Shown piece after piece: positions 1 to 64,000 of a DNA stretch of 64,000 nt. Source of the DNA: Bacteroidota bacterium (GTDB taxonomy: Bacteria; Bacteroidota; Rhodothermia; Rhodothermales; UBA10348); assembly GCA_029262835.1 (NCBI GenBank), contig JAJCYQ010000013.1, positions 16,524-80,523 on the forward strand, given 5' to 3'. Each line of letters begins with the position of its first letter. The first letter of the stretch is position 1. The translations under genes and the position numbers were made by a program. The notes beneath the pieces are model-generated. The model ran no database searches. It was not told the DNA's origin and saw only the letters and a list, made by a program, of their open reading frames with translations.

Positions 1-368
1 TGAATCATCGGACGTTCGTACTCCACGACGATACCCTCCAACTCGACACCAGCGCTGAGCGAGAAGTCAATATCCTGGGCGGTGTAACCCGAGGACACTT
101 CCACGCCGCTGATGACGGATGAAGAGTAACCGACGAATGAAGCCTGTACGTCATAGGTTCCTACCGGAACACCGATGATGAAGTAATTGCCATCGGCGTC
201 GGTAATCGTACCCAACTGCGTGCCTACGAGAGCGACACTGGCACCCGGCAACGGATCTCCAGTGTCTCCATCGAGCACCGTTCCTTCGATCTTACCCGTG
301 TTCTGGGCAAAAACGAGGGCCGGCGCTGCAAGCAGCATGAGTACTACCATGCCCCATTTACGTAACAT
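1..368 (-). CDS. TonB-dependent receptor / carboxypeptidase-regulatory-like domain protein, N-terminal part (continues beyond window start)
   Basis: Reverse-strand translation MLRKWGMVVLMLLAAPALVFAQNTGKIEGTVLDGDTGDPLPGASVALVGTQLGTITDADGNYFIIGVPVGTYDVQASFVGYSSS...: signal peptide plus CarboxypepD_reg-like fold; AGGAGG 6 nt before ATG. Confidence 0.8.
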   Translation of the reverse strand, partial: MLRKWGMVVLMLLAAPALVFAQNTGKIEGTVLDGDTGDPLPGASVALVGTQLGTITDADGNYFIIGVPVGTYDVQASFVGYSSSVISGVEVSSGYTAQDIDFSLSAGVELEGIVVEYERPMI

Positions 369-713
369 AAGCTACCTCCTCTTGTGATATGATGTGTGGC
401 TGATAGTCATGCACCAGGCGGTGCAATCTTTTTCGTGCCAAACGGCAATGCCCAGACGGACACTGCCGCGACGCACGAGTTTTCGGGGACAGAGACACGG
501 GTCTCCCAGTCAATCCATTTGGTGTTCAAGCTTTCCACTTCTGAAATCGCTGACATCCTCTGACACGTTCCAACAGGAACAGTCCCGGCCCATTTCATGA
601 GCGGAGACTGATTTCAGGTTTTGCTTGAAAGGTGGGGTTGGAAATGCTGTAGCAGATGCCCAAATGCGTGATTGTGATTGGTTGAACAGGTCGCTGTCTT
701 CGTTCTGGTAGGG

Positions 714-742
714 AATATAGAGGGCTTTGAACCCTTTGTCAA
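714..742 (-). promoter_or_regulatory. Candidate sigma70-like promoter TTGACA-17-TATATT
   Basis: Minus strand reads TTGACA AAGGGTTCAAAGCCCTC TATATT (exact 17-nt spacer) in a non-coding, lower-GC stretch upstream of the TonB-receptor-like gene. Confidence 0.45.
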
Positions 743-817
743 GGCAATATGAACAGGGTATTTCGTTTTGCATGCACGAAATCGTCCCCACCCCGCTCGG
801 TCAGCACGAGGTATGCC

Positions 818-1429
818 TTATAATATATGCGGTCGGACGTGAACCTCAACCCAGTCCCACATGTCGCTCCGCCCGCGGCCATCCTCCGAGCTCGTGAGCA
901 CGATCGGGAGCTCCATGCCCAGGCCCTCCACGTATTTCCTGGTGCGATGCACCGCATGCTGCCGCCCGTTACCCGACAGCTTGTCCGCTTTGGTGAGCGC
1001 TACGACATGCGCTGCTGGACTCTCTTTCATGAGCAGCAGCATATCGCGATCGAGCGCGGTGGGCGCGTGCCGGGAATCAATGAGTTGGAAAACGAGACGC
1101 AGCTCGGCGCGTTCGGTCACGTAGCGCCCTATGGTCCGGCGCCAGGCGTCGCGCTCGGTACGGGAGAATTTGGCGTACCCAAAACCGGGCAGATCGACGA
1201 CATGATATGCCCCATCTACCAGGTAGAAGTTGATTTCCCGGGTTTTACCCGGCGAGCCGGATACACGGGCCACACTGCGCCTGCCCAGAAAGCAGTTGAT
1301 GAGCGAACTCTTGCCCACGTTGGAACGCCCCACGAACGCCACTTCGGGCACGCCGCCAACCGGCATGTGCGCGAACCGCGTAGCTCCTTTGACAAATTCA
1401 ACGTTTGGCGTGGGGGCGCGGGACTCCAA
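818..1429 (-). CDS. engB: Ribosome biogenesis GTP-binding protein EngB/YsxC
   Basis: GRSNVGKSSLIN G1 motif, PGKTREINFY, DLPGFGYAK, TKADKL. Confidence 0.93.
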   Translation of the reverse strand: MESRAPTPNVEFVKGATRFAHMPVGGVPEVAFVGRSNVGKSSLINCFLGRRSVARVSGSPGKTREINFYLVDGAYHVVDLPGFGYAKFSRTERDAWRRTIGRYVTERAELRLVFQLIDSRHAPTALDRDMLLLMKESPAAHVVALTKADKLSGNGRQHAVHRTRKYVEGLGMELPIVLTSSEDGRGRSDMWDWVEVHVRPHIL

Positions 1430-1431
1430 GA

Positions 1432-2298
1432 CTACAACGTCTGCTTCACCGTCTCCCCGATCGCGGCCGGGTTGAGTACGATGGTCGCGCCCGCTTCTTC
1501 CAGTGCGGCGAATTTATCCTCGGCGGTTCCCTTGCCTCCGGAAATAATGGCGCCTGCGTGGCCCATGCGGCGCCCGGGAGGAGCCGTCCGGCCAGCAATG
1601 AACCCGAAGACCGGCTTCGTCATGTGATCTTTGATGAATTCAGCCGCCTCTTCCTCGGCCGTCCCGCCAATTTCACCGATCATCACGACCGCGTCCGTCG
1701 CGTCGTCCTCCTGGAAAAGTCGAAGGATGTCCACGAACCGGGAGCCGATCACCGGATCTCCCCCAATACCGACGGCCGTGGACTGACCCAGTCCCTGACG
1801 CGTGAGCTGATCGACCGCTTCATACGTCAACGTGCCCGATCGCGACACGACGCCCACGCGGCCTGGACTGAAAATCATGGCGGGCATGATGCCCACCTTG
1901 GCCTCACCCGGCGTAAGCAGGCCCGGACAGTTCGGTCCAACAAGATGCGCACCCACCTTCTTCACATAATGGTAGACCGGAACCATGTCCCGCGGCGGAA
2001 TGCCTTCTGTAATGCATACGATCACCTTGATGCCGGCTTCAGCCGCCTCCAGAATGGCATCCGCCGCAAACGGCGGCGGCACGAAGATGACAGATGTATT
2101 GGCACCCTCGTGCTTCACGGCATCGGCCACGGTGTCGAATACCGGACGGTCCAGGTGGCGCTGCCCGCCTTTGCCGGGCGTCACACCCGCAACAAGGGGG
2201 GTGCCGTACTCAATCATCTGCTCAGCGTGGAAAGAACCTTCTTTGCCGGTGAACCCCTGCACAACCAGGCGGGTCGAACGGTCTACGAGAATACTCAT
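1432..2298 (-). CDS. sucD: Succinyl-CoA ligase (ADP-forming) subunit alpha
   Basis: [33 protein letters not shown]..., [20 protein letters not shown]. Confidence 0.95.
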
Positions 2299-2355
2299 GT
2301 CAGAATAAAAAATGTTTGGATGGATGCGCCCGGGACGCGTCAGTGCTGGGATGCG

Positions 2356-2628
2356 TCAGTGCTGGGACGGGGATTCCTGCCGGGTCGGTGATTCCTGCTG
2401 GGAACTACCCGGTTCGCGCGGCGCCGAGTGGGGCGCCTGCCGGGGCGGATCGATCCTGTTGGAAGAATCGTCGACATTGAACTCGTTGGATATTTCCCGC
2501 GTGGCGGATTTGAATTCCTTGATACCCTTTCCCAGCCCGCGTGCTATTTCCGGAATGCGCTTGGCGCCGAAAATGAGGAGGATGGCGAGGAATATCAGGA
2601 CCAGTTCGAAGGGGCCCAGGCTTCCCAT
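2356..2628 (-). CDS. tatA: Sec-independent translocase TatA family protein
   Basis: MGSLGPFELVLIFLAILLIFGAKRIPEIARGLGKGIKEFK, typical TatA N-terminus. Confidence 0.9.
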   Translation of the reverse strand: MGSLGPFELVLIFLAILLIFGAKRIPEIARGLGKGIKEFKSATREISNEFNVDDSSNRIDPPRQAPHSAPREPGSSQQESPTRQESPSQH

Positions 2629-2714
2629 GACGATGTCCGATTGTGGTGTGAATGGTTACCGGCAGAGAACCACACGCGGCGACGGCTGTTCCACGAAGGT
2701 AAAAAGTGTATTCC

Positions 2715-3758
2715 ATGACCCTCGATTCCATCCGCTCCTGGCCCAAGGCCGAGCTCCATTCCCATCTTGACGGAGCCATGCGGCTCGAAACCATGCTGGA
2801 TCTGGCGCAAAGCCAGGGGAAAATGTCCCTGCTGCCCGCCGACTCCGTGGATGGACTGCGCGAGGTGCTGCTCGGCGTGGACACGTCGGAGAGCCTCGCC
2901 GAATACCTGGCCTGGTTCAGGTACACCATCGGTCTCATGCAGGATGCGGAGTCCCTGCGGCGCGTGTCCTATGAAATGGCCGAAGATTTTGCGCGCGAAA
3001 ATGTGCGCTACCTGGAAGTCCGGTTCGGGCCCGTGCTGCATACGGAGGAGGGACTGACACTTGAAAATGTGCTCGATGCCGTTCTCGACGGACTCCGCGC
3101 GGCCGAAAGCGACTTTGGCATCCGGACGGGCGTCATCGTATGCGCGCTCCGCGACCGGTACATGGAGGCGTCCGTTCGGCAGGCCCAGGCGGCTGTGTCC
3201 TATGTCCACCGGGGCGTCGTCGGGTTCGACCTCGCCGGAGGCGAGGCGGGGAATCCGGCAAAGCAGCATCTCGAAGCCTTCTATATTGCCCGCAACCATC
3301 TGCTCGGCTTGACCGTCCACGCGGGCGAGTCCTGGGGCCCGGAATCCATTCGGCAGGCACTTTTCTACTGCGGCGCACACCGGATTGGTCATGGCATAAC
3401 CATGGTCCAGGACCCGGAGCTGCTGGAGTATGCCGCGCTGCACCGCATCCCCCTGGAAATCTGCCCGACGAGCAATGTCCAGACGCACGTTGTGCCGTCC
3501 TACGAAGCGCATCCACTCGCGACGCTCATGCGCGCGGGCGTGCCCGTCTCCATCAATACGGACAGTAGACTCTTCAGCCACACGTCGACGTCCGAGGAGC
3601 TTCACCTGGCCCACACGCGGTGCGGTTTGACCGAAACAGAGACGAAAGAGGTCGCCCTCGCGGCATTCGGACATGCGTTCCTCCGGCACGATGAGCGCGA
3701 AGAGCTTGAGGCATCTGCCCGGCGGGACCTGGACGTACTGGAGGGCGCCAGCGCGTGA
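2715..3758 (+). CDS. add: Adenosine deaminase
   Basis: KAELHSHLDGAMRLET, VHAGESWGPESI, HRIGHG, SINTDSRLF. Confidence 0.9.
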   Translation: MTLDSIRSWPKAELHSHLDGAMRLETMLDLAQSQGKMSLLPADSVDGLREVLLGVDTSESLAEYLAWFRYTIGLMQDAESLRRVSYEMAEDFARENVRYLEVRFGPVLHTEEGLTLENVLDAVLDGLRAAESDFGIRTGVIVCALRDRYMEASVRQAQAAVSYVHRGVVGFDLAGGEAGNPAKQHLEAFYIARNHLLGLTVHAGESWGPESIRQALFYCGAHRIGHGITMVQDPELLEYAALHRIPLEICPTSNVQTHVVPSYEAHPLATLMRAGVPVSINTDSRLFSHTSTSEELHLAHTRCGLTETETKEVALAAFGHAFLRHDEREELEASARRDLDVLEGASA

Positions 3759-5065
3759 ACGCCGACAACCCCATGACTACGAGGAGCAAGACCGCCGACA
3801 TCATCGTCGAACGCGCTACGAGCCTCGCCGGAACCATCGTTCCTCCGGCGGACAAATCCATTGCCCACCGCGCGGCCATGCTCTCGGCGCTGGCACCAGG
3901 CACGTCGCGCATTGTGAACTGGCCCCGGTCGGCCGACCCGGCGTCCACGCTGGCCTGCCTCAAGCAGCTCGGCGTGCGAACGGGCGAAGAGGACGGGGTG
4001 CTTCTCGTTCACGGGGGAGAACTGCATGCGCCCGCCCTGCCGCTCGACTGCGGGAATTCCGGGACCACCATGCGCCTTCTCTCGGGCATTCTCGCGGGCC
4101 AGGACTTCGAGGCGACACTCATTGGCGATGCCTCGCTCACGCCGCGCCCCATGAAACGGATCATGGACCCACTCGGCGAGATGGGAGCCCGGATTACGAG
4201 CACGGAAGGACACGCGCCGCTCCGGGTCGCTGGTAACCCGGCGCTCACCGGGATCACGTACCGACTGCCGGTCGCCAGCGCCCAGGTCAAATCGGCCATC
4301 CTGCTGGCCGGCCTCTTCGCCAGCGGGCACACGACCGTCATTGAAACCACGCCGTCGAGGGATCATACCGAGCGCATGCTTGGACTCCCGACACTCGAGG
4401 TCGGCGGAGAACGTCACATTTCGTCGTCCGCAGCCGACCGCCCAAAACCGGGCATCTGGTCCATTCCTGGAGATTTTTCGGCGGCCGCTTTCTTCCTGGT
4501 AGCCGCATCCATTGTTCCGGACTCCTCCCTGCGGCTGACCGGCGTTGGGCTGAACCCGTCCCGGACAGCGCTACTCGACATGCTCCGCGCCATGGGCGCT
4601 GCCATCGAAATCCGCAACGAGCGCACTGTCGGAGGAGAGACGCTGGCCGACCTCACGGTCACCAGCCAGAGCCTCTCGAGCATCCAGGTTTCGGGCGGCG
4701 TCGTGGCCAACGCGATCGACGAACTGCCCATTCTGTGCGTAGCCTGCGCGGCGGCAGCGGGCACGTCTGAAATCCGTGGCGCGAACGAGCTGCGGCACAA
4801 GGAGACCGACCGGATCGCCGCCATGACACGTGGACTGCGCGCGCTCGGCGCCGACATCTCAGAGCACGAGGACGGATGGACCATCCGCGGCGGCGCGCCG
4901 CTCACGGGCGGGCACGTGGACAGCTGCCACGACCACCGCATTGCCATGGCGCTCGGCGTGGCCGCGCTCACGGCCTCCGAGCCGGTCCACATTCACGGGG
5001 CGGATATCGCGGCCGTCTCCTATCCCGGATTCTGGGACGAACTGGCTCGCGTGGCGGGACGCTGA
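3755..5065 (+). CDS. aroA: 3-phosphoshikimate 1-carboxyvinyltransferase (EPSP synthase)
   Basis: PPADKSIAHRAAMLSALA, DCGNSGTTMRLLSGIL, RPMKRIMDPLGEMGA, HKETDRIAAM, DHRIAMALG. Confidence 0.95.
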   Translation: MNADNPMTTRSKTADIIVERATSLAGTIVPPADKSIAHRAAMLSALAPGTSRIVNWPRSADPASTLACLKQLGVRTGEEDGVLLVHGGELHAPALPLDCGNSGTTMRLLSGILAGQDFEATLIGDASLTPRPMKRIMDPLGEMGARITSTEGHAPLRVAGNPALTGITYRLPVASAQVKSAILLAGLFASGHTTVIETTPSRDHTERMLGLPTLEVGGERHISSSAADRPKPGIWSIPGDFSAAAFFLVAASIVPDSSLRLTGVGLNPSRTALLDMLRAMGAAIEIRNERTVGGETLADLTVTSQSLSSIQVSGGVVANAIDELPILCVACAAAAGTSEIRGANELRHKETDRIAAMTRGLRALGADISEHEDGWTIRGGAPLTGGHVDSCHDHRIAMALGVAALTASEPVHIHGADIAAVSYPGFWDELARVAGR

Positions 5066-5122
5066 CCGGAGCGCTCGCGTGGCGTGACGCTGAACGAGCC
5101 CCGGGCGCGTCAACACGCCCAC

Positions 5123-5455
5123 TCAGGCCGGTACCCAGAGGTGCTGGCGGAGGTCGACGCATCCATCATCATTGAACGCAACGCCTTCCGAGCGCAGGCG
5201 CTCTTCCATGACGAAGGGGCCCTCGAAGGCGTGCCGGCCCGTAAGCGCGCCGTTGCGGTTCACGACGCGGTGACACGGCAGGCCTGTGCCGGCGGCCTGG
5301 TTCATGGCCCACCCGACCGTTCGGGCGGAGCGCTTAGCGCCCAGGTACGCCGCAATGTGCCCGTAGGTGGTGACCCGTCCCGCAGGAATCCGGGCCACCA
5401 CCTCGTACACACGGTCGAAAAAATCATCTGCCGCCGCCATCGCAGTGCGGGTCAT
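5123..5455 (-). CDS. MGMT-family (alkyltransferase-like) protein
   Basis: FFDRVYEVVARIPAGRVTTYGHIAAYLG ... GLPCHRVVNRNGALTG. PCHRV motif retained. Confidence 0.85.
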   Translation of the reverse strand: MTRTAMAAADDFFDRVYEVVARIPAGRVTTYGHIAAYLGAKRSARTVGWAMNQAAGTGLPCHRVVNRNGALTGRHAFEGPFVMEERLRSEGVAFNDDGCVDLRQHLWVPA

Positions 5456-5473
5456 GTCATGATGTGCGGGTCG

Positions 5474-6307
5474 CTACTGGTTGCCCAGAATAATCGGCAG
5501 TCCGTCTGATCCGCCAATCACAACCACTTTCGCATTTGGCGAATTGGCCAGCTGCTGCGTCGCCTCGACGCCCTTGAACTTCAGGAAGCGGTCCGAGAGG
5601 CTTTCGGTGATAATACGCTGATATTCGGCCTGCCCCGTCGCCTCAATTTCCTTGCGCTGCGCTTCGAGGCGCTCCTTTTCGAGCGTGAACTGGTAGCGTT
5701 CGGCCTCCTGCTCTTCCTTCAGCTTGTTTTCGATGGCACCCCGGATCTGGTCGGGAAGCGAAATATCACGGATCAGAACAGCCTCGAGCGCCACCGATTC
5801 GCCCGCCACAGCATCGCGGACGCGCTCGAAGATTTCCTGCTGCAGTTCCTGCCGGCGCGTGGAATAGAGCTCTTCCGGCGTGAACTGGCCGACCACTTCA
5901 CGCACTGCCGAGCGGAGTTCGGGCTGTACGAGCTTGCGGTAGTAGTCCGTGCCGTAGGTCACATGCAGGTCAGGCAGTTCCTCGGCGTTCGGGCGCCAGC
6001 GAACCGATGCATCCATTCCGATCGAGAGCCCGTTCGAGGACAGCGCGTTGATATCTTCAAGCTGTTCCTGCATGCGCACGTCATACCGGATCAGATTCAC
6101 CCAGGGCGCATGGATCTGCAGGCCCTCGCCGTATATTTTTCCAAGATCCGTACCGCCGAATACGCTGTATTTGACGGCGCCCTCGCCAGATCCGATGGTC
6201 GTCGTCATGCACCCGCCGGCAAGCGTAATAACCATCAGGATTACAAAAGCAAAAATTCCGAGCCGGGCCGCGGCCCGGGAAACATTGGGGTATTGATTGG
6301 CAGCCAT
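5474..6307 (-). CDS. Prohibitin/SPFH-domain protein with N-terminal membrane/lipobox-like segment
   Basis: MAANQYPNVSRAAARLGIFAFVILMVITLAGGC..., SPFH fold and coiled coil; the longer ORF (to 6973) is 5' extension overlapping murB. Confidence 0.85.
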   Translation of the reverse strand: MAANQYPNVSRAAARLGIFAFVILMVITLAGGCMTTTIGSGEGAVKYSVFGGTDLGKIYGEGLQIHAPWVNLIRYDVRMQEQLEDINALSSNGLSIGMDASVRWRPNAEELPDLHVTYGTDYYRKLVQPELRSAVREVVGQFTPEELYSTRRQELQQEIFERVRDAVAGESVALEAVLIRDISLPDQIRGAIENKLKEEQEAERYQFTLEKERLEAQRKEIEATGQAEYQRIITESLSDRFLKFKGVEATQQLANSPNAKVVVIGGSDGLPIILGNQ

Positions 6308-6425
6308 TTCTTCGTAGTGGGTTTGTGTCGAGAGACTCTCGACCTGTGAAGTATATTCCCCTCTACGATACATCCCGCCAACTGTTGCCGTGCCTACGCG
6401 CGGCCCCCTCCCAGCGCTCTGCTTC

Positions 6426-7388
6426 ATGCCGACTTCCCTGAACATGGTCCACCGGACGCTCGAGGCCAGCCTGGGTCCGGGCAGAATCCGGGTCGATGCG
6501 CCGCTCGCGCCGCATACCACGTTCCAAATTGGTGGTCCGGCCCGGCTGATGGTTGAGCCGACGACGACGCGTGAACTCGTGTCGGCGCTCCGCATTGTGC
6601 GTGAAGAGGGCGCACGGCATTTCCTGCTCGGACTCGGCGCGAATATTCTGGTTGGAGACGGCGGGTTTGACGGCGTTGTGATCCGCAACACCGTGCGCGA
6701 TTTCGAGATGGACGACGCGGGCATGCTCCGCGCGGCGGGTGGCGCCATCGTGTGGCCCGATATCATAGAGCACACGACGCGCGCCGGCTGGTCGGGGTTT
6801 GAGCACTTCGCCGGCATTCCATCGACCATCGGAGGCGCCCTCTGGCAGAACCTGCATTTCCTCTCCCCCGCCCCGGCGCGGGAGCGGACCATGTTCCTGG
6901 ACGAAATCGTGGTTTCCGCCCGGCTTCTCGGCGCTGACGGCGTCGTCCGGGAAGTGGGCCGCGAGTGGTTCAACTTTGGATATGACTATTCCACGCTCCA
7001 TGATACAGACGACATCGTGCTGGAAGCGTGGTTTCAGTTGACCGCAGCCGAGCCCGGCGTCGTACAGCGTATTATTACCGAGAATCTCGCCTGGCGCGCC
7101 GAGCGTCACCCCCCGCTTGGCTCAGAGCCCAGCGCAGGTAGCATTTTCCAGAAAATAGACGGCATTGGTGCTGGCCGCCTGATTGACCAGTGTGGGCTCA
7201 AGGGCACGCGAATTGGCGGCGCTGAGATCACGCACCGCCACGCCAATATCATGATCAATCGGGGGGATGCCTCGGCCCGCGACGTGCGCCAACTGATTGC
7301 GCTCGTGCAGGAGCGCGTTGCTGGCGATACGGGGCACCATCTCGTACCCGAAATCATGTTCGTGGGCGAATTCGGCGACCTCTCATGA
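6426..7388 (+). CDS. murB: UDP-N-acetylmuramate dehydrogenase
   Basis: NTTFQIGGPARLMVE-like, GLGANILVGDGGFDGVVIR, GFEHFAGIPSTIGGALWQN, AGSIFQKID. Confidence 0.92.
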   Translation: MPTSLNMVHRTLEASLGPGRIRVDAPLAPHTTFQIGGPARLMVEPTTTRELVSALRIVREEGARHFLLGLGANILVGDGGFDGVVIRNTVRDFEMDDAGMLRAAGGAIVWPDIIEHTTRAGWSGFEHFAGIPSTIGGALWQNLHFLSPAPARERTMFLDEIVVSARLLGADGVVREVGREWFNFGYDYSTLHDTDDIVLEAWFQLTAAEPGVVQRIITENLAWRAERHPPLGSEPSAGSIFQKIDGIGAGRLIDQCGLKGTRIGGAEITHRHANIMINRGDASARDVRQLIALVQERVAGDTGHHLVPEIMFVGEFGDLS

Positions 7389-8089
7389 CGACGCGTGCGC
7401 ACAGATCGTCGGCCGTGGCTGACTGGCTGCACGGAGCGCGGGCCGTGCTCATGAAGGAGCTGCGCCTCGAGTGGCGCAGCCGCCACGCCATCAACCTGCT
7501 CCTCATGTTTGTGCTGAGTTCGCTGCTGCTCGTCGTGTTTGCCCTCGGCTCGGATCCCGCAGAACCACCGCTGCAGGCCGCACTCCTGTGGATTGTGATT
7601 GTTTTTTCGGCGGCCGTAGGACTCGGGCGCTCGTTCCTGGCAGAAGAAGAGCAGGGCACGATGCTGCTGCTGCAGGTGAACGTACCAGGCAGCCAGGTGC
7701 TGGCCGGAAAACTGGCGTTCAATGTGCTCCTTATTGCGAGTGTAATCGGAGTCTCGGTCCTCGCGTTCATGGGGCTTTTGGGCATGCAGGTGCATCATGG
7801 GGGCCTGCTCGTGGCCACGCTCGGACTTGGCACGCTCGGACTCGCGGGCGCGACGACGCTTCTCGGCGCGCTGATTGCCAAGGCATCGGCCCGCGGTCCG
7901 CTCCTTCCCGTGCTCCTTTTTCCCATGCTCTCTCCCCTCTTCCTGTCGGCGGTCCGTGCCACGCGAGCTGCCCTCGGCGAAGGCGCCACATGGGCGGGAT
8001 CGGCTTCCGAACTGACCGCCCTCGTCGGATTTGCCGGCGCCGTGAACACAGCCGCGTTTCTGTTGTTCGAGTACGTCTGGACCGACTGA
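7385..8089 (+). CDS. ccmB: Heme exporter protein CcmB
   Basis: ELRLEWRSRHAINLLLMFVLSSLLLVVFAL, CcmB-type permease; 4-bp overlap with murB. Confidence 0.85.
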   Translation: MTTRAHRSSAVADWLHGARAVLMKELRLEWRSRHAINLLLMFVLSSLLLVVFALGSDPAEPPLQAALLWIVIVFSAAVGLGRSFLAEEEQGTMLLLQVNVPGSQVLAGKLAFNVLLIASVIGVSVLAFMGLLGMQVHHGGLLVATLGLGTLGLAGATTLLGALIAKASARGPLLPVLLFPMLSPLFLSAVRATRAALGEGATWAGSASELTALVGFAGAVNTAAFLLFEYVWTD

Positions 8090-8144
8090 CACGAGCCGAC
8101 GAACACCAGCCGCTTGCGCCATCACACTTCGCTACCCACCCCAC

Positions 8145-8831
8145 ATGAACCGCCGCTACACCATAATCCGGAACGTGGTTTTTGCCTGGATGACGCTCAT
8201 GATCCTGGCGGCCTTCCTGCTCAATATTCCGCGGATAAACATCCTCGAGCACACGGCCCGAAACCTCTATTTCCACGTGCCCATGTGGTTTACCATGATG
8301 GCGGCCGTCCTGGTATCGGCGTGGCACTCGGTGCGGCACCTTCAGACCGGTAGCGTCGAAAGCGACATCCGCGCGCTGCAGTCGGCCCGCGTGGCGACGC
8401 TTTTTGGCCTCCTGGGACTGGCAACGGGTATTCTGTGGTCCAAATTCACCTGGTATGTGGGTACGGACGTGTGGTGGAACTTCGACCCCCGTCAGACCAT
8501 GGCGGCCGTACAACTGCTCATTTACGGCGCCTACTTCGTACTTCGATCCTCGTTCGACGAACCCGTACGGCGCGGCCGGATTGCCGCCGTCTACAACCTG
8601 TTCGCCATGGTTACCGTGCCGTTCCTGCTCTATATCCTGCCCCGGCAACAGGCCAGCCTGCATCCGGGCGCCGACGGCAATCCGGCCTTTGACGAAATCA
8701 CGCACCCCGTCATGCGGTTTGTCTTCTATCCGGCCGTTGTCGGATTCATTGGCCTCTTCTGGGTGCTGTACACGCAGCGCGTCCGCATGGCGCGTATCCA
8801 AAACCGGCTGACCGCCAATCCAGAGCTGTGA
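8145..8831 (+). CDS. ccmC: Cytochrome c biogenesis CcmC/CcsA-family permease
   Basis: Multi-TM, YFHVPMWFTMM, TWYVGTDVWWNFDPRQTMAAVQ (tryptophan-rich signature). Confidence 0.87.
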   Translation: MNRRYTIIRNVVFAWMTLMILAAFLLNIPRINILEHTARNLYFHVPMWFTMMAAVLVSAWHSVRHLQTGSVESDIRALQSARVATLFGLLGLATGILWSKFTWYVGTDVWWNFDPRQTMAAVQLLIYGAYFVLRSSFDEPVRRGRIAAVYNLFAMVTVPFLLYILPRQQASLHPGADGNPAFDEITHPVMRFVFYPAVVGFIGLFWVLYTQRVRMARIQNRLTANPEL

Positions 8832-8833
8832 CC

Positions 8834-9220
8834 ATGATGTATGCTACACGATTTCCCGTTTCCTTCATCCTGGCGCTTGTGCTCTCGGCGGCGTTGGGGA
8901 CGCCAACTGCCCGTGCGCAGGCCATCGACACGGCTGCCGCGGCGTACACCGAAGGTACTCTGAGCGCCCAGGACAGCCAGGCCAGCCCAGACCCAAAGGA
9001 AGGCATTGCGACGGGTTTTGACAGCATCTGGACGGGATCGAACATTCCTACGCAGCCACCTTCGGGCCTGGAGCGGGTCATGCTGAGCGATGACAAGATC
9101 CTCGTCGTACTCGGCGTCGTGCTCATCATATGGTTCGGCATCATGGCGCTGATTCTGCGAAACGACCGGCGCATTGGGCAGTTGGAAACGGAACTTGAGA
9201 ACCACCGCTCGGACTTCTGA
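8834..9220 (+). CDS. CcmD-like small membrane protein
   Basis: Signal-like N-terminus, single C-terminal TM KILVVLGVVLIIWFGIMALILRNDRRIGQLE, between ccmC and ccmE. Confidence 0.6.
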   Translation: MMYATRFPVSFILALVLSAALGTPTARAQAIDTAAAAYTEGTLSAQDSQASPDPKEGIATGFDSIWTGSNIPTQPPSGLERVMLSDDKILVVLGVVLIIWFGIMALILRNDRRIGQLETELENHRSDF

Positions 9221-9223
9221 ACC

Positions 9224-9616
9224 ATGAACAAGAAAAAAATCTTCGGCTTCGTCCTCATCATCGGCTTTTCATCGCTGCTGCTTCTGAATTTCGGCAGCCA
9301 GGTCGGTGGGTATATGAACTTCGAGCAGGCCGAATCGGCCGGTGCCTCGGCCCACGTGGTGGGCATGTGGGTGGAGCCTGAAACGTTCCGCTACAATGCG
9401 GCCGACAACATCTTTTCGTTTCGCATGAAGGACGATGCCGGCAACGTCCGGACCGTCCATTACGCCAACCCCAAGCCCGCCAACTTTGAGGATGCCGAAC
9501 AGGTCGTAATCGAAGGCAAGCCGGGCACTGATGGCGTCTTCGTAGCCGACAACATCATCGTGAAGTGCCCCTCGAAGTACAACGACCAGCGCTCACTGCA
9601 GCAGGCGCAGAGCTGA
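9224..9616 (+). CDS. ccmE: Cytochrome c maturation protein CcmE, CxxxY variant
   Basis: MNKKKIFGFVLIIGFSSLLLLNFG..., C-terminal VADNIIVKCPSKYND. Confidence 0.87.
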   Translation: MNKKKIFGFVLIIGFSSLLLLNFGSQVGGYMNFEQAESAGASAHVVGMWVEPETFRYNAADNIFSFRMKDDAGNVRTVHYANPKPANFEDAEQVVIEGKPGTDGVFVADNIIVKCPSKYNDQRSLQQAQS

Positions 9617-9646
9617 TATATCTATGATATATTAATGATATATCAG
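9613..9646. repeat. Three GATATAT repeats at 11-bp period forming a 10-bp inverted repeat
   Basis: CTGATATATC tatgatatattaat GATATATCAG; GATATAT at 9615, 9626, 9637. Confidence 0.7.
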
Positions 9647-9666
9647 GCGCCAGGCACCGCGCCATA

Positions 9667-11058
9667 TCACAGGTAGAGCCACGTCGCGAGCAGGAAAAAG
9701 ATCAGGATTCCGAGGATGTCGTTGCTGGCCGTGATGAATGGCCCGGTGGCAAGCGCCGGATCAATATCGAACCGGTCCAGCAGCAACGGTACCGAAGCGC
9801 CGATCGTTGTGGCTATCGTCACCACAATGAGCAGTGCGAGCGCCGCTGTCATGGCCAGTCGCACAACATTGGTGCTGTCGATGGGCGTTACCGCCGAGAG
9901 CGCCAGTACGGCCAGCGCCAGCAGGACCGATGCCGCGAATCCATTGACGAGCGCCACACCCATCTCCTTCAGGATGCGGCTGCTGAAGTCGGACGCCCAG
10001 ACGGTCCCTGACGCAAGTCCCTGCACCGCGACCGATGAACTCTGGATGCCCGCGTTTCCGGCCGTTGCCATGACGATCGGAATGAAGCTGGCGAGCACGG
10101 TCGCCTCGACCAGCGCCGCCTCGAAATACAGAATCACGGTTGCCGCAAACGCCGAGCCCAGCATTCCCGTGAGCAGCCATGGCAGACGCCCGCGCACAAT
10201 GCGGAGTACCGAGTCCGTAGATTCCTCGCCAACACCGAGACCCGACATCCGCTGCATGTCCTCCTCGGCCTCTTCCCGGATGACATCCACAATGTCATCG
10301 ATCGTAATGCGGCCCACCAGCTTGCCGTCGTGGTCCACGACCGGAAGGGAGACCAGGTCGTAGCGTTCCATGAGACGCGCCACATCTTCCTGGTCCACGC
10401 TCGTATTCACCGATATCACGTCGGGGTCCATGATATCCCGAACACGGATATGTGCCGGAGAAAGCAGCAGCCGCTTGAGCGACACAATTCCGACGAGCTT
10501 TTCGTGGTCATCGACCACGAAAATGGCGTACACGAACTCCACGTTTTCCGCATTGCGACGGACTTCTTCGGTGGCTTCGTCGACCGTTGCCGTTTCATGC
10601 ACAAAAACGAGCTCGGTCGCCATGCGGCCACCCGCCGTCTCTTCGTCATACCCCAGCAGCTCCTGCACGTCGGCCGCATACTCGAGACCTGGAATGACCT
10701 GGTCGGCCAGATGCTGCGGCAGGTCGGCGAGCACGTCCACGGCATCGTCCGTGTCAAGCTCGTCGAGCATGCTGGTAATACGCTCGTGCGGCGTGTCCTC
10801 AAGCAGATCCGCCCGGTATTCGTCGTCGAGTTCGGCGAGCACGTCGCCCGCATCCTCATCCGGCAGCCAATGGAACAGGATCGATGCCGCGTCCTTGTCC
10901 ATGTGCATGAGCACATCGGCCAGATCGGCCGGATGCAGGTCCCGGGCAATATTGAGCACCATCCCGCGCTCCTCGGCGTCCACGAGAGCCTCCATGTTGT
11001 CCAGGAGCTCCGCATCGACCTCGAGCCGGGTAGGCGTATTCTGTTCGGGCTGTTCCAT
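9667..11058 (-). CDS. mgtE: Magnesium transporter MgtE
   Basis: MgtE_N repeats, two CBS domains (VRDIMDPDVISVNTSVDQEDVARLM), C-terminal TM channel GNAGIQSSSVAVQGLASG. Confidence 0.93.
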   Translation of the reverse strand: MEQPEQNTPTRLEVDAELLDNMEALVDAEERGMVLNIARDLHPADLADVLMHMDKDAASILFHWLPDEDAGDVLAELDDEYRADLLEDTPHERITSMLDELDTDDAVDVLADLPQHLADQVIPGLEYAADVQELLGYDEETAGGRMATELVFVHETATVDEATEEVRRNAENVEFVYAIFVVDDHEKLVGIVSLKRLLLSPAHIRVRDIMDPDVISVNTSVDQEDVARLMERYDLVSLPVVDHDGKLVGRITIDDIVDVIREEAEEDMQRMSGLGVGEESTDSVLRIVRGRLPWLLTGMLGSAFAATVILYFEAALVEATVLASFIPIVMATAGNAGIQSSSVAVQGLASGTVWASDFSSRILKEMGVALVNGFAASVLLALAVLALSAVTPIDSTNVVRLAMTAALALLIVVTIATTIGASVPLLLDRFDIDPALATGPFITASNDILGILIFFLLATWLYL

Positions 11059-11109
11059 GGACGTGTTTGGGAGATCAGGCGTGCGCCAGATGGCGGCGGC
11101 GGTGCGGGG

Positions 11110-11898
11110 TTAGCGGGCCTCGGAAATATACCCTGTCAGCTCGACAAAGTCGTGCGGCGAGAGCTCTTCGGCGCGCACGCCGCGCCACTTCTCGGGAATA
11201 CCGCTCCCATCTTCTCCGGACAGCTGGCTGAGGCTGTTCCGGAGCGTTTTCCGTCGCTGATTGAACGCCGTCCGCACAACAAGCCGCACCCGCTCGGCCT
11301 CTTCGAGCGAGAGAGCGTCTTCGCGCGGCACAAGACGCACGACCGCGCTCCGGACATCGGGTTTCGGATGGAACACGTTGCGCGACACCGGAAACAGGAT
11401 CTCCGCGTTGCACAGCAGCTGGACGGCCACCGAGAGAATGCCGTAGGCTTTCGTACGGGGCTCGGCGATGAGTCGGGCAGCCACCTCGTACTGCATCATG
11501 ATAACAGCTTCGGCGAGGACACCCGCGGCCGCCGCATCGAGCAGGGAAAAAAGGATGGGCGAGGTGATATAGTAGGGCAGGTTCCCGATGACAGCCACCG
11601 GAGCGCCCATCTGGCGCGCCAGTGCGGGCCAGTCGGCGTCGAGTACGTCTCCCAGGGTAATATCCAGGTCGGGCCACTCGGCACGAAGCACGTCGGCTGC
11701 GCGCGGATCGACCTCGATGACGCTGAGCTTCTCAAACCGCTCCCGCAATATTCCAGTCAGCGCGCCCGTTCCGGGGCCGATCTCAATGACAGGGCTATGT
11801 GGCTCGGCGCGTAGCCCCGCCACAATACGGCGCGCCGTGTTTGGATCGCGCAGGAAATTCTGGCCGAGGTGTTTCTTGGGCGCGAGTGGAGTGGCCAT
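11110..11898 (-). CDS. rsmA: 16S rRNA dimethyladenosine transferase
   Basis: KKHLGQNFLRDPNTARRIV, VIEIGPGTGALTGIL, GNLPYYITSPILF. Confidence 0.95.
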   Translation of the reverse strand: MATPLAPKKHLGQNFLRDPNTARRIVAGLRAEPHSPVIEIGPGTGALTGILRERFEKLSVIEVDPRAADVLRAEWPDLDITLGDVLDADWPALARQMGAPVAVIGNLPYYITSPILFSLLDAAAAGVLAEAVIMMQYEVAARLIAEPRTKAYGILSVAVQLLCNAEILFPVSRNVFHPKPDVRSAVVRLVPREDALSLEEAERVRLVVRTAFNQRRKTLRNSLSQLSGEDGSGIPEKWRGVRAEELSPHDFVELTGYISEAR

Positions 11899-12002
11899 GG
11901 GCAGAACGAGATGGTGAGATGCGGGGCGGAGAGCGGGTTTTGGGGCCGGGAGGTTCGCGGGTCGGGTTGGGATGTTGGACCTGGAGCGTAGTTCTCGGTT
12001 GT

Positions 12003-13241
12003 TTATTCGGATAGATACGTGCGGGCGCGGTCATGCGATCCTTCGCGGTCGGGCCAGTCCAGTACGCGCTCCCACGCGACGCGCGCCTCGTCCAGGTGTC
12101 CGAGGTGGCGCTGCGCGATGCCCAGCCGGAGCATGGCGTGTGCCCGGAAGAACGATACGTGCTCGAAGCCTGACTCCGCGTCCACAGCGTGCTCGAACGC
12201 TGCTGCGGCGCCCGCCCAGTCGCCGCCCCGCAGCGCCAGGCGGCCAAGGTAGTAGTAGGCCACCGCCGCGACGGGCGGTGGGGCGGAAGCGATGGGCACC
12301 GGGGCGGGCGCCGCAACAGGAACGTCAGGACGGGCTGGCGCCGCCCCGAACTCCGTGTTTTCGCCCCTCGCAGCGACCACCCGCGAGAACATGTCCCGGG
12401 CCACCTCCCAATCGGCCCAGCGGAAGGCCACGCGTCCTCGCAGCATCAGAAAAAGAGGGTTTTCGGGGTAGCGCTCCACGAGCCAATTGGTCCAGTACAC
12501 CGCCTCCTCGCCATTGGGCTCGTAGAAGGCGTGGATCTGCACGAGAAACCACGCCGCCTCGATCTTCACGAAGCGCCCCTCGTTCGCTACGCGCTCCAGC
12601 AGGCGAAGGCCCCGCTCGCGGTCGCCGTCCGGAAAAAACCACATGAAGGGCCGCACGAGCGGGTATTTTTCCGGAATCACGTCCGCAAAGTAGAGGTACA
12701 CCCCGTCCCCGAAAACGAGATCGGCGTTCGTGCTGTCGTAGGCCGCCAACTCGAACAGGTCGCCAATAGCGCGCCGCCCCGAACGTGACGCCTTCCACCA
12801 CGCCCCGCGGTCACTGTACAGGCGGCCGCGGAAGCCGTGCGCCGCGGCGCGAAAAAATCGGGCATCGAACGCGCGCCCGGGCACCCCTTCGCTGCGCCTG
12901 CCAAGAGCCTTTGCCCGCTCCTCGGTCCGGTCCATGGCGGCCAGAAATGCCGCGTCATGCTTCGTGTCCTCTACCGTCAGGCCAGGCAGTATACGCCACC
13001 AGAGCGAGAGGCCCTCGAGGAACGGCGACACCGGATGGTCCGGGTAGCGCGCGCCGATGAGCGAAAAAACCGAATCGGCCGCCGCAAGGTCATACCGATA
13101 GAGATTGCCCAGCGCCCGCTCGGCGTGCTCCGTGAGCCAGGGATCGGCAAGGATGGAGCCCTCCAGCGCATCGACTCCCGGGGTGCGGGCCTCCTGCGCA
13201 CCCGCCAGCGACGGACTGTGGATGCTCCAGGCGCTGAGCAT
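12003..13241 (-). CDS. Tetratricopeptide-like hypothetical protein (start uncertain; ORF opens at 13421)
   Basis: Helical TPR-like repeats, DADSV..IGARYPDHPVSPFLEGLSLWWRI; longer ORF would overlap bioY. Confidence 0.6.
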   Translation of the reverse strand: MLSAWSIHSPSLAGAQEARTPGVDALEGSILADPWLTEHAERALGNLYRYDLAAADSVFSLIGARYPDHPVSPFLEGLSLWWRILPGLTVEDTKHDAAFLAAMDRTEERAKALGRRSEGVPGRAFDARFFRAAAHGFRGRLYSDRGAWWKASRSGRRAIGDLFELAAYDSTNADLVFGDGVYLYFADVIPEKYPLVRPFMWFFPDGDRERGLRLLERVANEGRFVKIEAAWFLVQIHAFYEPNGEEAVYWTNWLVERYPENPLFLMLRGRVAFRWADWEVARDMFSRVVAARGENTEFGAAPARPDVPVAAPAPVPIASAPPPVAAVAYYYLGRLALRGGDWAGAAAAFEHAVDAESGFEHVSFFRAHAMLRLGIAQRHLGHLDEARVAWERVLDWPDREGSHDRARTYLSE

Positions 13242-13273
13242 CCACCAGAAAAAAACCTGTGTCGAAAGGTGCC

Positions 13274-13867
13274 TCAGGACGGACGGCGTCCCAGGTGACG
13301 CGCGCCCGAGTAGAGCAGACCGACACACAGGATCTTGGCCAGATCGACCGGAATGAACCGCAGCCAGCCCTTGTCGATCGACTCCATCCATGTGGCGTGG
13401 CCAGCGGCGTAGTGCAGCCACGTGACGCCCAGCGAGAAGAGTATGATGGATGCGACGCCAAGCGACAGCATACTGCCCGTCAACGAATTCCAGCGCGTGG
13501 AGAGCGCCCCGGCGGCGGCAGCCGACAGCGGATAGGCAAGCAGGTAGCCGGCCGATACGGCGCTCATCAGGTAAGCCGGGCCGAAGCCGTCACCGGCGAA
13601 GACCGGGAGGAACATGCCGATCGCGATATAGAGGCCCTGCGCGAGCACGCCGTTGCGCCATCCGAGAAACAGCCCGCTGCCGTAGACGGCCAGCGTCTGC
13701 AGCGAGAACGGAACTTCCCAGAGGTAGATCCGGAACTGGGCGCCGAGCGCCGTAAGCAGCGCAAATCCAACCACAGCAACGAGTTGCGTGCTCGCCGATG
13801 CCGTGCTGGAGCGCAGATCATCGATGGTCGAGTGGGTCCGGGAGTGGAGACGGAGTGCTGCGGTCAT
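13274..13867 (-). CDS. bioY: Biotin transporter BioY
   Basis: ALLTALGAQFRIYLWEVPFSLQTLAVYGSGLFLGWRNGVLAQGLYIAIGMFLPVFAGDGFGPAYLM. Confidence 0.88.
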   Translation of the reverse strand: MTAALRLHSRTHSTIDDLRSSTASASTQLVAVVGFALLTALGAQFRIYLWEVPFSLQTLAVYGSGLFLGWRNGVLAQGLYIAIGMFLPVFAGDGFGPAYLMSAVSAGYLLAYPLSAAAAGALSTRWNSLTGSMLSLGVASIILFSLGVTWLHYAAGHATWMESIDKGWLRFIPVDLAKILCVGLLYSGARHLGRRPS

Positions 13868-13930
13868 GGTATTTGGATGCTTGGTTGAGGGAAGATAACA
13901 ACCGCGCGTGTTCATCGCTCGCAATTGGAC

Positions 13931-16900
13931 TTACCGATCATAATTGAGGCTGGCGGCGAGCCACTTTTCCATGTCGGCGGGCGGCGTGCCCTTACGGCGG
14001 GCATAATCGTGCACCTGGTCGCGGCCCAAAAGGCCCACATTGAAATAGGCCGCCTCCGGGTGCGCAAAGCAGATGGCGCTGACGGACGATGCCGGGTGCA
14101 TGGCAAGGCTCTCCGTGAGACTGATGCCGGTGCGGGCCTCGGCGTCCAGGAGACGCCATATGGTGGGCTTCTCGGTGTGATCGGGCTGCGCCGGGTAGCC
14201 GGGCGCCGGGCGAATACCCGCGTAGCGCTCGGCGACGAGGTCGTCATTTCCGAGTTTGGGACCGGTTTCATAGCCCCAGGCCTCACGCCGGATGTGTTCG
14301 TGCAGATATTCGGCGTAGGCCTCGGCCAGGCGGTCCGATACGGCCTTGAGCATGATGGACCGGTAGTCGTCATGGTCGGCCTCGGCTTTGGCCGCTTTTT
14401 CGTCCGTGCCGTGACCCGCCGTGACGGCGAACAGGGCGATATATCCGTCCTCGTCCGGCACGAAATCGGCGAGCGCCCGGTTGGCGTGGCCCTTCCCTTT
14501 CTGCGCCTGCTGGCGAAGCGTGTGCAGGCGGGCCAGTTCGTGCGGGGCGTCCTGCGTAGGGGCGTCCTTGGGCGGGGCATCCCCGATCACGATGTCGTCA
14601 CCGTCGCGGCGGGCCGGAAAGAGGCCATAGACGGCCGCCAGGTTCGTACTGCCGGCCGCCTCGAATTCATCCAGAATAGCTTCCGCGTCGGCGAGCAGGC
14701 GCCTGGCCTCCTCGCCCTTGTCAGCGTCATCCAGAATGGATGGATACTTGCCTTTCATTTCCCAGGTCTGGAAGAAAGGGGTCCAGTCAATGTAGGGGCG
14801 CAGTACGCCTACCGTTACGCCTTCCGGTTGGAACACGCCGAGCTGCTTCGGCCGCGGGTTCGTTTCGGCATGGAACGCGAGTTCGAGCCGGTTGGCACGG
14901 GCTTCTTCAAGGGACAGGTACACCGTCTTCTGACGCCGCGAAGCGTGGCGCTCGCGCAGCGCGCTGTATTTGGAGCGAATGTCGGAGGCAAATCCCTTCT
15001 TTTCCGCATCCGAGAGCAGGCTGCCGACGACCGGCACGCTGCGCGAAGCATCGAGCACGTGTACGACCGGGCCGCTGTAGGCCTCGTCAATGCGCACGGC
15101 GGTGTGCATCTCGCTTGTCGTGGCGCCCCCGATGAGAAGCGGAATTCTCATGCCGCGGCGCTCCATTTCGGCGGCCACGTGCACCATTTCGTCGAGCGAC
15201 GGCGTGATGAGGCCGCTCAGTCCAATCGCTTCCACGTCGTGTTCTTCGGCGCTTCGAAGGATGTCCTCGGCAGGTACCATGACGCCCAGGTCAATAACCT
15301 CGTAGTTGTTGCAACCAAGCACGACGCCGACGATGTTCTTCCCGATGTCGTGCACATCGCCCTTTACGGTGGCCATCAGCACGCGGTCGCGGCGGCGCGT
15401 GGTTCCCGCTGCGGCGTTCTCGGCTTCGATGTAGGGAATGAGCCACGCCACAGCCTTTTTCATGACGCGCGCACTCTTCACCACCTGGGGCAGAAACATC
15501 TTCCCTGCGCCGAACAGATCACCGACGCGGCCCATGCCCGCCATGAGGGGTCCTTCGATCACCTCCAGCGCCGAGCCCAGTTTCTGCCGGGCTTCCTCGG
15601 CGTCGGTCTCTGCAAATTCCACGATACCCTTCACGAGGGCATGTTCCAGTCGCTTTTCGACCGGATCGTCGCGCCAGGCGAGAGATGGGCCAGTGGCCTC
15701 CCTCCCCGCCCCGGAAAACCGGTCGGCGAGCGTAACCAAACGTTCGGTGGCATCGTCATGGCGGTCAAAGATCACATCTTCGACGGCTTTCAGCAGCTCC
15801 GGATCAATTTCCTCGTACACCTCAATCTGGCCCGCATTCACGATGCCCATATCCATGCCAGCCTGGATGGCATGATACAGAAACGACGTGTGCATGGCTT
15901 CGCGCACCCGGTCGTTTCCGCGGAACGAGAAAGACAGGTTGCTCACGCCTCCCGACACCCGCGTGCCCGGCAGCTCCTCTTTGATCCAGCGCGTCGCTTC
16001 CAGAAAGTCGATCGCGTAGCGGCGGTGCTCCTCAATGCCGGTAGCGACAGCAAAAATGTTGGGATCGAAAATGATGTCTTCCGGCGGGAAGCCGACCTCC
16101 TGCGTGAGCAGTTCATAGGCGCGGCGGAGGATGGTTTTGCGCCGCTCGAGCGTGGCCGCCTGCCCCTCCTCATCGAACGCCATGACAATGACCGCGGCCC
16201 CGTAGCTGCGGGCCAGTCGGGCCTGCCGCAGGAATTCATCGGACCCCTCTTTGAGGCTGATCGAGTTCACGATGCACTTGCCCTGGGCGCACTTCAGGCC
16301 CGCTTCAATCACGTCCCATTTCGAGGAATCGATGACAAAGGGGACGCGGGCAATATCGGGCTCGGCGGCGAGGAGCAGCAGGAAGCGCCGCATGGCCTCC
16401 TCGCTGTCGAGCATGCCCTCATCCATATTGATGTCAATCATCTGCGCGCCCGCTTCAACCTGCTGCAGAGCGACCGATACGGCCTCCTCGTAGTCATCGG
16501 CTTCAATGAGCCGGGCAAAACGGCGACTACCGGTTACATTCGTGCGCTCGCCGATATTCACGAAATTGAGATCCTCTCGGAACACGAGCGGCTCAAGTCC
16601 GGACACGCGAAGGGTCGGCTCGGGGCGCGCCGGGACGCGCGGGGGGCGGCCCTTGACGGCATCCGCCATGGCGCGGATATGCGTCGGCGTCGTGCCACAG
16701 CACCCTCCAACGATGTTCAACCACCCGTTGGCCGCGTAGGAGGCCACCTGCTCGGCCATGTAGGCGGCCGACTCGTCATACTCTCCGAACTCGTTGGGGA
16801 GACCCGCATTCGGGTAAAGGCTCGTGTGTACATGGGCCGTCTGCGAGAGGGTCTCCAGATACGGACGCATCTGGGCCGATCCGAGGGCGCAGTTGAGCCC

Positions 16901-17623
16901 GACCGAAAGCAGTTCGGGGCAGTGCGCAATCGAAATCCAGAAGGCCTCGGTCGACTGCCCCGACAGCGTGCGGCCGCTCTGGTCCACGATCGTGCCGGAA
17001 ATCATTACGGGAAGCCGGACTCCGCGCTCGCGGTAGGCGGTTTCTATGGCAAAAATGGCCGCCTTGGCGTTCAGCGTGTCGAAAATGGTCTCGATCAGCA
17101 GCAGGTCGACGCCCCCATCCAGAAGGCCTTGGATCTGCTCGAGATAGGCGGCCGAGAGCTGGTCGAATGTGGCGGCCCTGTAGCCGGGATCGGTCACGTC
17201 GGGCGAGAGCGAAAGGGCGATGTTGGTCGGACCCATGCTTCCGGCGACGAACCGGGGCTTGTGGGCAGACCACTTGTCGGCCGCGGCGCGGGCGGCCCGC
17301 GCCGCGGCCGCATTCATTTCGCGGGCATGCGCCTCCAGGCCATAATCGGCCTGCGAGATGGCATTCGCGCTGAACGTATTCGTCTCAATGATGTCGGCCC
17401 CCGCCTCCAGATAGCGCTCATGCAGCGACTGGATGAGGTCGGGCTGCGTCCACGCGAGCAGATCATTGTTGCCCGCGAGGGACGTCGCGTGGTCCTTGAA
17501 CAGGTCTCCCCGGAAGTCCTCTTCGGTTGGTTTTTCCTGTTGGATGAGCGTACCCATGGCCCCATCCAAAACGAGGATGCGTTCCTTGAGGGCGCGGAGC
17601 AGAAGATCGGTGCGGGGTGTCAT
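13931..17623 (-). CDS. metH: Cobalamin-dependent methionine synthase
   Basis: [50 protein letters not shown], reactivation domain. Confidence 0.96.
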
Positions 17624-17636
17624 GCGTGGTCGGCGG

Positions 17637-18431
17637 TCAGGTCAGCAGAAAGGACAGCACGGCCTTGGAGAACGCATCGGGCGCCTCGGCGTGGACCCAG
17701 TGCCCAACGCCGGGCAGGGTCTCCAGCCGGGCTTCTGGAAACTGGGTCTTGATGCGCGGCATATCGGACGCATCCACATAACCCGATGCGCCGCCCGCGA
17801 TGAAAAGTGCCGGTCGCATGCACGGGGCGCCGTCGCCGGGGCTGGAAAGCGCTCCCCGGATGTGGTCGTAGGCCGCGGTAATAGCTGGTAGATTCATTTT
17901 CCAGCGATACGAGTCGCCGTCGCGGTCCAGGTTCTTCATCAGGAACTGCCTGACAGCGGCCGACGGAATGTGCGCGGCAAGCGCCTTATCAATGTCGGCG
18001 CGGTCCGTGAACGCCGATGGATCCACAGCGCCGAGCGCCTTGAGAATGCCAGCGTGGTCCGGCGCGTAGGCTTTGGGGGCGATATCGGCCACAACGAGGC
18101 GGTCAACGCGGGACTCGTTTTCGAGGGCCAGCGTCATGGCCACTTTGCCGCCCATCGAGTGGCCCAGAATGTGCGCCCGCTCGATCTCCATACGGTCCAT
18201 GAGCTTGACAACATCGTCCGCCATGGCCGCATACGTCATCTCGTCGCTGTGCGGGGAGCGTCCATGATTGCGCAAATCGACCGCGATGGTCCGGAAATGC
18301 CTGGAAAATACGTTGCGGGACAGCGTACGCCAGTTTCCACTGGCACCGAGAAGGCCATGCAGGATAATGAGATCCGCCGACGGGCGATCCGGGTCCGTGC
18401 TGCGCTCACTGATCTGGGCAAAGAGTTTCAT
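17637..18431 (-). CDS. Alpha/beta-fold hydrolase (YbfF-like esterase)
   Basis: [41 protein letters not shown]. Confidence 0.85.
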
Positions 18432-18508
18432 GCGCGAGCGTACGCGCGAAGCCGCGGCCCGTTCTGCCCAGGCGGCCCGTCGAGCGACAGCGTTTCAACG
18501 ACGACGCG

Positions 18509-18682
18509 TCAGCGCGAGCACTTTCCGGATTTCATGAGCCAGATGCCGGCCGCAATGAGCAGGATAATGGTCAGCGCGCCCGGCTGGAAAAACGAGAAGG
18601 ACACGATTTTCATTCCGCCCTTGAGCGCGAGCACGAGCGCGATCAGTGCCACCAGCACCAATATTTTCTGTGAATCTTTCAT
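18509..18682 (-). CDS. 57-aa two-TM small membrane protein
   Basis: MKDSQKILVLVALIALVLALKGGMKIVSFSFFQPGALTIILLIAAGIWLMKSGKCSR; below the ORF-track length cut-off; sits in the gap between menCE and the hydrolase. Confidence 0.55.
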   Translation of the reverse strand: MKDSQKILVLVALIALVLALKGGMKIVSFSFFQPGALTIILLIAAGIWLMKSGKCSR

Positions 18683-18691
18683 GGGGCGCGT

Positions 18692-21466
18692 CTACGGATG
18701 GCCTCTCCGATGGTTGCGGCCGGCCCATGCCACGAGTTCCGCCTCCGTCCACTTCATGCGGCCCTCGGGCAGCGCGGGCTCCTCGTACATGGCATCGGGA
18801 ATCATGTAGCCAGGCAGCGAGGCACGCAAACGCTTGCGGAGATCAGCAGCCCTTTCCGGGCGTGCATCATGAACGGCGCGCCCGGTCTGGATGAATGCCA
18901 CCGGGCGGAATCCGAACTCCGGGTGCGGAATACCCACCACGCGCGCGCGCTCCACCTCCGGCAGCGCCACGAGCGCCTGCTCAATGACGGCCGGATCTAT
19001 GTTCTCGCCGCCAGAAATGAATACCCGGTCCAGGCGCCCGGTCACCACGACCCGGCCTTCGTCATCCAGATATCCGGCGTCGGAGGTCGTGAGGGCGTCG
19101 TGGGCGCGGGCTGCCCACGGCGAGTGCACCTCGAGGCGCATCCCCGCGCCGCTGCAGGCAGCCTCCGGGCCCTGGTCCAGCAGCTCCGAGCCTTGGCTCG
19201 GCAGCTCCGGGCCTTGGTCCGGCAGCTCCGGGCCTTGGTTCGGCAGCTCCGGGCCTTGGTCCGGCGGCTTGGGACTCGAGGATGCCTTCTGGTCAGGCGG
19301 AACCTGACGCACGCGGATGCCTGGAAGGGGCCGTCCGGCGTGGACGCGATCGCAGGCGCGCACGTCGTCCTCTGTCCACACGTCGCTGCAGGAGATCATG
19401 GAACCAGCCTCCGTCATGCCCCACGTGGTCCGGACGGGAATTCCGGCGCGTACGGCCCGCTCCAGCAGGGGGAGCGGAACAGGGCCACCTCCGACGAGCA
19501 CGCAGCGCAGCGCGCCCGCGTGACGCGAGAACAATGACGAGGCGGATGCTGCGGTCGGAGCAGAGCCTGGCGGCGCCAACACGCGGTCGAGCTGCGTTGG
19601 CACGAGCGAATGGTGCGTGGCAACGAACGAGGGATGCGTGGTCGCGAGCGAAGTCCCCGATTCCACGACGACACGTCCCCCAGCTACCGCGCACCGGACC
19701 GGAATGGAGAGCCCGCCGACGTGCCACGGGGGCAGCGACCAGGCCCAGGCATCCGACGACGTGAAATCCGTCCGCTCGTTCACGGCAGCGGCGTGCCCCA
19801 GCATGCGTGCCCAGTCGATTGTGACAATGCTCGGCGCGCCCGTAGACCCGGACGTGGCGACCAGCACGGCTCCTCCCGCCCGCATGTGCCCCGTAATGAA
19901 GGGCGCATGTGCAAGCGCCGTGTTTTTGTAGGCGTGCCCGGCGGTGTCGGGTGAATGCTTGGCGGTATCAGGTGAATGCTCAGTGGTGTCGGGTAGATGC
20001 TCGGCCGCATTGCCCACCCATACGGCGCCGGCGCTGGCTACCAGTTCGTCGCGTGCAGAGTCGGGGAGGCGGCTGCTGACTGGAAGCAGGTGCCGCCCGA
20101 GGCGCATGACGGCAAAAAGCACGGCAAGAAACGTGGCGGTGCGATCGGCGGGGACGGCGATGGCTGCACGGGCTGGAAAATCCTGTCGGGCAAGGTGTGT
20201 TGTAATTGCCGAGACACGCGCATGCAGATCGCCATACGTGATGGCTTCATGCGTGTCGTTGATGCCAGGAATGAGCATGGCCGTACGGCGCGGATAGCAG
20301 GAGGCCATGAACGCTACGGGGCAAACGGCCGGTACGGGGCACATGGCCGAGACGGAATGTGCGGACGCGACCGGCCATGTGGGCATTGTCATCTGATGCG
20401 GCATGAGAGGCTCGGTCCCGAAACCCGCAGCCTCGTCTGGCCACAGCCTGGCAATGGTCTTGAGGCCAGCCATACCGACGCCCGATTCCCAGGCCGACGA
20501 CCAGACCACACGGCGCCGCGATACCCGTGCCGCTTCAAGCGTATCCAGAACCTCGGTCAGGCCGCCGTGCAATGAGGGCTTGATGACCCAGACGTCCGCC
20601 CAGTGCGCTTCACCGAGCGCCCAGCCAGCCTCGCGCAGCGATTCATCGGCCGCGAGCGCTATCGGTGGCTCGGCCTCAAGGGCGGCGGCAAGGTCGGCAG
20701 GCGGCGGCTCGCCGGCCGGCAGGGGTTCTTCTATGAAATCGATGGCGCGCCGGTCCTCGCCAAGGCTCTCGAGCAGGCGCAAAAGGCCGGCCGGCGAGCC
20801 GCCGCGATTGGCATCGAGCCGGATCCGGATGCCTGGCTGCGCTGCCACAAGACGCCTGATGCGCGCCGCCTCCCCTTCGCCCCGTCCTATTTTCAGTTTC
20901 ACGACGTGGGGGTTCCGGGCGCCGTTGGCTCCGGCAGGCGGAGCGGCAGAGAGCGGAGCGGTCGAGGCGTCGGAGGACGAAACGGTCGAGGCGTCGGAGA
21001 GCGGCGCATCTCCCCGCAGGACAAGCCCGGCAACAGGCACCTCCACGTCCGGCCGTGCGCCGAGCCATGTGCCCAGTGCCTGACCAGCCTCGCGTGCGGC
21101 GAGTTTGGCCAGCAGCAGTTCTACGCCCCATCGCAGGGAAGGGGCATCCGGGAATGCGCTCCGGCTGCGCGGGAGGTCGCCGGGGGTCGCCGGCAGATCT
21201 TCCGCCTGCTTTCGAAGCCAATCGAGGGCCGCAGGGAGGAGCGCGCACACGTGCTCCATGGTGTCCATTCCATAGCCATCGAGCGGCGCCACCTCGGCCC
21301 AGAGGGTGTTTTCAGCATTCATCAGGACCGGGCGGGCAACGAGATCGCGCGGCCCGGCGCTCTCGGGCAGGACACATGCGCACAGATAGGCACCTTCCCG
21401 CACCCAGGATCCCATGTCGATTCCCCAGGTCCAGGCGGAAAACTGGATGTATTCGGCGCGGTGCAT
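18692..21466 (-). CDS. menC-menE: Fused o-succinylbenzoate synthase (MenC) / o-succinylbenzoate-CoA ligase (MenE)
   Basis: N-half MenC motifs KLKIGRGEG, RLDANRGG, FIEEPL, AADES, VIKPSLHGG; C-half ANL motifs ATSGSTGAPS, TTWGMTEAG, GRLDRVFISGGENIDP, PEGRMKW. Confidence 0.87.
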   Translation of the reverse strand: MHRAEYIQFSAWTWGIDMGSWVREGAYLCACVLPESAGPRDLVARPVLMNAENTLWAEVAPLDGYGMDTMEHVCALLPAALDWLRKQAEDLPATPGDLPRSRSAFPDAPSLRWGVELLLAKLAAREAGQALGTWLGARPDVEVPVAGLVLRGDAPLSDASTVSSSDASTAPLSAAPPAGANGARNPHVVKLKIGRGEGEAARIRRLVAAQPGIRIRLDANRGGSPAGLLRLLESLGEDRRAIDFIEEPLPAGEPPPADLAAALEAEPPIALAADESLREAGWALGEAHWADVWVIKPSLHGGLTEVLDTLEAARVSRRRVVWSSAWESGVGMAGLKTIARLWPDEAAGFGTEPLMPHQMTMPTWPVASAHSVSAMCPVPAVCPVAFMASCYPRRTAMLIPGINDTHEAITYGDLHARVSAITTHLARQDFPARAAIAVPADRTATFLAVLFAVMRLGRHLLPVSSRLPDSARDELVASAGAVWVGNAAEHLPDTTEHSPDTAKHSPDTAGHAYKNTALAHAPFITGHMRAGGAVLVATSGSTGAPSIVTIDWARMLGHAAAVNERTDFTSSDAWAWSLPPWHVGGLSIPVRCAVAGGRVVVESGTSLATTHPSFVATHHSLVPTQLDRVLAPPGSAPTAASASSLFSRHAGALRCVLVGGGPVPLPLLERAVRAGIPVRTTWGMTEAGSMISCSDVWTEDDVRACDRVHAGRPLPGIRVRQVPPDQKASSSPKPPDQGPELPNQGPELPDQGPELPSQGSELLDQGPEAACSGAGMRLEVHSPWAARAHDALTTSDAGYLDDEGRVVVTGRLDRVFISGGENIDPAVIEQALVALPEVERARVVGIPHPEFGFRPVAFIQTGRAVHDARPERAADLRKRLRASLPGYMIPDAMYEEPALPEGRMKWTEAELVAWAGRNHRRGHP
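19161..19268. repeat. 21-bp in-frame tandem repeat in menE domain (DQGPELP)n
   Basis: Protein DQGPELP NQGPELP DQGPELP SQGSELL DQGPEAA. Confidence 0.85.
19935..20005. repeat. 21-bp in-frame tandem repeat in menE domain (EHSPDTA)n
   Basis: Protein EHLPDTT EHSPDTA KHSPDTA GHA. Confidence 0.8.
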
Positions 21467-21484
21467 ATGCGTATCAGTCGCCCC

Positions 21485-22366
21485 TCATGCCAGATACCCC
21501 ACAGAGAACAACAGGCAGTACGCGACGAGCAGCCCGGCCGTGCGGCCGAGCAGCGGGTTGAGTGATCGGGGCGTGGCAGGGTCTGCTCCGCGCAGCAGCC
21601 GCCAGGGAGCCGAGGCCAGCGGGGCGGCCGCGAGCGTGAGGAGGACGAGCGGAGGCGCGGCGCCAGAGAGCACCAACAGGATGGGCACCAGGAAGGCGCC
21701 CGCCAGGCACAGGCCATAGAGGCGAATGCCGCGCTCGCGACCGAGGCGCACTACGAGCGTCCGCTTGCCCGCCGCGCGGTCCTCGGCCACATCGCGGATA
21801 TTGTTGACGAGCAGAATGGCCATGGACAGCAGCCCGGGGCCGAGTCCCGCCACAGCAGCGACCGGTGAAAACGTGAGCGCCTGCACGAAATGCGTTCCGG
21901 CAACGGCAACCGGACCAAAAAAAACGAGTACGAACAGGTCGGCAATGCCGAGATAAGCCAGCGAACGCGTGCCGCCCGTATAGGCCAGCGCGCTGGCAAT
22001 CGACGCAGCGCCGACGACGACGATGGGCCATCCTCCCCGCCACATGAGCCAGGCGCCGAAGGCGACAGCCGCGGCGAGCGCCACGTACACGGCGCGCCGC
22101 ATGGCCGTGGGCGTAATCAGGCCCGCCGCTACCAGTCGCCGTGGACCCAGCCGGTCCGGCCCATCGGCTCCTTTCTCAAAGTCCGCCACGTCATTGTGGA
22201 AGTTGGTCGCCACCTGGATGCTCATGGCAGCCAGCAGCGCCAGAAGAGCGCTCAGCGCGTGAAACGCTCCATCACCGTATGCCATGGCCGACCCCAACAA
22301 TACAGGTGCTGCAGCGGCCGGAAGCGTCTTCGGGCGCGCTGCCTCCACGTAGCGCATCATGCTCAC
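21485..22366 (-). CDS. menA: 1,4-dihydroxy-2-naphthoate prenyltransferase
   Basis: [57 protein letters not shown] start overlaps menB stop (GTGA); ORF extension to 22663 is shadow of menB. Confidence 0.88.
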
Positions 22367-23187
22367 GGCCGGTACGGAAACTTTGAAAAGTCCGGGTCGC
22401 GCTTTTCCTGGAAGGCGTTGCGTCCTTCCTGGCCCTCTTCGGTCTGGTAAAACAGGAGCGTGGCGTTGCCGGCGAGTTCCTGCAGCCCGGCCTGCCCGTC
22501 GCAGTCCGCATTCAATCCGGCCTTCAGACAGCGGATGGCCATCTGCGAGTTGGCCAGGATTTCGCGGCACCACTGGATGGTCTCCTCCTCCAGCTTGTCG
22601 AATGGAACGACGGTGTTGACGAGCCCCATTTGGAGCGCCTGCTCGGCGTCGTATGGGCGGCACAGGAACCAGATTTCACGGGCCTTTTTCTGTCCCACGA
22701 TGCGGGCCAGGTAGCTGGCCCCATACCCGCCGTCGAACGATCCGACGCGGGGACCGGTCTGCATGAACCGGGCATTTTCGGCAGCGATGGTCAGATCGCA
22801 CATGACGTGCAGCACATGCCCCCCTCCCACGGCCCACCCGGCGACCATGGCACTGACCGGCTTTGGGCACGTACGGATTTCGCGCTGGAAATCGAGCACG
22901 TTGAGCCGCATGACGCCCGTTCCTTCCTCGACGTAGCCGGAATCGCCCCGGATTTTCTGGTCGCCACCCGAGCAGAAGGCGTCGGGGCCCTCGCCCGTCA
23001 GGATGATGACGCCGATATGATGGTCGTCTCGGGCATCCTGGAGCGCCTGCCGCATTTCCGATACCGTTTTGGGACGGAATGCGTTACGGACGTGCGGCCT
23101 GTTAATGGTAATTTTGGCGATGCCCTCGGCTTTTTCAAACCGGATATCTTCCCACGTACCGACGGGGTTCCACTGGACTGTTGACAT
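22363..23187 (-). CDS. menB: 1,4-dihydroxy-2-naphthoyl-CoA synthase
   Basis: [74 protein letters not shown]. Confidence 0.95.
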
Positions 23188-23190
23188 GAC

Positions 23191-24090
23191 TCAGGAAAGG
23201 CAGGTTGTAACGAATTGTTGGAGTGCCAGAAGATACGTGTCCGGCTGGTCCCTGTGAACGGTATGACCAGCATCGGGTACGTTCACATGGCGCAACCCGG
23301 GGCAGCGCCCTGCGAGTCGCTGTCCGACGCGCGTGTAGCGCTCATCGTCGGCGCCGGACACGTACCAGGCGCGGGGGCCGAAGCGCGCGCATACCGGCCA
23401 CATGTCCGGCTGTGTAGACAGGGAAAACGCGCGAAGGGCAGCGGCAAGAGGCTCCGCGTGGGGGCCAGCGTCAGGGGCAAGTTTCTGCGCAATCCGGTCC
23501 TCCATGTCGCGCGGCGGCTGTCCATTCTGCTGGAAGACCGGCTGCCGGTACCACGCCTCGAGGAATGCGCGGAATTCCGCCTTCGTCCCCGCCTCCTGGA
23601 GCCGACGGGCGACATCCGTGTCGTGTCGCGCGCGAACGCGCCGCTCGGCGCCATCGACGAGGCCCGGGTGAGCAGACTCCAGAAACAGGCCGTGCACGGC
23701 AGACGGATGCTGGTGGGCCATGGCGAGCGCCACGCGCCCTCCCAGGGAATAACCGGCGACCAGGACGCGAGGAAGCGGCGCCGTTTGCGCCGCAGCCTGC
23801 GCGGCACTGCGCGGCCCGTGTTGCAAAACACCACGCACGTCATTGTGCGAAGCGCTCCAGACTGCGTTCTGCACCGCGTCCCACACAAACGAGGCCGCGT
23901 AAGCAAGCGAAATCGGAGGGACATGCACCGCGGATCCGTGACCCGGTAAATCCGGCAGCAGCACACGAAGACCTGCCTGCCGGGCAACAGCCCGCGCGGG
24001 CCCCTCCAGATCCCGGCCGCACCCCATGAAACCGTGCAGCATGACGAGTATCGGCGCCTGGTCGTCGGCCCCTCCGGGAGCGCATGTCAT
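23191..24090 (-). CDS. menH: Alpha/beta hydrolase, probable MenH (SHCHC synthase)
   Basis: MLHGFMGCGRDLEG, LPDLPGHG, VAGYSLGGRVALAMA; located between menB and menD. Confidence 0.8.
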   Translation of the reverse strand: MTCAPGGADDQAPILVMLHGFMGCGRDLEGPARAVARQAGLRVLLPDLPGHGSAVHVPPISLAYAASFVWDAVQNAVWSASHNDVRGVLQHGPRSAAQAAAQTAPLPRVLVAGYSLGGRVALAMAHQHPSAVHGLFLESAHPGLVDGAERRVRARHDTDVARRLQEAGTKAEFRAFLEAWYRQPVFQQNGQPPRDMEDRIAQKLAPDAGPHAEPLAAALRAFSLSTQPDMWPVCARFGPRAWYVSGADDERYTRVGQRLAGRCPGLRHVNVPDAGHTVHRDQPDTYLLALQQFVTTCLS

Positions 24091-25943
24091 GTCAGAGGAA
24101 CGGCCGCTCGGAGCGCGCGGGTCACGCTCGCCAGCAGTTGTTTCTGCCGGTCAATGGTTGTTTCGCGCTGCGTGCGCACCTCAACAAGAATACCGCCGTC
24201 GGCTGCCATGCCGCGCCGAACGGCCTCGGCGACACCAGACAGGGACGCCGGAGCTTCGTACGAGAGGCCGAACATGTCCGCTGCTGCGCGGAACGAGAAG
24301 CCGTGCGGGGTTGCAAAGAGGGGCGTGAAGACGTCTTCGGCGGCGGCTACCGGAAGCCAGGAGAAAATGCCGCCGCCGTCGTTGTTGAGCACGACGATGG
24401 TCACATTGCGCGCCGCGGCCAGCGCGTTCAGGTCGTGGAGCAACGTAAGATCGCCCAGGAGGAGCACCGCGCGCGACCCTGCCGCCTGCGCCGCGCCGAT
24501 GGCTGTAGAGACCTGCCCGTCAATGCCGGACGCCCCGCGGTTGACAACAACCGCTTGCCTGGCGGGCATGGGTCCGGCAAAGGTATCGGCATGGCGGATG
24601 GGGAGACTGTTGCCAAGCACGAGAGGCTGGCGCGTCTCGCCCATGGCGTCAATCACGGTTCGCACGCAGGCCTGCTCGGTGAGTGGGGCGTGACCGGACG
24701 ACGTGTCGCCGTGCGGCGCATCCAGAAGACCAGCAATGTGCTCCCGCGCCGCACGTTCAAGCGCGGCCCAGCGCGCCGCCCAGGACATATCGGCGGGTAC
24801 GCGGAATGCAGGGGCCTCTTCAGCCAAGGCGGCCAGGAGCGTATGCGGAGACGCCGTGAATCGATGGGTCACGAGGTGTCCGGGGTCAATGCGCTGCGCG
24901 GCGTCATCGACGACCACGACGGCGCCCGGCCGGGTGGCTTCCAGGAACTGTTGCCAACGTTTCGACACGGGCGGGCGGCCGAGTTGCACGACCATGTCGG
25001 GCGCGAGCGCCGACCAGCGGTCCCTGTCGTGCAATATGGCATCGTAGTGGATCACCGGCGTACCGACGGCGCCCAGGTCAAGGGTGCGGTACTGGGAGGC
25101 GATATCGGCGAGCACGGGCCAGGCGGCAGGCGCCTGGTCCTCCTTCTGCGACTCCTTCTGCGACTCCTTCTGCGACTCCGCGCGCAGCTCGACGCGCCCA
25201 TATACCGGCATGCGGCCCAGCAGCAGCAGTGGGCGGCGGCTGGCAGCGAGCAGCCCTTTGAGCACTTCCATGTTGGTGCCAGCGGCCGCACGACCGGTGG
25301 CGGCATCGGCGACGCTATCCGGCGAAACGAGCGTCGTCCACGGAGAAGAACCAGCCCGCCAGGCGGCCAGGGCGTCCGGCGCATCGGGCGGCGGCCGCTC
25401 AGCGTCACCATCAAAAAGCGGCTCGCGGAACATGCAGTTCAGGTGCACAGGGCCGTCGGCGCTGCGCCGAACCGCTTCAGCGACGGTCGTCAGCACAAAA
25501 GACGGCGCAATGGCGCGCGTGGGTACCGGCATGTCGAAAGACCAGACGACGTCCTCGCCGAAAATCCTGACCTGCCGGATGGTCTGGTTCGCCGACGTAT
25601 CGCGCAGCTCTGGGGGGCGGTCGGCCGTGAGGAGGATCATGGGCAGGCGTTCGAGCCGGGCTTCGACCGCCGCCGGGTGCCCATTGGCGAGAGCCGTACC
25701 GGACGTCGTCAGCCACGCGGCAGCGCGCCCCGTCATGCGGGCGTGCCCAAGAGCCATGAACGCCGATCCCCGCTCGTCAAAATGCATATGCACGGTGGCG
25801 CGGGAATTACGACCCGCCGCGACAACAATCGGCGTGGAGCGGGATCCGGGAGATGCGAAGAATGTCGTCACACCGTGGCGCACGAGCTCCTCTACGAGCA
25901 GCCCCGCCCACATTTGCCCGATACCGTCTGATTCAGGTCGCAT
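24087..25943 (-). CDS. menD: SEPHCHC synthase MenD
   Basis: LLVEELVRHGVTTFFASPGSRSTPIVVAA, NRGASGIDGQVSTAIGAA, LLGDLTLLHDLNAL, NNDGGGIF. Confidence 0.95.
   Translation of the reverse strand: MRPESDGIGQMWAGLLVEELVRHGVTTFFASPGSRSTPIVVAAGRNSRATVHMHFDERGSAFMALGHARMTGRAAAWLTTSGTALANGHPAAVEARLERLPMILLTADRPPELRDTSANQTIRQVRIFGEDVVWSFDMPVPTRAIAPSFVLTTVAEAVRRSADGPVHLNCMFREPLFDGDAERPPPDAPDALAAWRAGSSPWTTLVSPDSVADAATGRAAAGTNMEVLKGLLAASRRPLLLLGRMPVYGRVELRAESQKESQKESQKEDQAPAAWPVLADIASQYRTLDLGAVGTPVIHYDAILHDRDRWSALAPDMVVQLGRPPVSKRWQQFLEATRPGAVVVVDDAAQRIDPGHLVTHRFTASPHTLLAALAEEAPAFRVPADMSWAARWAALERAAREHIAGLLDAPHGDTSSGHAPLTEQACVRTVIDAMGETRQPLVLGNSLPIRHADTFAGPMPARQAVVVNRGASGIDGQVSTAIGAAQAAGSRAVLLLGDLTLLHDLNALAAARNVTIVVLNNDGGGIFSWLPVAAAEDVFTPLFATPHGFSFRAAADMFGLSYEAPASLSGVAEAVRRGMAADGGILVEVRTQRETTIDRQKQLLASVTRALRAAVPLT
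25139..25178. repeat. 12-bp tandem repeat inside menD (ESQK)n
   Basis: ctccttctgcga x3; protein ESQKESQKESQKED. Confidence 0.85.
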
Positions 25944-27315
25944 CGCGGACCGATACCCCAAGGATCCGTGTAAAATCTGTGATTTTCTGTTCGATCTCGA
26001 GCCATTCGGCACCAGGCTCGGACCCATCTACAATACCTGCCCCGGAAAACAGGGTGAGTTGGCGTCCTTCCACCACCCCGCAGCGCAGGGCCACGGCAAA
26101 TTCTGCAGAATCACGGCCAATCCAGCCGATGGGTCCCGCATACCAACCCCGGTCAAAGTCTTCGAGGCTGTCAATAATATCGAGGGCATCGGCCGTCGGT
26201 GCGCCCCCCACAGCGGGTGTCGGGTGCAGCGAGCGCAGCAGATCCAGGTCTGAAACGCCCGGGCGGAGCGTGCCGGAGAGCCTCGAACAGAGGTGCCTAC
26301 CGCCGGCCAGCCGCATCTCGGATGCGACCTCATCGACCGTGACATCTTCGCAATGGGATGCCAGCACGGCCCGGATATACTCCCGCACGAACGCGTGCTC
26401 GCGCTGGTCCTTTTCACTCGCCAGGAGGGACTCCCGGTAGGCTTCGTCATCCTGGAAGGTGGTTCCCCGCGGCCGGGTACCGGCTACGGCTTCGGAAAAC
26501 ACCTCCCGGCCACGGCGGAAGAACAGCCGCTCGGGCGATGCGCCCATGAAGACGGCACCACTCGGCGATTCGACCAGGTAGTGGAAACAGTTTGGCGTGG
26601 AGTGCTGCAGCGTGGAGAGCAGCGAGGCGGCCTGGAGGTTCGCGGCAAATTGCACGTCAACCCGGCGGGCGAGCACGACTTTCTGCAATATTTCCTGCGA
26701 AAAGGCGTCGAGCGACCATTTGATCTGCGTTTTCCAGCCTTCAAAGCCCGGGTTGTCGCTTCGGGACCGCGGCAGCGGAACCGATTCAAACGGGTCCGGG
26801 TCGGGCAGCACAATTTCGTCGACTTCGCGCAGCACCTCACGAAGGTCCTCACCGTCCTCGGGCAGCACCAGATTGCAGCACAGCAGCGTCTTGTGTCCTC
26901 TGCGATGCCATTCGAAGCGCGGCAGCACGAAGCGGTAGGCCGGAAACTCGAACCAGTCTGAGAGGCCATGCCGCGCCGCGTTGAAGCGCATGCCCCCATG
27001 AAACCGGAGTGCAGCACCCGGCCGGTGCAGGATGTTGTCCAGATCGCGCTCCACGCGGGACCAGTCCGGCATGCTCTCTCCTTCCACAACCATGGCCTCT
27101 CCGGTCATGGCCATCATGTCGTCGGCATGCCGGCCCCGCCAGTACATGCGAGGGCCCTGCTGGACATTCAGCCAGGCCAGTGGGTCGATGGATGGCACAG
27201 GCACTTCAACCCGTACCAGACGTTTTTCGCCTGGATCAAAGGCCTCATACTGCCTTTTGATGGCATGCTTGAGGCGGGTCGTGATGTCCGTAATATCGAT
27301 CAGCGGCGATTCTAT
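25933..27315 (-). CDS. menF: Isochorismate synthase (start codon uncertain; first ATG/GTG-type start in frame is at 27204)
   Basis: Chorismate-binding core VLARRVDVQF, SPERLFFRRGREVFSEAVAGTRPRG, GGRHLCSRLSGTLRPGVSDLDLLRSLHPTPAVGGAPT, GWYAGPIGWIG. Confidence 0.85.
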   Translation of the reverse strand: MESPLIDITDITTRLKHAIKRQYEAFDPGEKRLVRVEVPVPSIDPLAWLNVQQGPRMYWRGRHADDMMAMTGEAMVVEGESMPDWSRVERDLDNILHRPGAALRFHGGMRFNAARHGLSDWFEFPAYRFVLPRFEWHRRGHKTLLCCNLVLPEDGEDLREVLREVDEIVLPDPDPFESVPLPRSRSDNPGFEGWKTQIKWSLDAFSQEILQKVVLARRVDVQFAANLQAASLLSTLQHSTPNCFHYLVESPSGAVFMGASPERLFFRRGREVFSEAVAGTRPRGTTFQDDEAYRESLLASEKDQREHAFVREYIRAVLASHCEDVTVDEVASEMRLAGGRHLCSRLSGTLRPGVSDLDLLRSLHPTPAVGGAPTADALDIIDSLEDFDRGWYAGPIGWIGRDSAEFAVALRCGVVEGRQLTLFSGAGIVDGSEPGAEWLEIEQKITDFTRILGVSVRDAT

Positions 27316-27454
27316 GAGGACGCCTCCGGAAGGATGGTGAACCTGTTGCGGCGCAATATACGAGTATCGGTGCGGTTCGATTCAACTCGGAGTGCATCGT
27401 TACGGAATCCATCGAAAACTCCGACCGCGGATTGTATCAGAGGCGTACCAGCGG

Positions 27455-28087
27455 TCACCGATCGCTTCCTGCCCGTCCGGATTTTCTGTAATTCCAGATG
27501 CGAAGCATGGAGGCCTCCATATCGGCGACCTCGTCCGTGTACGTTCCCTGCTGGAGGGCGTAGCGGATGATCAGATTGCGCAACGTGCGGTCGGGCGCTG
27601 GCAGGGTTCGCTTCATGCCGGGGGCCCGCCGGGCCAGTGGCCGCACCAGGGCGTCGACGACACCCCATCGCAGCAGAATGAACCCTGCCAGCCCGGCGCC
27701 TGTGGCGCCGAGGCGCCCGTCTGCAGCCAGAAAGCTGAGCACGCCCACATAGGCCAATCCCTGGACGATGGGCTTCGACAAATGCACAGCCAGACGGGCG
27801 CCGCCCGGCCGCACGAGGCCCGGCCCGAAGATGGCCAGAAACAGGTAGACGGCCAATGCCCCGAGCACAGCCTGCGCGGCCGAGGATGTGACCAGGAATA
27901 CAAGCAGCATCCAGACGGCGGCGTGGGCCGGAAACCGCGCCCACGCGGAGGCTTCCCGAAGCAGGCGTTCCAGGCCCATGCGCTCCACAACCTCCGGAGA
28001 AAACGCGTTCAGCAGTTCGTCGGTCGTGTGGAACCAGACACCTTCGGCCGTGAAAATGCCATGGGGCATGGAAACATGATAGGCCAT
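27455..28087 (-). CDS. Hypothetical membrane protein
   Basis: Several hydrophobic segments, WMLLVFLVTSSAAQAVLGALAVYLFLAIFG; no family recognised. Confidence 0.6.
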   Translation of the reverse strand: MAYHVSMPHGIFTAEGVWFHTTDELLNAFSPEVVERMGLERLLREASAWARFPAHAAVWMLLVFLVTSSAAQAVLGALAVYLFLAIFGPGLVRPGGARLAVHLSKPIVQGLAYVGVLSFLAADGRLGATGAGLAGFILLRWGVVDALVRPLARRAPGMKRTLPAPDRTLRNLIIRYALQQGTYTDEVADMEASMLRIWNYRKSGRAGSDR

Positions 28088-28095
28088 GGTCAGAA

Positions 28096-29028
28096 TTATT
28101 CGTCAGCCAGAACGTCGTAATACCGCAGGCTGGACGGCGCCCACCGGGGTTGCAGCACGTAGAGATATGGCGGTGTGCGTAGCGACGGAAAAACCATCCC
28201 CGAATTGTCGTCGCGCATGGCCGCCCACGGCACTTCAAGAAACAGGTCCTCCGATTCCTGTGCAAGGTCAAACTGGGAAAGCGGAATCTGGTACGTCAGC
28301 TCGACCCGCGACGGATCGAGCGATACCTGCCTGCCTGGCGGCATTCCGGTCACGCGGACATCGACCATGCGGACCGCCTGCGTGAATTCCTGTACGTCCG
28401 CGAAGTAGGCGACTTCACGCGTATCGAACGAAACGAGTCCGGTCAGCGAGTCCTGCAGCGGAATCATGGTCGTAACGGAATCGTCCACACCGCCCAGTGT
28501 ACGACGCTCTGTGGGCCACGAACGGATATCTCCAAGAATGGAACGGGCGCCAACCAGTGTCACTGAATCTGGTCGGATCCGGATCGGCGGAATGACCCGG
28601 TGCCCGGATTTCAGCTGCAATTCCACGCGTGGCTGCACACGCACCCGTTTCCACTCTGTCGGCCCCGTCGTGATGTCCACCGTCCGAGGCGAAACCGACT
28701 GCAGCACCACATTCCCGAGCGCCTCCCGCGCCGCCGCCTGTACATCGAGAGCCCCGCCGTTCACGCGAAAGGAGATGCGCGGTGGGTTATAATAGTATCT
28801 GAGAAGCTGGACACCCTCTCCCACGACCTGGACCTGGACCTCCTGGGGAGGCAGTGAGGTGAGGGCCATGCCATCCGGAACATCGGTCACCTCCGTCGGC
28901 AGGTTCAGTACCCGTGTGTACGTTTCCTGGAGCGAAAAAATGAACCAAAACAGGCAGGAGGTCAGTATACACAGCGTTATGACCCACCCGCGGTAGCGGT
29001 CATCGTGATCGCGCCCAACGCCCTTCAC
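28096..29028 (-). CDS. YbbR/CdaR-like domain protein
   Basis: Single N-terminal TM followed by repeated beta-rich YbbR-like units ([32 protein letters not shown]). Confidence 0.65.
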
Positions 29029-29474
29029 AACGAGAGTACCTTGAGGAGTTGCTCTTTGTTGGCACGGGCTATTTCACGACCCTGAATAGGGAGGTTTTGC
29101 CGCGTACGGGCGAGCGCCCGCAGTTCGCGTACCGTCATGGACTCCAGGTCCGTGGATGAGCCATCCCGGCCGGTCTCACCGCGACGTGCGCCACCAGATG
29201 ACTGCATGCGCCGCGTCTGATCATCGGGACGCGCAATTACGTGGCTGGCCACCAGTTCGCCGACGCGTTCGGCCGCCGCCGCACCTGCATCCACAGAACT
29301 TCGAACAGCGGCTGTCTCACCCTCGACAATGACAGTCACGAGCGCGGCGACCGTCCGCTCCATGCGGACGAGTTGGACGTCGGACGCCTTGCACATGGCG
29401 TCGGCCGCTTCAATCGCCGCCACCAGTCCACGCGTTTCGACAAACCCCGTTGCGGTATGCGCGGCGCTTGACAT
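29025..29474 (-). CDS. BMC-H bacterial microcompartment shell protein with C-terminal Rho_N/SAP-like extension
   Basis: [27 protein letters not shown]...[40 protein letters not shown] then [40 protein letters not shown]. Confidence 0.88.
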
Positions 29475-29480
29475 GGAAAA

Positions 29481-29774
29481 TCAGTCGGACAGGCCCGACG
29501 GCAGAATGGCTTCCACGTCGCTGTGGGGCCGCGGAATGACATGGACGGAAATCAGTTCTCCCACCCGCTCAGCAGCCGCAGCGCCCGCGTCGGTAGCCGC
29601 CTTCACGGCCCCCACGTCTCCGCGGACCATGACCGTAACATAGCCACCACCAATTTTCTCCTTGCCCATGAGCTGAACCTTGGCCGCCTTGACCATGGCG
29701 TCGGCCGCTTCGACCGCTCCGACAAGCCCCCGTGTTTCGATCATACCGAGGGCGATACCGTAATCTTCTGACAT
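29481..29774 (-). CDS. BMC-H bacterial microcompartment hexameric shell protein (PduA/EutM/CcmK type)
   Basis: [77 protein letters not shown]. Confidence 0.96.
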
Positions 29775-29844
29775 TGCGCGTGTGGATTGATTTGGGACCA
29801 ATATACTGGATTCCACCTCAATATGAATGCAGGCTTCACGTTTG

Positions 29845-30918
29845 TCAACACCCCTGGCCCCCCTTTTCTGCGATCAGCCTCGAAATATGCCTGGAAGGGG
29901 TTTCGTCCGTGTCCCCTGCTCCGAATATCGGAATGGGGCCGTCCGGCATCGTTCTTACGGCGGCAAGTATGGCATGCCGGTCCGCGCCGACGATCTGATT
30001 CCAGCCCCCCGTTGTGGTCTCCGTCCACTCGGTTTCGTCGCGCAGCGTAATACAGCGCGTGCCCAGCCACAGGGCTTCTTTCTGAAGTCCCCCAGAATCG
30101 GTCAGCACACAGGCCGCCTCGCGCAAGAGCGTCAGCATGGCCAGATACGGCAGGGGTGCCATCACCTCCACATTGTCTGGAATATCCACATCGGCGAGCC
30201 GGACGCGCGTTCTCGGGTGCAGCGGCAGCAGGACGGGCATATCCAGTCGCCCAAACGCATCGAAAATAGCGGCCAGACGGTGTGCGTCGTCCGTGTTCTC
30301 TGCCCGGTGAACTGTAGCGAGCGCAAAGCGGCCCGCCTCGTGCCGGGTCAAAGAGATCAACGGGCGCCTCGTGGCGGCTCGATCCGCAAACGTGCGTGTC
30401 GCATCCAGCATGACATCGCCCGTCATATGCACGCCGTCCGCCCGACCCTCCGCCTGCAGGTGCTCCGCGGCCGTCCGGGTGGGACAGAAACACAAATCGC
30501 TCAGCCTGTCGGTCACAATGCGGTTGATCTCCTCCGGCATGCGGCGATTGAACGACCTGAGCCCTGCCTCGACGTGGTCGACCGGGACATGCAACTTGGC
30601 CGCCACGAGCGCCGCAGCCAACGTCGAGTTCGTGTCGCCATAGACGACGACGCGCTCGGGTCGCAGATCGAGCAGCGCCTCTTCGAGGGCCGACATCATG
30701 CCAGCTGTCTGCTGCGCGTGGCTTCCCGATCCAATGCCAAGATTACGCTCGGGAGCCGGAATGCCGAGTTCCTCGAAGAAAACGGCACTCATATCGTCAT
30801 CGTAGTGCTGCCCGGTATGTAACAGGTGCTCCTTGACGCCGCACGCCTCAAGAGCATGGCTGACCACCGCCGCCTTTACGAATTGAGGGCGTGCGCCCAC
30901 CACAGAACAGATCGTCAT
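29845..30918 (-). CDS. wecB: UDP-N-acetylglucosamine 2-epimerase (non-hydrolysing)
   Basis: [75 protein letters not shown]. Confidence 0.93.
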
Positions 30919-32249
30919 GATGTATGCATCGGATTTGAATGGTCAACTATGTGATTGAGCAGCGTGGCCACATGACCTGTCTGGCTGCGCCGTGACCAGG
31001 CGCTGGCGTCCGTACGCGTAGCCCCACCGACCAGCGATCCGGCCCGCCAGGCGGACATGTGGTGCAGGAGACAGGCGCGGATGCCTTCGTCGTCTTCGTA
31101 GGCGTACACGCGCCCTGCGCCGCTTTGCCGCAGCACCCGGTCGGCTTCTCCTCCCGGTTCACCGAGTCCCAGGACAGGCCGGCCGCTCGCGACGTACTCG
31201 TAGATCTTGCCCGTTACGATGCCGGCGGCCTGCTCAACCCGGTTGATGGGCAGAAGCAGCAGCGACGCGCCCTTCATGTACGCGATGGCTTCTTCGTGCG
31301 GCACGTAGGCGTGCTGCACGACACGGCTACCGAGGCTGCGGCGGACGATGTCGTCGTAAATACCCCTGTCCACGTTGCCCACCAGCAGGACGCGGACATC
31401 CTTGAACAGGTCAGGCTCAGCGCAGAGGACGTCCCACAGCGGCGTCGGATTGCGGGCAGGTCCGAGGTTTCCGGTGTGCACGATACTGAACCCCGGGAGC
31501 GTCATCGGGGCGGCGCGCTCCATATCGTCCGGGTCGAATCCGTTCGGTATGATTTCGTAGGGTAGATGCGTCCGTCTCGCCATCCAGGACGCCACGTCCC
31601 TTGACACGGTCACCCGGGTCGATGCCGCCTCGAGCGTACGCTGCGCGAGGATGGACTCCACGTCGCGAGCCATCACGCCCGCTGGAAGATCCGCCATGTA
31701 GGACATGTCCGGCCAGGCATCCCGCAGATCGGCCAGCCAGGGAAGCGAGAAGCGCGCCTTCAGGGCGCGGCCGACGAGGTGGGCGCTGTGAGGAGGACCA
31801 CTGGTCAGGACGGCGTCTACCGGCTGCGTCCGCTGAAGACGCATGGCAGCCGCGAGCGCAAACGGGACCCAACCGACTCGGGCATCGGGCAGAAAGATAT
31901 TGGCCCGCACCCAGCGCGCAATCCGTTCCCTCAGACCGGGCACCCGGTCCCGCGCCAGAAATCCGGTACCCACGGCATCTTTGCGACGCACGCCCAGGAA
32001 GCGGGCATACGTGGCGTAGGGGTCCCACGATCGCGTTCTTATGACCGTTACCCCCTGCGGCACATCGCGTGCGAGCTCTTCATCCAGATCCGGCCAGGCA
32101 GCCCAGCGCTCGCCAACGGTCAACACTACCGGCTCCCAGCCCAACGCGCGCAGGTACTTGCAGAATTTCAGTGTGCGCTGCACGCCGGATCCGCCCGACG
32201 GCGGCCAGTAGTAGGTAATGAGCAGCACGCGCCTTCGAGGAGCACTCAT
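30915..32249 (-). CDS. Glycosyltransferase, GT4-like
   Basis: MSAPRRRVLLITYYWPPSGGSGVQRTLKFCKYLRALGWEPVVLTV..., IVHTGNLG, ATG overlaps the upstream gene's TGA. Confidence 0.85.
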   Translation of the reverse strand: MSAPRRRVLLITYYWPPSGGSGVQRTLKFCKYLRALGWEPVVLTVGERWAAWPDLDEELARDVPQGVTVIRTRSWDPYATYARFLGVRRKDAVGTGFLARDRVPGLRERIARWVRANIFLPDARVGWVPFALAAAMRLQRTQPVDAVLTSGPPHSAHLVGRALKARFSLPWLADLRDAWPDMSYMADLPAGVMARDVESILAQRTLEAASTRVTVSRDVASWMARRTHLPYEIIPNGFDPDDMERAAPMTLPGFSIVHTGNLGPARNPTPLWDVLCAEPDLFKDVRVLLVGNVDRGIYDDIVRRSLGSRVVQHAYVPHEEAIAYMKGASLLLLPINRVEQAAGIVTGKIYEYVASGRPVLGLGEPGGEADRVLRQSGAGRVYAYEDDEGIRACLLHHMSAWRAGSLVGGATRTDASAWSRRSQTGHVATLLNHIVDHSNPMHTS

Positions 32250-34756
32250 GACGGCGTCTGCAGCCGGCGCCACATGCGCACAACAAGCACAGCCAGCAGC
32301 CAGGCGTAGACCAGCAGCGCCGCAAGACCCGTGATCCACGTCCCTGCCCGGTGCGAGACCGGCTCAAAACGCAGCTCAAGCGTATGCGCTCCGGCTGGCA
32401 CGACGACGCCCCGCAGGAAATAATTGGTCTGCAGAATGTCTACCGGTTCGCCGTCGAGGTGCGCCGTCCAGCCTTCGGGATAGAATATCTCGCTGATTAC
32501 GAAGAGCCGCTCCCGGTCGGTTTCGACCTCGAACGCCATTTCCTGACCATTCTGCCACGCCGTGAGCGCGGCCCCGTGTACCCCGGGCCTTCCTGTGACG
32601 CGCTCGGCAACACCTTCGCTCTCTCCAAACAATACCGCCTCGCGCTCCGGATCAAACCCGGGAGCCTTCAGGCGGTCCCAGATGCCCAATGCATCGGGCG
32701 CGGTGCGCACCGAATCCACAAACCACCCGCGCGCGCCCTCCCAGGGCGCCTCGAACACGGAAGCTCCGGCCGCATCGTCCTGGAACGCCAACTCCCATCC
32801 GGGAAGCCCCCGGTCGGCCACCATGTAGCGCACGTCGAGCAGACGCAATGTGGTGGCGTTCACGCTGCGACGATCGTCCGTAAAGAGCAGATGATCCAAC
32901 ACGTCCTGGTAGACCCGGAGCTTGGCGCCCGTATAACCGCCGAGCGATTCATGGAAGTACGACGGGCGGGCGTTCTGGGACGGATCGCGGCCGTACTCGA
33001 GCGAGAACACGCGGAAGGCGCCCTCTCCCCCCTGTTCGGCGCGCCGCTCCAGAAGCCATGCGTCGAATGCGTGTCGCGTAATACCGTCTTCCACACTGCG
33101 CACAGGAACCAGTGCGTCCTCGTTCAGATACTGCCGGCCCATACTGCCCAGGTCCAGCGCGGCCAGCAGGACAAGCCCCATCGCAAGCATCCATCCGGAA
33201 ATCATGCCCCGGTAAAGGAGCCAGAAGAGCAGCGCGGCCACCAGCAGGACGACGACTGTGCGCAGCGCATCGCGGGAGAACAATGCTGTTCGGGCCTCAT
33301 GACGACGAGCCATTTCCTGCTCAATGACCTGGATGACCTGCGGCTCGGAGCCGCGCACTTCCGGGTATTGGGACTGGACCTGCCGCAGGATCTGGTCGCG
33401 CTCACCGGGCTTTTCGAAGGAGAGGAAAGACGGCCCGAAAACAGCCAGAATGCCCGCCAGAAGGAGCATTCCAGCCGCCACGCGGGCCGGGCGCCAGGCG
33501 GAAAGCCGGGCTGTGACCGCACTTCTGGATACATGCGCCAATCCGATTCCAGCCATCAGGCTGGCATAGAGCGCCATCGCGCTCAACCACGTTTCCGGAA
33601 CCCGGAACGCAGAGAACAGGGGGAAATAATCGAACATGATCCGATTCAGCGCCGAAAAATGTTCACCGAGCGAGAACAGGATCATCAATGCGATGGCCAC
33701 GCCGAGCGGCGCCACGTCACGAGATGTCCGCCGAGCCGAAACGAGGGCGGTCAGGGCCAGGAGAATGGTCAGCGCGCCCAGATAGTGGGGGCCGGCCGTA
33801 AAAATCTTGGGGCCCCAGTACGTTGCTCCCGATCCGCCGTGGGAGCGGGCTACCAGCAGCGTCAGCAGCTCACCGACCCCCTGACTCCACGCCATGGCAT
33901 AGGACCACGCCATCCCGCCCGGTGTGCCTCCAGAGGCCACACCCCGAATGGTATGCGGCGTGAATTCGGCGTGCGACAGATAGGGCTGCGCCACCATGGC
34001 CAGGCCAAGCAGCGCGCCGGCGAACAGATATATGTTCATGCCAAGGAAGGCACGCGTTTCCCCCTGCCGCACAGACCGGATGGCCTCAAACAGCCACCAG
34101 ATGCCTGCACCGAAGACAACGTAATAGGTAATCTGCACGTGTCCCGCCCGCAGGTTGACGGCGACAGCCACGGCAAACAGAAGCGCCGACACCCAGCGTG
34201 GGTTTCGCATGAGATGATAGAAGGCGGCGAGCAGCCACGGCGCCCAGGCCAGAGCAATGAACTTGGAGTTGTGGCCGGCAATGAGAATGACCGGCATATA
34301 CGTTGTCAGTCCAAACGCCACGGCCGAAAACACGGCCGCCAGAGGCCTCCTCGTCACCAGGTAAGCCAGCACATACATGCCCGAAAACAGCAGGAACAGG
34401 TGGGATGCCGGCCAGAACCACGGACGCACCAGGCGCATGACATCATCGGCCTGCGGAATGCTGAGTTCCGGCGATACCATGTAGGCAGGCATGCCGGAGA
34501 AGGCATGACCGGCCCACAGGCCAGGATTCCCCGTTTCGGCTTCATAGTCCATGACGGACTGTGCCATACCCAGCCAGTTCACCGTGTCGCTGGCCAGCAA
34601 CCGCTTCCCGCTGAAGTGGGCAGGCGCCAGGAAGGCAATCGCGACGAGGAGCAGAAAGCCGAGACATACGGCGTGCTGCCGGCTCGTGCCGAGCTTCTGC
34701 CACCACGTTGGATCCGGGTGGACGCTTCTACCGCCTTTGATTTTTTTTGGACTCAT
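32246..34756 (-). CDS. YfhO-like polytopic membrane protein
   Basis: MSPKKIKGGRSVHPDPTWWQKLG..., many TM helices, C-terminal beta domain FYPEGWTAHLDGEPVDILQTNYFLRGVVVPAGAHTLELRFEP. Confidence 0.82.
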   Translation of the reverse strand: MSPKKIKGGRSVHPDPTWWQKLGTSRQHAVCLGFLLLVAIAFLAPAHFSGKRLLASDTVNWLGMAQSVMDYEAETGNPGLWAGHAFSGMPAYMVSPELSIPQADDVMRLVRPWFWPASHLFLLFSGMYVLAYLVTRRPLAAVFSAVAFGLTTYMPVILIAGHNSKFIALAWAPWLLAAFYHLMRNPRWVSALLFAVAVAVNLRAGHVQITYYVVFGAGIWWLFEAIRSVRQGETRAFLGMNIYLFAGALLGLAMVAQPYLSHAEFTPHTIRGVASGGTPGGMAWSYAMAWSQGVGELLTLLVARSHGGSGATYWGPKIFTAGPHYLGALTILLALTALVSARRTSRDVAPLGVAIALMILFSLGEHFSALNRIMFDYFPLFSAFRVPETWLSAMALYASLMAGIGLAHVSRSAVTARLSAWRPARVAAGMLLLAGILAVFGPSFLSFEKPGERDQILRQVQSQYPEVRGSEPQVIQVIEQEMARRHEARTALFSRDALRTVVVLLVAALLFWLLYRGMISGWMLAMGLVLLAALDLGSMGRQYLNEDALVPVRSVEDGITRHAFDAWLLERRAEQGGEGAFRVFSLEYGRDPSQNARPSYFHESLGGYTGAKLRVYQDVLDHLLFTDDRRSVNATTLRLLDVRYMVADRGLPGWELAFQDDAAGASVFEAPWEGARGWFVDSVRTAPDALGIWDRLKAPGFDPEREAVLFGESEGVAERVTGRPGVHGAALTAWQNGQEMAFEVETDRERLFVISEIFYPEGWTAHLDGEPVDILQTNYFLRGVVVPAGAHTLELRFEPVSHRAGTWITGLAALLVYAWLLAVLVVRMWRRLQTPS

Positions 34757-34996
34757 TGGAATAGTATATGCGGACCACACGACCGCCGGTGACACGCATC
34801 GTTGACACGCATGTTCGACGCATTTCTGCGCCTCAATCTACGGGGCACCCGTTCCGCATTCCACCAGGCTGGCGCTTCGCGCGGTAGACGATTGCCAAAT
34901 TCTGTGGACGCCGAAATGCCTTTTCCAAGTTGCGGCCGTCATATACTTTACTTCCACACATTGGGATTCCGCTCACGTTTCGGCTCTGACATATCC

Positions 34997-35611
34997 ATGC
35001 GTTACTTGATACCTGTTTTTTTCGCACTGCTGCTCAGCGGCACCATGACCGCCGACGCTCAGTGGCGCGCGCAACTCCATATCGGCCTGGCCGGGTCCAG
35101 TTTTCGCGGCGATATCGAATCGGATAAATCGCCCATCTACCGACTTTCGGGAGGCGGTGGCCTGCAGTTCCAGTCGCCCACCGGTTTTGTTTTCGAGCCG
35201 GGTGTACTCTACGTCCAGAAAGGAGCGCAGCTGGACGGCGAGCTGGACGGCATTCCGATCGAAGCCACCTCCGAGATCACCTACGTGGAAATTCCTCTCC
35301 TGGTCGGCTACCGGTGGCGCAAAATCGGAAGCATCCGGCCCAAGTTGCTGATTGGCCCCACGACGTCTTTCCGGCTCGAGTCGAGTATCAGCTTCCAGGC
35401 CCTTGGGGGCTCCCTGGAGCAGGAAGAGGACGATGAGAGTGTTCAGGAACGGGATACCTCGCTCATGGTCGTCCTGGCCGGAGAGACCACGGTAGGTGGA
35501 GAAACGTTGGTAGGTGGCATTCGCAGCTCGACCGGTCTCACGAACATCCGCTCCACGAATCCCGAACTCTACAATACATCGATAGGGCTCTACTTCGGGA
35601 TTATTTTCTAA
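34997..35611 (+). CDS. Outer-membrane beta-barrel protein (PorT-like)
   Basis: Signal peptide, FEPGVLYVQKGAQ, EIPLLVGYRW, C-terminal YNTSIGLYFGIIF. Confidence 0.75.
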   Translation: MRYLIPVFFALLLSGTMTADAQWRAQLHIGLAGSSFRGDIESDKSPIYRLSGGGGLQFQSPTGFVFEPGVLYVQKGAQLDGELDGIPIEATSEITYVEIPLLVGYRWRKIGSIRPKLLIGPTTSFRLESSISFQALGGSLEQEEDDESVQERDTSLMVVLAGETTVGGETLVGGIRSSTGLTNIRSTNPELYNTSIGLYFGIIF

Positions 35612-36351
35612 GAGCTCCTGGAAGCCCGTGCCGCGGCCTTTACGAGCGCGGTCGCTACGCGCAGGCCCGTCTTCCCGGGCTCGGCGGTCGCCGTGAACTC
35701 GAACACCACATGGCCCGCAAATCCTTCGGCGATCTTTTCACGAAGGAACCCGGTCCACACGTCGCTGAGGTCCGACTCGTCAGGTGGCTTCGTGAAGGAG
35801 GCAGAGCACCGGATCATCCCGACCTGGGACATATCGCCTTGCAGTGCGGGCTCGGTAAGTGACGTCACGGCCGCCCGTTTCAGACGTTTGGAACCTGTCC
35901 GCGCGACAAGGTCCGCCACCTGCCCTTCCACGCCTGTATCCAGGACAAGAAACTCTACACCAGGCGCTAACCGGGCCAGGCGAAGGGCCTCCTCGTAGGG
36001 CGCCGTCGGCAACGTGCCCGACGTTTCCAGCCCCTCCAGAAGGATGGCGCGCGCCGAAATCTGCGTGCAGAATCGGACGACGTCCGGAAGTTGCTGCAGG
36101 TCATTCATCCACACCGACCGCTCATCGGCACGTGCAGTAAAGAAGCCGGGGTCGACGGCGATTACGTCCAGTTCGCCGTCATGGACCCGTCGCCTGACGG
36201 CAGCCACATTCACGTCTGGAACACGCTCCCCGTGGCGTCCCAGCGTGCGCAGTTCCACGCCGTCGACGCCCCATAGCCCGGCGTAATGAACAATTCGTCC
36301 CAGGTCGGACGTCATCAGGGCGGGTTGCCAGCAGACAGACAGGTGCATCAT
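35608..36351 (-). CDS. Sugar phosphate isomerase/epimerase-like TIM-barrel protein
   Basis: GLWGVDGVELRTLGRHGERVPDVNVAAVRRRVHDGELDVIAVDPGFF. Confidence 0.6.
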   Translation of the reverse strand: MMHLSVCWQPALMTSDLGRIVHYAGLWGVDGVELRTLGRHGERVPDVNVAAVRRRVHDGELDVIAVDPGFFTARADERSVWMNDLQQLPDVVRFCTQISARAILLEGLETSGTLPTAPYEEALRLARLAPGVEFLVLDTGVEGQVADLVARTGSKRLKRAAVTSLTEPALQGDMSQVGMIRCSASFTKPPDESDLSDVWTGFLREKIAEGFAGHVVFEFTATAEPGKTGLRVATALVKAAARASRSS

Positions 36352-36358
36352 GGTAGCT

Positions 36359-37438
36359 TTAGGGGCTGTTCATGGATCCGAAGGATGTTATCCAGGATAG
36401 CGTGCGCTCCAGAAGTTGCGCGGCCTGATCCTGGGCCGCTTCAGAAGAGCCGGCCTCCACTACGTCGATGGGTCCCAGACGATCCCAGCAGCCAGGTCTC
36501 GAACCAACGTGCAGTACACCCGTCACGGCCGGGCGCGAGAAAGGCAGGTGCCGCATGAGCCAGCTGGGCCCCTGGCAGGCCTCTTCGGTACCTGAATAGG
36601 CCGCAAAATACATACTCATTGGCACCGGCCGTCGCTCCAGGCGCAGCGTCTGCACGCGACGTGCTGCCTCAAGGAAGGCGGCGAGGGCCGCGTTCCCGCT
36701 TTCAATGCCGCTTTCGAGCACATCCATGCGCACAAGGACGACAAGCAGGGAATCGCGCATTCGCGGCTCAGCGCCTGCGTACAACCCACCTACCAGGTGG
36801 CCGGTGACCACGTCTTCACGTGCCAGAACCGTGGCGCGCAGCGTTGTAGGCCGCGTCTGAAGCCGCTCAAATACGGGCCATACCCGCTTGTCCAGTACAA
36901 GCCGGATCCCTTCCTCTCCCGGATCGAAAATGGCAGGCGCTGCGGCTGTCGTATCGAGTCGCAAAGCGCTGCGGGCGGCCGCGAGCGGCGTCCTCCCCGG
37001 CAGAATACGTACATCCACGTGGCCTGTCGACGAGCGGGGGTGCACGCTGAAGTCGCGTCCCAACTGGTACCGGGTCGTGTCCGCACCGAGATGCCACAGG
37101 TGCGCTTCCGTCAGAAGGTGCTTTCGAACGGGATACGTCTGTTCATAGCCTCCCATGACCACCGGCTGGAGATCGAAGCGTGAAAAGTGCCCCGCGATAT
37201 AGCTCGCGACCAGTCGCGCGCCCTCTGAAGCCGTTTCGCGGCGAGCAAGTTCGTCAGATCGAAGAGCCCGAAGATGGCCCACGAGAGATCGGGACGCAGT
37301 TTGCCCGGTTGGCAGCGTGGCGGCGACGTCAGTCTGCGTGCGTTCTGATGTGCTGCACGCAGCAACGAGCCCGGCTCCGAGCACGAGACAGAGCACCAGA
37401 CATCGGCTGTTTTGAAACGTGTAATTGACAAGGCGCAT
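36359..37438 (-). CDS. Lipoprotein with degenerate M28-peptidase-like fold
   Basis: Lipobox LVAACST; GHLRALRSDELARRETASEGARLVASYIAGHFSRFDLQPV resembles M28 N-termini; canonical metal ligands not evident. Confidence 0.5.
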   Translation of the reverse strand: MRLVNYTFQNSRCLVLCLVLGAGLVAACSTSERTQTDVAATLPTGQTASRSLVGHLRALRSDELARRETASEGARLVASYIAGHFSRFDLQPVVMGGYEQTYPVRKHLLTEAHLWHLGADTTRYQLGRDFSVHPRSSTGHVDVRILPGRTPLAAARSALRLDTTAAAPAIFDPGEEGIRLVLDKRVWPVFERLQTRPTTLRATVLAREDVVTGHLVGGLYAGAEPRMRDSLLVVLVRMDVLESGIESGNAALAAFLEAARRVQTLRLERRPVPMSMYFAAYSGTEEACQGPSWLMRHLPFSRPAVTGVLHVGSRPGCWDRLGPIDVVEAGSSEAAQDQAAQLLERTLSWITSFGSMNSP

Positions 37439-37459
37439 ACCCCAAGGTACGGCCCGGAC

Positions 37460-38821
37460 TCAGTTTCGGGAGCCTTCGCCCATCTTTCCCTTGTCCACTT
37501 TCTGTTCGACACCCTCGTTGAAACGCCTCAGGGCATCTTCAACGGAGCGGCGTCGTTCTTCGAGCAGGTTGTCCGCATTCATGCGGGCCATGCGGGTCCG
37601 TATGGGATCGACCAGACGCACCTGGATGGCAATTACGAGTTCTTTCTGTGTGATCTGCTTCTGGGACTTACCGAACACGTACTTCAGTCCAAAGAACCAA
37701 CCCGGAAGATCCTTCAGGATCGGAACACCGCTACGCGATATCGTCTCATCAGTGCTGTAAAGACCACCAATAATGGTCTGTTCGCCATCCAGAAGTACTA
37801 CCTGTGTCGTCGCCTTGCTACGGTCAATAATGGCACCGGCTGCCGACGGACGGCTTCCCGACTTTTCCACCTCGACATCGAGGTGTATAAAGTCCATGAC
37901 TGGTGACCCCAGGGTGTCGGCCAGCGCTTCCTGGATCAATGTCGGCGTGACGTTTACGATAATACCCGTCTTGAAGAGCTCTGTGACCGTGTTGCCCGAG
38001 AAATCGCGGATCTGAATAGGCACATCCGAGCCAATCTGCAGATCCCCTTCCACGCCACTCTGCACCGTAACCGATGGATTGGCTACCGTCTCGCCGATTC
38101 CCTCTGCCTCAGCGACGCGGAACAGCCGGTTCAGATCGGAAAAGTTGATCTGATCGGGTGTTTCCAGCACATCGTCGAAACTCGAAAACAGCTCTTTGGT
38201 CTTCAGCGATACGCTCAGGCTGTTCTCCGAGCCTTCTCCGCCCCCACCGCCGCCACCGGTTGCGGCCGCGTTGGCACCCGTGCTGCCAAGAATGACGCTC
38301 CAGTCAATACCCGACTGCTTTGCCTTCGTATGATTCACCTCGAAGAGGATGGCATTGATCTCGATCTGCCGCGTATCGAGGCCCGCCAGTTCACTTACGA
38401 CGAGGGTTTCCGATCGCTGGGGGCCGGCATCGGCCAGGAGCGATTCATTACCCCTGATGGGAGCATCCTGCGGCGCTTCGCTGACCAGGAAATAGCGCTC
38501 CGTCTCACGAAAGACCATGCCATTCTGCTGCAGGACGAGTTCCAGCGCGTCCATGAAATGCATGCCGGAAATGGACAATCCGATCGGATTTGTCCGACTC
38601 TCGGTGTCGATCACTTCCTTGCCTGTTGCCCGCTTGAAAATGGGGTTCAGGAACTCGATAAAAGTGTCGAACGGTGTAGACGGCAGGAACGAGACCAGAT
38701 GCTCGGGCGGAATGTAGGTGCGAATCTGACGCTGGGCAACATCCTGCGCCACGGCAGGAGTTGGGGCCGTCGCGACCATGGCGGCGAGGAGGATCAGAAG
38801 GTATGCGGCGGTTTTTCTCAT
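37460..38821 (-). CDS. Secretin (type II/III secretion, PilQ/GspD-like)
   Basis: MRKTAAYLLILLAAMVATAPTPAVAQ..., GIDWSVILGS, NPSVTVQSGVEGDLQIGSDVPIQI, TPTLIQ, GLYSTDETISRSGVPILKDLPGWFFGLKYVFG. Confidence 0.9.
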   Translation of the reverse strand: MRKTAAYLLILLAAMVATAPTPAVAQDVAQRQIRTYIPPEHLVSFLPSTPFDTFIEFLNPIFKRATGKEVIDTESRTNPIGLSISGMHFMDALELVLQQNGMVFRETERYFLVSEAPQDAPIRGNESLLADAGPQRSETLVVSELAGLDTRQIEINAILFEVNHTKAKQSGIDWSVILGSTGANAAATGGGGGGGEGSENSLSVSLKTKELFSSFDDVLETPDQINFSDLNRLFRVAEAEGIGETVANPSVTVQSGVEGDLQIGSDVPIQIRDFSGNTVTELFKTGIIVNVTPTLIQEALADTLGSPVMDFIHLDVEVEKSGSRPSAAGAIIDRSKATTQVVLLDGEQTIIGGLYSTDETISRSGVPILKDLPGWFFGLKYVFGKSQKQITQKELVIAIQVRLVDPIRTRMARMNADNLLEERRRSVEDALRRFNEGVEQKVDKGKMGEGSRN

Positions 38822-38828
38822 GAGGGGC

Positions 38829-39743
38829 TCACTGTTTCCGTGATGGTGCCAGACGGACCGGACCAACGGCCTGACGGTAGCTGGCGCCCGTATCCAACAT
38901 CAATTCAATTTCGTCGGCAATGCCGCCCCTGTTGAGGCGGACCATTACCCGTCCTTCTCTTGGATCGACAGAAATCAGCGTTCCTAAATAGACTTTATCT
39001 CCAGGCTCGAGGCCGACGTACTCTTCGTTCCAGAGGAAAACCGCCTTGCCACCCGCGATCATGGCCAATTCAGCCCGCTCCACATCTACCAGGTCGTCCG
39101 TATTTGGTGGCAGCTCGCTCAGAATGAGGGGTGTGAATGGGTTATCTGACAGCGAAGGAGACGGGTACCAGTCGGCCGGAATTGCCGGGAGACTTTCTCG
39201 ATCATCGGCGCTCATTCCTGCTGAACCACCGTAGTAGGCTGTGAGATCGAAGGAAAAGTCCACCATCGATGCGGAGCCCGCGTCCAGATCCAGATTGTCA
39301 ACCCGGTAGAGGACGCGTGCATTTTCAATGGTCCAGATCAGGCTGTACAGATCGGTCCACGCAGCCTTGCCCGTCAGTTCAAACTCGTACCGATTGAAAA
39401 AATCGCCTTCCGTGTGACCATCAAACGTAATATCAAACGGGGAGAAGCCGGTGCGGGTGTGCTCGTTGAGGAAACGAACCACATCTTCCGAGGAGAGGCT
39501 TTTGGGAACCGTCTTGTATCGGGCTTTCCAACGCGTCATGGCTTCTCCCGCGAGCGACTCCGAGACAGATACATCACTCATGAGCGCGTCCATTTCGGCG
39601 GCTTTCAAGCGGGCCACTTCCTCCGCCTTTTCGAGGCGCTCCATTTCAGCCGGCTGCCGTACGAGCGTCATATACGCACCGCCACCGGCCGCTACCAGCC
39701 AGCAGAATCCCAGAATCAGAATATTTTGAACAAGGTTGGACAT
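38829..39743 (-). CDS. PilO-like inner-membrane protein with PilP-like C-terminal domain
   Basis: N-terminal TM, coiled coil, PilO-like domain; C-terminal MIAGGKAVFLWNEEYVGLEPGDKVYLGTLISVDPREGRVMVRLNRGGIADEIEL. Confidence 0.65.
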   Translation of the reverse strand: MSNLVQNILILGFCWLVAAGGGAYMTLVRQPAEMERLEKAEEVARLKAAEMDALMSDVSVSESLAGEAMTRWKARYKTVPKSLSSEDVVRFLNEHTRTGFSPFDITFDGHTEGDFFNRYEFELTGKAAWTDLYSLIWTIENARVLYRVDNLDLDAGSASMVDFSFDLTAYYGGSAGMSADDRESLPAIPADWYPSPSLSDNPFTPLILSELPPNTDDLVDVERAELAMIAGGKAVFLWNEEYVGLEPGDKVYLGTLISVDPREGRVMVRLNRGGIADEIELMLDTGASYRQAVGPVRLAPSRKQ

Positions 39744-39753
39744 GTGTGCGGTA

Positions 39754-41580
39754 TCAGGACCCGTTTGTCATGGTATCGACCGTGGGCATGCCAGATATAA
39801 GCCCGTTCTCCTTCCGGGTGTGCGAATCACTCGTTGCCGCCTCCTCTCTGACTTTTTGCCGAAGTAATTCCGCCGCCTCGGGGAGCTTCAGTTCGAGGCG
39901 TATGGACATTTCCCACTCATAGACGGGCCACTCACGAACGCTCGAAAACTCCACGCTTTCGATGATACCATCCAACTCGGTCGCAAGTGCCACGACCGCG
40001 TCGCGCGATACCGCCGTACCCGACAGATCAAGCCGCTCATCTCCAGAATCCTCCGACCAGTCCTCTATCCAGATGTCGGAGACCCGTGATGTAGCCGTAG
40101 ACAGACGCTCCATCGTTCGGGACCAGCGATCGCTGCCTACCAACAGGGAATCGAGCACATCGAGCGCTTTTGTAAGGCCAACCGAACGTGACTGCAGGCT
40201 GTCAATGCGGTGCTCCAGTTGATCCAGATCCGCCTCAATCACTGAAGCCGGATAGGAGCCCAATTGGGATCGATAGGATATTATGGCAGTCTGCTGTTCG
40301 AACCAGGTCGACACGAAAAACAGCGTGGAACCGAACAGGACCACGATCATGGCGGCAACAGGCCACGAGAAGGGTAACTGGAATTGCGGTCCGGCGAGCT
40401 TGGAGTCCAGAAAGTTGACAGGGTGAAAGGCCGATTTGTACGGTTCCTCCGTGACCGTGCGAAGCGCAGCGGTAGCGGCCAGCAGAGTCTCCCGATCCAA
40501 TGGGCGCGATATCTGCTCCCGCAGCACTGGAAGCAAGGTCCGTACCCGGGCAACCTGTGTTTCCGGGAAAAACTCCTCGAAGCTGTCTTCTAGCGTATCT
40601 TCTCGTTCGTCGCTGAAGAGCCAGATGCAGTCCACGTCTCCCCGGCCGAGTTCATCCTGCAGCAGCAGCACACGGCTGCAGATGGTTTCGGCTGGATCGA
40701 AAACGGTGACCGATCGAAGGTTTTCAACGTGCAGTAGCTCGTTGCCAATCATGAATACCACGATTGTATCGTCGGAGCCGACCCGGACAATCAACTTGGA
40801 TGCCTCGGAGTCGTCTCCCGAGTTGGATGCTCCAACAAGTCCAGACAACAGGGTCACTTCAGAATCGACCAGAAGGACGTTCGGAAAGCGCCTCTTCCTG
40901 TCACGGATGGCACGGAGTGTCGGGGTAACCGGCTCAAACGACTGGGCAAACACGGCCAGACGTGATCGCTCGGACCCGGGCGTAGAGACCATGGGCAGAA
41001 AAGCGGTCCTATCGCCTGCCATTCGGCCATGCTGCGTTTTGCGAAGCAGCTCAAGCAGGAGATCTTTGGATGGATTACCTGATCGATCGACCGCTTTCCT
41101 TTTTTTTCTGCCCGTCGGGGCTCCGATATCATCTGGGACGTCGACCTGGACGGTATGGGTGTGCTCTGATCCAAGGGCAAAGGCCACACGCACATTTCCA
41201 TAACCGGCCGCTTCGCACTCCGCCATGATTTCGAGGGCTTCGAGATCGAATGGTGTCGCGCCATGAGCTGGTACAGTGAAATCTGCCCCGCCCACGTCCG
41301 TGGCCTCTCCACCGTCATCTACGCTGAATTCCGATGCCAGAAAAAGGGAATTGTCCCGCGATTCGCCGTCGGTCAGCGTGAAAGAAAAGTCCGTGCCAGA
41401 TTCGTCATTCAGTCCAGGAGAATCAATATCTGCCCCGGAGAAATGCCCTGACGTGCGGGAACGATGGAACGTACGCACCAACTCGGGCCCGTCAGATGTA
41501 TTGTGCAGGAGAACTGCTGCCACATCTGTGGCCGAAGCTGCATACCCGAGAATGTATTCCTGTGATTTCTTGAGCTTCAT
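39754..41580 (-). CDS. PilM-PilN (GspL-like) fusion protein
   Basis: Actin-like N-terminal half, single TM WPVAAMIVVLFGSTLFFVSTWF, coiled coil then PilN-like WSRTMERLSTATSRVSDIWIEDWS. Confidence 0.65.
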   Translation of the reverse strand: MKLKKSQEYILGYAASATDVAAVLLHNTSDGPELVRTFHRSRTSGHFSGADIDSPGLNDESGTDFSFTLTDGESRDNSLFLASEFSVDDGGEATDVGGADFTVPAHGATPFDLEALEIMAECEAAGYGNVRVAFALGSEHTHTVQVDVPDDIGAPTGRKKRKAVDRSGNPSKDLLLELLRKTQHGRMAGDRTAFLPMVSTPGSERSRLAVFAQSFEPVTPTLRAIRDRKRRFPNVLLVDSEVTLLSGLVGASNSGDDSEASKLIVRVGSDDTIVVFMIGNELLHVENLRSVTVFDPAETICSRVLLLQDELGRGDVDCIWLFSDEREDTLEDSFEEFFPETQVARVRTLLPVLREQISRPLDRETLLAATAALRTVTEEPYKSAFHPVNFLDSKLAGPQFQLPFSWPVAAMIVVLFGSTLFFVSTWFEQQTAIISYRSQLGSYPASVIEADLDQLEHRIDSLQSRSVGLTKALDVLDSLLVGSDRWSRTMERLSTATSRVSDIWIEDWSEDSGDERLDLSGTAVSRDAVVALATELDGIIESVEFSSVREWPVYEWEMSIRLELKLPEAAELLRQKVREEAATSDSHTRKENGLISGMPTVDTMTNGS

Positions 41581-41584
41581 GGTC

Positions 41585-42883
41585 CTATGCCAGTTTAGCA
41601 AGACGACGTTTATTGTTCGCGTACGCCATGGCTGTGTCGGGAGTGATATGGCCCTGCCGCATCAGGCGGAATAGATCCTGTTCCAGTGTAATCTGGCCCT
41701 GACTCCATCCCTCCCACATCATTTGATAGATCTCGCTCGTGTTTCCATTCTTTACTGCTGCGGTGGCCTGCGGGGTCATCCACATTACTTCCTTCGCAAG
41801 TATTCTACCTCCGCCCCGCTTCGGGAGTAGTTTCTGGGAAACAATGCACCGAAGCACATCGCCCAGCCGTTGGCGCACGCGGTCCTGCTCCTCGGTAGCA
41901 TATTCTGCTATGATCCGATCAATGCTCTCCACGGCCGATGACGTGTGCAGCGTGGAAAAAACCTTGTGACCGGAGTCTGTGATTTCCATGGCCGCCGTTA
42001 TGGTCTCTGGATCCCGCATCTCACCAATCACAACGATATCCGGGTCCTGCCGAAGAGCCTGTACAATACCATCTTTGAAGGTGGGCACATCCACACCGAC
42101 CTCGCGATGACGGATCATGCATTTTTTGGATGCGTGCACATACTCAATCGGCTTCCCGATAATCACGACGTGACCATCGGACGTCTCATTGTTCGCGTCT
42201 ACAATGGCATCGAGCGTCGTGCTCTTACCTGATCCGGTTACACCCGTAATGAGCGTCAGGCCGTCTCGTACGTGATTGAACAGGAGGCCTTTTTCAATGA
42301 CCGGATGGAATCCGATGGAACGAAGCGTGCGAAGGTCTTCCGAGACGGCGCGCATATTCAGGACGAGGTGACCCAGATCCAGGTAGGCCGAGGCGCGAAA
42401 CCTTCGTTTTTTCCTGCCTTCGTCCAGACTGATTTCATACGAGAAGTCAGCAGCGTGCCAGGATAGCAGACTTTCAATACCGGATCGGGTCAGGAGGTTC
42501 AGGATCAGCAGCGCGCTTTCGTCGACCGTAAAGGTTCCAGGCTCGGGATCGGGCCTCTTGTGCCCATCAACGCGGAACCAGATATACCCGTTGCTGCTGA
42601 CGCCACCCATATCCATGTCCGAAGCATTCATTACCGCCATGCGCGTCAATTGGCGGTCAAGGAATGTCCTCAATGCGGCCCGGTCTTCCAATTCCATTTT
42701 TTTGATCTGCTCGACGTGGTATCGAATGCGTTCCTCTCCGAGCAATAATTCGGGCGTATTCGCAGCCAGTGCCTGCACAACGGGCGGCAGCCCGTCGCCA
42801 CGGGAACGTTCCGGCGTCGGTGACCACCCGGATCGAGAGGGTCCGCGCGTCGTTCTGGATGTATGCGTTATTGGTTGTTCCAC
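41585..42883 (-). CDS. PilT-like type II/IV secretion ATPase
   Basis: Walker A GVTGSGKSTT, QALRQDPDIVVIGEMRDPETITAAMEITDSGHKVFSTLHTSSAVESIDRII. Confidence 0.92.
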   Translation of the reverse strand: MEQPITHTSRTTRGPSRSGWSPTPERSRGDGLPPVVQALAANTPELLLGEERIRYHVEQIKKMELEDRAALRTFLDRQLTRMAVMNASDMDMGGVSSNGYIWFRVDGHKRPDPEPGTFTVDESALLILNLLTRSGIESLLSWHAADFSYEISLDEGRKKRRFRASAYLDLGHLVLNMRAVSEDLRTLRSIGFHPVIEKGLLFNHVRDGLTLITGVTGSGKSTTLDAIVDANNETSDGHVVIIGKPIEYVHASKKCMIRHREVGVDVPTFKDGIVQALRQDPDIVVIGEMRDPETITAAMEITDSGHKVFSTLHTSSAVESIDRIIAEYATEEQDRVRQRLGDVLRCIVSQKLLPKRGGGRILAKEVMWMTPQATAAVKNGNTSEIYQMMWEGWSQGQITLEQDLFRLMRQGHITPDTAMAYANNKRRLAKLA

Positions 42884-42960
42884 GTGGATTGGCGGTTCCT
42901 GATTGTCATGACCTGGTTACTCAGGAGTATCGACAATGCGAATGGCGTCTTAAACCGAAA

Positions 42961-42990
42961 AGGGGGGCGCGCCAGTGGCGCGCCCCCCTT
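42961..42990 (-). terminator. Intrinsic terminator downstream of S8 protease
   Basis: AGGGGGGCGCGCC agt GGCGCGCCCCCCTT with TTTT on the minus strand. Confidence 0.8.
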
Positions 42991-43035
42991 CTCATGCATG
43001 AACCAACCACCGCGGTTGATATCAACCTGGCATCG

Positions 43036-44373
43036 CTACCAGGAGTCTCCGTCCTCTGATTCCACGCTCAGGTAGCGGTCTGTCGTACCGCTTGGGACCT
43101 TTCTGGCCCGGTTTTCCGCTCGGGATAGTACGGCACGTGTCACCTCAGCAGGCGAAGCCATGGGGTGGCGTGCGAGATAGAGTACCGCGGCAGCCGTGAC
43201 GTGGGCTGTCGACATGGATGTACCCGACATGACGTCCAGTCCGGCTCCGACACCGAGAGAAACCACATCTTCACCCGGTGCGATAATGTCCACCACCTTC
43301 CCGTAGTTGGAAAACCAGGTAAATGCCCGTTTCCGGTCGGTAGCACCCACCGTAATAACATCCGGGACGTGCGCTGGTGTGATGTTGGCCGCATCTACGG
43401 CCTCGTTTCCAGACGCCACAACCACGGTGATGCCAGCATCGAGAGCAGCCTGCACGGCGTCATCAAGGCCGGTTTGCGTATTACCCACGTTCTCGCCCAG
43501 GCTCAGATTCATGACCGCAGGTTTACGCGCATTATTGTGCTTCCATTCAATCACATATTCAATGGCGTTGATGACCATGGCGTCGTCCGCTGTTCCAGCG
43601 TCCGTGAATACGCGCAGGTTGTGAATGCGCGCACCCGGCGCGATACCAACGGCTCCGTTGTTGTCATCCAGCGCCCCGATGATTCCAGCAATGTGCGTAC
43701 CGTGACCATCGTTGTCTCTGGCCGTGCCGGATTCTGAAAAATCCACGTTCGACACCACATTCAGGTCTGGATGACTGACGCCTGTATCGAGGACAAAAAC
43801 ATCGACATCCACCTCGCCCTGTCCATCGCCAGAAACTGTCCACGACTCTCGTCCGCCGACTTCATCTACAGACCATGGAATATGCTGACGCATGCGGGCC
43901 TTGCCGCCTCCGAATACCGGGGCTCTCATTCCGAAGACAGGCTCTACCCATGTAATCTCATCGTCACCCGACATCAGATCCATGAGTTCCTGCAGGTGTT
44001 CTGTCGATGCCCAGATGGCAAACCCATGGAAAGCCTTGCTGAATTCGTAGCGATCAAGCACTTTGTAGCGATCCAGAACCTTGTAGCGATCCAGAACCTT
44101 ATAGCGATCGAGCACTTTGTAGCGATCCAGAACCTTCTGTGGATCAATGGAGAACATGACGGCTGTCAGCTCGCCACTCTTGCCCATGGTGGTTACACCG
44201 CGGTCCAGAAGGTGAAGGTTGCGGACCTTTTCCACGGATTCCGACGCAGTGGCGGACTGGTCTGTGTTGGCCGTATCTACGACCTGATCTACGCATCCTG
44301 AGAAGAACAGCACGGCAACGAGCGAAAGTACAAACGTAACGCGCGACGGTGTTCGAGATGTTGAGACTGACAT
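43036..44373 (-). CDS. S8 subtilisin-family serine protease, lipoprotein-like N-terminus, repeat-containing propeptide
   Basis: DVFVLDTGVSHPDL, DNDGHGTHIAGIIGA, VVVASGNEAVDAANITPAHVPDVITVGATD, SGTSMSTAHVTAAA. Confidence 0.95.
   Translation of the reverse strand: MSVSTSRTPSRVTFVLSLVAVLFFSGCVDQVVDTANTDQSATASESVEKVRNLHLLDRGVTTMGKSGELTAVMFSIDPQKVLDRYKVLDRYKVLDRYKVLDRYKVLDRYEFSKAFHGFAIWASTEHLQELMDLMSGDDEITWVEPVFGMRAPVFGGGKARMRQHIPWSVDEVGGRESWTVSGDGQGEVDVDVFVLDTGVSHPDLNVVSNVDFSESGTARDNDGHGTHIAGIIGALDDNNGAVGIAPGARIHNLRVFTDAGTADDAMVINAIEYVIEWKHNNARKPAVMNLSLGENVGNTQTGLDDAVQAALDAGITVVVASGNEAVDAANITPAHVPDVITVGATDRKRAFTWFSNYGKVVDIIAPGEDVVSLGVGAGLDVMSGTSMSTAHVTAAAVLYLARHPMASPAEVTRAVLSRAENRARKVPSGTTDRYLSVESEDGDSW
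44047..44136. repeat. 18-bp x5 in-frame repeat encoding KVLDRY
   Basis: gtagcgatccagaacctt and close variants; protein KVLDRYKVLDRYKVLDRYKVLDRYKVLDRY. Confidence 0.95.
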
Positions 44374-44504
44374 GATCTTGAAGGGTTTGATTCAAGGGTT
44401 TGCATGCCGCACCAGATGACACGACATGATTGGGGTATCGGCAGCCTCGTCAGGCTCTTTAAATTGGGCGCCCTTTAATCCGACCCAGGTACCCGTATTG
44501 ACAC

Positions 44505-44541
44505 AAAAAAGGGGTCGGCATAACGCCGACCCCTCAATTTT
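44505..44541 (-). terminator. Intrinsic terminator downstream of KSx-repeat protein (A/T tracts on both sides)
   Basis: AAAAAAGGGGTCGGCA taa CGCCGACCCC TCAATTTTTTTT. Confidence 0.85.
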
Positions 44542-44579
44542 TTTTATGGAATCCCAGAAGTGCCTGTCGCACAAGGGAA

Positions 44580-46124
44580 TTACTTCAGCGCACCTTCAAC
44601 GGACCGCTGAACGACGACAGCATTCGCTCCGATATCCACCTGCTCCAGCAGCTCTCGCAGCGGGCGAAGAGCCGCCGTCGAGTACCTGATGTTCGTGTTG
44701 TCCCGCAGTGTGATGCGAAAAGCACCGCCTTCTTCCGTCTCCACATCCGCTTCGCACGCGCCTTCTGTATCACCGTGGCCGAGATGGGCCGGGAGCGCCG
44801 ACGATCCAATGGTCAGCGTGTGGCGATTGGCCGGATTGCCAGGAGGAATGTGGCATACTTCGACAATGCTGTCTGGCGCACCGCCCTTGTCGGATTTCTT
44901 GCTCTTGCCAGACTTGTCGCTCTTGTCAGACTTGTCGCTCTTGTCCGACTTCTTGCTCTTGTCCGACTTCTTGCTCTTGGAGCTCTTGCAAGATTTCTTG
45001 CTCTTATCTGACTTGTCGCTTTTTGCAGACTTATCAGACTTTTTGCTCTTGTCCGACTTGTCACTCTTGTCCGACTTGTCGCTCTTGTCAGACTTGCCCG
45101 ACTTCTTGCTCTTGTCAGACTTGTCGCTCTTGGCGGACTTGCCCGACTTCTTGCTCTTGTCCGACTTGTCCTCTACGCACTCTTCCTCGTCGCCTCCGTC
45201 ATCATCGTCCGATCCGCCGTCAGATACATCAAGCGCCGATCGAAGTACGACCGAGCCATAGACGGCAGAGTCGTCTTCAAATGTGTGGATACCACCCTCG
45301 GCATTGTTGCCATAGACCATCCCGTACCACACGGAATTATCTTCAAATGTAATGTTTCCTGATGCATACAGGACGCCATAACCGGAGAAATTCCCACTCA
45401 ACTCAACGTTTCCGCGGATACGTAGCACTTTTGGTGATGCGATGCTGCCCAACGTACCGCTGCTGTAGGACGTACTTCCACTCACGTCCACGAGGGCGTC
45501 TCCAGAGTAATTCAATATGGCCGACTCCAATTCGTCAAGCGATGTCAGCGGATTGCCATTCACAATATCCAGCTCGCCCTCCGAGCCGACGACATTATCC
45601 CTGTCCGCTTCGGAAAGCGTTGTATTGAACGCCGACGTGTTAGTGACCAGTATACCGCGCACATGTGGCCCCACCGCATTCGTACCATCAAGAGCAGCAT
45701 CGACGCCCGAGACATAATAATTGTCGCGGAAGTCAAGGGAGGTCACTGGACCGTCGATCGTCATCGCGTCAAAGAGTCGCTGCCCCCCCTTCTCCATGGA
45801 CCCGGAAATTCTGTACTTGAATCCGTCATACTTCCCGGTGGCGGTGATTACAACCTCTCCGCCAGCACCCGTGGAAGCAGAGACATCATATTTGGCATCC
45901 CGGTACTTGACGTTGGATTCGGAGTCACGATAGCCGTCAAAGTCCCTCTTGACCCGTCCTACGACTACGTTGAACGCGGACTGGGCCGCTTCCCGGGCCA
46001 ATACCTGTCCCTCATAGTCGGCTTCGACCTGTTGCTGGTTCAGCAGTGTCTCGTCGCGCGAAATGTACATGGCCGACGCCGCGAGCGTCGTTCCGAGTAC
46101 GATCAGTAATACGGCCTTACCCAT
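44580..46124 (-). CDS. PilX-like pilus-associated surface protein with KSx repeat stalk and CHIPPGNPAN motif
   Basis: Leaderless hydrophobic N-terminus MGKAVLLIVLGTTLAASAMYISRDE, ca. 31 KSx tripeptides, VCHIPPGNPANRHTLTIGSSALPAHLGHGDTEGAC. Confidence 0.7.
   Translation of the reverse strand: MGKAVLLIVLGTTLAASAMYISRDETLLNQQQVEADYEGQVLAREAAQSAFNVVVGRVKRDFDGYRDSESNVKYRDAKYDVSASTGAGGEVVITATGKYDGFKYRISGSMEKGGQRLFDAMTIDGPVTSLDFRDNYYVSGVDAALDGTNAVGPHVRGILVTNTSAFNTTLSEADRDNVVGSEGELDIVNGNPLTSLDELESAILNYSGDALVDVSGSTSYSSGTLGSIASPKVLRIRGNVELSGNFSGYGVLYASGNITFEDNSVWYGMVYGNNAEGGIHTFEDDSAVYGSVVLRSALDVSDGGSDDDDGGDEEECVEDKSDKSKKSGKSAKSDKSDKSKKSGKSDKSDKSDKSDKSDKSKKSDKSAKSDKSDKSKKSCKSSKSKKSDKSKKSDKSDKSDKSDKSGKSKKSDKGGAPDSIVEVCHIPPGNPANRHTLTIGSSALPAHLGHGDTEGACEADVETEEGGAFRITLRDNTNIRYSTAALRPLRELLEQVDIGANAVVVQRSVEGALK
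44880..45175. repeat. 9-bp-unit KSx repeat region
   Basis: Protein KSDKSKKSGKSAKSDKSDKS... about 31 consecutive KSx units. Confidence 0.9.
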
Positions 46125-46203
46125 TGTGGTACCTGAATGAAGTGCATGGTTTTCAGGAGGGGTATCGACCGGTCCCGAAGAACCTTAAGCCCACAGTGCA
46201 AAT

Positions 46204-46779
46204 TTAATTCTGCAATCCAATAGGGCGGATGGTAATTCCCCAATGCGACTGGAATACGCTCGATCCGTTGTCCTCTCCGAATGGATACACATTCACGAGC
46301 GTCGCCCGTACCAATCGTGCGCTTCCCGCCGAAAGTGTGACATTTCCGTCTGAATCGAGCATGTCAAGGGCAAAGAAGCGTACCCGCTCGCCCCCTCCAC
46401 CTGCCCAGACGTCATTCTCGAACCGGTCCAGCGTATAGAGCTGAACGGAATCGCCACGGACAACGACCTTGTTGCCAGCCGACAGGCGATAGGTCACCTC
46501 CATGTCCGCCCCGCCGGCATCCTGTTTCCAGAACTCGAATACGGTGGTCAGTCCATCGGCATTCGTCTGCACGTCTGTGACGGTATCGGCGGTCCCGTTG
46601 CCGAGAGCAGCCAGATCCTCCTCAATCGAGACCCCTGTTTGCAGCGTGGACTGCTTGGATGCATAGGCTATCGTCTGCTCCACGGCCGAGCGCTGTGCCT
46701 GGAATTGCGTTGACAGCACGATGAGGATGACGGCCGAGCCGATCATGATGGCCGATATGTTGTCGAGGATGAGCTGCAT
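46204..46779 (-). CDS. Pilin-like protein B (leaderless hydrophobic helix N-terminus)
   Basis: MQLILDNISAIMIGSAVILIVLSTQFQAQRSAVEQTIAYASKQ... Confidence 0.5.
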   Translation of the reverse strand: MQLILDNISAIMIGSAVILIVLSTQFQAQRSAVEQTIAYASKQSTLQTGVSIEEDLAALGNGTADTVTDVQTNADGLTTVFEFWKQDAGGADMEVTYRLSAGNKVVVRGDSVQLYTLDRFENDVWAGGGGERVRFFALDMLDSDGNVTLSAGSARLVRATLVNVYPFGEDNGSSVFQSHWGITIRPIGLQN

Positions 46780-47169
46780 TTATTCGGAGAAGATGCGGCT
46801 GTGAACGACAAGAGGCATGGTGAAATGATCGTTCGCGGCCGTGACCTCTACTTCCTGCTGTGAGGTGGGGACGCCGCTCGGGTCCCCGTCGTCGTCAACG
46901 TATTGCACGACGATGGTGAGCGTAAAGTCCTCGTTCAAGTCTCCTGCCGCGAAGGTCGCCACGATCGTGTCGCCGTCCAGGTCGTCCAGGTCATCGAAAT
47001 CAGTCCCGACGGCAATTATCTCCATACGCTCAATCACGACCGCATTCGCCATGAGTTCGTACTCGGAATGCACCATCTGCTCGTATACGGCTGCTTTTGA
47101 GCCCATCTGATTGTAGGCGGCAATCGACGCGATCATCATCGCGAGGAAGGCCATCAAACTTTGTGGCAT
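46780..47169 (-). CDS. Pilin-like protein A (leaderless hydrophobic helix N-terminus)
   Basis: MPQSLMAFLAMMIASIAAYNQMGSKAAVYEQMVHSEYELMANAVVIERMEIIA...; directly abuts protein B gene. Confidence 0.5.
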   Translation of the reverse strand: MPQSLMAFLAMMIASIAAYNQMGSKAAVYEQMVHSEYELMANAVVIERMEIIAVGTDFDDLDDLDGDTIVATFAAGDLNEDFTLTIVVQYVDDDGDPSGVPTSQQEVEVTAANDHFTMPLVVHSRIFSE

Positions 47170-47249
47170 GAAAATGTCCGTGTTTCGGGAAGTTTTACGT
47201 ATGTGTAATCGGTACAGGCAGAGAGTTTTTTAAATCCTCTGCTTAAATC

Positions 47250-47382
47250 CATGGTCCGTACATCCGATGATGTACACAGTGTGAGCGGGTGAGGCCCGTA
47301 TTTGAGGGGGTACGCACCTCACTCCAGCTTGCATTCGGTGGCCCCGTTCACGCGAAGCGTTGAACGGGGCCACTTTTTTTTG
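47250..47382 (+). ncRNA. Candidate structured small RNA or leader ending in intrinsic terminator
   Basis: Hairpins GTACATC-cgat-GATGTAC and GGTGAGG...CCTCACTC, then 13-bp terminator stem and T8; no ORF or recognised promoter. Confidence 0.35.
47338..47381 (+). terminator. Strong intrinsic terminator
   Basis: GTGGCCCCGTTCA CGCGAAGCGT TGAACGGGGCCAC TTTTTTTT. Confidence 0.9.
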
Positions 47383-47489
47383 TAGCCTGTGCGCCGCTGG
47401 CAGAGCCCGCATACGCTCCGCACGCCGAGCCGTCGGACACGGCGTACAATGCGCCCTTTCACACCGTTCCACTTCTCCCGTCCAATTGC

Positions 47490-49121
47490 ATGCCCCTCCC
47501 CAACCGGCTCTTTCCTGTGCGACCCGTCATCCTGGCGGCCATTCTCCTGCTGCTTGTCGCACCGGCCACCGCCCAGCTTCCCGATCCCGATCAGCCCGAC
47601 CCGGCCGTTGACGTCGAGCACTACGCGTTCGACCTCACGCTCAGCGACGCATCGGACACCATCCGGGGAGCGGCGACGATCCGGGTCCAATTCCGCACCG
47701 CCGACGTGCGCAGCATCACGCTCGACTTCATGGACTACATGACCGTCCGTGATGTCCTGGTCGATGGGCGGCAGGCACCATTCACGCACGCAGACAATGA
47801 TCTACAGATCTCTTTACCCACCGAATTAAATTCGGATAAAACACTGAATGTCCGAATTATATACGACGGAATACCCCAAGATGGCCTCATTATTTCGACA
47901 AACAGGCATGGCGACCGAACATTCTTCGGAGACAATTGGCCCAACCGGGCGCGCCACTGGCTCCCGACGGTCGATCACCCATCAGACAAAGCAACGGTAG
48001 CCTGGACCATCCGTGCACCCGTGCACTACCAGGTTGTGGGCACGGGCCTGCTACTGGAAGAAACCTTTCTCGCGCCCGATATGATGCTCACGAGGTGGGC
48101 AACCAACGTCCCGATCCCAACCAAAGTCATGGTCATGGGCGCCGCCCGTTTTGCGGTGTCGCATGAAGGAGACATCTACGGCGTTCCGGTTTCAAGCTGG
48201 GTCTACCCCCAGGACCGGGACGCCGGGTTCTACGACTACGCCCTCGCCACGCGCATTACCCGCTGGATGACCGACGCCGTCGGGGAGTTTCCATACGAAA
48301 AACTGGCCAATGTCCAGTCCAAAACGCGTTTTGGCGGCATGGAGAACGCATCGAACATTTTCTACTCGGAAGGCTCTGTGACGGGCGAGCGCCGCAGTGA
48401 GGGGCTGATTGCCCATGAGATCGCGCATCAGTGGTTCGGGAATTCAGCATCCGAGAAAGATTGGCACCACATCTGGCTGAGCGAAGGATTCGCAACGTAT
48501 TTCACCCAGCTCTGGATGGAGCATGCCTACGGCCGCGACCAGCTCGAAACGGGCATGGCAGGACTGCGTGAAAGGGTGCTCGCTTTCGCCGACCAGAATC
48601 CGGGCGTCCCCGTCGTCGACGAGCGCATTACCAATCTGATGCAGCTACTCAGCACGAATTCCTACCAGAAAGGAGGCTGGACGCTGCACATGCTCCGCCG
48701 CGAAGTCGGGGACGATGCCTTCTGGCGGGGTATCCGTGACTACTACCGGACGTACCGCGACAGCAACGCCCTGACGCGCGATTTCCGTGCGGTGATGGAG
48801 CGCGCATCGGGCCGTCAACTCGGCGCCTTCTTCGATCAGTGGATTTTCCAGCCAGCCTACCCGGACCTTTCCCTCTCCTGGAGATCGGTCGACGGCGGCG
48901 TGGAACTGACCGTTCGGCAGGAGCAGGATCATCACACGTACGACTTCCCCCTCGATGTCGATACGGTAGCGCCAGACGGCCAGCAGACACGGCACGCCCT
49001 CCGGGTCTCCGCTCGCGAGCAGACATTTCGGCTTGACTTTGACGGCACAGCGACCCGCCTTATCCCCGACCCCGATACATGGCTTCTGGCGCGATTCCGG
49101 ATCTCCCAATCCACGAACTGA
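47490..49121 (+). CDS. M1-family metallopeptidase
   Basis: HEIAHQWFGN...WLSEGFATYFTQLWMEHAYG. Confidence 0.95.
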   Translation: MPLPNRLFPVRPVILAAILLLLVAPATAQLPDPDQPDPAVDVEHYAFDLTLSDASDTIRGAATIRVQFRTADVRSITLDFMDYMTVRDVLVDGRQAPFTHADNDLQISLPTELNSDKTLNVRIIYDGIPQDGLIISTNRHGDRTFFGDNWPNRARHWLPTVDHPSDKATVAWTIRAPVHYQVVGTGLLLEETFLAPDMMLTRWATNVPIPTKVMVMGAARFAVSHEGDIYGVPVSSWVYPQDRDAGFYDYALATRITRWMTDAVGEFPYEKLANVQSKTRFGGMENASNIFYSEGSVTGERRSEGLIAHEIAHQWFGNSASEKDWHHIWLSEGFATYFTQLWMEHAYGRDQLETGMAGLRERVLAFADQNPGVPVVDERITNLMQLLSTNSYQKGGWTLHMLRREVGDDAFWRGIRDYYRTYRDSNALTRDFRAVMERASGRQLGAFFDQWIFQPAYPDLSLSWRSVDGGVELTVRQEQDHHTYDFPLDVDTVAPDGQQTRHALRVSAREQTFRLDFDGTATRLIPDPDTWLLARFRISQSTN

Positions 49122-49134
49122 CAATAAAAAACAG

Positions 49135-50505
49135 ATGCGCGTTCTCAAAACACTCTTTTTCTCGACAGCGCTCCTCTGCTGTGCTTCTACCGGGCCACTG
49201 ATGGCCCAGCCCGCCCTGCTGGACGCGCGCATGTACGAACTGGTAGATGCGGTGGAAGCCGACCGCATCATGGGCGACATCCGCACATTGGCAGACTTTG
49301 GAACGCGCAACACGTTTTCCGATACGCTCTCGGCAACTCGTGGCATTGGAGCCGCCCGGCGGTGGATAGAGGCAGAGTTCCGACGTATTTCAGCAGACTG
49401 CGGCGACTGTCTTGAGGTGTCGACCGAGCGCACGCTCATCGAGGAAGGCAGCTCGTCCCGGGCCGTACGCGACGTCGAGGTGGTCAACGTGCTCGCCATC
49501 CAGCGCGGAACCCGGTATCCGAATTCGTACGTCATCATGGCGGGAGACATCGATTCACGGGCGTCGGACGGCACGGACGGCGTCACCGATGCGCCGGGAG
49601 CCAATGACAATGCGTCGGGCATGGCTGGCGTGATCGAGGCCGCCCGCGTCCTTTCCAGTCGGTCATTCCCAACGAGCATTATCTATGTCGGACTGTCTGG
49701 AGAAGAGCAGGGCCTCTGGGGCGGTGCGCATATGGCCAGCGTCGCCCGCGAAGAGGGGTGGCACATCGTCGGCGTCCTGAACAATGACATGATTGGCAAT
49801 ATTGAGGGCGTAGATGGCGTGATAGACAATCGCTCGTTCCGGATTTTCTCGGAGCCGACGCCCGTCACGGAAACCGAACAGGAGCGCCGGCGCCGGCGCT
49901 TCGAAGGAGGCGAAGTGGATGGGATCTCAAGGCAATTGGCTCGTTACGTCCACCGAACGACGAAGCTCTATATGCCGGAGATGAACCCCACGCTCATTTA
50001 CCGCCTGGACCGGTTCGGGCGTGGTGGACACCACAGGCCGTTCAACGATGCGGGTTTTGCGGGAATCCGGATTATGGAAACGCATGAGAACTACACGCGC
50101 CAGCACCAGGACATCCGTGTAGAGGACGGTATAGCCTACGGCGATGTTGTTGAAGGCGTGAACGCGGACTACGCCGCCAAACTGACCGCCGTGAACATCC
50201 TGACGCTCGCTGGTTTGGCTGCGGCGCCGCCGGCTCCGGACCAGGTCCGGATCGGCGGCGCCGTACGCCCCTCAACTACACTGCAGTGGGATCCTGTCGA
50301 TGACCCCGATCTGGCGGGCTACATCGTGTACTGGCGCGACACCACAGCGCCCCAGTGGCAGCACATGCGCCTTGTCGGGCCAGACGTCACCTCCTACACA
50401 TTGGAAGGCATTGTCATCGACAACTTCCTGTTCGGCGTGGCATCTGTGGGCCGGGATGGCAATCAGAGCGTTGTCGTATTTCCGTCCGGTCGGCTGAGAC
50501 GCTAG
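49135..50505 (+). CDS. M28-family metallopeptidase with C-terminal fibronectin-type domain
   Basis: GDIDSRASDGTDGVTDAPGANDNASGMAGVIEAARVL, YVGLSGEEQGLWGGAHMA, NNDMIGN. Confidence 0.9.
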   Translation: MRVLKTLFFSTALLCCASTGPLMAQPALLDARMYELVDAVEADRIMGDIRTLADFGTRNTFSDTLSATRGIGAARRWIEAEFRRISADCGDCLEVSTERTLIEEGSSSRAVRDVEVVNVLAIQRGTRYPNSYVIMAGDIDSRASDGTDGVTDAPGANDNASGMAGVIEAARVLSSRSFPTSIIYVGLSGEEQGLWGGAHMASVAREEGWHIVGVLNNDMIGNIEGVDGVIDNRSFRIFSEPTPVTETEQERRRRRFEGGEVDGISRQLARYVHRTTKLYMPEMNPTLIYRLDRFGRGGHHRPFNDAGFAGIRIMETHENYTRQHQDIRVEDGIAYGDVVEGVNADYAAKLTAVNILTLAGLAAAPPAPDQVRIGGAVRPSTTLQWDPVDDPDLAGYIVYWRDTTAPQWQHMRLVGPDVTSYTLEGIVIDNFLFGVASVGRDGNQSVVVFPSGRLRR

Positions 50506-50532
50506 AAGCGTCACGTCTGGTGTCATGTGACG

Positions 50533-51027
50533 TTAGTACGTGACGTCGAACTCGCCGTCGGAGATCTGGATCTGCGTCCCGTCGTTGGCGCGACCCGTGA
50601 ACGAAAACGTTCCGGCTGCACCCGAATCATTGAGCGTGGTCACGTTCAACGTACCGCTGAGTGCTGCATATGCCTGCAAACTGGATATCGACCCCTTTGA
50701 ATAGACGCCGGATGCCCCTCCGATTCCAAAGGAGTGACTTCCGGTCGAGGCGTTGGCGAGTGTAAGATTGATCTGCTCCTGCTCGCCCGCCTGGGAGGCG
50801 CCAAGATTGCCCCCGATGGCCAGTACGCCATTCTCAAACTGGGCGATGATTGTGGTCGCATCGAAGGCATTGCCGCCAGCGACAGCCCTTACGGTGCCGC
50901 TGGACAGGTCGTTTTCGCCTGACACGTCATTTCCACCGGAGTCCGAATCACAGGCAACTACAGAGGCCGAAAGGAAGAGGATCAGGGCAAGGCGCGGAAA
51001 CGCGCGCGGTGTGGGAAGAGTGAGCAT
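50533..51027 (-). CDS. Hypothetical lipoprotein
   Basis: MLTLPTPRAFPRLALILFLSASVVACDSDSGGND, lipobox SVVAC. Confidence 0.65.
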   Translation of the reverse strand: MLTLPTPRAFPRLALILFLSASVVACDSDSGGNDVSGENDLSSGTVRAVAGGNAFDATTIIAQFENGVLAIGGNLGASQAGEQEQINLTLANASTGSHSFGIGGASGVYSKGSISSLQAYAALSGTLNVTTLNDSGAAGTFSFTGRANDGTQIQISDGEFDVTY

Positions 51028-51141
51028 GGATACTACGTGGGATGGATGACTTGTCACCCCCAAGCTTACCGCCGCTTCCTCCCCGTATCACTACCCACTG
51101 CCAGGTATTTCACGCTCCCGGGCCCACCGTCAGGACGCGGT

Positions 51142-52851
51142 TCAACACGACTTCAGCACAATCATGGTGAGGTCGTCCGAAAGTACCTGGACGTCGCCCG
51201 TAAAGTCGCGGATGTCTTCGCGCAGGACGTGCATGATTTCGGACGCCGACTTCTGGCGGTGCTCGACGAGCAGCGCCTCCAGGCGCTCTTCTCCGTATTC
51301 CTCCTCGTCCGGGCTCATGGCTTCTGTCACACCGTCGGTGAACATGGCCAGTACATCACCCACCTCGAGCGTGACCACGCCCTTGTCATACGACATGCCG
51401 GCCATGACGCCGAGAAGGAGACCGCCCGTTTCGAGGAGCTCTTTCTCGCCGCCAGCCCTGACGAGTGTCGGCGGATTATGCCCGGCATTCACGTATTCAA
51501 ACGAGCGGTCTGCGTGGCGATAGATCCCGTGGAAATAGGTGATGAACTTGTCGTAGCCCGTATTCTCACAGATGACCCGGTTCATGTGACTCGTGACCTC
51601 GGTCAGATCCAGGTCGAGTGGGGTCAGCACGCGCAGACACGCCTGGGCGTTGGACATGAGCAGGCTGGCCGGCATGCCCTTGCCGGTCACATCGGCGATG
51701 GCGAACAGCGTCACGTCCTCATCCATCCGGATAATGTCGTAATAGTCGCCAGCCACCTCCCGGCTTGGAAGCGCGAGCGCGGCCACCTCCAGTCCATTCA
51801 CATCGGCGAGGCCACTCGGCTGCAGACGTTCCTGAATTTCGCGGGCGAGGCGCATTTCCTCCTCCATCCGTTCCTTCTCAATCTGCTCCTCCACCAGAAA
51901 GGAGTTCTGCAACGAGACGAATGCCAGATTTCCGAGTGCGTAGAGGAATTCCACCTCGTCCGGCTGGTAGTCCTGACCATTCATCTTGGACCCAAGCCCG
52001 AGTACGGCGCCGGTTTCGCCTTTCTGGCGGATGGGCAGCAGCAGCCGGAACCCCATGTCACAGAGCGGGCGCAGATGGTCCGGGCAATCCTCGTCGAGCA
52101 GGATCATTTCAGGCAGGTCACAGAGCGAGCGCATCATGTCGTCGGAAAACTCTTTCCCACTGACGCCGCGCGCTGTAACAATTTGCACGCCATGCCCTTC
52201 CGAGGCCACGGCACCGACCGAACGGATCAGGAAAGCGTGCTTGTTGACCATCATCTGCCCCATGAGGGCAAATGTCAACAGCTTCACCAGGCGTTTTCTG
52301 TCGACCGTCGCGTTGAACTCCTGCGACAGATCGAAGAGCGTATTGAGCTGCTGTACCTTCCCGTCGAGATCGCGGTTGGCTACCTTGAGTTCTTCGACCA
52401 TCATGGAGTTGTGAACCGCCGCCGAGCTCATATTGACCAGCGATGCCATGAACTCGAGTTCCTGCTCCTCGAAGGGCGCACCCGTAAACTTGGAACCGAG
52501 CCCGATAAGACCTATTTCGCGGTGGCCGAACGCCACGGGAAAAACGAGCGAGACACTGCGCTCCCTCAGCGCAGGCGGAACATCGTCTCCGGTCAGGATA
52601 CCGTCGGGCGTGAATTCGTCCAGACGCACAACTTCACCCTCCGGCAGCTCGGCAATACCTTTCGATGCGCCCACCTTGTAGGCGCCTGAGATCGGATCGA
52701 ACAAAAGCGCAGCGCCACGGGTCACGAGCAGCTTTCCCATGGCTGTTCGCAACAGGTTGCTCAGGACGAACCCCAGATCGAGGGACGAGCTTAGTAGTTG
52801 GCTCGTCTCAAAAAGCGCCCGCAGGTCAAAACGATCAGTCTGTACACTCAT
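51142..52851 (-). CDS. GAF-domain SpoIIE/PP2C-family serine phosphatase
   Basis: MRLAREIQERLQPSGLADVNGLEVAALALPSREVAGDYYDIIRMDEDVTLFAIADVTGKGMPASLLMS, FTDGVTEAMSPDEEEYG. Confidence 0.92.
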   Translation of the reverse strand: MSVQTDRFDLRALFETSQLLSSSLDLGFVLSNLLRTAMGKLLVTRGAALLFDPISGAYKVGASKGIAELPEGEVVRLDEFTPDGILTGDDVPPALRERSVSLVFPVAFGHREIGLIGLGSKFTGAPFEEQELEFMASLVNMSSAAVHNSMMVEELKVANRDLDGKVQQLNTLFDLSQEFNATVDRKRLVKLLTFALMGQMMVNKHAFLIRSVGAVASEGHGVQIVTARGVSGKEFSDDMMRSLCDLPEMILLDEDCPDHLRPLCDMGFRLLLPIRQKGETGAVLGLGSKMNGQDYQPDEVEFLYALGNLAFVSLQNSFLVEEQIEKERMEEEMRLAREIQERLQPSGLADVNGLEVAALALPSREVAGDYYDIIRMDEDVTLFAIADVTGKGMPASLLMSNAQACLRVLTPLDLDLTEVTSHMNRVICENTGYDKFITYFHGIYRHADRSFEYVNAGHNPPTLVRAGGEKELLETGGLLLGVMAGMSYDKGVVTLEVGDVLAMFTDGVTEAMSPDEEEYGEERLEALLVEHRQKSASEIMHVLREDIRDFTGDVQVLSDDLTMIVLKSC

Positions 52852-53366
52852 GGGTTTTTGTCATTTGCACCAATGCCCTCATCCAGATGGATAACTTCAG
52901 CCTGCCTGAGGGCCCCTTGGCGCGTATGGATCCGGACGCATGTCTTCACCTGGTGGAATCCTTGCCGGCCGGCGGCCCCTGGATTCACGAACAGCATGTT
53001 ACCAAGCGTTGCGACACGTTCAATCTGCAAGATATGACTGTGGCCGCATACGAATACATCGGGTCGTTTTTTACGCAGCTCGTGTCCCATGCCGCGCTGC
53101 CACCGCGCGGGGTGGCCAGCAATATGGGTCATCATGAACGTGAGGCCATCGACCTCGATTTCCTGGTGCTCCGGCGCTTCGGCGCGGATATCCCACCCGT
53201 CCACGTTTCCATACACCGCCTTGACCGGCGCGAGGGCTTCCAGCGCTACGAGCACATCCATCGATCCAATATCACCCGCATGCAGAATGAGGTCGACGCC
53301 CTCGAAGTAGTGCGCAAGATTGGGGTGGAACCAGCCATGGGTATCCGAAACGATGCCAATTATCAT
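52848..53366 (-). CDS. YfcE/MJ0936-type metallophosphoesterase
   Basis: MIIGIVSDTHGWFHPNL, LILHAGDIGS, GNVDGWD, CGHSHILQIE, NPGAAG. Confidence 0.92.
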   Translation of the reverse strand: MIIGIVSDTHGWFHPNLAHYFEGVDLILHAGDIGSMDVLVALEALAPVKAVYGNVDGWDIRAEAPEHQEIEVDGLTFMMTHIAGHPARWQRGMGHELRKKRPDVFVCGHSHILQIERVATLGNMLFVNPGAAGRQGFHQVKTCVRIHTRQGALRQAEVIHLDEGIGANDKNP

Positions 53367-54304
53367 CGAATCATGAACCGGACACCGACGCGGGCCCGGT
53401 TCCGTGGCCACTCACCCTCGGACGGTGCCCACTGTGAGACAGGAATGCTCAGATAGGGTTCAAACTGGTAACTGGGCCGTTTTATGTCGAGCCCCGATCG
53501 CAGCCAGATGACGCCGCCCTGGTAGTCCGTGGAGGAGCGTTCGGCCTGCCCGGCCACCCATTCCACGAGATCATAACTGCCTCCCTGCACCAGTCCGTGG
53601 ATGAACATGTTGCTGCCCGCCGGATCGAACACAATGCGGTAGCTCGTGGACACATGCATCTCCCACCCGATAGCGCGGTTGCGCAGAAGCAGGTTGTCGG
53701 TCGTGAGCTCCTGGAACCCGACGTGCACCCGCCTCACGCCGATGGCAAAATCGGTCGATACGGTAGGAGAGAGCAGCGATTCGTACAGGAATCCCAGATC
53801 CATCTGAGGAAACCCGCCCCGGGCATCGGACGACGGGTCCACGGCAAGCCGAATGGCATAGTCCGTCCCCTCTTCGTGCCGGAAATATTTTAGTTGGAGC
53901 CAGTTTATGCCAAGCGTACGTCCCGCTGCACTCCCGGAGGCATCTACATAGGCACCGGCATCAAGAGATGGCGTCAGTTGGTACTCGAACAGCAGGTTGA
54001 GCCCGACTGGATCGCTGCCAATACCCGATGCAAGGCCGCCACCCACGGCGTCGTCCCCCTGCAGCAACCCCCGCGGGCGGTAGGACAACTCGGCCGTGAC
54101 AGCGTAACTGTCGTAGAACGTCCGTGATGCCGATTCGCCGCGATAGAACGGGTCGAACATCTGTATGGGTCGCTGCGCCAGCGCGTCAAGTGGCGCGATC
54201 GCCGCAAACGCCGCCAGAACCAGAAGAATACATACGCCATGGCCAACCGCGCGGCGGTGAGCCGCACCCGTTTTCTCGGCGAATATCTTCCGGTATGTCA
54301 TCAT
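53363..54304 (-). CDS. Hypothetical exported/outer-membrane protein
   Basis: Signal peptide to LDALAQ, alternating beta-strand pattern, C-terminal RVGVRFMIR. Confidence 0.6.
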   Translation of the reverse strand: MMTYRKIFAEKTGAAHRRAVGHGVCILLVLAAFAAIAPLDALAQRPIQMFDPFYRGESASRTFYDSYAVTAELSYRPRGLLQGDDAVGGGLASGIGSDPVGLNLLFEYQLTPSLDAGAYVDASGSAAGRTLGINWLQLKYFRHEEGTDYAIRLAVDPSSDARGGFPQMDLGFLYESLLSPTVSTDFAIGVRRVHVGFQELTTDNLLLRNRAIGWEMHVSTSYRIVFDPAGSNMFIHGLVQGGSYDLVEWVAGQAERSSTDYQGGVIWLRSGLDIKRPSYQFEPYLSIPVSQWAPSEGEWPRNRARVGVRFMIR

Positions 54305-54311
54305 ACGTATG

Positions 54312-55001
54312 TCAGCTCGTCGTCAGCTCCAAGGCGGCGCCCGGAGCCAGGACGCGCGTGGCATGACCGGCTTCGGCCATCATCTTCTGCCAGGCATCCG
54401 TGTCGACTTCTATAAGGGGAAATGTATTGAAGTGGAGGGGAATGGTCAACTCCGGGCTCAACATGTCGGCCGCGCGGCGCGATCCAAGCGGTCCCATTGT
54501 GAAGCAGTCACCGATAGGCAACAGCGCCACATCAATGTCGAACTCCTCTCCAATCCACTCCATTTCCATGAACGGACTCGTGTCTCCAGCGATATAGATG
54601 CACTTTCCCTCGGCTTCCAGTATGTATCCGCCAGGGTTGCCACCGTACGTGCCATCGGGGAACGAGGAACTGTGCCTCGCCCAGGTCTGCGTCACGCGGC
54701 CCCATGGAAAGCGCCACGACCCGCCTGTATTCATGGGCTGCACGTTCGTATGCCCGTGCTTTGCTCCCAGATACTGCGTGATCTCGTAATTGGCGACAAC
54801 GAGCGCGCCCGTACGCTTGGCGATCTGCGGCGTATCGCCCCAATGATCTCCATGCGCATGAGTGAGCAGGATCACGTCCGGGTCGAGCGCATCCGGATCC
54901 TGGTCCGTGAGCGGATTGTCCGAAAGGAACGGATCGATGAGCAGCGAGGTGTCTTCAAGATCAATCTGGAGTGCCGAGTGGCCAAAAAAAGTGATTTTCA
55001 T
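54312..55001 (-). CDS. UPF0173-type metal-dependent hydrolase
   Basis: MKITFFGHSALQIDLEDTSLLIDPFLSDNP, LTHAHGDHWGDT. Confidence 0.92.
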   Translation of the reverse strand: MKITFFGHSALQIDLEDTSLLIDPFLSDNPLTDQDPDALDPDVILLTHAHGDHWGDTPQIAKRTGALVVANYEITQYLGAKHGHTNVQPMNTGGSWRFPWGRVTQTWARHSSSFPDGTYGGNPGGYILEAEGKCIYIAGDTSPFMEMEWIGEEFDIDVALLPIGDCFTMGPLGSRRAADMLSPELTIPLHFNTFPLIEVDTDAWQKMMAEAGHATRVLAPGAALELTTS

Positions 55002-55192
55002 GGAGCGTGTCTCTGTTTCGGGGAGATGCGGCGGTTGCGGAGTGGGTTTACGTAGGATCTTCTACAGGTAAGCGGTTCGAATGGGTTCCCTGCGGCGTGG
55101 CCCGTGGCGCCGATCTCCGATTCCGGGGACCCGCGCTGCCGCATGTGAATAGAAGACCGTGCACCCAAGTCCGCAATGCATCCACTGTTACC

Positions 55193-56098
55193 ATGAACAT
55201 TCTTCTGACCGGCGCGACCGGATTCGTGGGCCAATATGTGGCCCGTTCACTCTCCGAAGCTGGGCACACTGTCCGCGCGCTCGTGCGCTCCAAAACGGGA
55301 GGTCTCCGTGGAGCACATGAGCAGGTTGAAGGCGATATCCTGCGGCCGTCCTCTCTGCACGGAAAGGCGGACGGCATGGATGCGGTCGTGCACCTCGTCG
55401 GCATTATCGAGGAGAAGCCCGCGAAGGGCATTACCTTCGACACCGTCCACCATGTGGGCACGCAGAACATGGTTGTGGAAGCCAAGCGCGCCGGCGTCAG
55501 GTCGTTCATCCAGATGAGTGCCAATGGCGCCCGGGAAGACGGTGTTTCAGCCTACCAGACGAGCAAGTGGAAGGCAGAAAACACCGTGTTGCGGGCCGGA
55601 TTCGAACACGCGGTCGTGCTGCGCCCGTCGCTCGTATTCGGGGAGCCCGCGCCCGGCCAACCGGAGTTCTGCTCGCAGCTCGTACGTACGCTGCTCAGGC
55701 CGTTTCCTGTCTGGCCGGTATTCGGAGATGGGGCGTACTGCATGCAGCCTGTTCATGCCCAGGACGTGGCATCGGCCTTTACGGCAGCCCTCGCGCGGCC
55801 CGATCTGAACGGCAAGCGGCTTTGCCTCGGCGGCTCGGAGGCCCTGCCCTACACGGACATCCTGAAGCGGATTGCGCGTGGCGCCGGCATACGCCGGCGT
55901 CCCATGATCAAGCAGCCGGCAGCTCTGATGGCGCCCGTCATATCCCTGTTCGGTGGGTGGGCCCTGCCCATTACGAGTGACCAGTTCCGGATGCTGATTG
56001 AGGGCAATGTGTGCCCGGAGAACAGTCTACAGAGCGTATTCAATATCGAGCCCCGCGCATTTGACGAGGCGGCACTCGCTTACCTGGCTGGCGCCTGA
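55193..56098 (+). CDS. NAD(P)-binding NDUFA9-like atypical SDR
   Basis: MNILLTGATGFVGQYVARSLSEAGHTVRALVRSKTG, QMSANGAREDGVSAYQTSKWKAE. Confidence 0.88.
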   Translation: MNILLTGATGFVGQYVARSLSEAGHTVRALVRSKTGGLRGAHEQVEGDILRPSSLHGKADGMDAVVHLVGIIEEKPAKGITFDTVHHVGTQNMVVEAKRAGVRSFIQMSANGAREDGVSAYQTSKWKAENTVLRAGFEHAVVLRPSLVFGEPAPGQPEFCSQLVRTLLRPFPVWPVFGDGAYCMQPVHAQDVASAFTAALARPDLNGKRLCLGGSEALPYTDILKRIARGAGIRRRPMIKQPAALMAPVISLFGGWALPITSDQFRMLIEGNVCPENSLQSVFNIEPRAFDEAALAYLAGA

Positions 56099-56162
56099 GC
56101 ACGCTCGAGAAGCCCGCTACGTTTTCATCGGGCTTCTCACTGGCGCTGGGCTGATGCATAAA

Positions 56163-56193
56163 AAATGGGGGGCGGCCTTTCGGCCGCCCCCCA
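56163..56193 (-). terminator. Intrinsic terminator between convergent genes
   Basis: ATGGGGGGCGGCC tttc GGCCGCCCCCCAT, T-tract on the minus strand. Confidence 0.7.
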
Positions 56194-56242
56194 TTCCATG
56201 TTCAGGACGAGGACCAGGTCCTTCGTATGCTGTCAGGCCCCG

Positions 56243-56403
56243 GAAGCGTGTTGATGAACCAGCGTGCGCCAGGATGCGAGCGCCGGAATGCCAGATGCAA
56301 GGCGTCCCGACGCCGAATAGTGGTGCTATTCGAAGGAGGGACAACGCCGCAGATGGCGTTTCGCCGCCGCATTAGGGTGTGCGATGGTTTTTCAACACGC
56401 TTC
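56243..56403. mobile_element. MITE/REP-like terminal-inverted-repeat element, copy 1
   Basis: GAAGCGTGTTGATGAACCA ... TGGTTTTTCAACACGCTTC (17/19 TIR match), about 94% identical to 63842-64000. Confidence 0.85.
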
Positions 56404-56407
56404 TAGA

Positions 56408-58738
56408 TCAGATGTCGATCTGGCTCTTCTTGAGCATGAACAGGCCAGACTCGATACCCGTCACGACAATGGTGCCACTTTCAAAGTAAGGATAGTTGCT
56501 CCACGTGCCATTGAAACCGGCCTGATCGTTGTCCGCCTGGGGCGCAACATCGAAGTGGGCGACTTCGACCGGATTCTCCGGGTCGGAAATATCCAGAATG
56601 CGAAGTCCCGAGTTGTAGTTCGACTGGTACATCAGGTTGCCCCGGATATACAGGTTGTGGTCCGAGGACGCGTGCGTTCCGAGGTGCTCCTTGACAAGGA
56701 CCGGATCGTCCAGGTCCGAGATGTCAAAGATCATGGTCCGCGTTTTCTCGGCCAGACCCTGCATTTCGTCGAGCTCGTCGTTCACGTAGTAGTACCGAAG
56801 ATCATCGGACGTCCAGCCCTGGTGCGTGTAGCCCGCATTGGGATACTGACCAATGGAGATGCCCACGGGGTTGTCCTTGTCGGTCACATCAGCAATGGAA
56901 AGCGCCGTTTCGTTGTGGCCGAAGCAGATTTCGCGACCCGCATAGTCGGCATCCGGTCCGTTGTAGATGATGCACTGGGCGTCATGCGAATAGCCTGTGC
57001 CGGCGCGGCCCGTTCCCTCGTGGCCAAAGCAGCCCGCAAATGTCGGGTTCTTTGGATCCTGGATGTTGATCATGTGGAGTCCGCCTCCACACGTGTCACC
57101 ACCCGAGTTGACGCCGACGGCATAGGCAAAACCACTTTCCTCGTTGATTACGATGTTGTGGGCGCTCCCAATGTCCCCGTAATGGGCATCGGCTTCGAAC
57201 ATCTGCGGCTCAGCGACATCACGCAGCCGCGTCAGGTCGAATATCTGCATACCATGCTGTCCGGCGCCGTCCGATACGATGAAAGTGTGATTGTTGTACA
57301 CCTTCATATCGCGCCAGGACGCCGGCTGCGCTCCATCCGTGAGGGGGAGGTCGCCGAGGTAGCGCGGGTTGGCCGGATCTGTGATATCTACAAAGGAGGT
57401 ACCGTTCGTACGACCGGCAATCACATACTCACGGCCTGTCTCCGGGTCGGTCCAGCCCCACACGTCGTTCATCCGGATACCGCGACCACCGCCGAGGTCC
57501 GAGATGTTCAGAAAAGAGACGAGGTCCACGTCCTGGCAAGGAAAGGCGGCTGCTTCACCCTCACCACACTCGACTTCGCCGCCGGTGATGGAGGCAAACA
57601 TGTCTTCGTACGGCGTGGTTACGGTGGCTTCCAGCGCCCATCCTTCTTCATTCTGTGCAAGGATGTACGCTTCCCCAATGCCATTGTCAGCGGGTCCGTT
57701 TCCTACGACCGCCAATCCTTCGTGTACAGCGAATGCCGAACCGCCAGCCGCGTCGCCATCGACGAGGAAGTAGGACGCCGAGAAACCACTCGGGCCTCCT
57801 TCATACACATAGACGGAGCCCGCTCCACCGACCCAGACATCCTGTCCGACGACGGCTACAGCCGAGCCGGTACCCGGCTGGGCGACCGTGAACGGCAACA
57901 GCACGCCAGCAAGCTGGAATTCACCGGCCTGTCCGCGGTAGACGGCCGCACCGCCGACACCGCCGCCCAACTGGGGCGTGCCGACAACAGCAAGACCGCC
58001 TTCAAGCGCGAGTCCCATGCCAAAATTCGAGCCGTCGAAGACGCCCGGAAACTTGCCCAGACGACCGTGGGCCACAAAGGCATCCTGATCTTCGTGGTAA
58101 TAGTAGGCGTAGACGTTTCCGTCGGATTCATCGCCCGCCAGCGGGGCGGCGACCAGCAGGTTACCGTTGTCCATGGCGACGGCGAGGCCGTAGAAGGCCC
58201 CTTCTTCCGATTCTTCTTCCTGGAGTTTGGAATGTTGTGTCCAGGAGCCGTCCGCGCCGCGATGGAACACGTATGCGGCGCCTCGGCCAGCGTCGGCGCC
58301 CGCGGCGCCAACCACCAGCCAGTCACCGTCGAGTGCAAGAGAGCGGCCGAACGATTCTTCTTCCGATGAATCCTCGCCAAGCAGTTTCTGCGTCTCTACC
58401 CAGTTGCCACTGGCATCCTTGGTGAAGACGTAGGCGCCTCCTGTAGAGTTGTTCATGAGCGTCGAGCCTACGACAAGCGTCGAGGCGTCTGCTGCCAGGG
58501 AGCGACCAAAGCGGTCATCCTGCCCATTGTTGTCAGAGGCGACGAGCAGCTCGGCCTGCTCCCAGGAGCCATCGGCCGCCTTGCGGTATACGTAGACAGA
58601 CGAATTCGTACTGTTCTGGCCACTCATACCGACGACGACATCATCTCCGGCCACGGCGGCGGCACCGCCGAAATTCTGGGCCGAAACCGGGACGACAAGA
58701 AAAACGCCCATGATCAGGGCGCAAATAAAACGATTCAT
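56408..58738 (-). CDS. Choice-of-anchor B family protein with FG-GAP-like repeats
   Basis: MNRFICALIMGVFLVVPVSAQ; repeated AVAGDDVVVGM/ALDGDWLVVGAAGADAGRGAAYVF; LVSFLNISDLGGGRGIRMNDVWGWTDPETGREYVIAGRTNGTSFVDITDP. Confidence 0.85.
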   Translation of the reverse strand: MNRFICALIMGVFLVVPVSAQNFGGAAAVAGDDVVVGMSGQNSTNSSVYVYRKAADGSWEQAELLVASDNNGQDDRFGRSLAADASTLVVGSTLMNNSTGGAYVFTKDASGNWVETQKLLGEDSSEEESFGRSLALDGDWLVVGAAGADAGRGAAYVFHRGADGSWTQHSKLQEEESEEGAFYGLAVAMDNGNLLVAAPLAGDESDGNVYAYYYHEDQDAFVAHGRLGKFPGVFDGSNFGMGLALEGGLAVVGTPQLGGGVGGAAVYRGQAGEFQLAGVLLPFTVAQPGTGSAVAVVGQDVWVGGAGSVYVYEGGPSGFSASYFLVDGDAAGGSAFAVHEGLAVVGNGPADNGIGEAYILAQNEEGWALEATVTTPYEDMFASITGGEVECGEGEAAAFPCQDVDLVSFLNISDLGGGRGIRMNDVWGWTDPETGREYVIAGRTNGTSFVDITDPANPRYLGDLPLTDGAQPASWRDMKVYNNHTFIVSDGAGQHGMQIFDLTRLRDVAEPQMFEADAHYGDIGSAHNIVINEESGFAYAVGVNSGGDTCGGGLHMINIQDPKNPTFAGCFGHEGTGRAGTGYSHDAQCIIYNGPDADYAGREICFGHNETALSIADVTDKDNPVGISIGQYPNAGYTHQGWTSDDLRYYYVNDELDEMQGLAEKTRTMIFDISDLDDPVLVKEHLGTHASSDHNLYIRGNLMYQSNYNSGLRILDISDPENPVEVAHFDVAPQADNDQAGFNGTWSNYPYFESGTIVVTGIESGLFMLKKSQIDI

Positions 58739-58803
58739 GTTCTTAGCGGGGTTGGCTTGTGTTGTTGAAACCTGGCCCTTCTCACGACGAAGCGGGAAAA
58801 AAG

Positions 58804-59667
58804 TTACATCCGGTGCTCGTACTGGCACTGACTGTTGTCGGAGGACAGATAGTAGGTCTTGTGGTTCGTGGCGGCTGGATCCGTGCATCCTCGAAGCGGC
58901 AACAGATCTACGCGGCGAAACGCCACCGGATGGCGGCCCGCCTTGAGTGCAATACGCCCTTCCGTCACAATGCGGCCATCGTACTCCGGGCGCGACCAGC
59001 TGAGCACCCGCACGCTGTCTACCACATGATCCACGCGCTCCGCCCCCAGTACATCGACATCCACGCGCACCCACTCGTCGCCGTGATGCGTTTCAGAGGC
59101 CGACGAAACGCAGGTGCGGGTCACCTTCTCACCGGCCATCATTACATCCAGGCCTCGGGGACAGAGATTGGCTGTCGGCCGGTCATCCTGTCCGTTTCCG
59201 CCGAGCAGTTCAATCTCCGCTGACGGAGGGTAGAGCTGATCGGCGCCCATTCCACTCACCTCCAGGGCATGAACCAGCAGGCCCGCCCGGCGCCAGGAAC
59301 GATCGGCTACATGGCCGGGCTCGCCCCCCAGGAAACGGTACTCGACCCGGAGCCTGTAGAACGAGTCCGTGCGCTCATGAATGAGCAGGCCCACGACATC
59401 CTCGTGCAGCGGACGCTCGTCGCCGGGCGGTGGCGCCAGCACGAGCTGCCCGTCCTGGACGCGGAAAACGTCACCCGGGTTGTCTCCGAGTGGAGAACCG
59501 ACCACCTTGGGTGTCCAGCCCGCCAGGGAACGCCCGTCGAACAGGCGTATCCAGTCCTCGCGGTCCGGATCGGGTTCAGGACCGGTACAAGAGGCCAGAA
59601 CGAAGACCAGCCCGAGCAGCATCCCAGACAGCAGGACGGCGGGAAGAGGACGAGTATGCGTCGACAC
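58804..59667 (-). CDS. DUF1080 / 3-keto-disaccharide hydrolase-like lipoprotein
   Basis: Lipobox VLASCTG; DWIRLFDGRSLAGWTPKVVGSPLGDNPGDVFRVQDGQLVL. Confidence 0.82.
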   Translation of the reverse strand: MSTHTRPLPAVLLSGMLLGLVFVLASCTGPEPDPDREDWIRLFDGRSLAGWTPKVVGSPLGDNPGDVFRVQDGQLVLAPPPGDERPLHEDVVGLLIHERTDSFYRLRVEYRFLGGEPGHVADRSWRRAGLLVHALEVSGMGADQLYPPSAEIELLGGNGQDDRPTANLCPRGLDVMMAGEKVTRTCVSSASETHHGDEWVRVDVDVLGAERVDHVVDSVRVLSWSRPEYDGRIVTEGRIALKAGRHPVAFRRVDLLPLRGCTDPAATNHKTYYLSSDNSQCQYEHRM

Positions 59668-60194
59668 TATCCGAGGTACTTTTCATTCAGGACATTGGCG
59701 TGATGCTGGGCATGACCAGCCACTATCCAGATGAGTGCGCGCACCGTGAATTCGTTACCCGAAGCCACGCCGCGGCGCGCGAGCATTTCTTCGGAAAATC
59801 CTTTGAACAGAGAAATGCTCGCGCGCCGCACATGCACGAATTCGGTGACCAGTTCCTGGAACGGACGCTCCCGGAGACGGGCCGCCTCGGCCCACGCCTC
59901 GTGTTCCATACCGGGCCAGGGTCCGGCGCTCCCGCGTGCAAAGGCCAGGGCACGGAACGACATGACCCGCTCGGTATCGTTGATATGCGTAATGATATCG
60001 CGAACGGTCCATTTGTCCGGAGCGTACCGGAAGTTGGCGCGTTCGGCGCCGGCCAGTTCGAAAAGCCGCTCGAATCGGGCGAGCTGTTCGTTGAGAGTCT
60101 CAAGTATGGATCCGTCCGCTACCAGGTTTACATACCCGGAATAGAACGGTGCGAATTCGTCAGAAGCCGGGCGCACGCGCAGTGCATCTCTCAT
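59667..60194 (-). CDS. DinB-family protein
   Basis: YAPDKWTVRDIITHINDTERVMSFRALAFARG, IWIVAGHAQHHANVL. Confidence 0.87.
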   Translation of the reverse strand: MRDALRVRPASDEFAPFYSGYVNLVADGSILETLNEQLARFERLFELAGAERANFRYAPDKWTVRDIITHINDTERVMSFRALAFARGSAGPWPGMEHEAWAEAARLRERPFQELVTEFVHVRRASISLFKGFSEEMLARRGVASGNEFTVRALIWIVAGHAQHHANVLNEKYLG

Positions 60195-60231
60195 GAAAGG
60201 GGGGAATTACAGTGTGTTTTCGGGCCGTGGT

Positions 60232-60711
60232 TCAGCTACGCAAGGTACGAAGCAGAGACGCCGTCTCAACTGCTGCAAGCGCCGCTTCCTCGCCTTTGTT
60301 TCCGACGCGTCCGCCAGCGCGCTCACGCGCCTGCTCGGGCGTATCGCACGTCAAAAGGCCAAAACCGACCGGAACGCCCGTCTCCACCGCGATCGCGGAA
60401 AGTTGATGCGCCACAGGTCCCGCCACATAGTCGAAATGCGGCGTATCGCCCCGAATGACCGCGCCAAGACAAACCACGGCGTCCCAGGAGCCACTGCGCG
60501 CCAGGTGCGCCGTGGCAACGGGCAGTTCAAAGGCGCCGGGCACATGCATCACGGTCGTGTCGCCCGCGCTCACGCCGACGCGTTCGAGCGCCAATTCTGC
60601 ACCCTCCACGAGGGCACTGACAATGCTGGCGTTCCAGCGCGTGGCCACGATGGCGACCCGCAGGCCGTGGCCGTGAATTGGAAAATCATCGTCAGGCGCA
60701 ATATTACTCAT
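60232..60711 (-). CDS. ribH: 6,7-dimethyl-8-ribityllumazine synthase
   Basis: VHVPGAFELPVATAHLA, LGAVIRGDTPHFDYV, GVPVGFGLLTCDTPEQA. Confidence 0.94.
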   Translation of the reverse strand: MSNIAPDDDFPIHGHGLRVAIVATRWNASIVSALVEGAELALERVGVSAGDTTVMHVPGAFELPVATAHLARSGSWDAVVCLGAVIRGDTPHFDYVAGPVAHQLSAIAVETGVPVGFGLLTCDTPEQARERAGGRVGNKGEEAALAAVETASLLRTLRS

Positions 60712-61984
60712 TGATCAGCTCCGCCGAATGGTCCATCCGGTCAATCTTCGTTCTGAGATAGTGTTCATTCTCCGGGCGGACAGCCGTGGCCAGGGGCTCG
60801 CGCAAAACGACCTCGATGCCGGCATCCAGGAGTCCCTCCACCTTGGCTGGATTGTTCGTGATGAGCCGAACGGCCGTTACGTTCTCCTTGCGGAGCATGG
60901 CCGCCGCCACGTCGTACGTCCGCTCGTCGGGCTCGAATCCGAGGCAGGTATTGGCTTCCACCGTATCCATTCCCTTGTCCTGCAACGCGTAGGCGCGAAT
61001 TTTATTTCCCAGCCCTATGCCCCTCCCTTCCTGCCTCAGGTAGACCACCAGGCCTCGGCCCTCCGCTGCAATACGCGCCAGGGATCGCTCGAGCTGGTCG
61101 CCGCAGTCACATCTCAGCGACCCGAGGGCATCGCCCGTGAGGCATTCGGAGTGCATGCGAACAAGGGGAACGTCGGCGCCCGCACGGCCGCCCGGAACCG
61201 TCCCGTTCGTGCGAGGCGGCAGCGAAAGTACGAGGTGCTCCTTGCCTTCGGCATCCTCGTAGACGGCGACCCGGAACACGCCATGCCGCGTCGGAATGGT
61301 CGATTCGGCCACGCGCGTGACCTGCACCTCCCGGGCCAAACCGCCTACCGGAGCGCCCTCCCGAGCGGCCACCGGAGCAGCGGTGCGCTCGAAGGCGGCA
61401 ATTTCGGCGACGCTCGTCAGCGGCAGGCCGTGCTCTTTGGCAAATGCCGCCAGGCCGCTCCCCCGGAGCATGTCCCCATCGGGTGCCATGATTTCACACA
61501 ACACGGCCGCCGGCTCGCATCCGGCGAGATGGGCCAGCGCCACGCCGGCCTCGGTGTGACCACGGCGCACCGCCAGCCCCTCGGCCTGCGCACGGAGCGG
61601 AAACACATGTCCGGGCGTGACGATATCGCGCGGACCACTGTCCGGGTCGCCAAGCACGCGGATGGTACGCGCCCTGTCCGAGGCGGATATTCCTGTAGAT
61701 ACGCCCGTCGCCGCCTCCACAGACCACGTGAAAGGACTGTAATGTGCGGCCCGACCGCGGACCGGCGCCGGCTGGAGGCCCAGCCGATCGGCACGCTCTG
61801 GCGCCAGCGCCACGCACACGAGACCACGGGCCTCGCGCACGCAGAAGTTCACCAGCTCGGCCGTGGCATGCTCGGCAGCAAATACAATATCACCTTCGTT
61901 CTCGCGGTCGGCGTCATCCTGGACAACGACTGCTTTTCCTGCGGCAAAAGCCGCCAGGACGTCTGTCATGGGAGAGAGGTTCAT
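60704..61984 (-). CDS. ribBA: Bifunctional DHBP synthase / GTP cyclohydrolase II
   Basis: VVVQDDADRENEGDIVFAAEHA, RGHTEAGVALAHLAGCEPAAVLCEI; RMHSECLTGDALGSLRCDCGDQL, RQEGRGIGLGNKIRAYALQD. Confidence 0.95.
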   Translation of the reverse strand: MNLSPMTDVLAAFAAGKAVVVQDDADRENEGDIVFAAEHATAELVNFCVREARGLVCVALAPERADRLGLQPAPVRGRAAHYSPFTWSVEAATGVSTGISASDRARTIRVLGDPDSGPRDIVTPGHVFPLRAQAEGLAVRRGHTEAGVALAHLAGCEPAAVLCEIMAPDGDMLRGSGLAAFAKEHGLPLTSVAEIAAFERTAAPVAAREGAPVGGLAREVQVTRVAESTIPTRHGVFRVAVYEDAEGKEHLVLSLPPRTNGTVPGGRAGADVPLVRMHSECLTGDALGSLRCDCGDQLERSLARIAAEGRGLVVYLRQEGRGIGLGNKIRAYALQDKGMDTVEANTCLGFEPDERTYDVAAAMLRKENVTAVRLITNNPAKVEGLLDAGIEVVLREPLATAVRPENEHYLRTKIDRMDHSAELINE

Positions 61985-62580
61985 AAGCGCATGAAGTGTT
62001 CTACGTATCGGCCAACAATGTCTGTTTCAATGTTCACGACGTCGCCTACCTGCTTCCGGGCAAGCGTCACGTGGTCCTGCGTCCAGGCAATGAGCATGAT
62101 GGAGAACTGACCCGCGTCGTCCGCGTGGACCACTGTCAGCGAAATCCCGTCAATGGCCACGTACCCTTTTGGCACGATGTACCGGCCGAAAGCCGGATTG
62201 ATGGCGAACTCCATGCGGAGGCTGTCTCCGTCTTCCGTGCGCGCCGTAATGCGCGCCGTCGTCTCCACATGCCCCTGCACCATGTGGCCGTCAAAACGTC
62301 CCTTTACGCCGAGCGCGCGTTCCAGATTGACGCCGTCGCCAGGCGCGAGGCCACCAAGATTCGTCTTCTGGAGGGTTTCGGGAGCCAGCCCCACGGTGAA
62401 GCGCTCTTCGTCCCGGGAGGTCACGGTCAGGCAGACCCCATTGACGGCAATGCTGTCTCCGAGCCGCGTCCCTACGAGTACGCGTGGTCCGTTGATGGTG
62501 AGCGTCGTTCCTCCTTCCGGCTCGGGGGCGGCCGCAAGGGCCTCAACGCGCCCGGTTTCTTCTATGATTCCCGAAAACAT
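61981..62580 (-). CDS. ribE: Riboflavin synthase alpha chain
   Basis: MFSGIIEETGRVEAL, AVNGVCLTV, GHMVQGHVETTARI, VAIDGISLTVV. Confidence 0.95.
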   Translation of the reverse strand: MFSGIIEETGRVEALAAAPEPEGGTTLTINGPRVLVGTRLGDSIAVNGVCLTVTSRDEERFTVGLAPETLQKTNLGGLAPGDGVNLERALGVKGRFDGHMVQGHVETTARITARTEDGDSLRMEFAINPAFGRYIVPKGYVAIDGISLTVVHADDAGQFSIMLIAWTQDHVTLARKQVGDVVNIETDIVGRYVEHFMRL

Positions 62581-62613
62581 GGTGTCAATGTGATGTTTTC
62601 TATGTGGTGTTTT

Positions 62614-63684
62614 TTATGTGATCGTACCGCAGATGAACATATCCGGACCCACCTGCTCCGCCTGCAGGCGATCAAGAGCGTGGGCGCTCGCTAATTGCCC
62701 AGCCCCCTCTCCGCCTATGGCACATGGCGCGCCTTCGCCGCCAATGATCAGCGGCGCGACATAGGCATGCACTTCCCGGACGAGCGCGGCATCGAAAAAC
62801 GTACCGAGCGCCCGCGCGCCGCCTTCCACGAGCAGGGACAGCACGCCGCGCCTGCCCAGTTCGTCGAGCAGGGCATGCGCTGGGCGCTTCTTCGGCAGGA
62901 CAAGCACTTCGCAGCCCTTCTCTTCCAGACGCCGCCTGGCCTCGGGCTCCGCCCGCCCGGTCGTAGCAATGAGCGTCCCGCGACGGGCCACAGCCGATCC
63001 GGGTGGCGTGCGGCATGTGGAGTCCAGGACAATACGAAGGGGCTCCAGCGTTCCCTCCGGAGTCCTCGCTGTGAGCGCCGGATCGTCGGCGAGCACTGTG
63101 TTCACCCCGACAAGGATGGCATCTACTTCCGCGCGGAGGCGGTGCGCATGGCGACGCGCCTCCGGGCCAGTAATCCACTTCGAAGCACCCATTCGCGTAG
63201 CCGTGCGCCCGTCGAGACTCATGGCCATCTTGGCCCTCACCCAGGGCCGGCCCGTGCGCGCATGATGGGCAAAGAAGCGAACAAGGTATTCCGCGTCCTC
63301 TTTCATGACCTGCGACGTGCGGACGCCGCCAGCGCGGAGCCTCTCGGCGCCACCGCCCGCTACGTTCGGGTTCGGATCGCGCGCGCCGAATACCACATGG
63401 GACACGCCGGCACGAAGAATGGCTTCCGTACAGGGTCCCGTGCGACCCGTGTGATTGCAGGGCTCGAGCGTTACATAAAGCGTGGCGCCGCGGGCGGCAG
63501 GGCCTGCCACCTCGAGTGCCTCCACCTCCGCGTGCCGCTCGCCGGCTTTCCGGTGCACGCCCGTTGACAGGACGCGCCCCGCACTATCAACCAGAACAGC
63601 CCCCACAGGGGGGTTCGGCGACGTCCGGCCGAGCCATGGGCGGGCCAGATCGAGCGCCTTGGTCATGTAGTCGTGAGCCGTCAT
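62614..63684 (-). CDS. ribD: Bifunctional riboflavin deaminase/reductase RibD
   Basis: MTAHDYMTKALDLARPWLGRTSPNPPVGAVLV, HAEVEALE, TLEPCNHTGRTGPCTEAIL. Confidence 0.95.
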   Translation of the reverse strand: MTAHDYMTKALDLARPWLGRTSPNPPVGAVLVDSAGRVLSTGVHRKAGERHAEVEALEVAGPAARGATLYVTLEPCNHTGRTGPCTEAILRAGVSHVVFGARDPNPNVAGGGAERLRAGGVRTSQVMKEDAEYLVRFFAHHARTGRPWVRAKMAMSLDGRTATRMGASKWITGPEARRHAHRLRAEVDAILVGVNTVLADDPALTARTPEGTLEPLRIVLDSTCRTPPGSAVARRGTLIATTGRAEPEARRRLEEKGCEVLVLPKKRPAHALLDELGRRGVLSLLVEGGARALGTFFDAALVREVHAYVAPLIIGGEGAPCAIGGEGAGQLASAHALDRLQAEQVGPDMFICGTIT

Positions 63685-63756
63685 ATGCGGGCGTGGATCG
63701 CGTCGGGGCATACGACAGGCGTCAGCCGGCAGGACACACCGGTCCCGTCGGCTTGC

Positions 63757-63840
63757 ATCTTCTCCCATCCGGACTGCGGCGCGCCATGCGCACTCACCGT
63801 CGGCTCCGGCTTCTCACCGGATCAACCACGCCCAGGCCAG
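63757..63840 (-). promoter_or_regulatory. FMN riboswitch (RFN element), visible 3' half only
   Basis: Minus strand GATCCGGTGAGAAGCCGGAGCCGACGGTGAGTGCGCATGGCGCGCCGCAGTCCGGATGGGAGAAGAT matches RFN 3' consensus (GAUCCGGUGAAAUUCCGGAGCCGACGGU..AGUCCGGAUGGGAGAAG). Confidence 0.88.
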
Positions 63841-63841
63841 A

Positions 63842-64000
63842 AGAAGCGTGTTGAAGAACCAGCGTGCGCCAAGATGCGAGCGCCGGAATGCCAGATGCCA
63901 GGCGTCCCGACGCCGAATAGCAACGCTATTCGAAGGAGGGACAACGCAGCAGATGGCGTTTCGCCGCCGCAGTAGGGTGTGCGATGGTTTTTCAACACGC
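63842..64000. mobile_element. MITE/REP-like terminal-inverted-repeat element, copy 2 (last ~2 bp beyond window)
   Basis: GAAGCGTGTTGAAGAACCA ... TGGTTTTTCAACACGC; same length and orientation as copy 1. Confidence 0.85.

Follow-up and report, generated by a model that had tools for sequence, protein, structure and literature searches.

Two copies of a palindromic repeat lie in the window (the whole 64,000-nucleotide stretch that was analysed), and the question is what kind of element they represent and what it means that one of them lies in a riboswitch leader. The original prediction described an undescribed MITE- or REP-like family of about 161 bp, with two equal, same-orientation copies of about 94% identity. 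Such copies are indeed present (56243-56400 and 63843-64000; spacing 7,600; identity 94%), and copy 1 has a computed folding energy of -100.8 kcal/mol, compared to -56.4 +/- 3.7 for shuffles (z -11.9). The ends, GAAGCGTGTTGA(N2)AACCA, are found at the copies as described, and so is the hairpin GAATAG-loop-CTATTC. The repeat does span 161 bp, but the mobile unit itself is 159 bp long (56244-56402), the outer G and C being part of the target site. In its element form (AAGCG...CGCTT, 159 bp), it is a near-full-length palindrome (AAGCGTGTTGAA...TTCAACACGCTT). We consider it very likely that the repeat is a non-autonomous DNA transposon (MITE), served by a DDE transposase of the IS5/IS1182 kind, with a YTAR target and a 4-bp duplication. 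The two copies and the surroundings of copy 1 are as follows:

56244-56402, forward strand: MITE copy 1, full 159 bp (AAGCGTGTTG...CAACACGCTT), arm A first, flanks CCGG and CTAG, between convergent genes
56244-56258, forward strand: left terminal inverted repeat of copy 1, AAGCGTGTTGATGAA
56388-56402, reverse strand: right terminal inverted repeat of copy 1, reverse complement AAGCGTGTTGAAAAA
56315-56331, forward strand: central hairpin of copy 1, GAATAG-TGGTG-CTATTC
63844-64000, forward strand: MITE copy 2, 157 of the 159 bp
55007-56098, forward strand: NAD-dependent epimerase-family gene, left of copy 1
56408-59074, reverse strand: FG-GAP/LVIVD-repeat gene, with its stop codon a few bases right of copy 1
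56164-56195, no strand assigned: GC-rich terminator-like hairpin between the convergent genes, kept at the empty site in genome G001

Copy 1 lies between convergent genes, as had been predicted. Copy 2 ends at position 64000, where the window and contig C13 (80,523 bp) both end, and its other half is on contig C4 (L012). The full length originally given for copy 2 was extrapolated because contig C13 ends inside it. Further terminator-type GC-rich palindromes, long and near-perfect (arms of 15-16), occur in the window at 17278-17310 and 42960-42990.

That the window holds only two copies would agree with a one-off segmental duplication. The genome as a whole (G000; 3.45 Mb, 103 contigs) makes this extremely improbable: BLAST returned about 20 near-full-length copies and further fragments, spread over many contigs with unrelated flanks, and both target duplications and empty sites exist (see below). 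Thus, the outcome named as a refutation, only two copies and no empty sites, did not occur. A search profile built from 21 copies recovered the same 20 copies, a dozen fragments and about nine members of a longer relative (227-288 bp). The terminal motif has 60 matches in this genome and none for a reversed control pattern, which excludes chance.

The longer relatives have the ends AAGCGTGTTGAA(C/T)AAGTA, with the variants AAGCCCGTTGAA and AAGGCTGTTGAA, and are also flanked by YTAR. The 159-bp profile matches them in its core (E about 1e-21), so that one core (CAGATGCAAGGCGTCCCGACG...GGAGGGACAACGC) is common to families whose outer arms differ. In G003, one family sits in the central hairpin of the other (L080, L121). 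The same ends also occur on elements of about 33 bp (L076, L082, L115, L122).

The element is also present in the same-genus genomes G003 and G001. G012 and G019, which belong to the same family, have one diverged copy each, and G021 has a partial copy. Only the genus itself and G012 score among 396 Bacteroidota genomes. As judged from these sequences, the host range is narrow, comprising one genus and three sparse relatives. A contig labelled Amylibacter (L077) has an exact terminal match and carries a full copy; it belongs to the same sampling series as G003, from which mis-binning is the likely explanation. A wider spread of a CATCTGC-GCGTTG core to other phyla, which had been suspected, is unsupported in viral contigs, phages, plasmids and the 396 Bacteroidota genomes. 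The diverged copy in G012 (C1:325850-326008, L055) lies between two convergent genes and directly adjoins both stop codons. In G001, a copy (C64:21567-21725, L054/L098) lies directly 3' of the stop codon of a paralog of the LVIVD-repeat gene from the window, in the orientation opposite to the window copy.

The original prediction saw no clear target-site duplication. This holds for the two window copies, neither of which has a clean 4-bp duplication (copy 2 is flanked by CTGG and CTTC), which is why it was missed, but it does not hold for the family. When 26 full copies with both flanks and one copy reassembled from two contigs were compared, 76 of the 108 flank letters agreed, compared to 57.4 with shuffled right flanks (P<1e-5), and eight duplications were exact (1.7 when shuffled, P = 4e-5). 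Flank identity reaches 69% at length 4, compared to 6-30% for every other length tested. The target consensus is CTAG/YTAR (CTAG/TTAG/CTAA/TTAA). In two elements, L011 (1475-1675) and L019 (1480-1660), the normal ends are absent and the flanks are repeats around the element (CTGGACGCCCGCTGA twice; GCCCGATG...CATCGGGC).

Empty sites are available for both window copies. The convergent gene pair around copy 1 occurs without the element in G001 and G002. In G003, this locus has one element at the same stop codon, offset by 5 bp, and a second one at the epimerase stop codon. For copy 2, the FMN riboswitch is uninterrupted in G001 (91.6 bits), G002 (114.3 bits) and G003 (89.2 bits). Another copy interrupts an ORF whose parts are on contigs C44 and C4, and removal of the element together with one TTGA restores the frame. 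This ORF has no Pfam or NCBIfam family match and looked Rpn-like by eye only. Two of the empty-site arguments rest on contig ends joined through the repeat. The insertions are species-specific.

The fold of the element raises the alternative that it is a structured RNA or regulatory element (terminator, mRNA stabilizer or small RNA) under selection, its mobility being secondary. The very stable fold reported above agrees with this, and so does the conservation of pairing. Over 21 copies, 97% of cells pair, and changes on both sides affect 19 of the 59 pairs, compared to 3.9 in shuffles; the two arms therefore stay complementary. The central hairpin loop varies among copies (TGGTG, CAGCG, CAACG, CAGGG) while its stem is nearly invariant. 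At terminal positions 4-6 (CGT, CCC, TCC, CCT, GCT), changes mostly occur at both ends together. The original proposal that structure is kept while the loop differs, to be checked by covariation, is thus upheld as arm complementarity, while the signs of a role specific to RNA (strand asymmetry and orientation bias) did not pass their controls. All 36 of 36 copies fold better on the arm-A-first strand, but they share ancestry. Strand-specific RNA selection was rejected as the cause, since 8% of trials with random mutation of a palindrome give a gap as large and the asymmetry is reversed in the sister family. Complementarity may be kept by copying between the arms, by recognition of the DNA ends by the transposase, or by RNA folding.

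A structured RNA could also account for the 18 of 72 copies that directly adjoin a stop codon on its 3' side. YTAR, however, contains TAA/TAG, and special targeting of stop codons was rejected on this ground: the choice of YTAR targets plus the loss of damaging insertions suffices. Of the 15 YTAR sites that lie outside genes in the window, 6 are stop codons (the stop-codon count relies on approximate gene calls, made with a simple codon-usage score). An orientation bias towards flanking genes was likewise rejected (18:12, P = 0.36). The terminator-like hairpin beside copy 1 is conserved at the empty site in G001; therefore, copy 1 is not needed as a terminator. A search of the window against the curated RNA families of Rfam gave no match for the element at the gathering level. 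With insertions that are species-specific, one of them disrupting an ORF, we regard selection for an RNA or regulatory function as improbable, and a MITE remains the preferred reading.

In several copies, a different short palindrome (TTGCGCCGATACCGGCGCAA or TGCGCCGGTACCGGCGCA) takes the place of the central hairpin, both in the own genome (L016, L018, L020, L022, L024) and in G003 (L073, L074, L102, L104, L106, L107). Further short palindromes (GGCCGGGTACCCGGCC, GGGCCGACATCGGCCC) lie within the family-2 copies L044 and L042. There may be a second type of very small mobile palindrome.

A transposase with matching ends, which had been proposed as a check, was found in the genus and is of the DDE type. 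G003 carries a complete insertion sequence of 1,464 bp (C30:2679-4142, L153); no other complete copy was found in the genus. Its ends are AAGCGTGTTGAAAAAGTC and AAGCGTGTTGAACAATGG, both having AAGCGTGTTGAA, and it is flanked by the duplication TTAA. It codes for one 465-aa transposase with the domains DUF772, DDE_Tnp_1 and DDE_Tnp_1_6. Against NCBIfam, this protein scores 176.8 bits for IS5_4 (cut-off 140) and 262.8 bits for IS1182 (cut-off 270). The MITE and this insertion sequence have only about 13-15 terminal bases in common, while their internal sequences differ. No copy of this transposase was found in the own assembly; the partner may have been lost from this genome or may be missing from the draft. 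We infer that the G003 transposase, or a lost relative in the own genome, could mobilize the MITE in trans. The partner probably belongs to the IS5 (or IS5/IS1182) sphere.

Plasmid relatives of the G003 transposase are annotated as IS5 family, and four were examined. Two of the four end in CTAG|CAGGCTGTTGAAATACC or a close variant: the IS5-family element from a Pandoraea plasmid has the ends CTAG|CAGGCTGTTGAAA, and that from Paraburkholderia has the same with small changes. The relative from a Microvirga plasmid has a less regular version of these ends (CTTAGCAGGCTGTTGAAAAAGT / CCTAACAGGCCGTTGAAAAAGT), and no ends were found for the fourth, from a Geobacillus plasmid. These plasmid elements independently tie this transposase type to such an end and target. 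The own genome has a second insertion sequence at C49:1-1624 (L051), of the IS1182 type (359 bits) and with perfect 20-bp ends (CCTAGGAGTCCGTCGGACTT); it is probably flanked by a CTAG duplication plus inverted repeats. It was rejected as the partner because its ends differ (GAGTCCGTCGGACTT inside CTAG).

The other half of the original label, REP-like, did not survive. REP- or BIME-type palindromes are spread on single-stranded DNA by a Y1 (RAYT) tyrosine transposase, and the element resembles them in being palindromic, multi-copy and mostly intergenic. A Y1_Tnp transposase was, however, found in none of the four genus genomes (G000-G003), while controls were detected. The 4-bp target duplication, the two-ended inverted repeats, a length of 159 bp instead of the 20-40 bp of a REP, and a DDE insertion sequence with the same ends also argue against it. 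Spread by a RAYT is thus very unlikely, and a DDE-mobilized MITE is retained.

The unusual part of the family is the copy inside the FMN aptamer. The position in a riboswitch leader was correctly predicted; more exactly, copy 2 splits the aptamer itself. The features concerned are:

63753-63843, reverse strand: FMN riboswitch aptamer (RF00050), 3' half, split by copy 2, with the 5' half on contig C4
62614-63768, reverse strand: ribD, first gene of the riboflavin operon behind the split riboswitch

The mechanical ORF start of ribD probably lies upstream of its true start. The operon (ribD, riboflavin synthase, ribBA, ribH) extends down to 60232. The insertion is in the variable hairpin of the aptamer, between the conserved segments AGCCCGUGAACC and GGUUGAUCCGGUGA. 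When the joined leader was folded computationally, the 62 pairs of the empty aptamer were all kept, while the element made 59 pairs within itself and did not pair with the aptamer. Riboswitch function is therefore predicted to tolerate copy 2.

The join of C13 and C4 is inferred and the repeat is at the end of both contigs, so that the interrupted riboswitch might be an artefact of wrong joining at a repeat. We consider this unlikely, because on each contig taken separately one aptamer half leads directly into the element, because these halves complement each other, and because an intact FMN riboswitch was not found elsewhere in the own genome. Taking the interruption as genuine, copy 2 is a natural experiment, an aptamer with a self-folding insert of 159 nt in its variable hairpin. 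We tentatively speculate, as a doubtful possibility, that palindromic MITEs offer riboswitches and other structured RNAs a natural way of acquiring expansion segments, and that this FMN switch works with a 59-bp peripheral helix or with shifted regulation. If so, a MITE landing in a tolerant riboswitch hairpin would add a ready-made helix of 59 bp and leave the aptamer unbroken.

In the mechanism that we propose, a DDE transposase of the IS5/IS1182 kind would recognize the ends AAG(N3)GTTGAANAA and would either cut the element out or copy it. The element would then be joined to a YTAR target, yielding the 4-bp duplication. As YTAR holds TAA/TAG, many insertions would fall directly 3' of a stop codon and leave the gene intact. 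The RNA of the element would fold on itself, and insertion in a tolerant loop, such as that of the FMN riboswitch, is predicted to spare the host structure. An uncultured Bacteroidota genus thereby gains a clearly bounded mobile family for which ends, target and empty sites are described along with a candidate transposase, and the repeat accounts for assembly breaks in genomes of the genus. This 159-bp MITE family is new; the original term "undescribed" is consistent with a literature search, which cannot prove it.

Among known elements, ERIC from enterobacteria has a length of 127 bp, and its target duplication is usually given as TA, compared to the 4-bp YTAR duplication of the MITE. ERIC is described as a full-length imperfect palindrome of 100-200 bp that is non-coding, mostly intergenic and also found at the 3' ends of genes (PMC10969869). 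The MITE is likewise palindromic, non-coding and mostly intergenic, but host and family are unrelated. BrickBuilt from Porphyromonas and a MITE from Cardinium belong to the same phylum and are described as non-autonomous inverted-repeat elements (PMC4596501, PMC9769881); they resemble the MITE in this description. IS1272, a member of the IS1182 family, whose model the G003 transposase narrowly misses (262.8 of 270 bits), targets inverted repeats and replaces stem-loops without target duplication (PMC5678879). The repeats flanking L019 and L011 recall this type of replacement. Only these two elements look different, while the MITE family has the 4-bp YTAR duplication. IS5 duplicates YTAR (PMC10359306), and IS5-family insertion sequences (NCBIfam NF033581 group) have terminal repeats of the same class as the MITE (nAGnnnGTTGAAnA) and a YTAR/CTAG target. 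The 159-bp element differs from them in being devoid of a gene and has only its ends in common with the insertion sequence.
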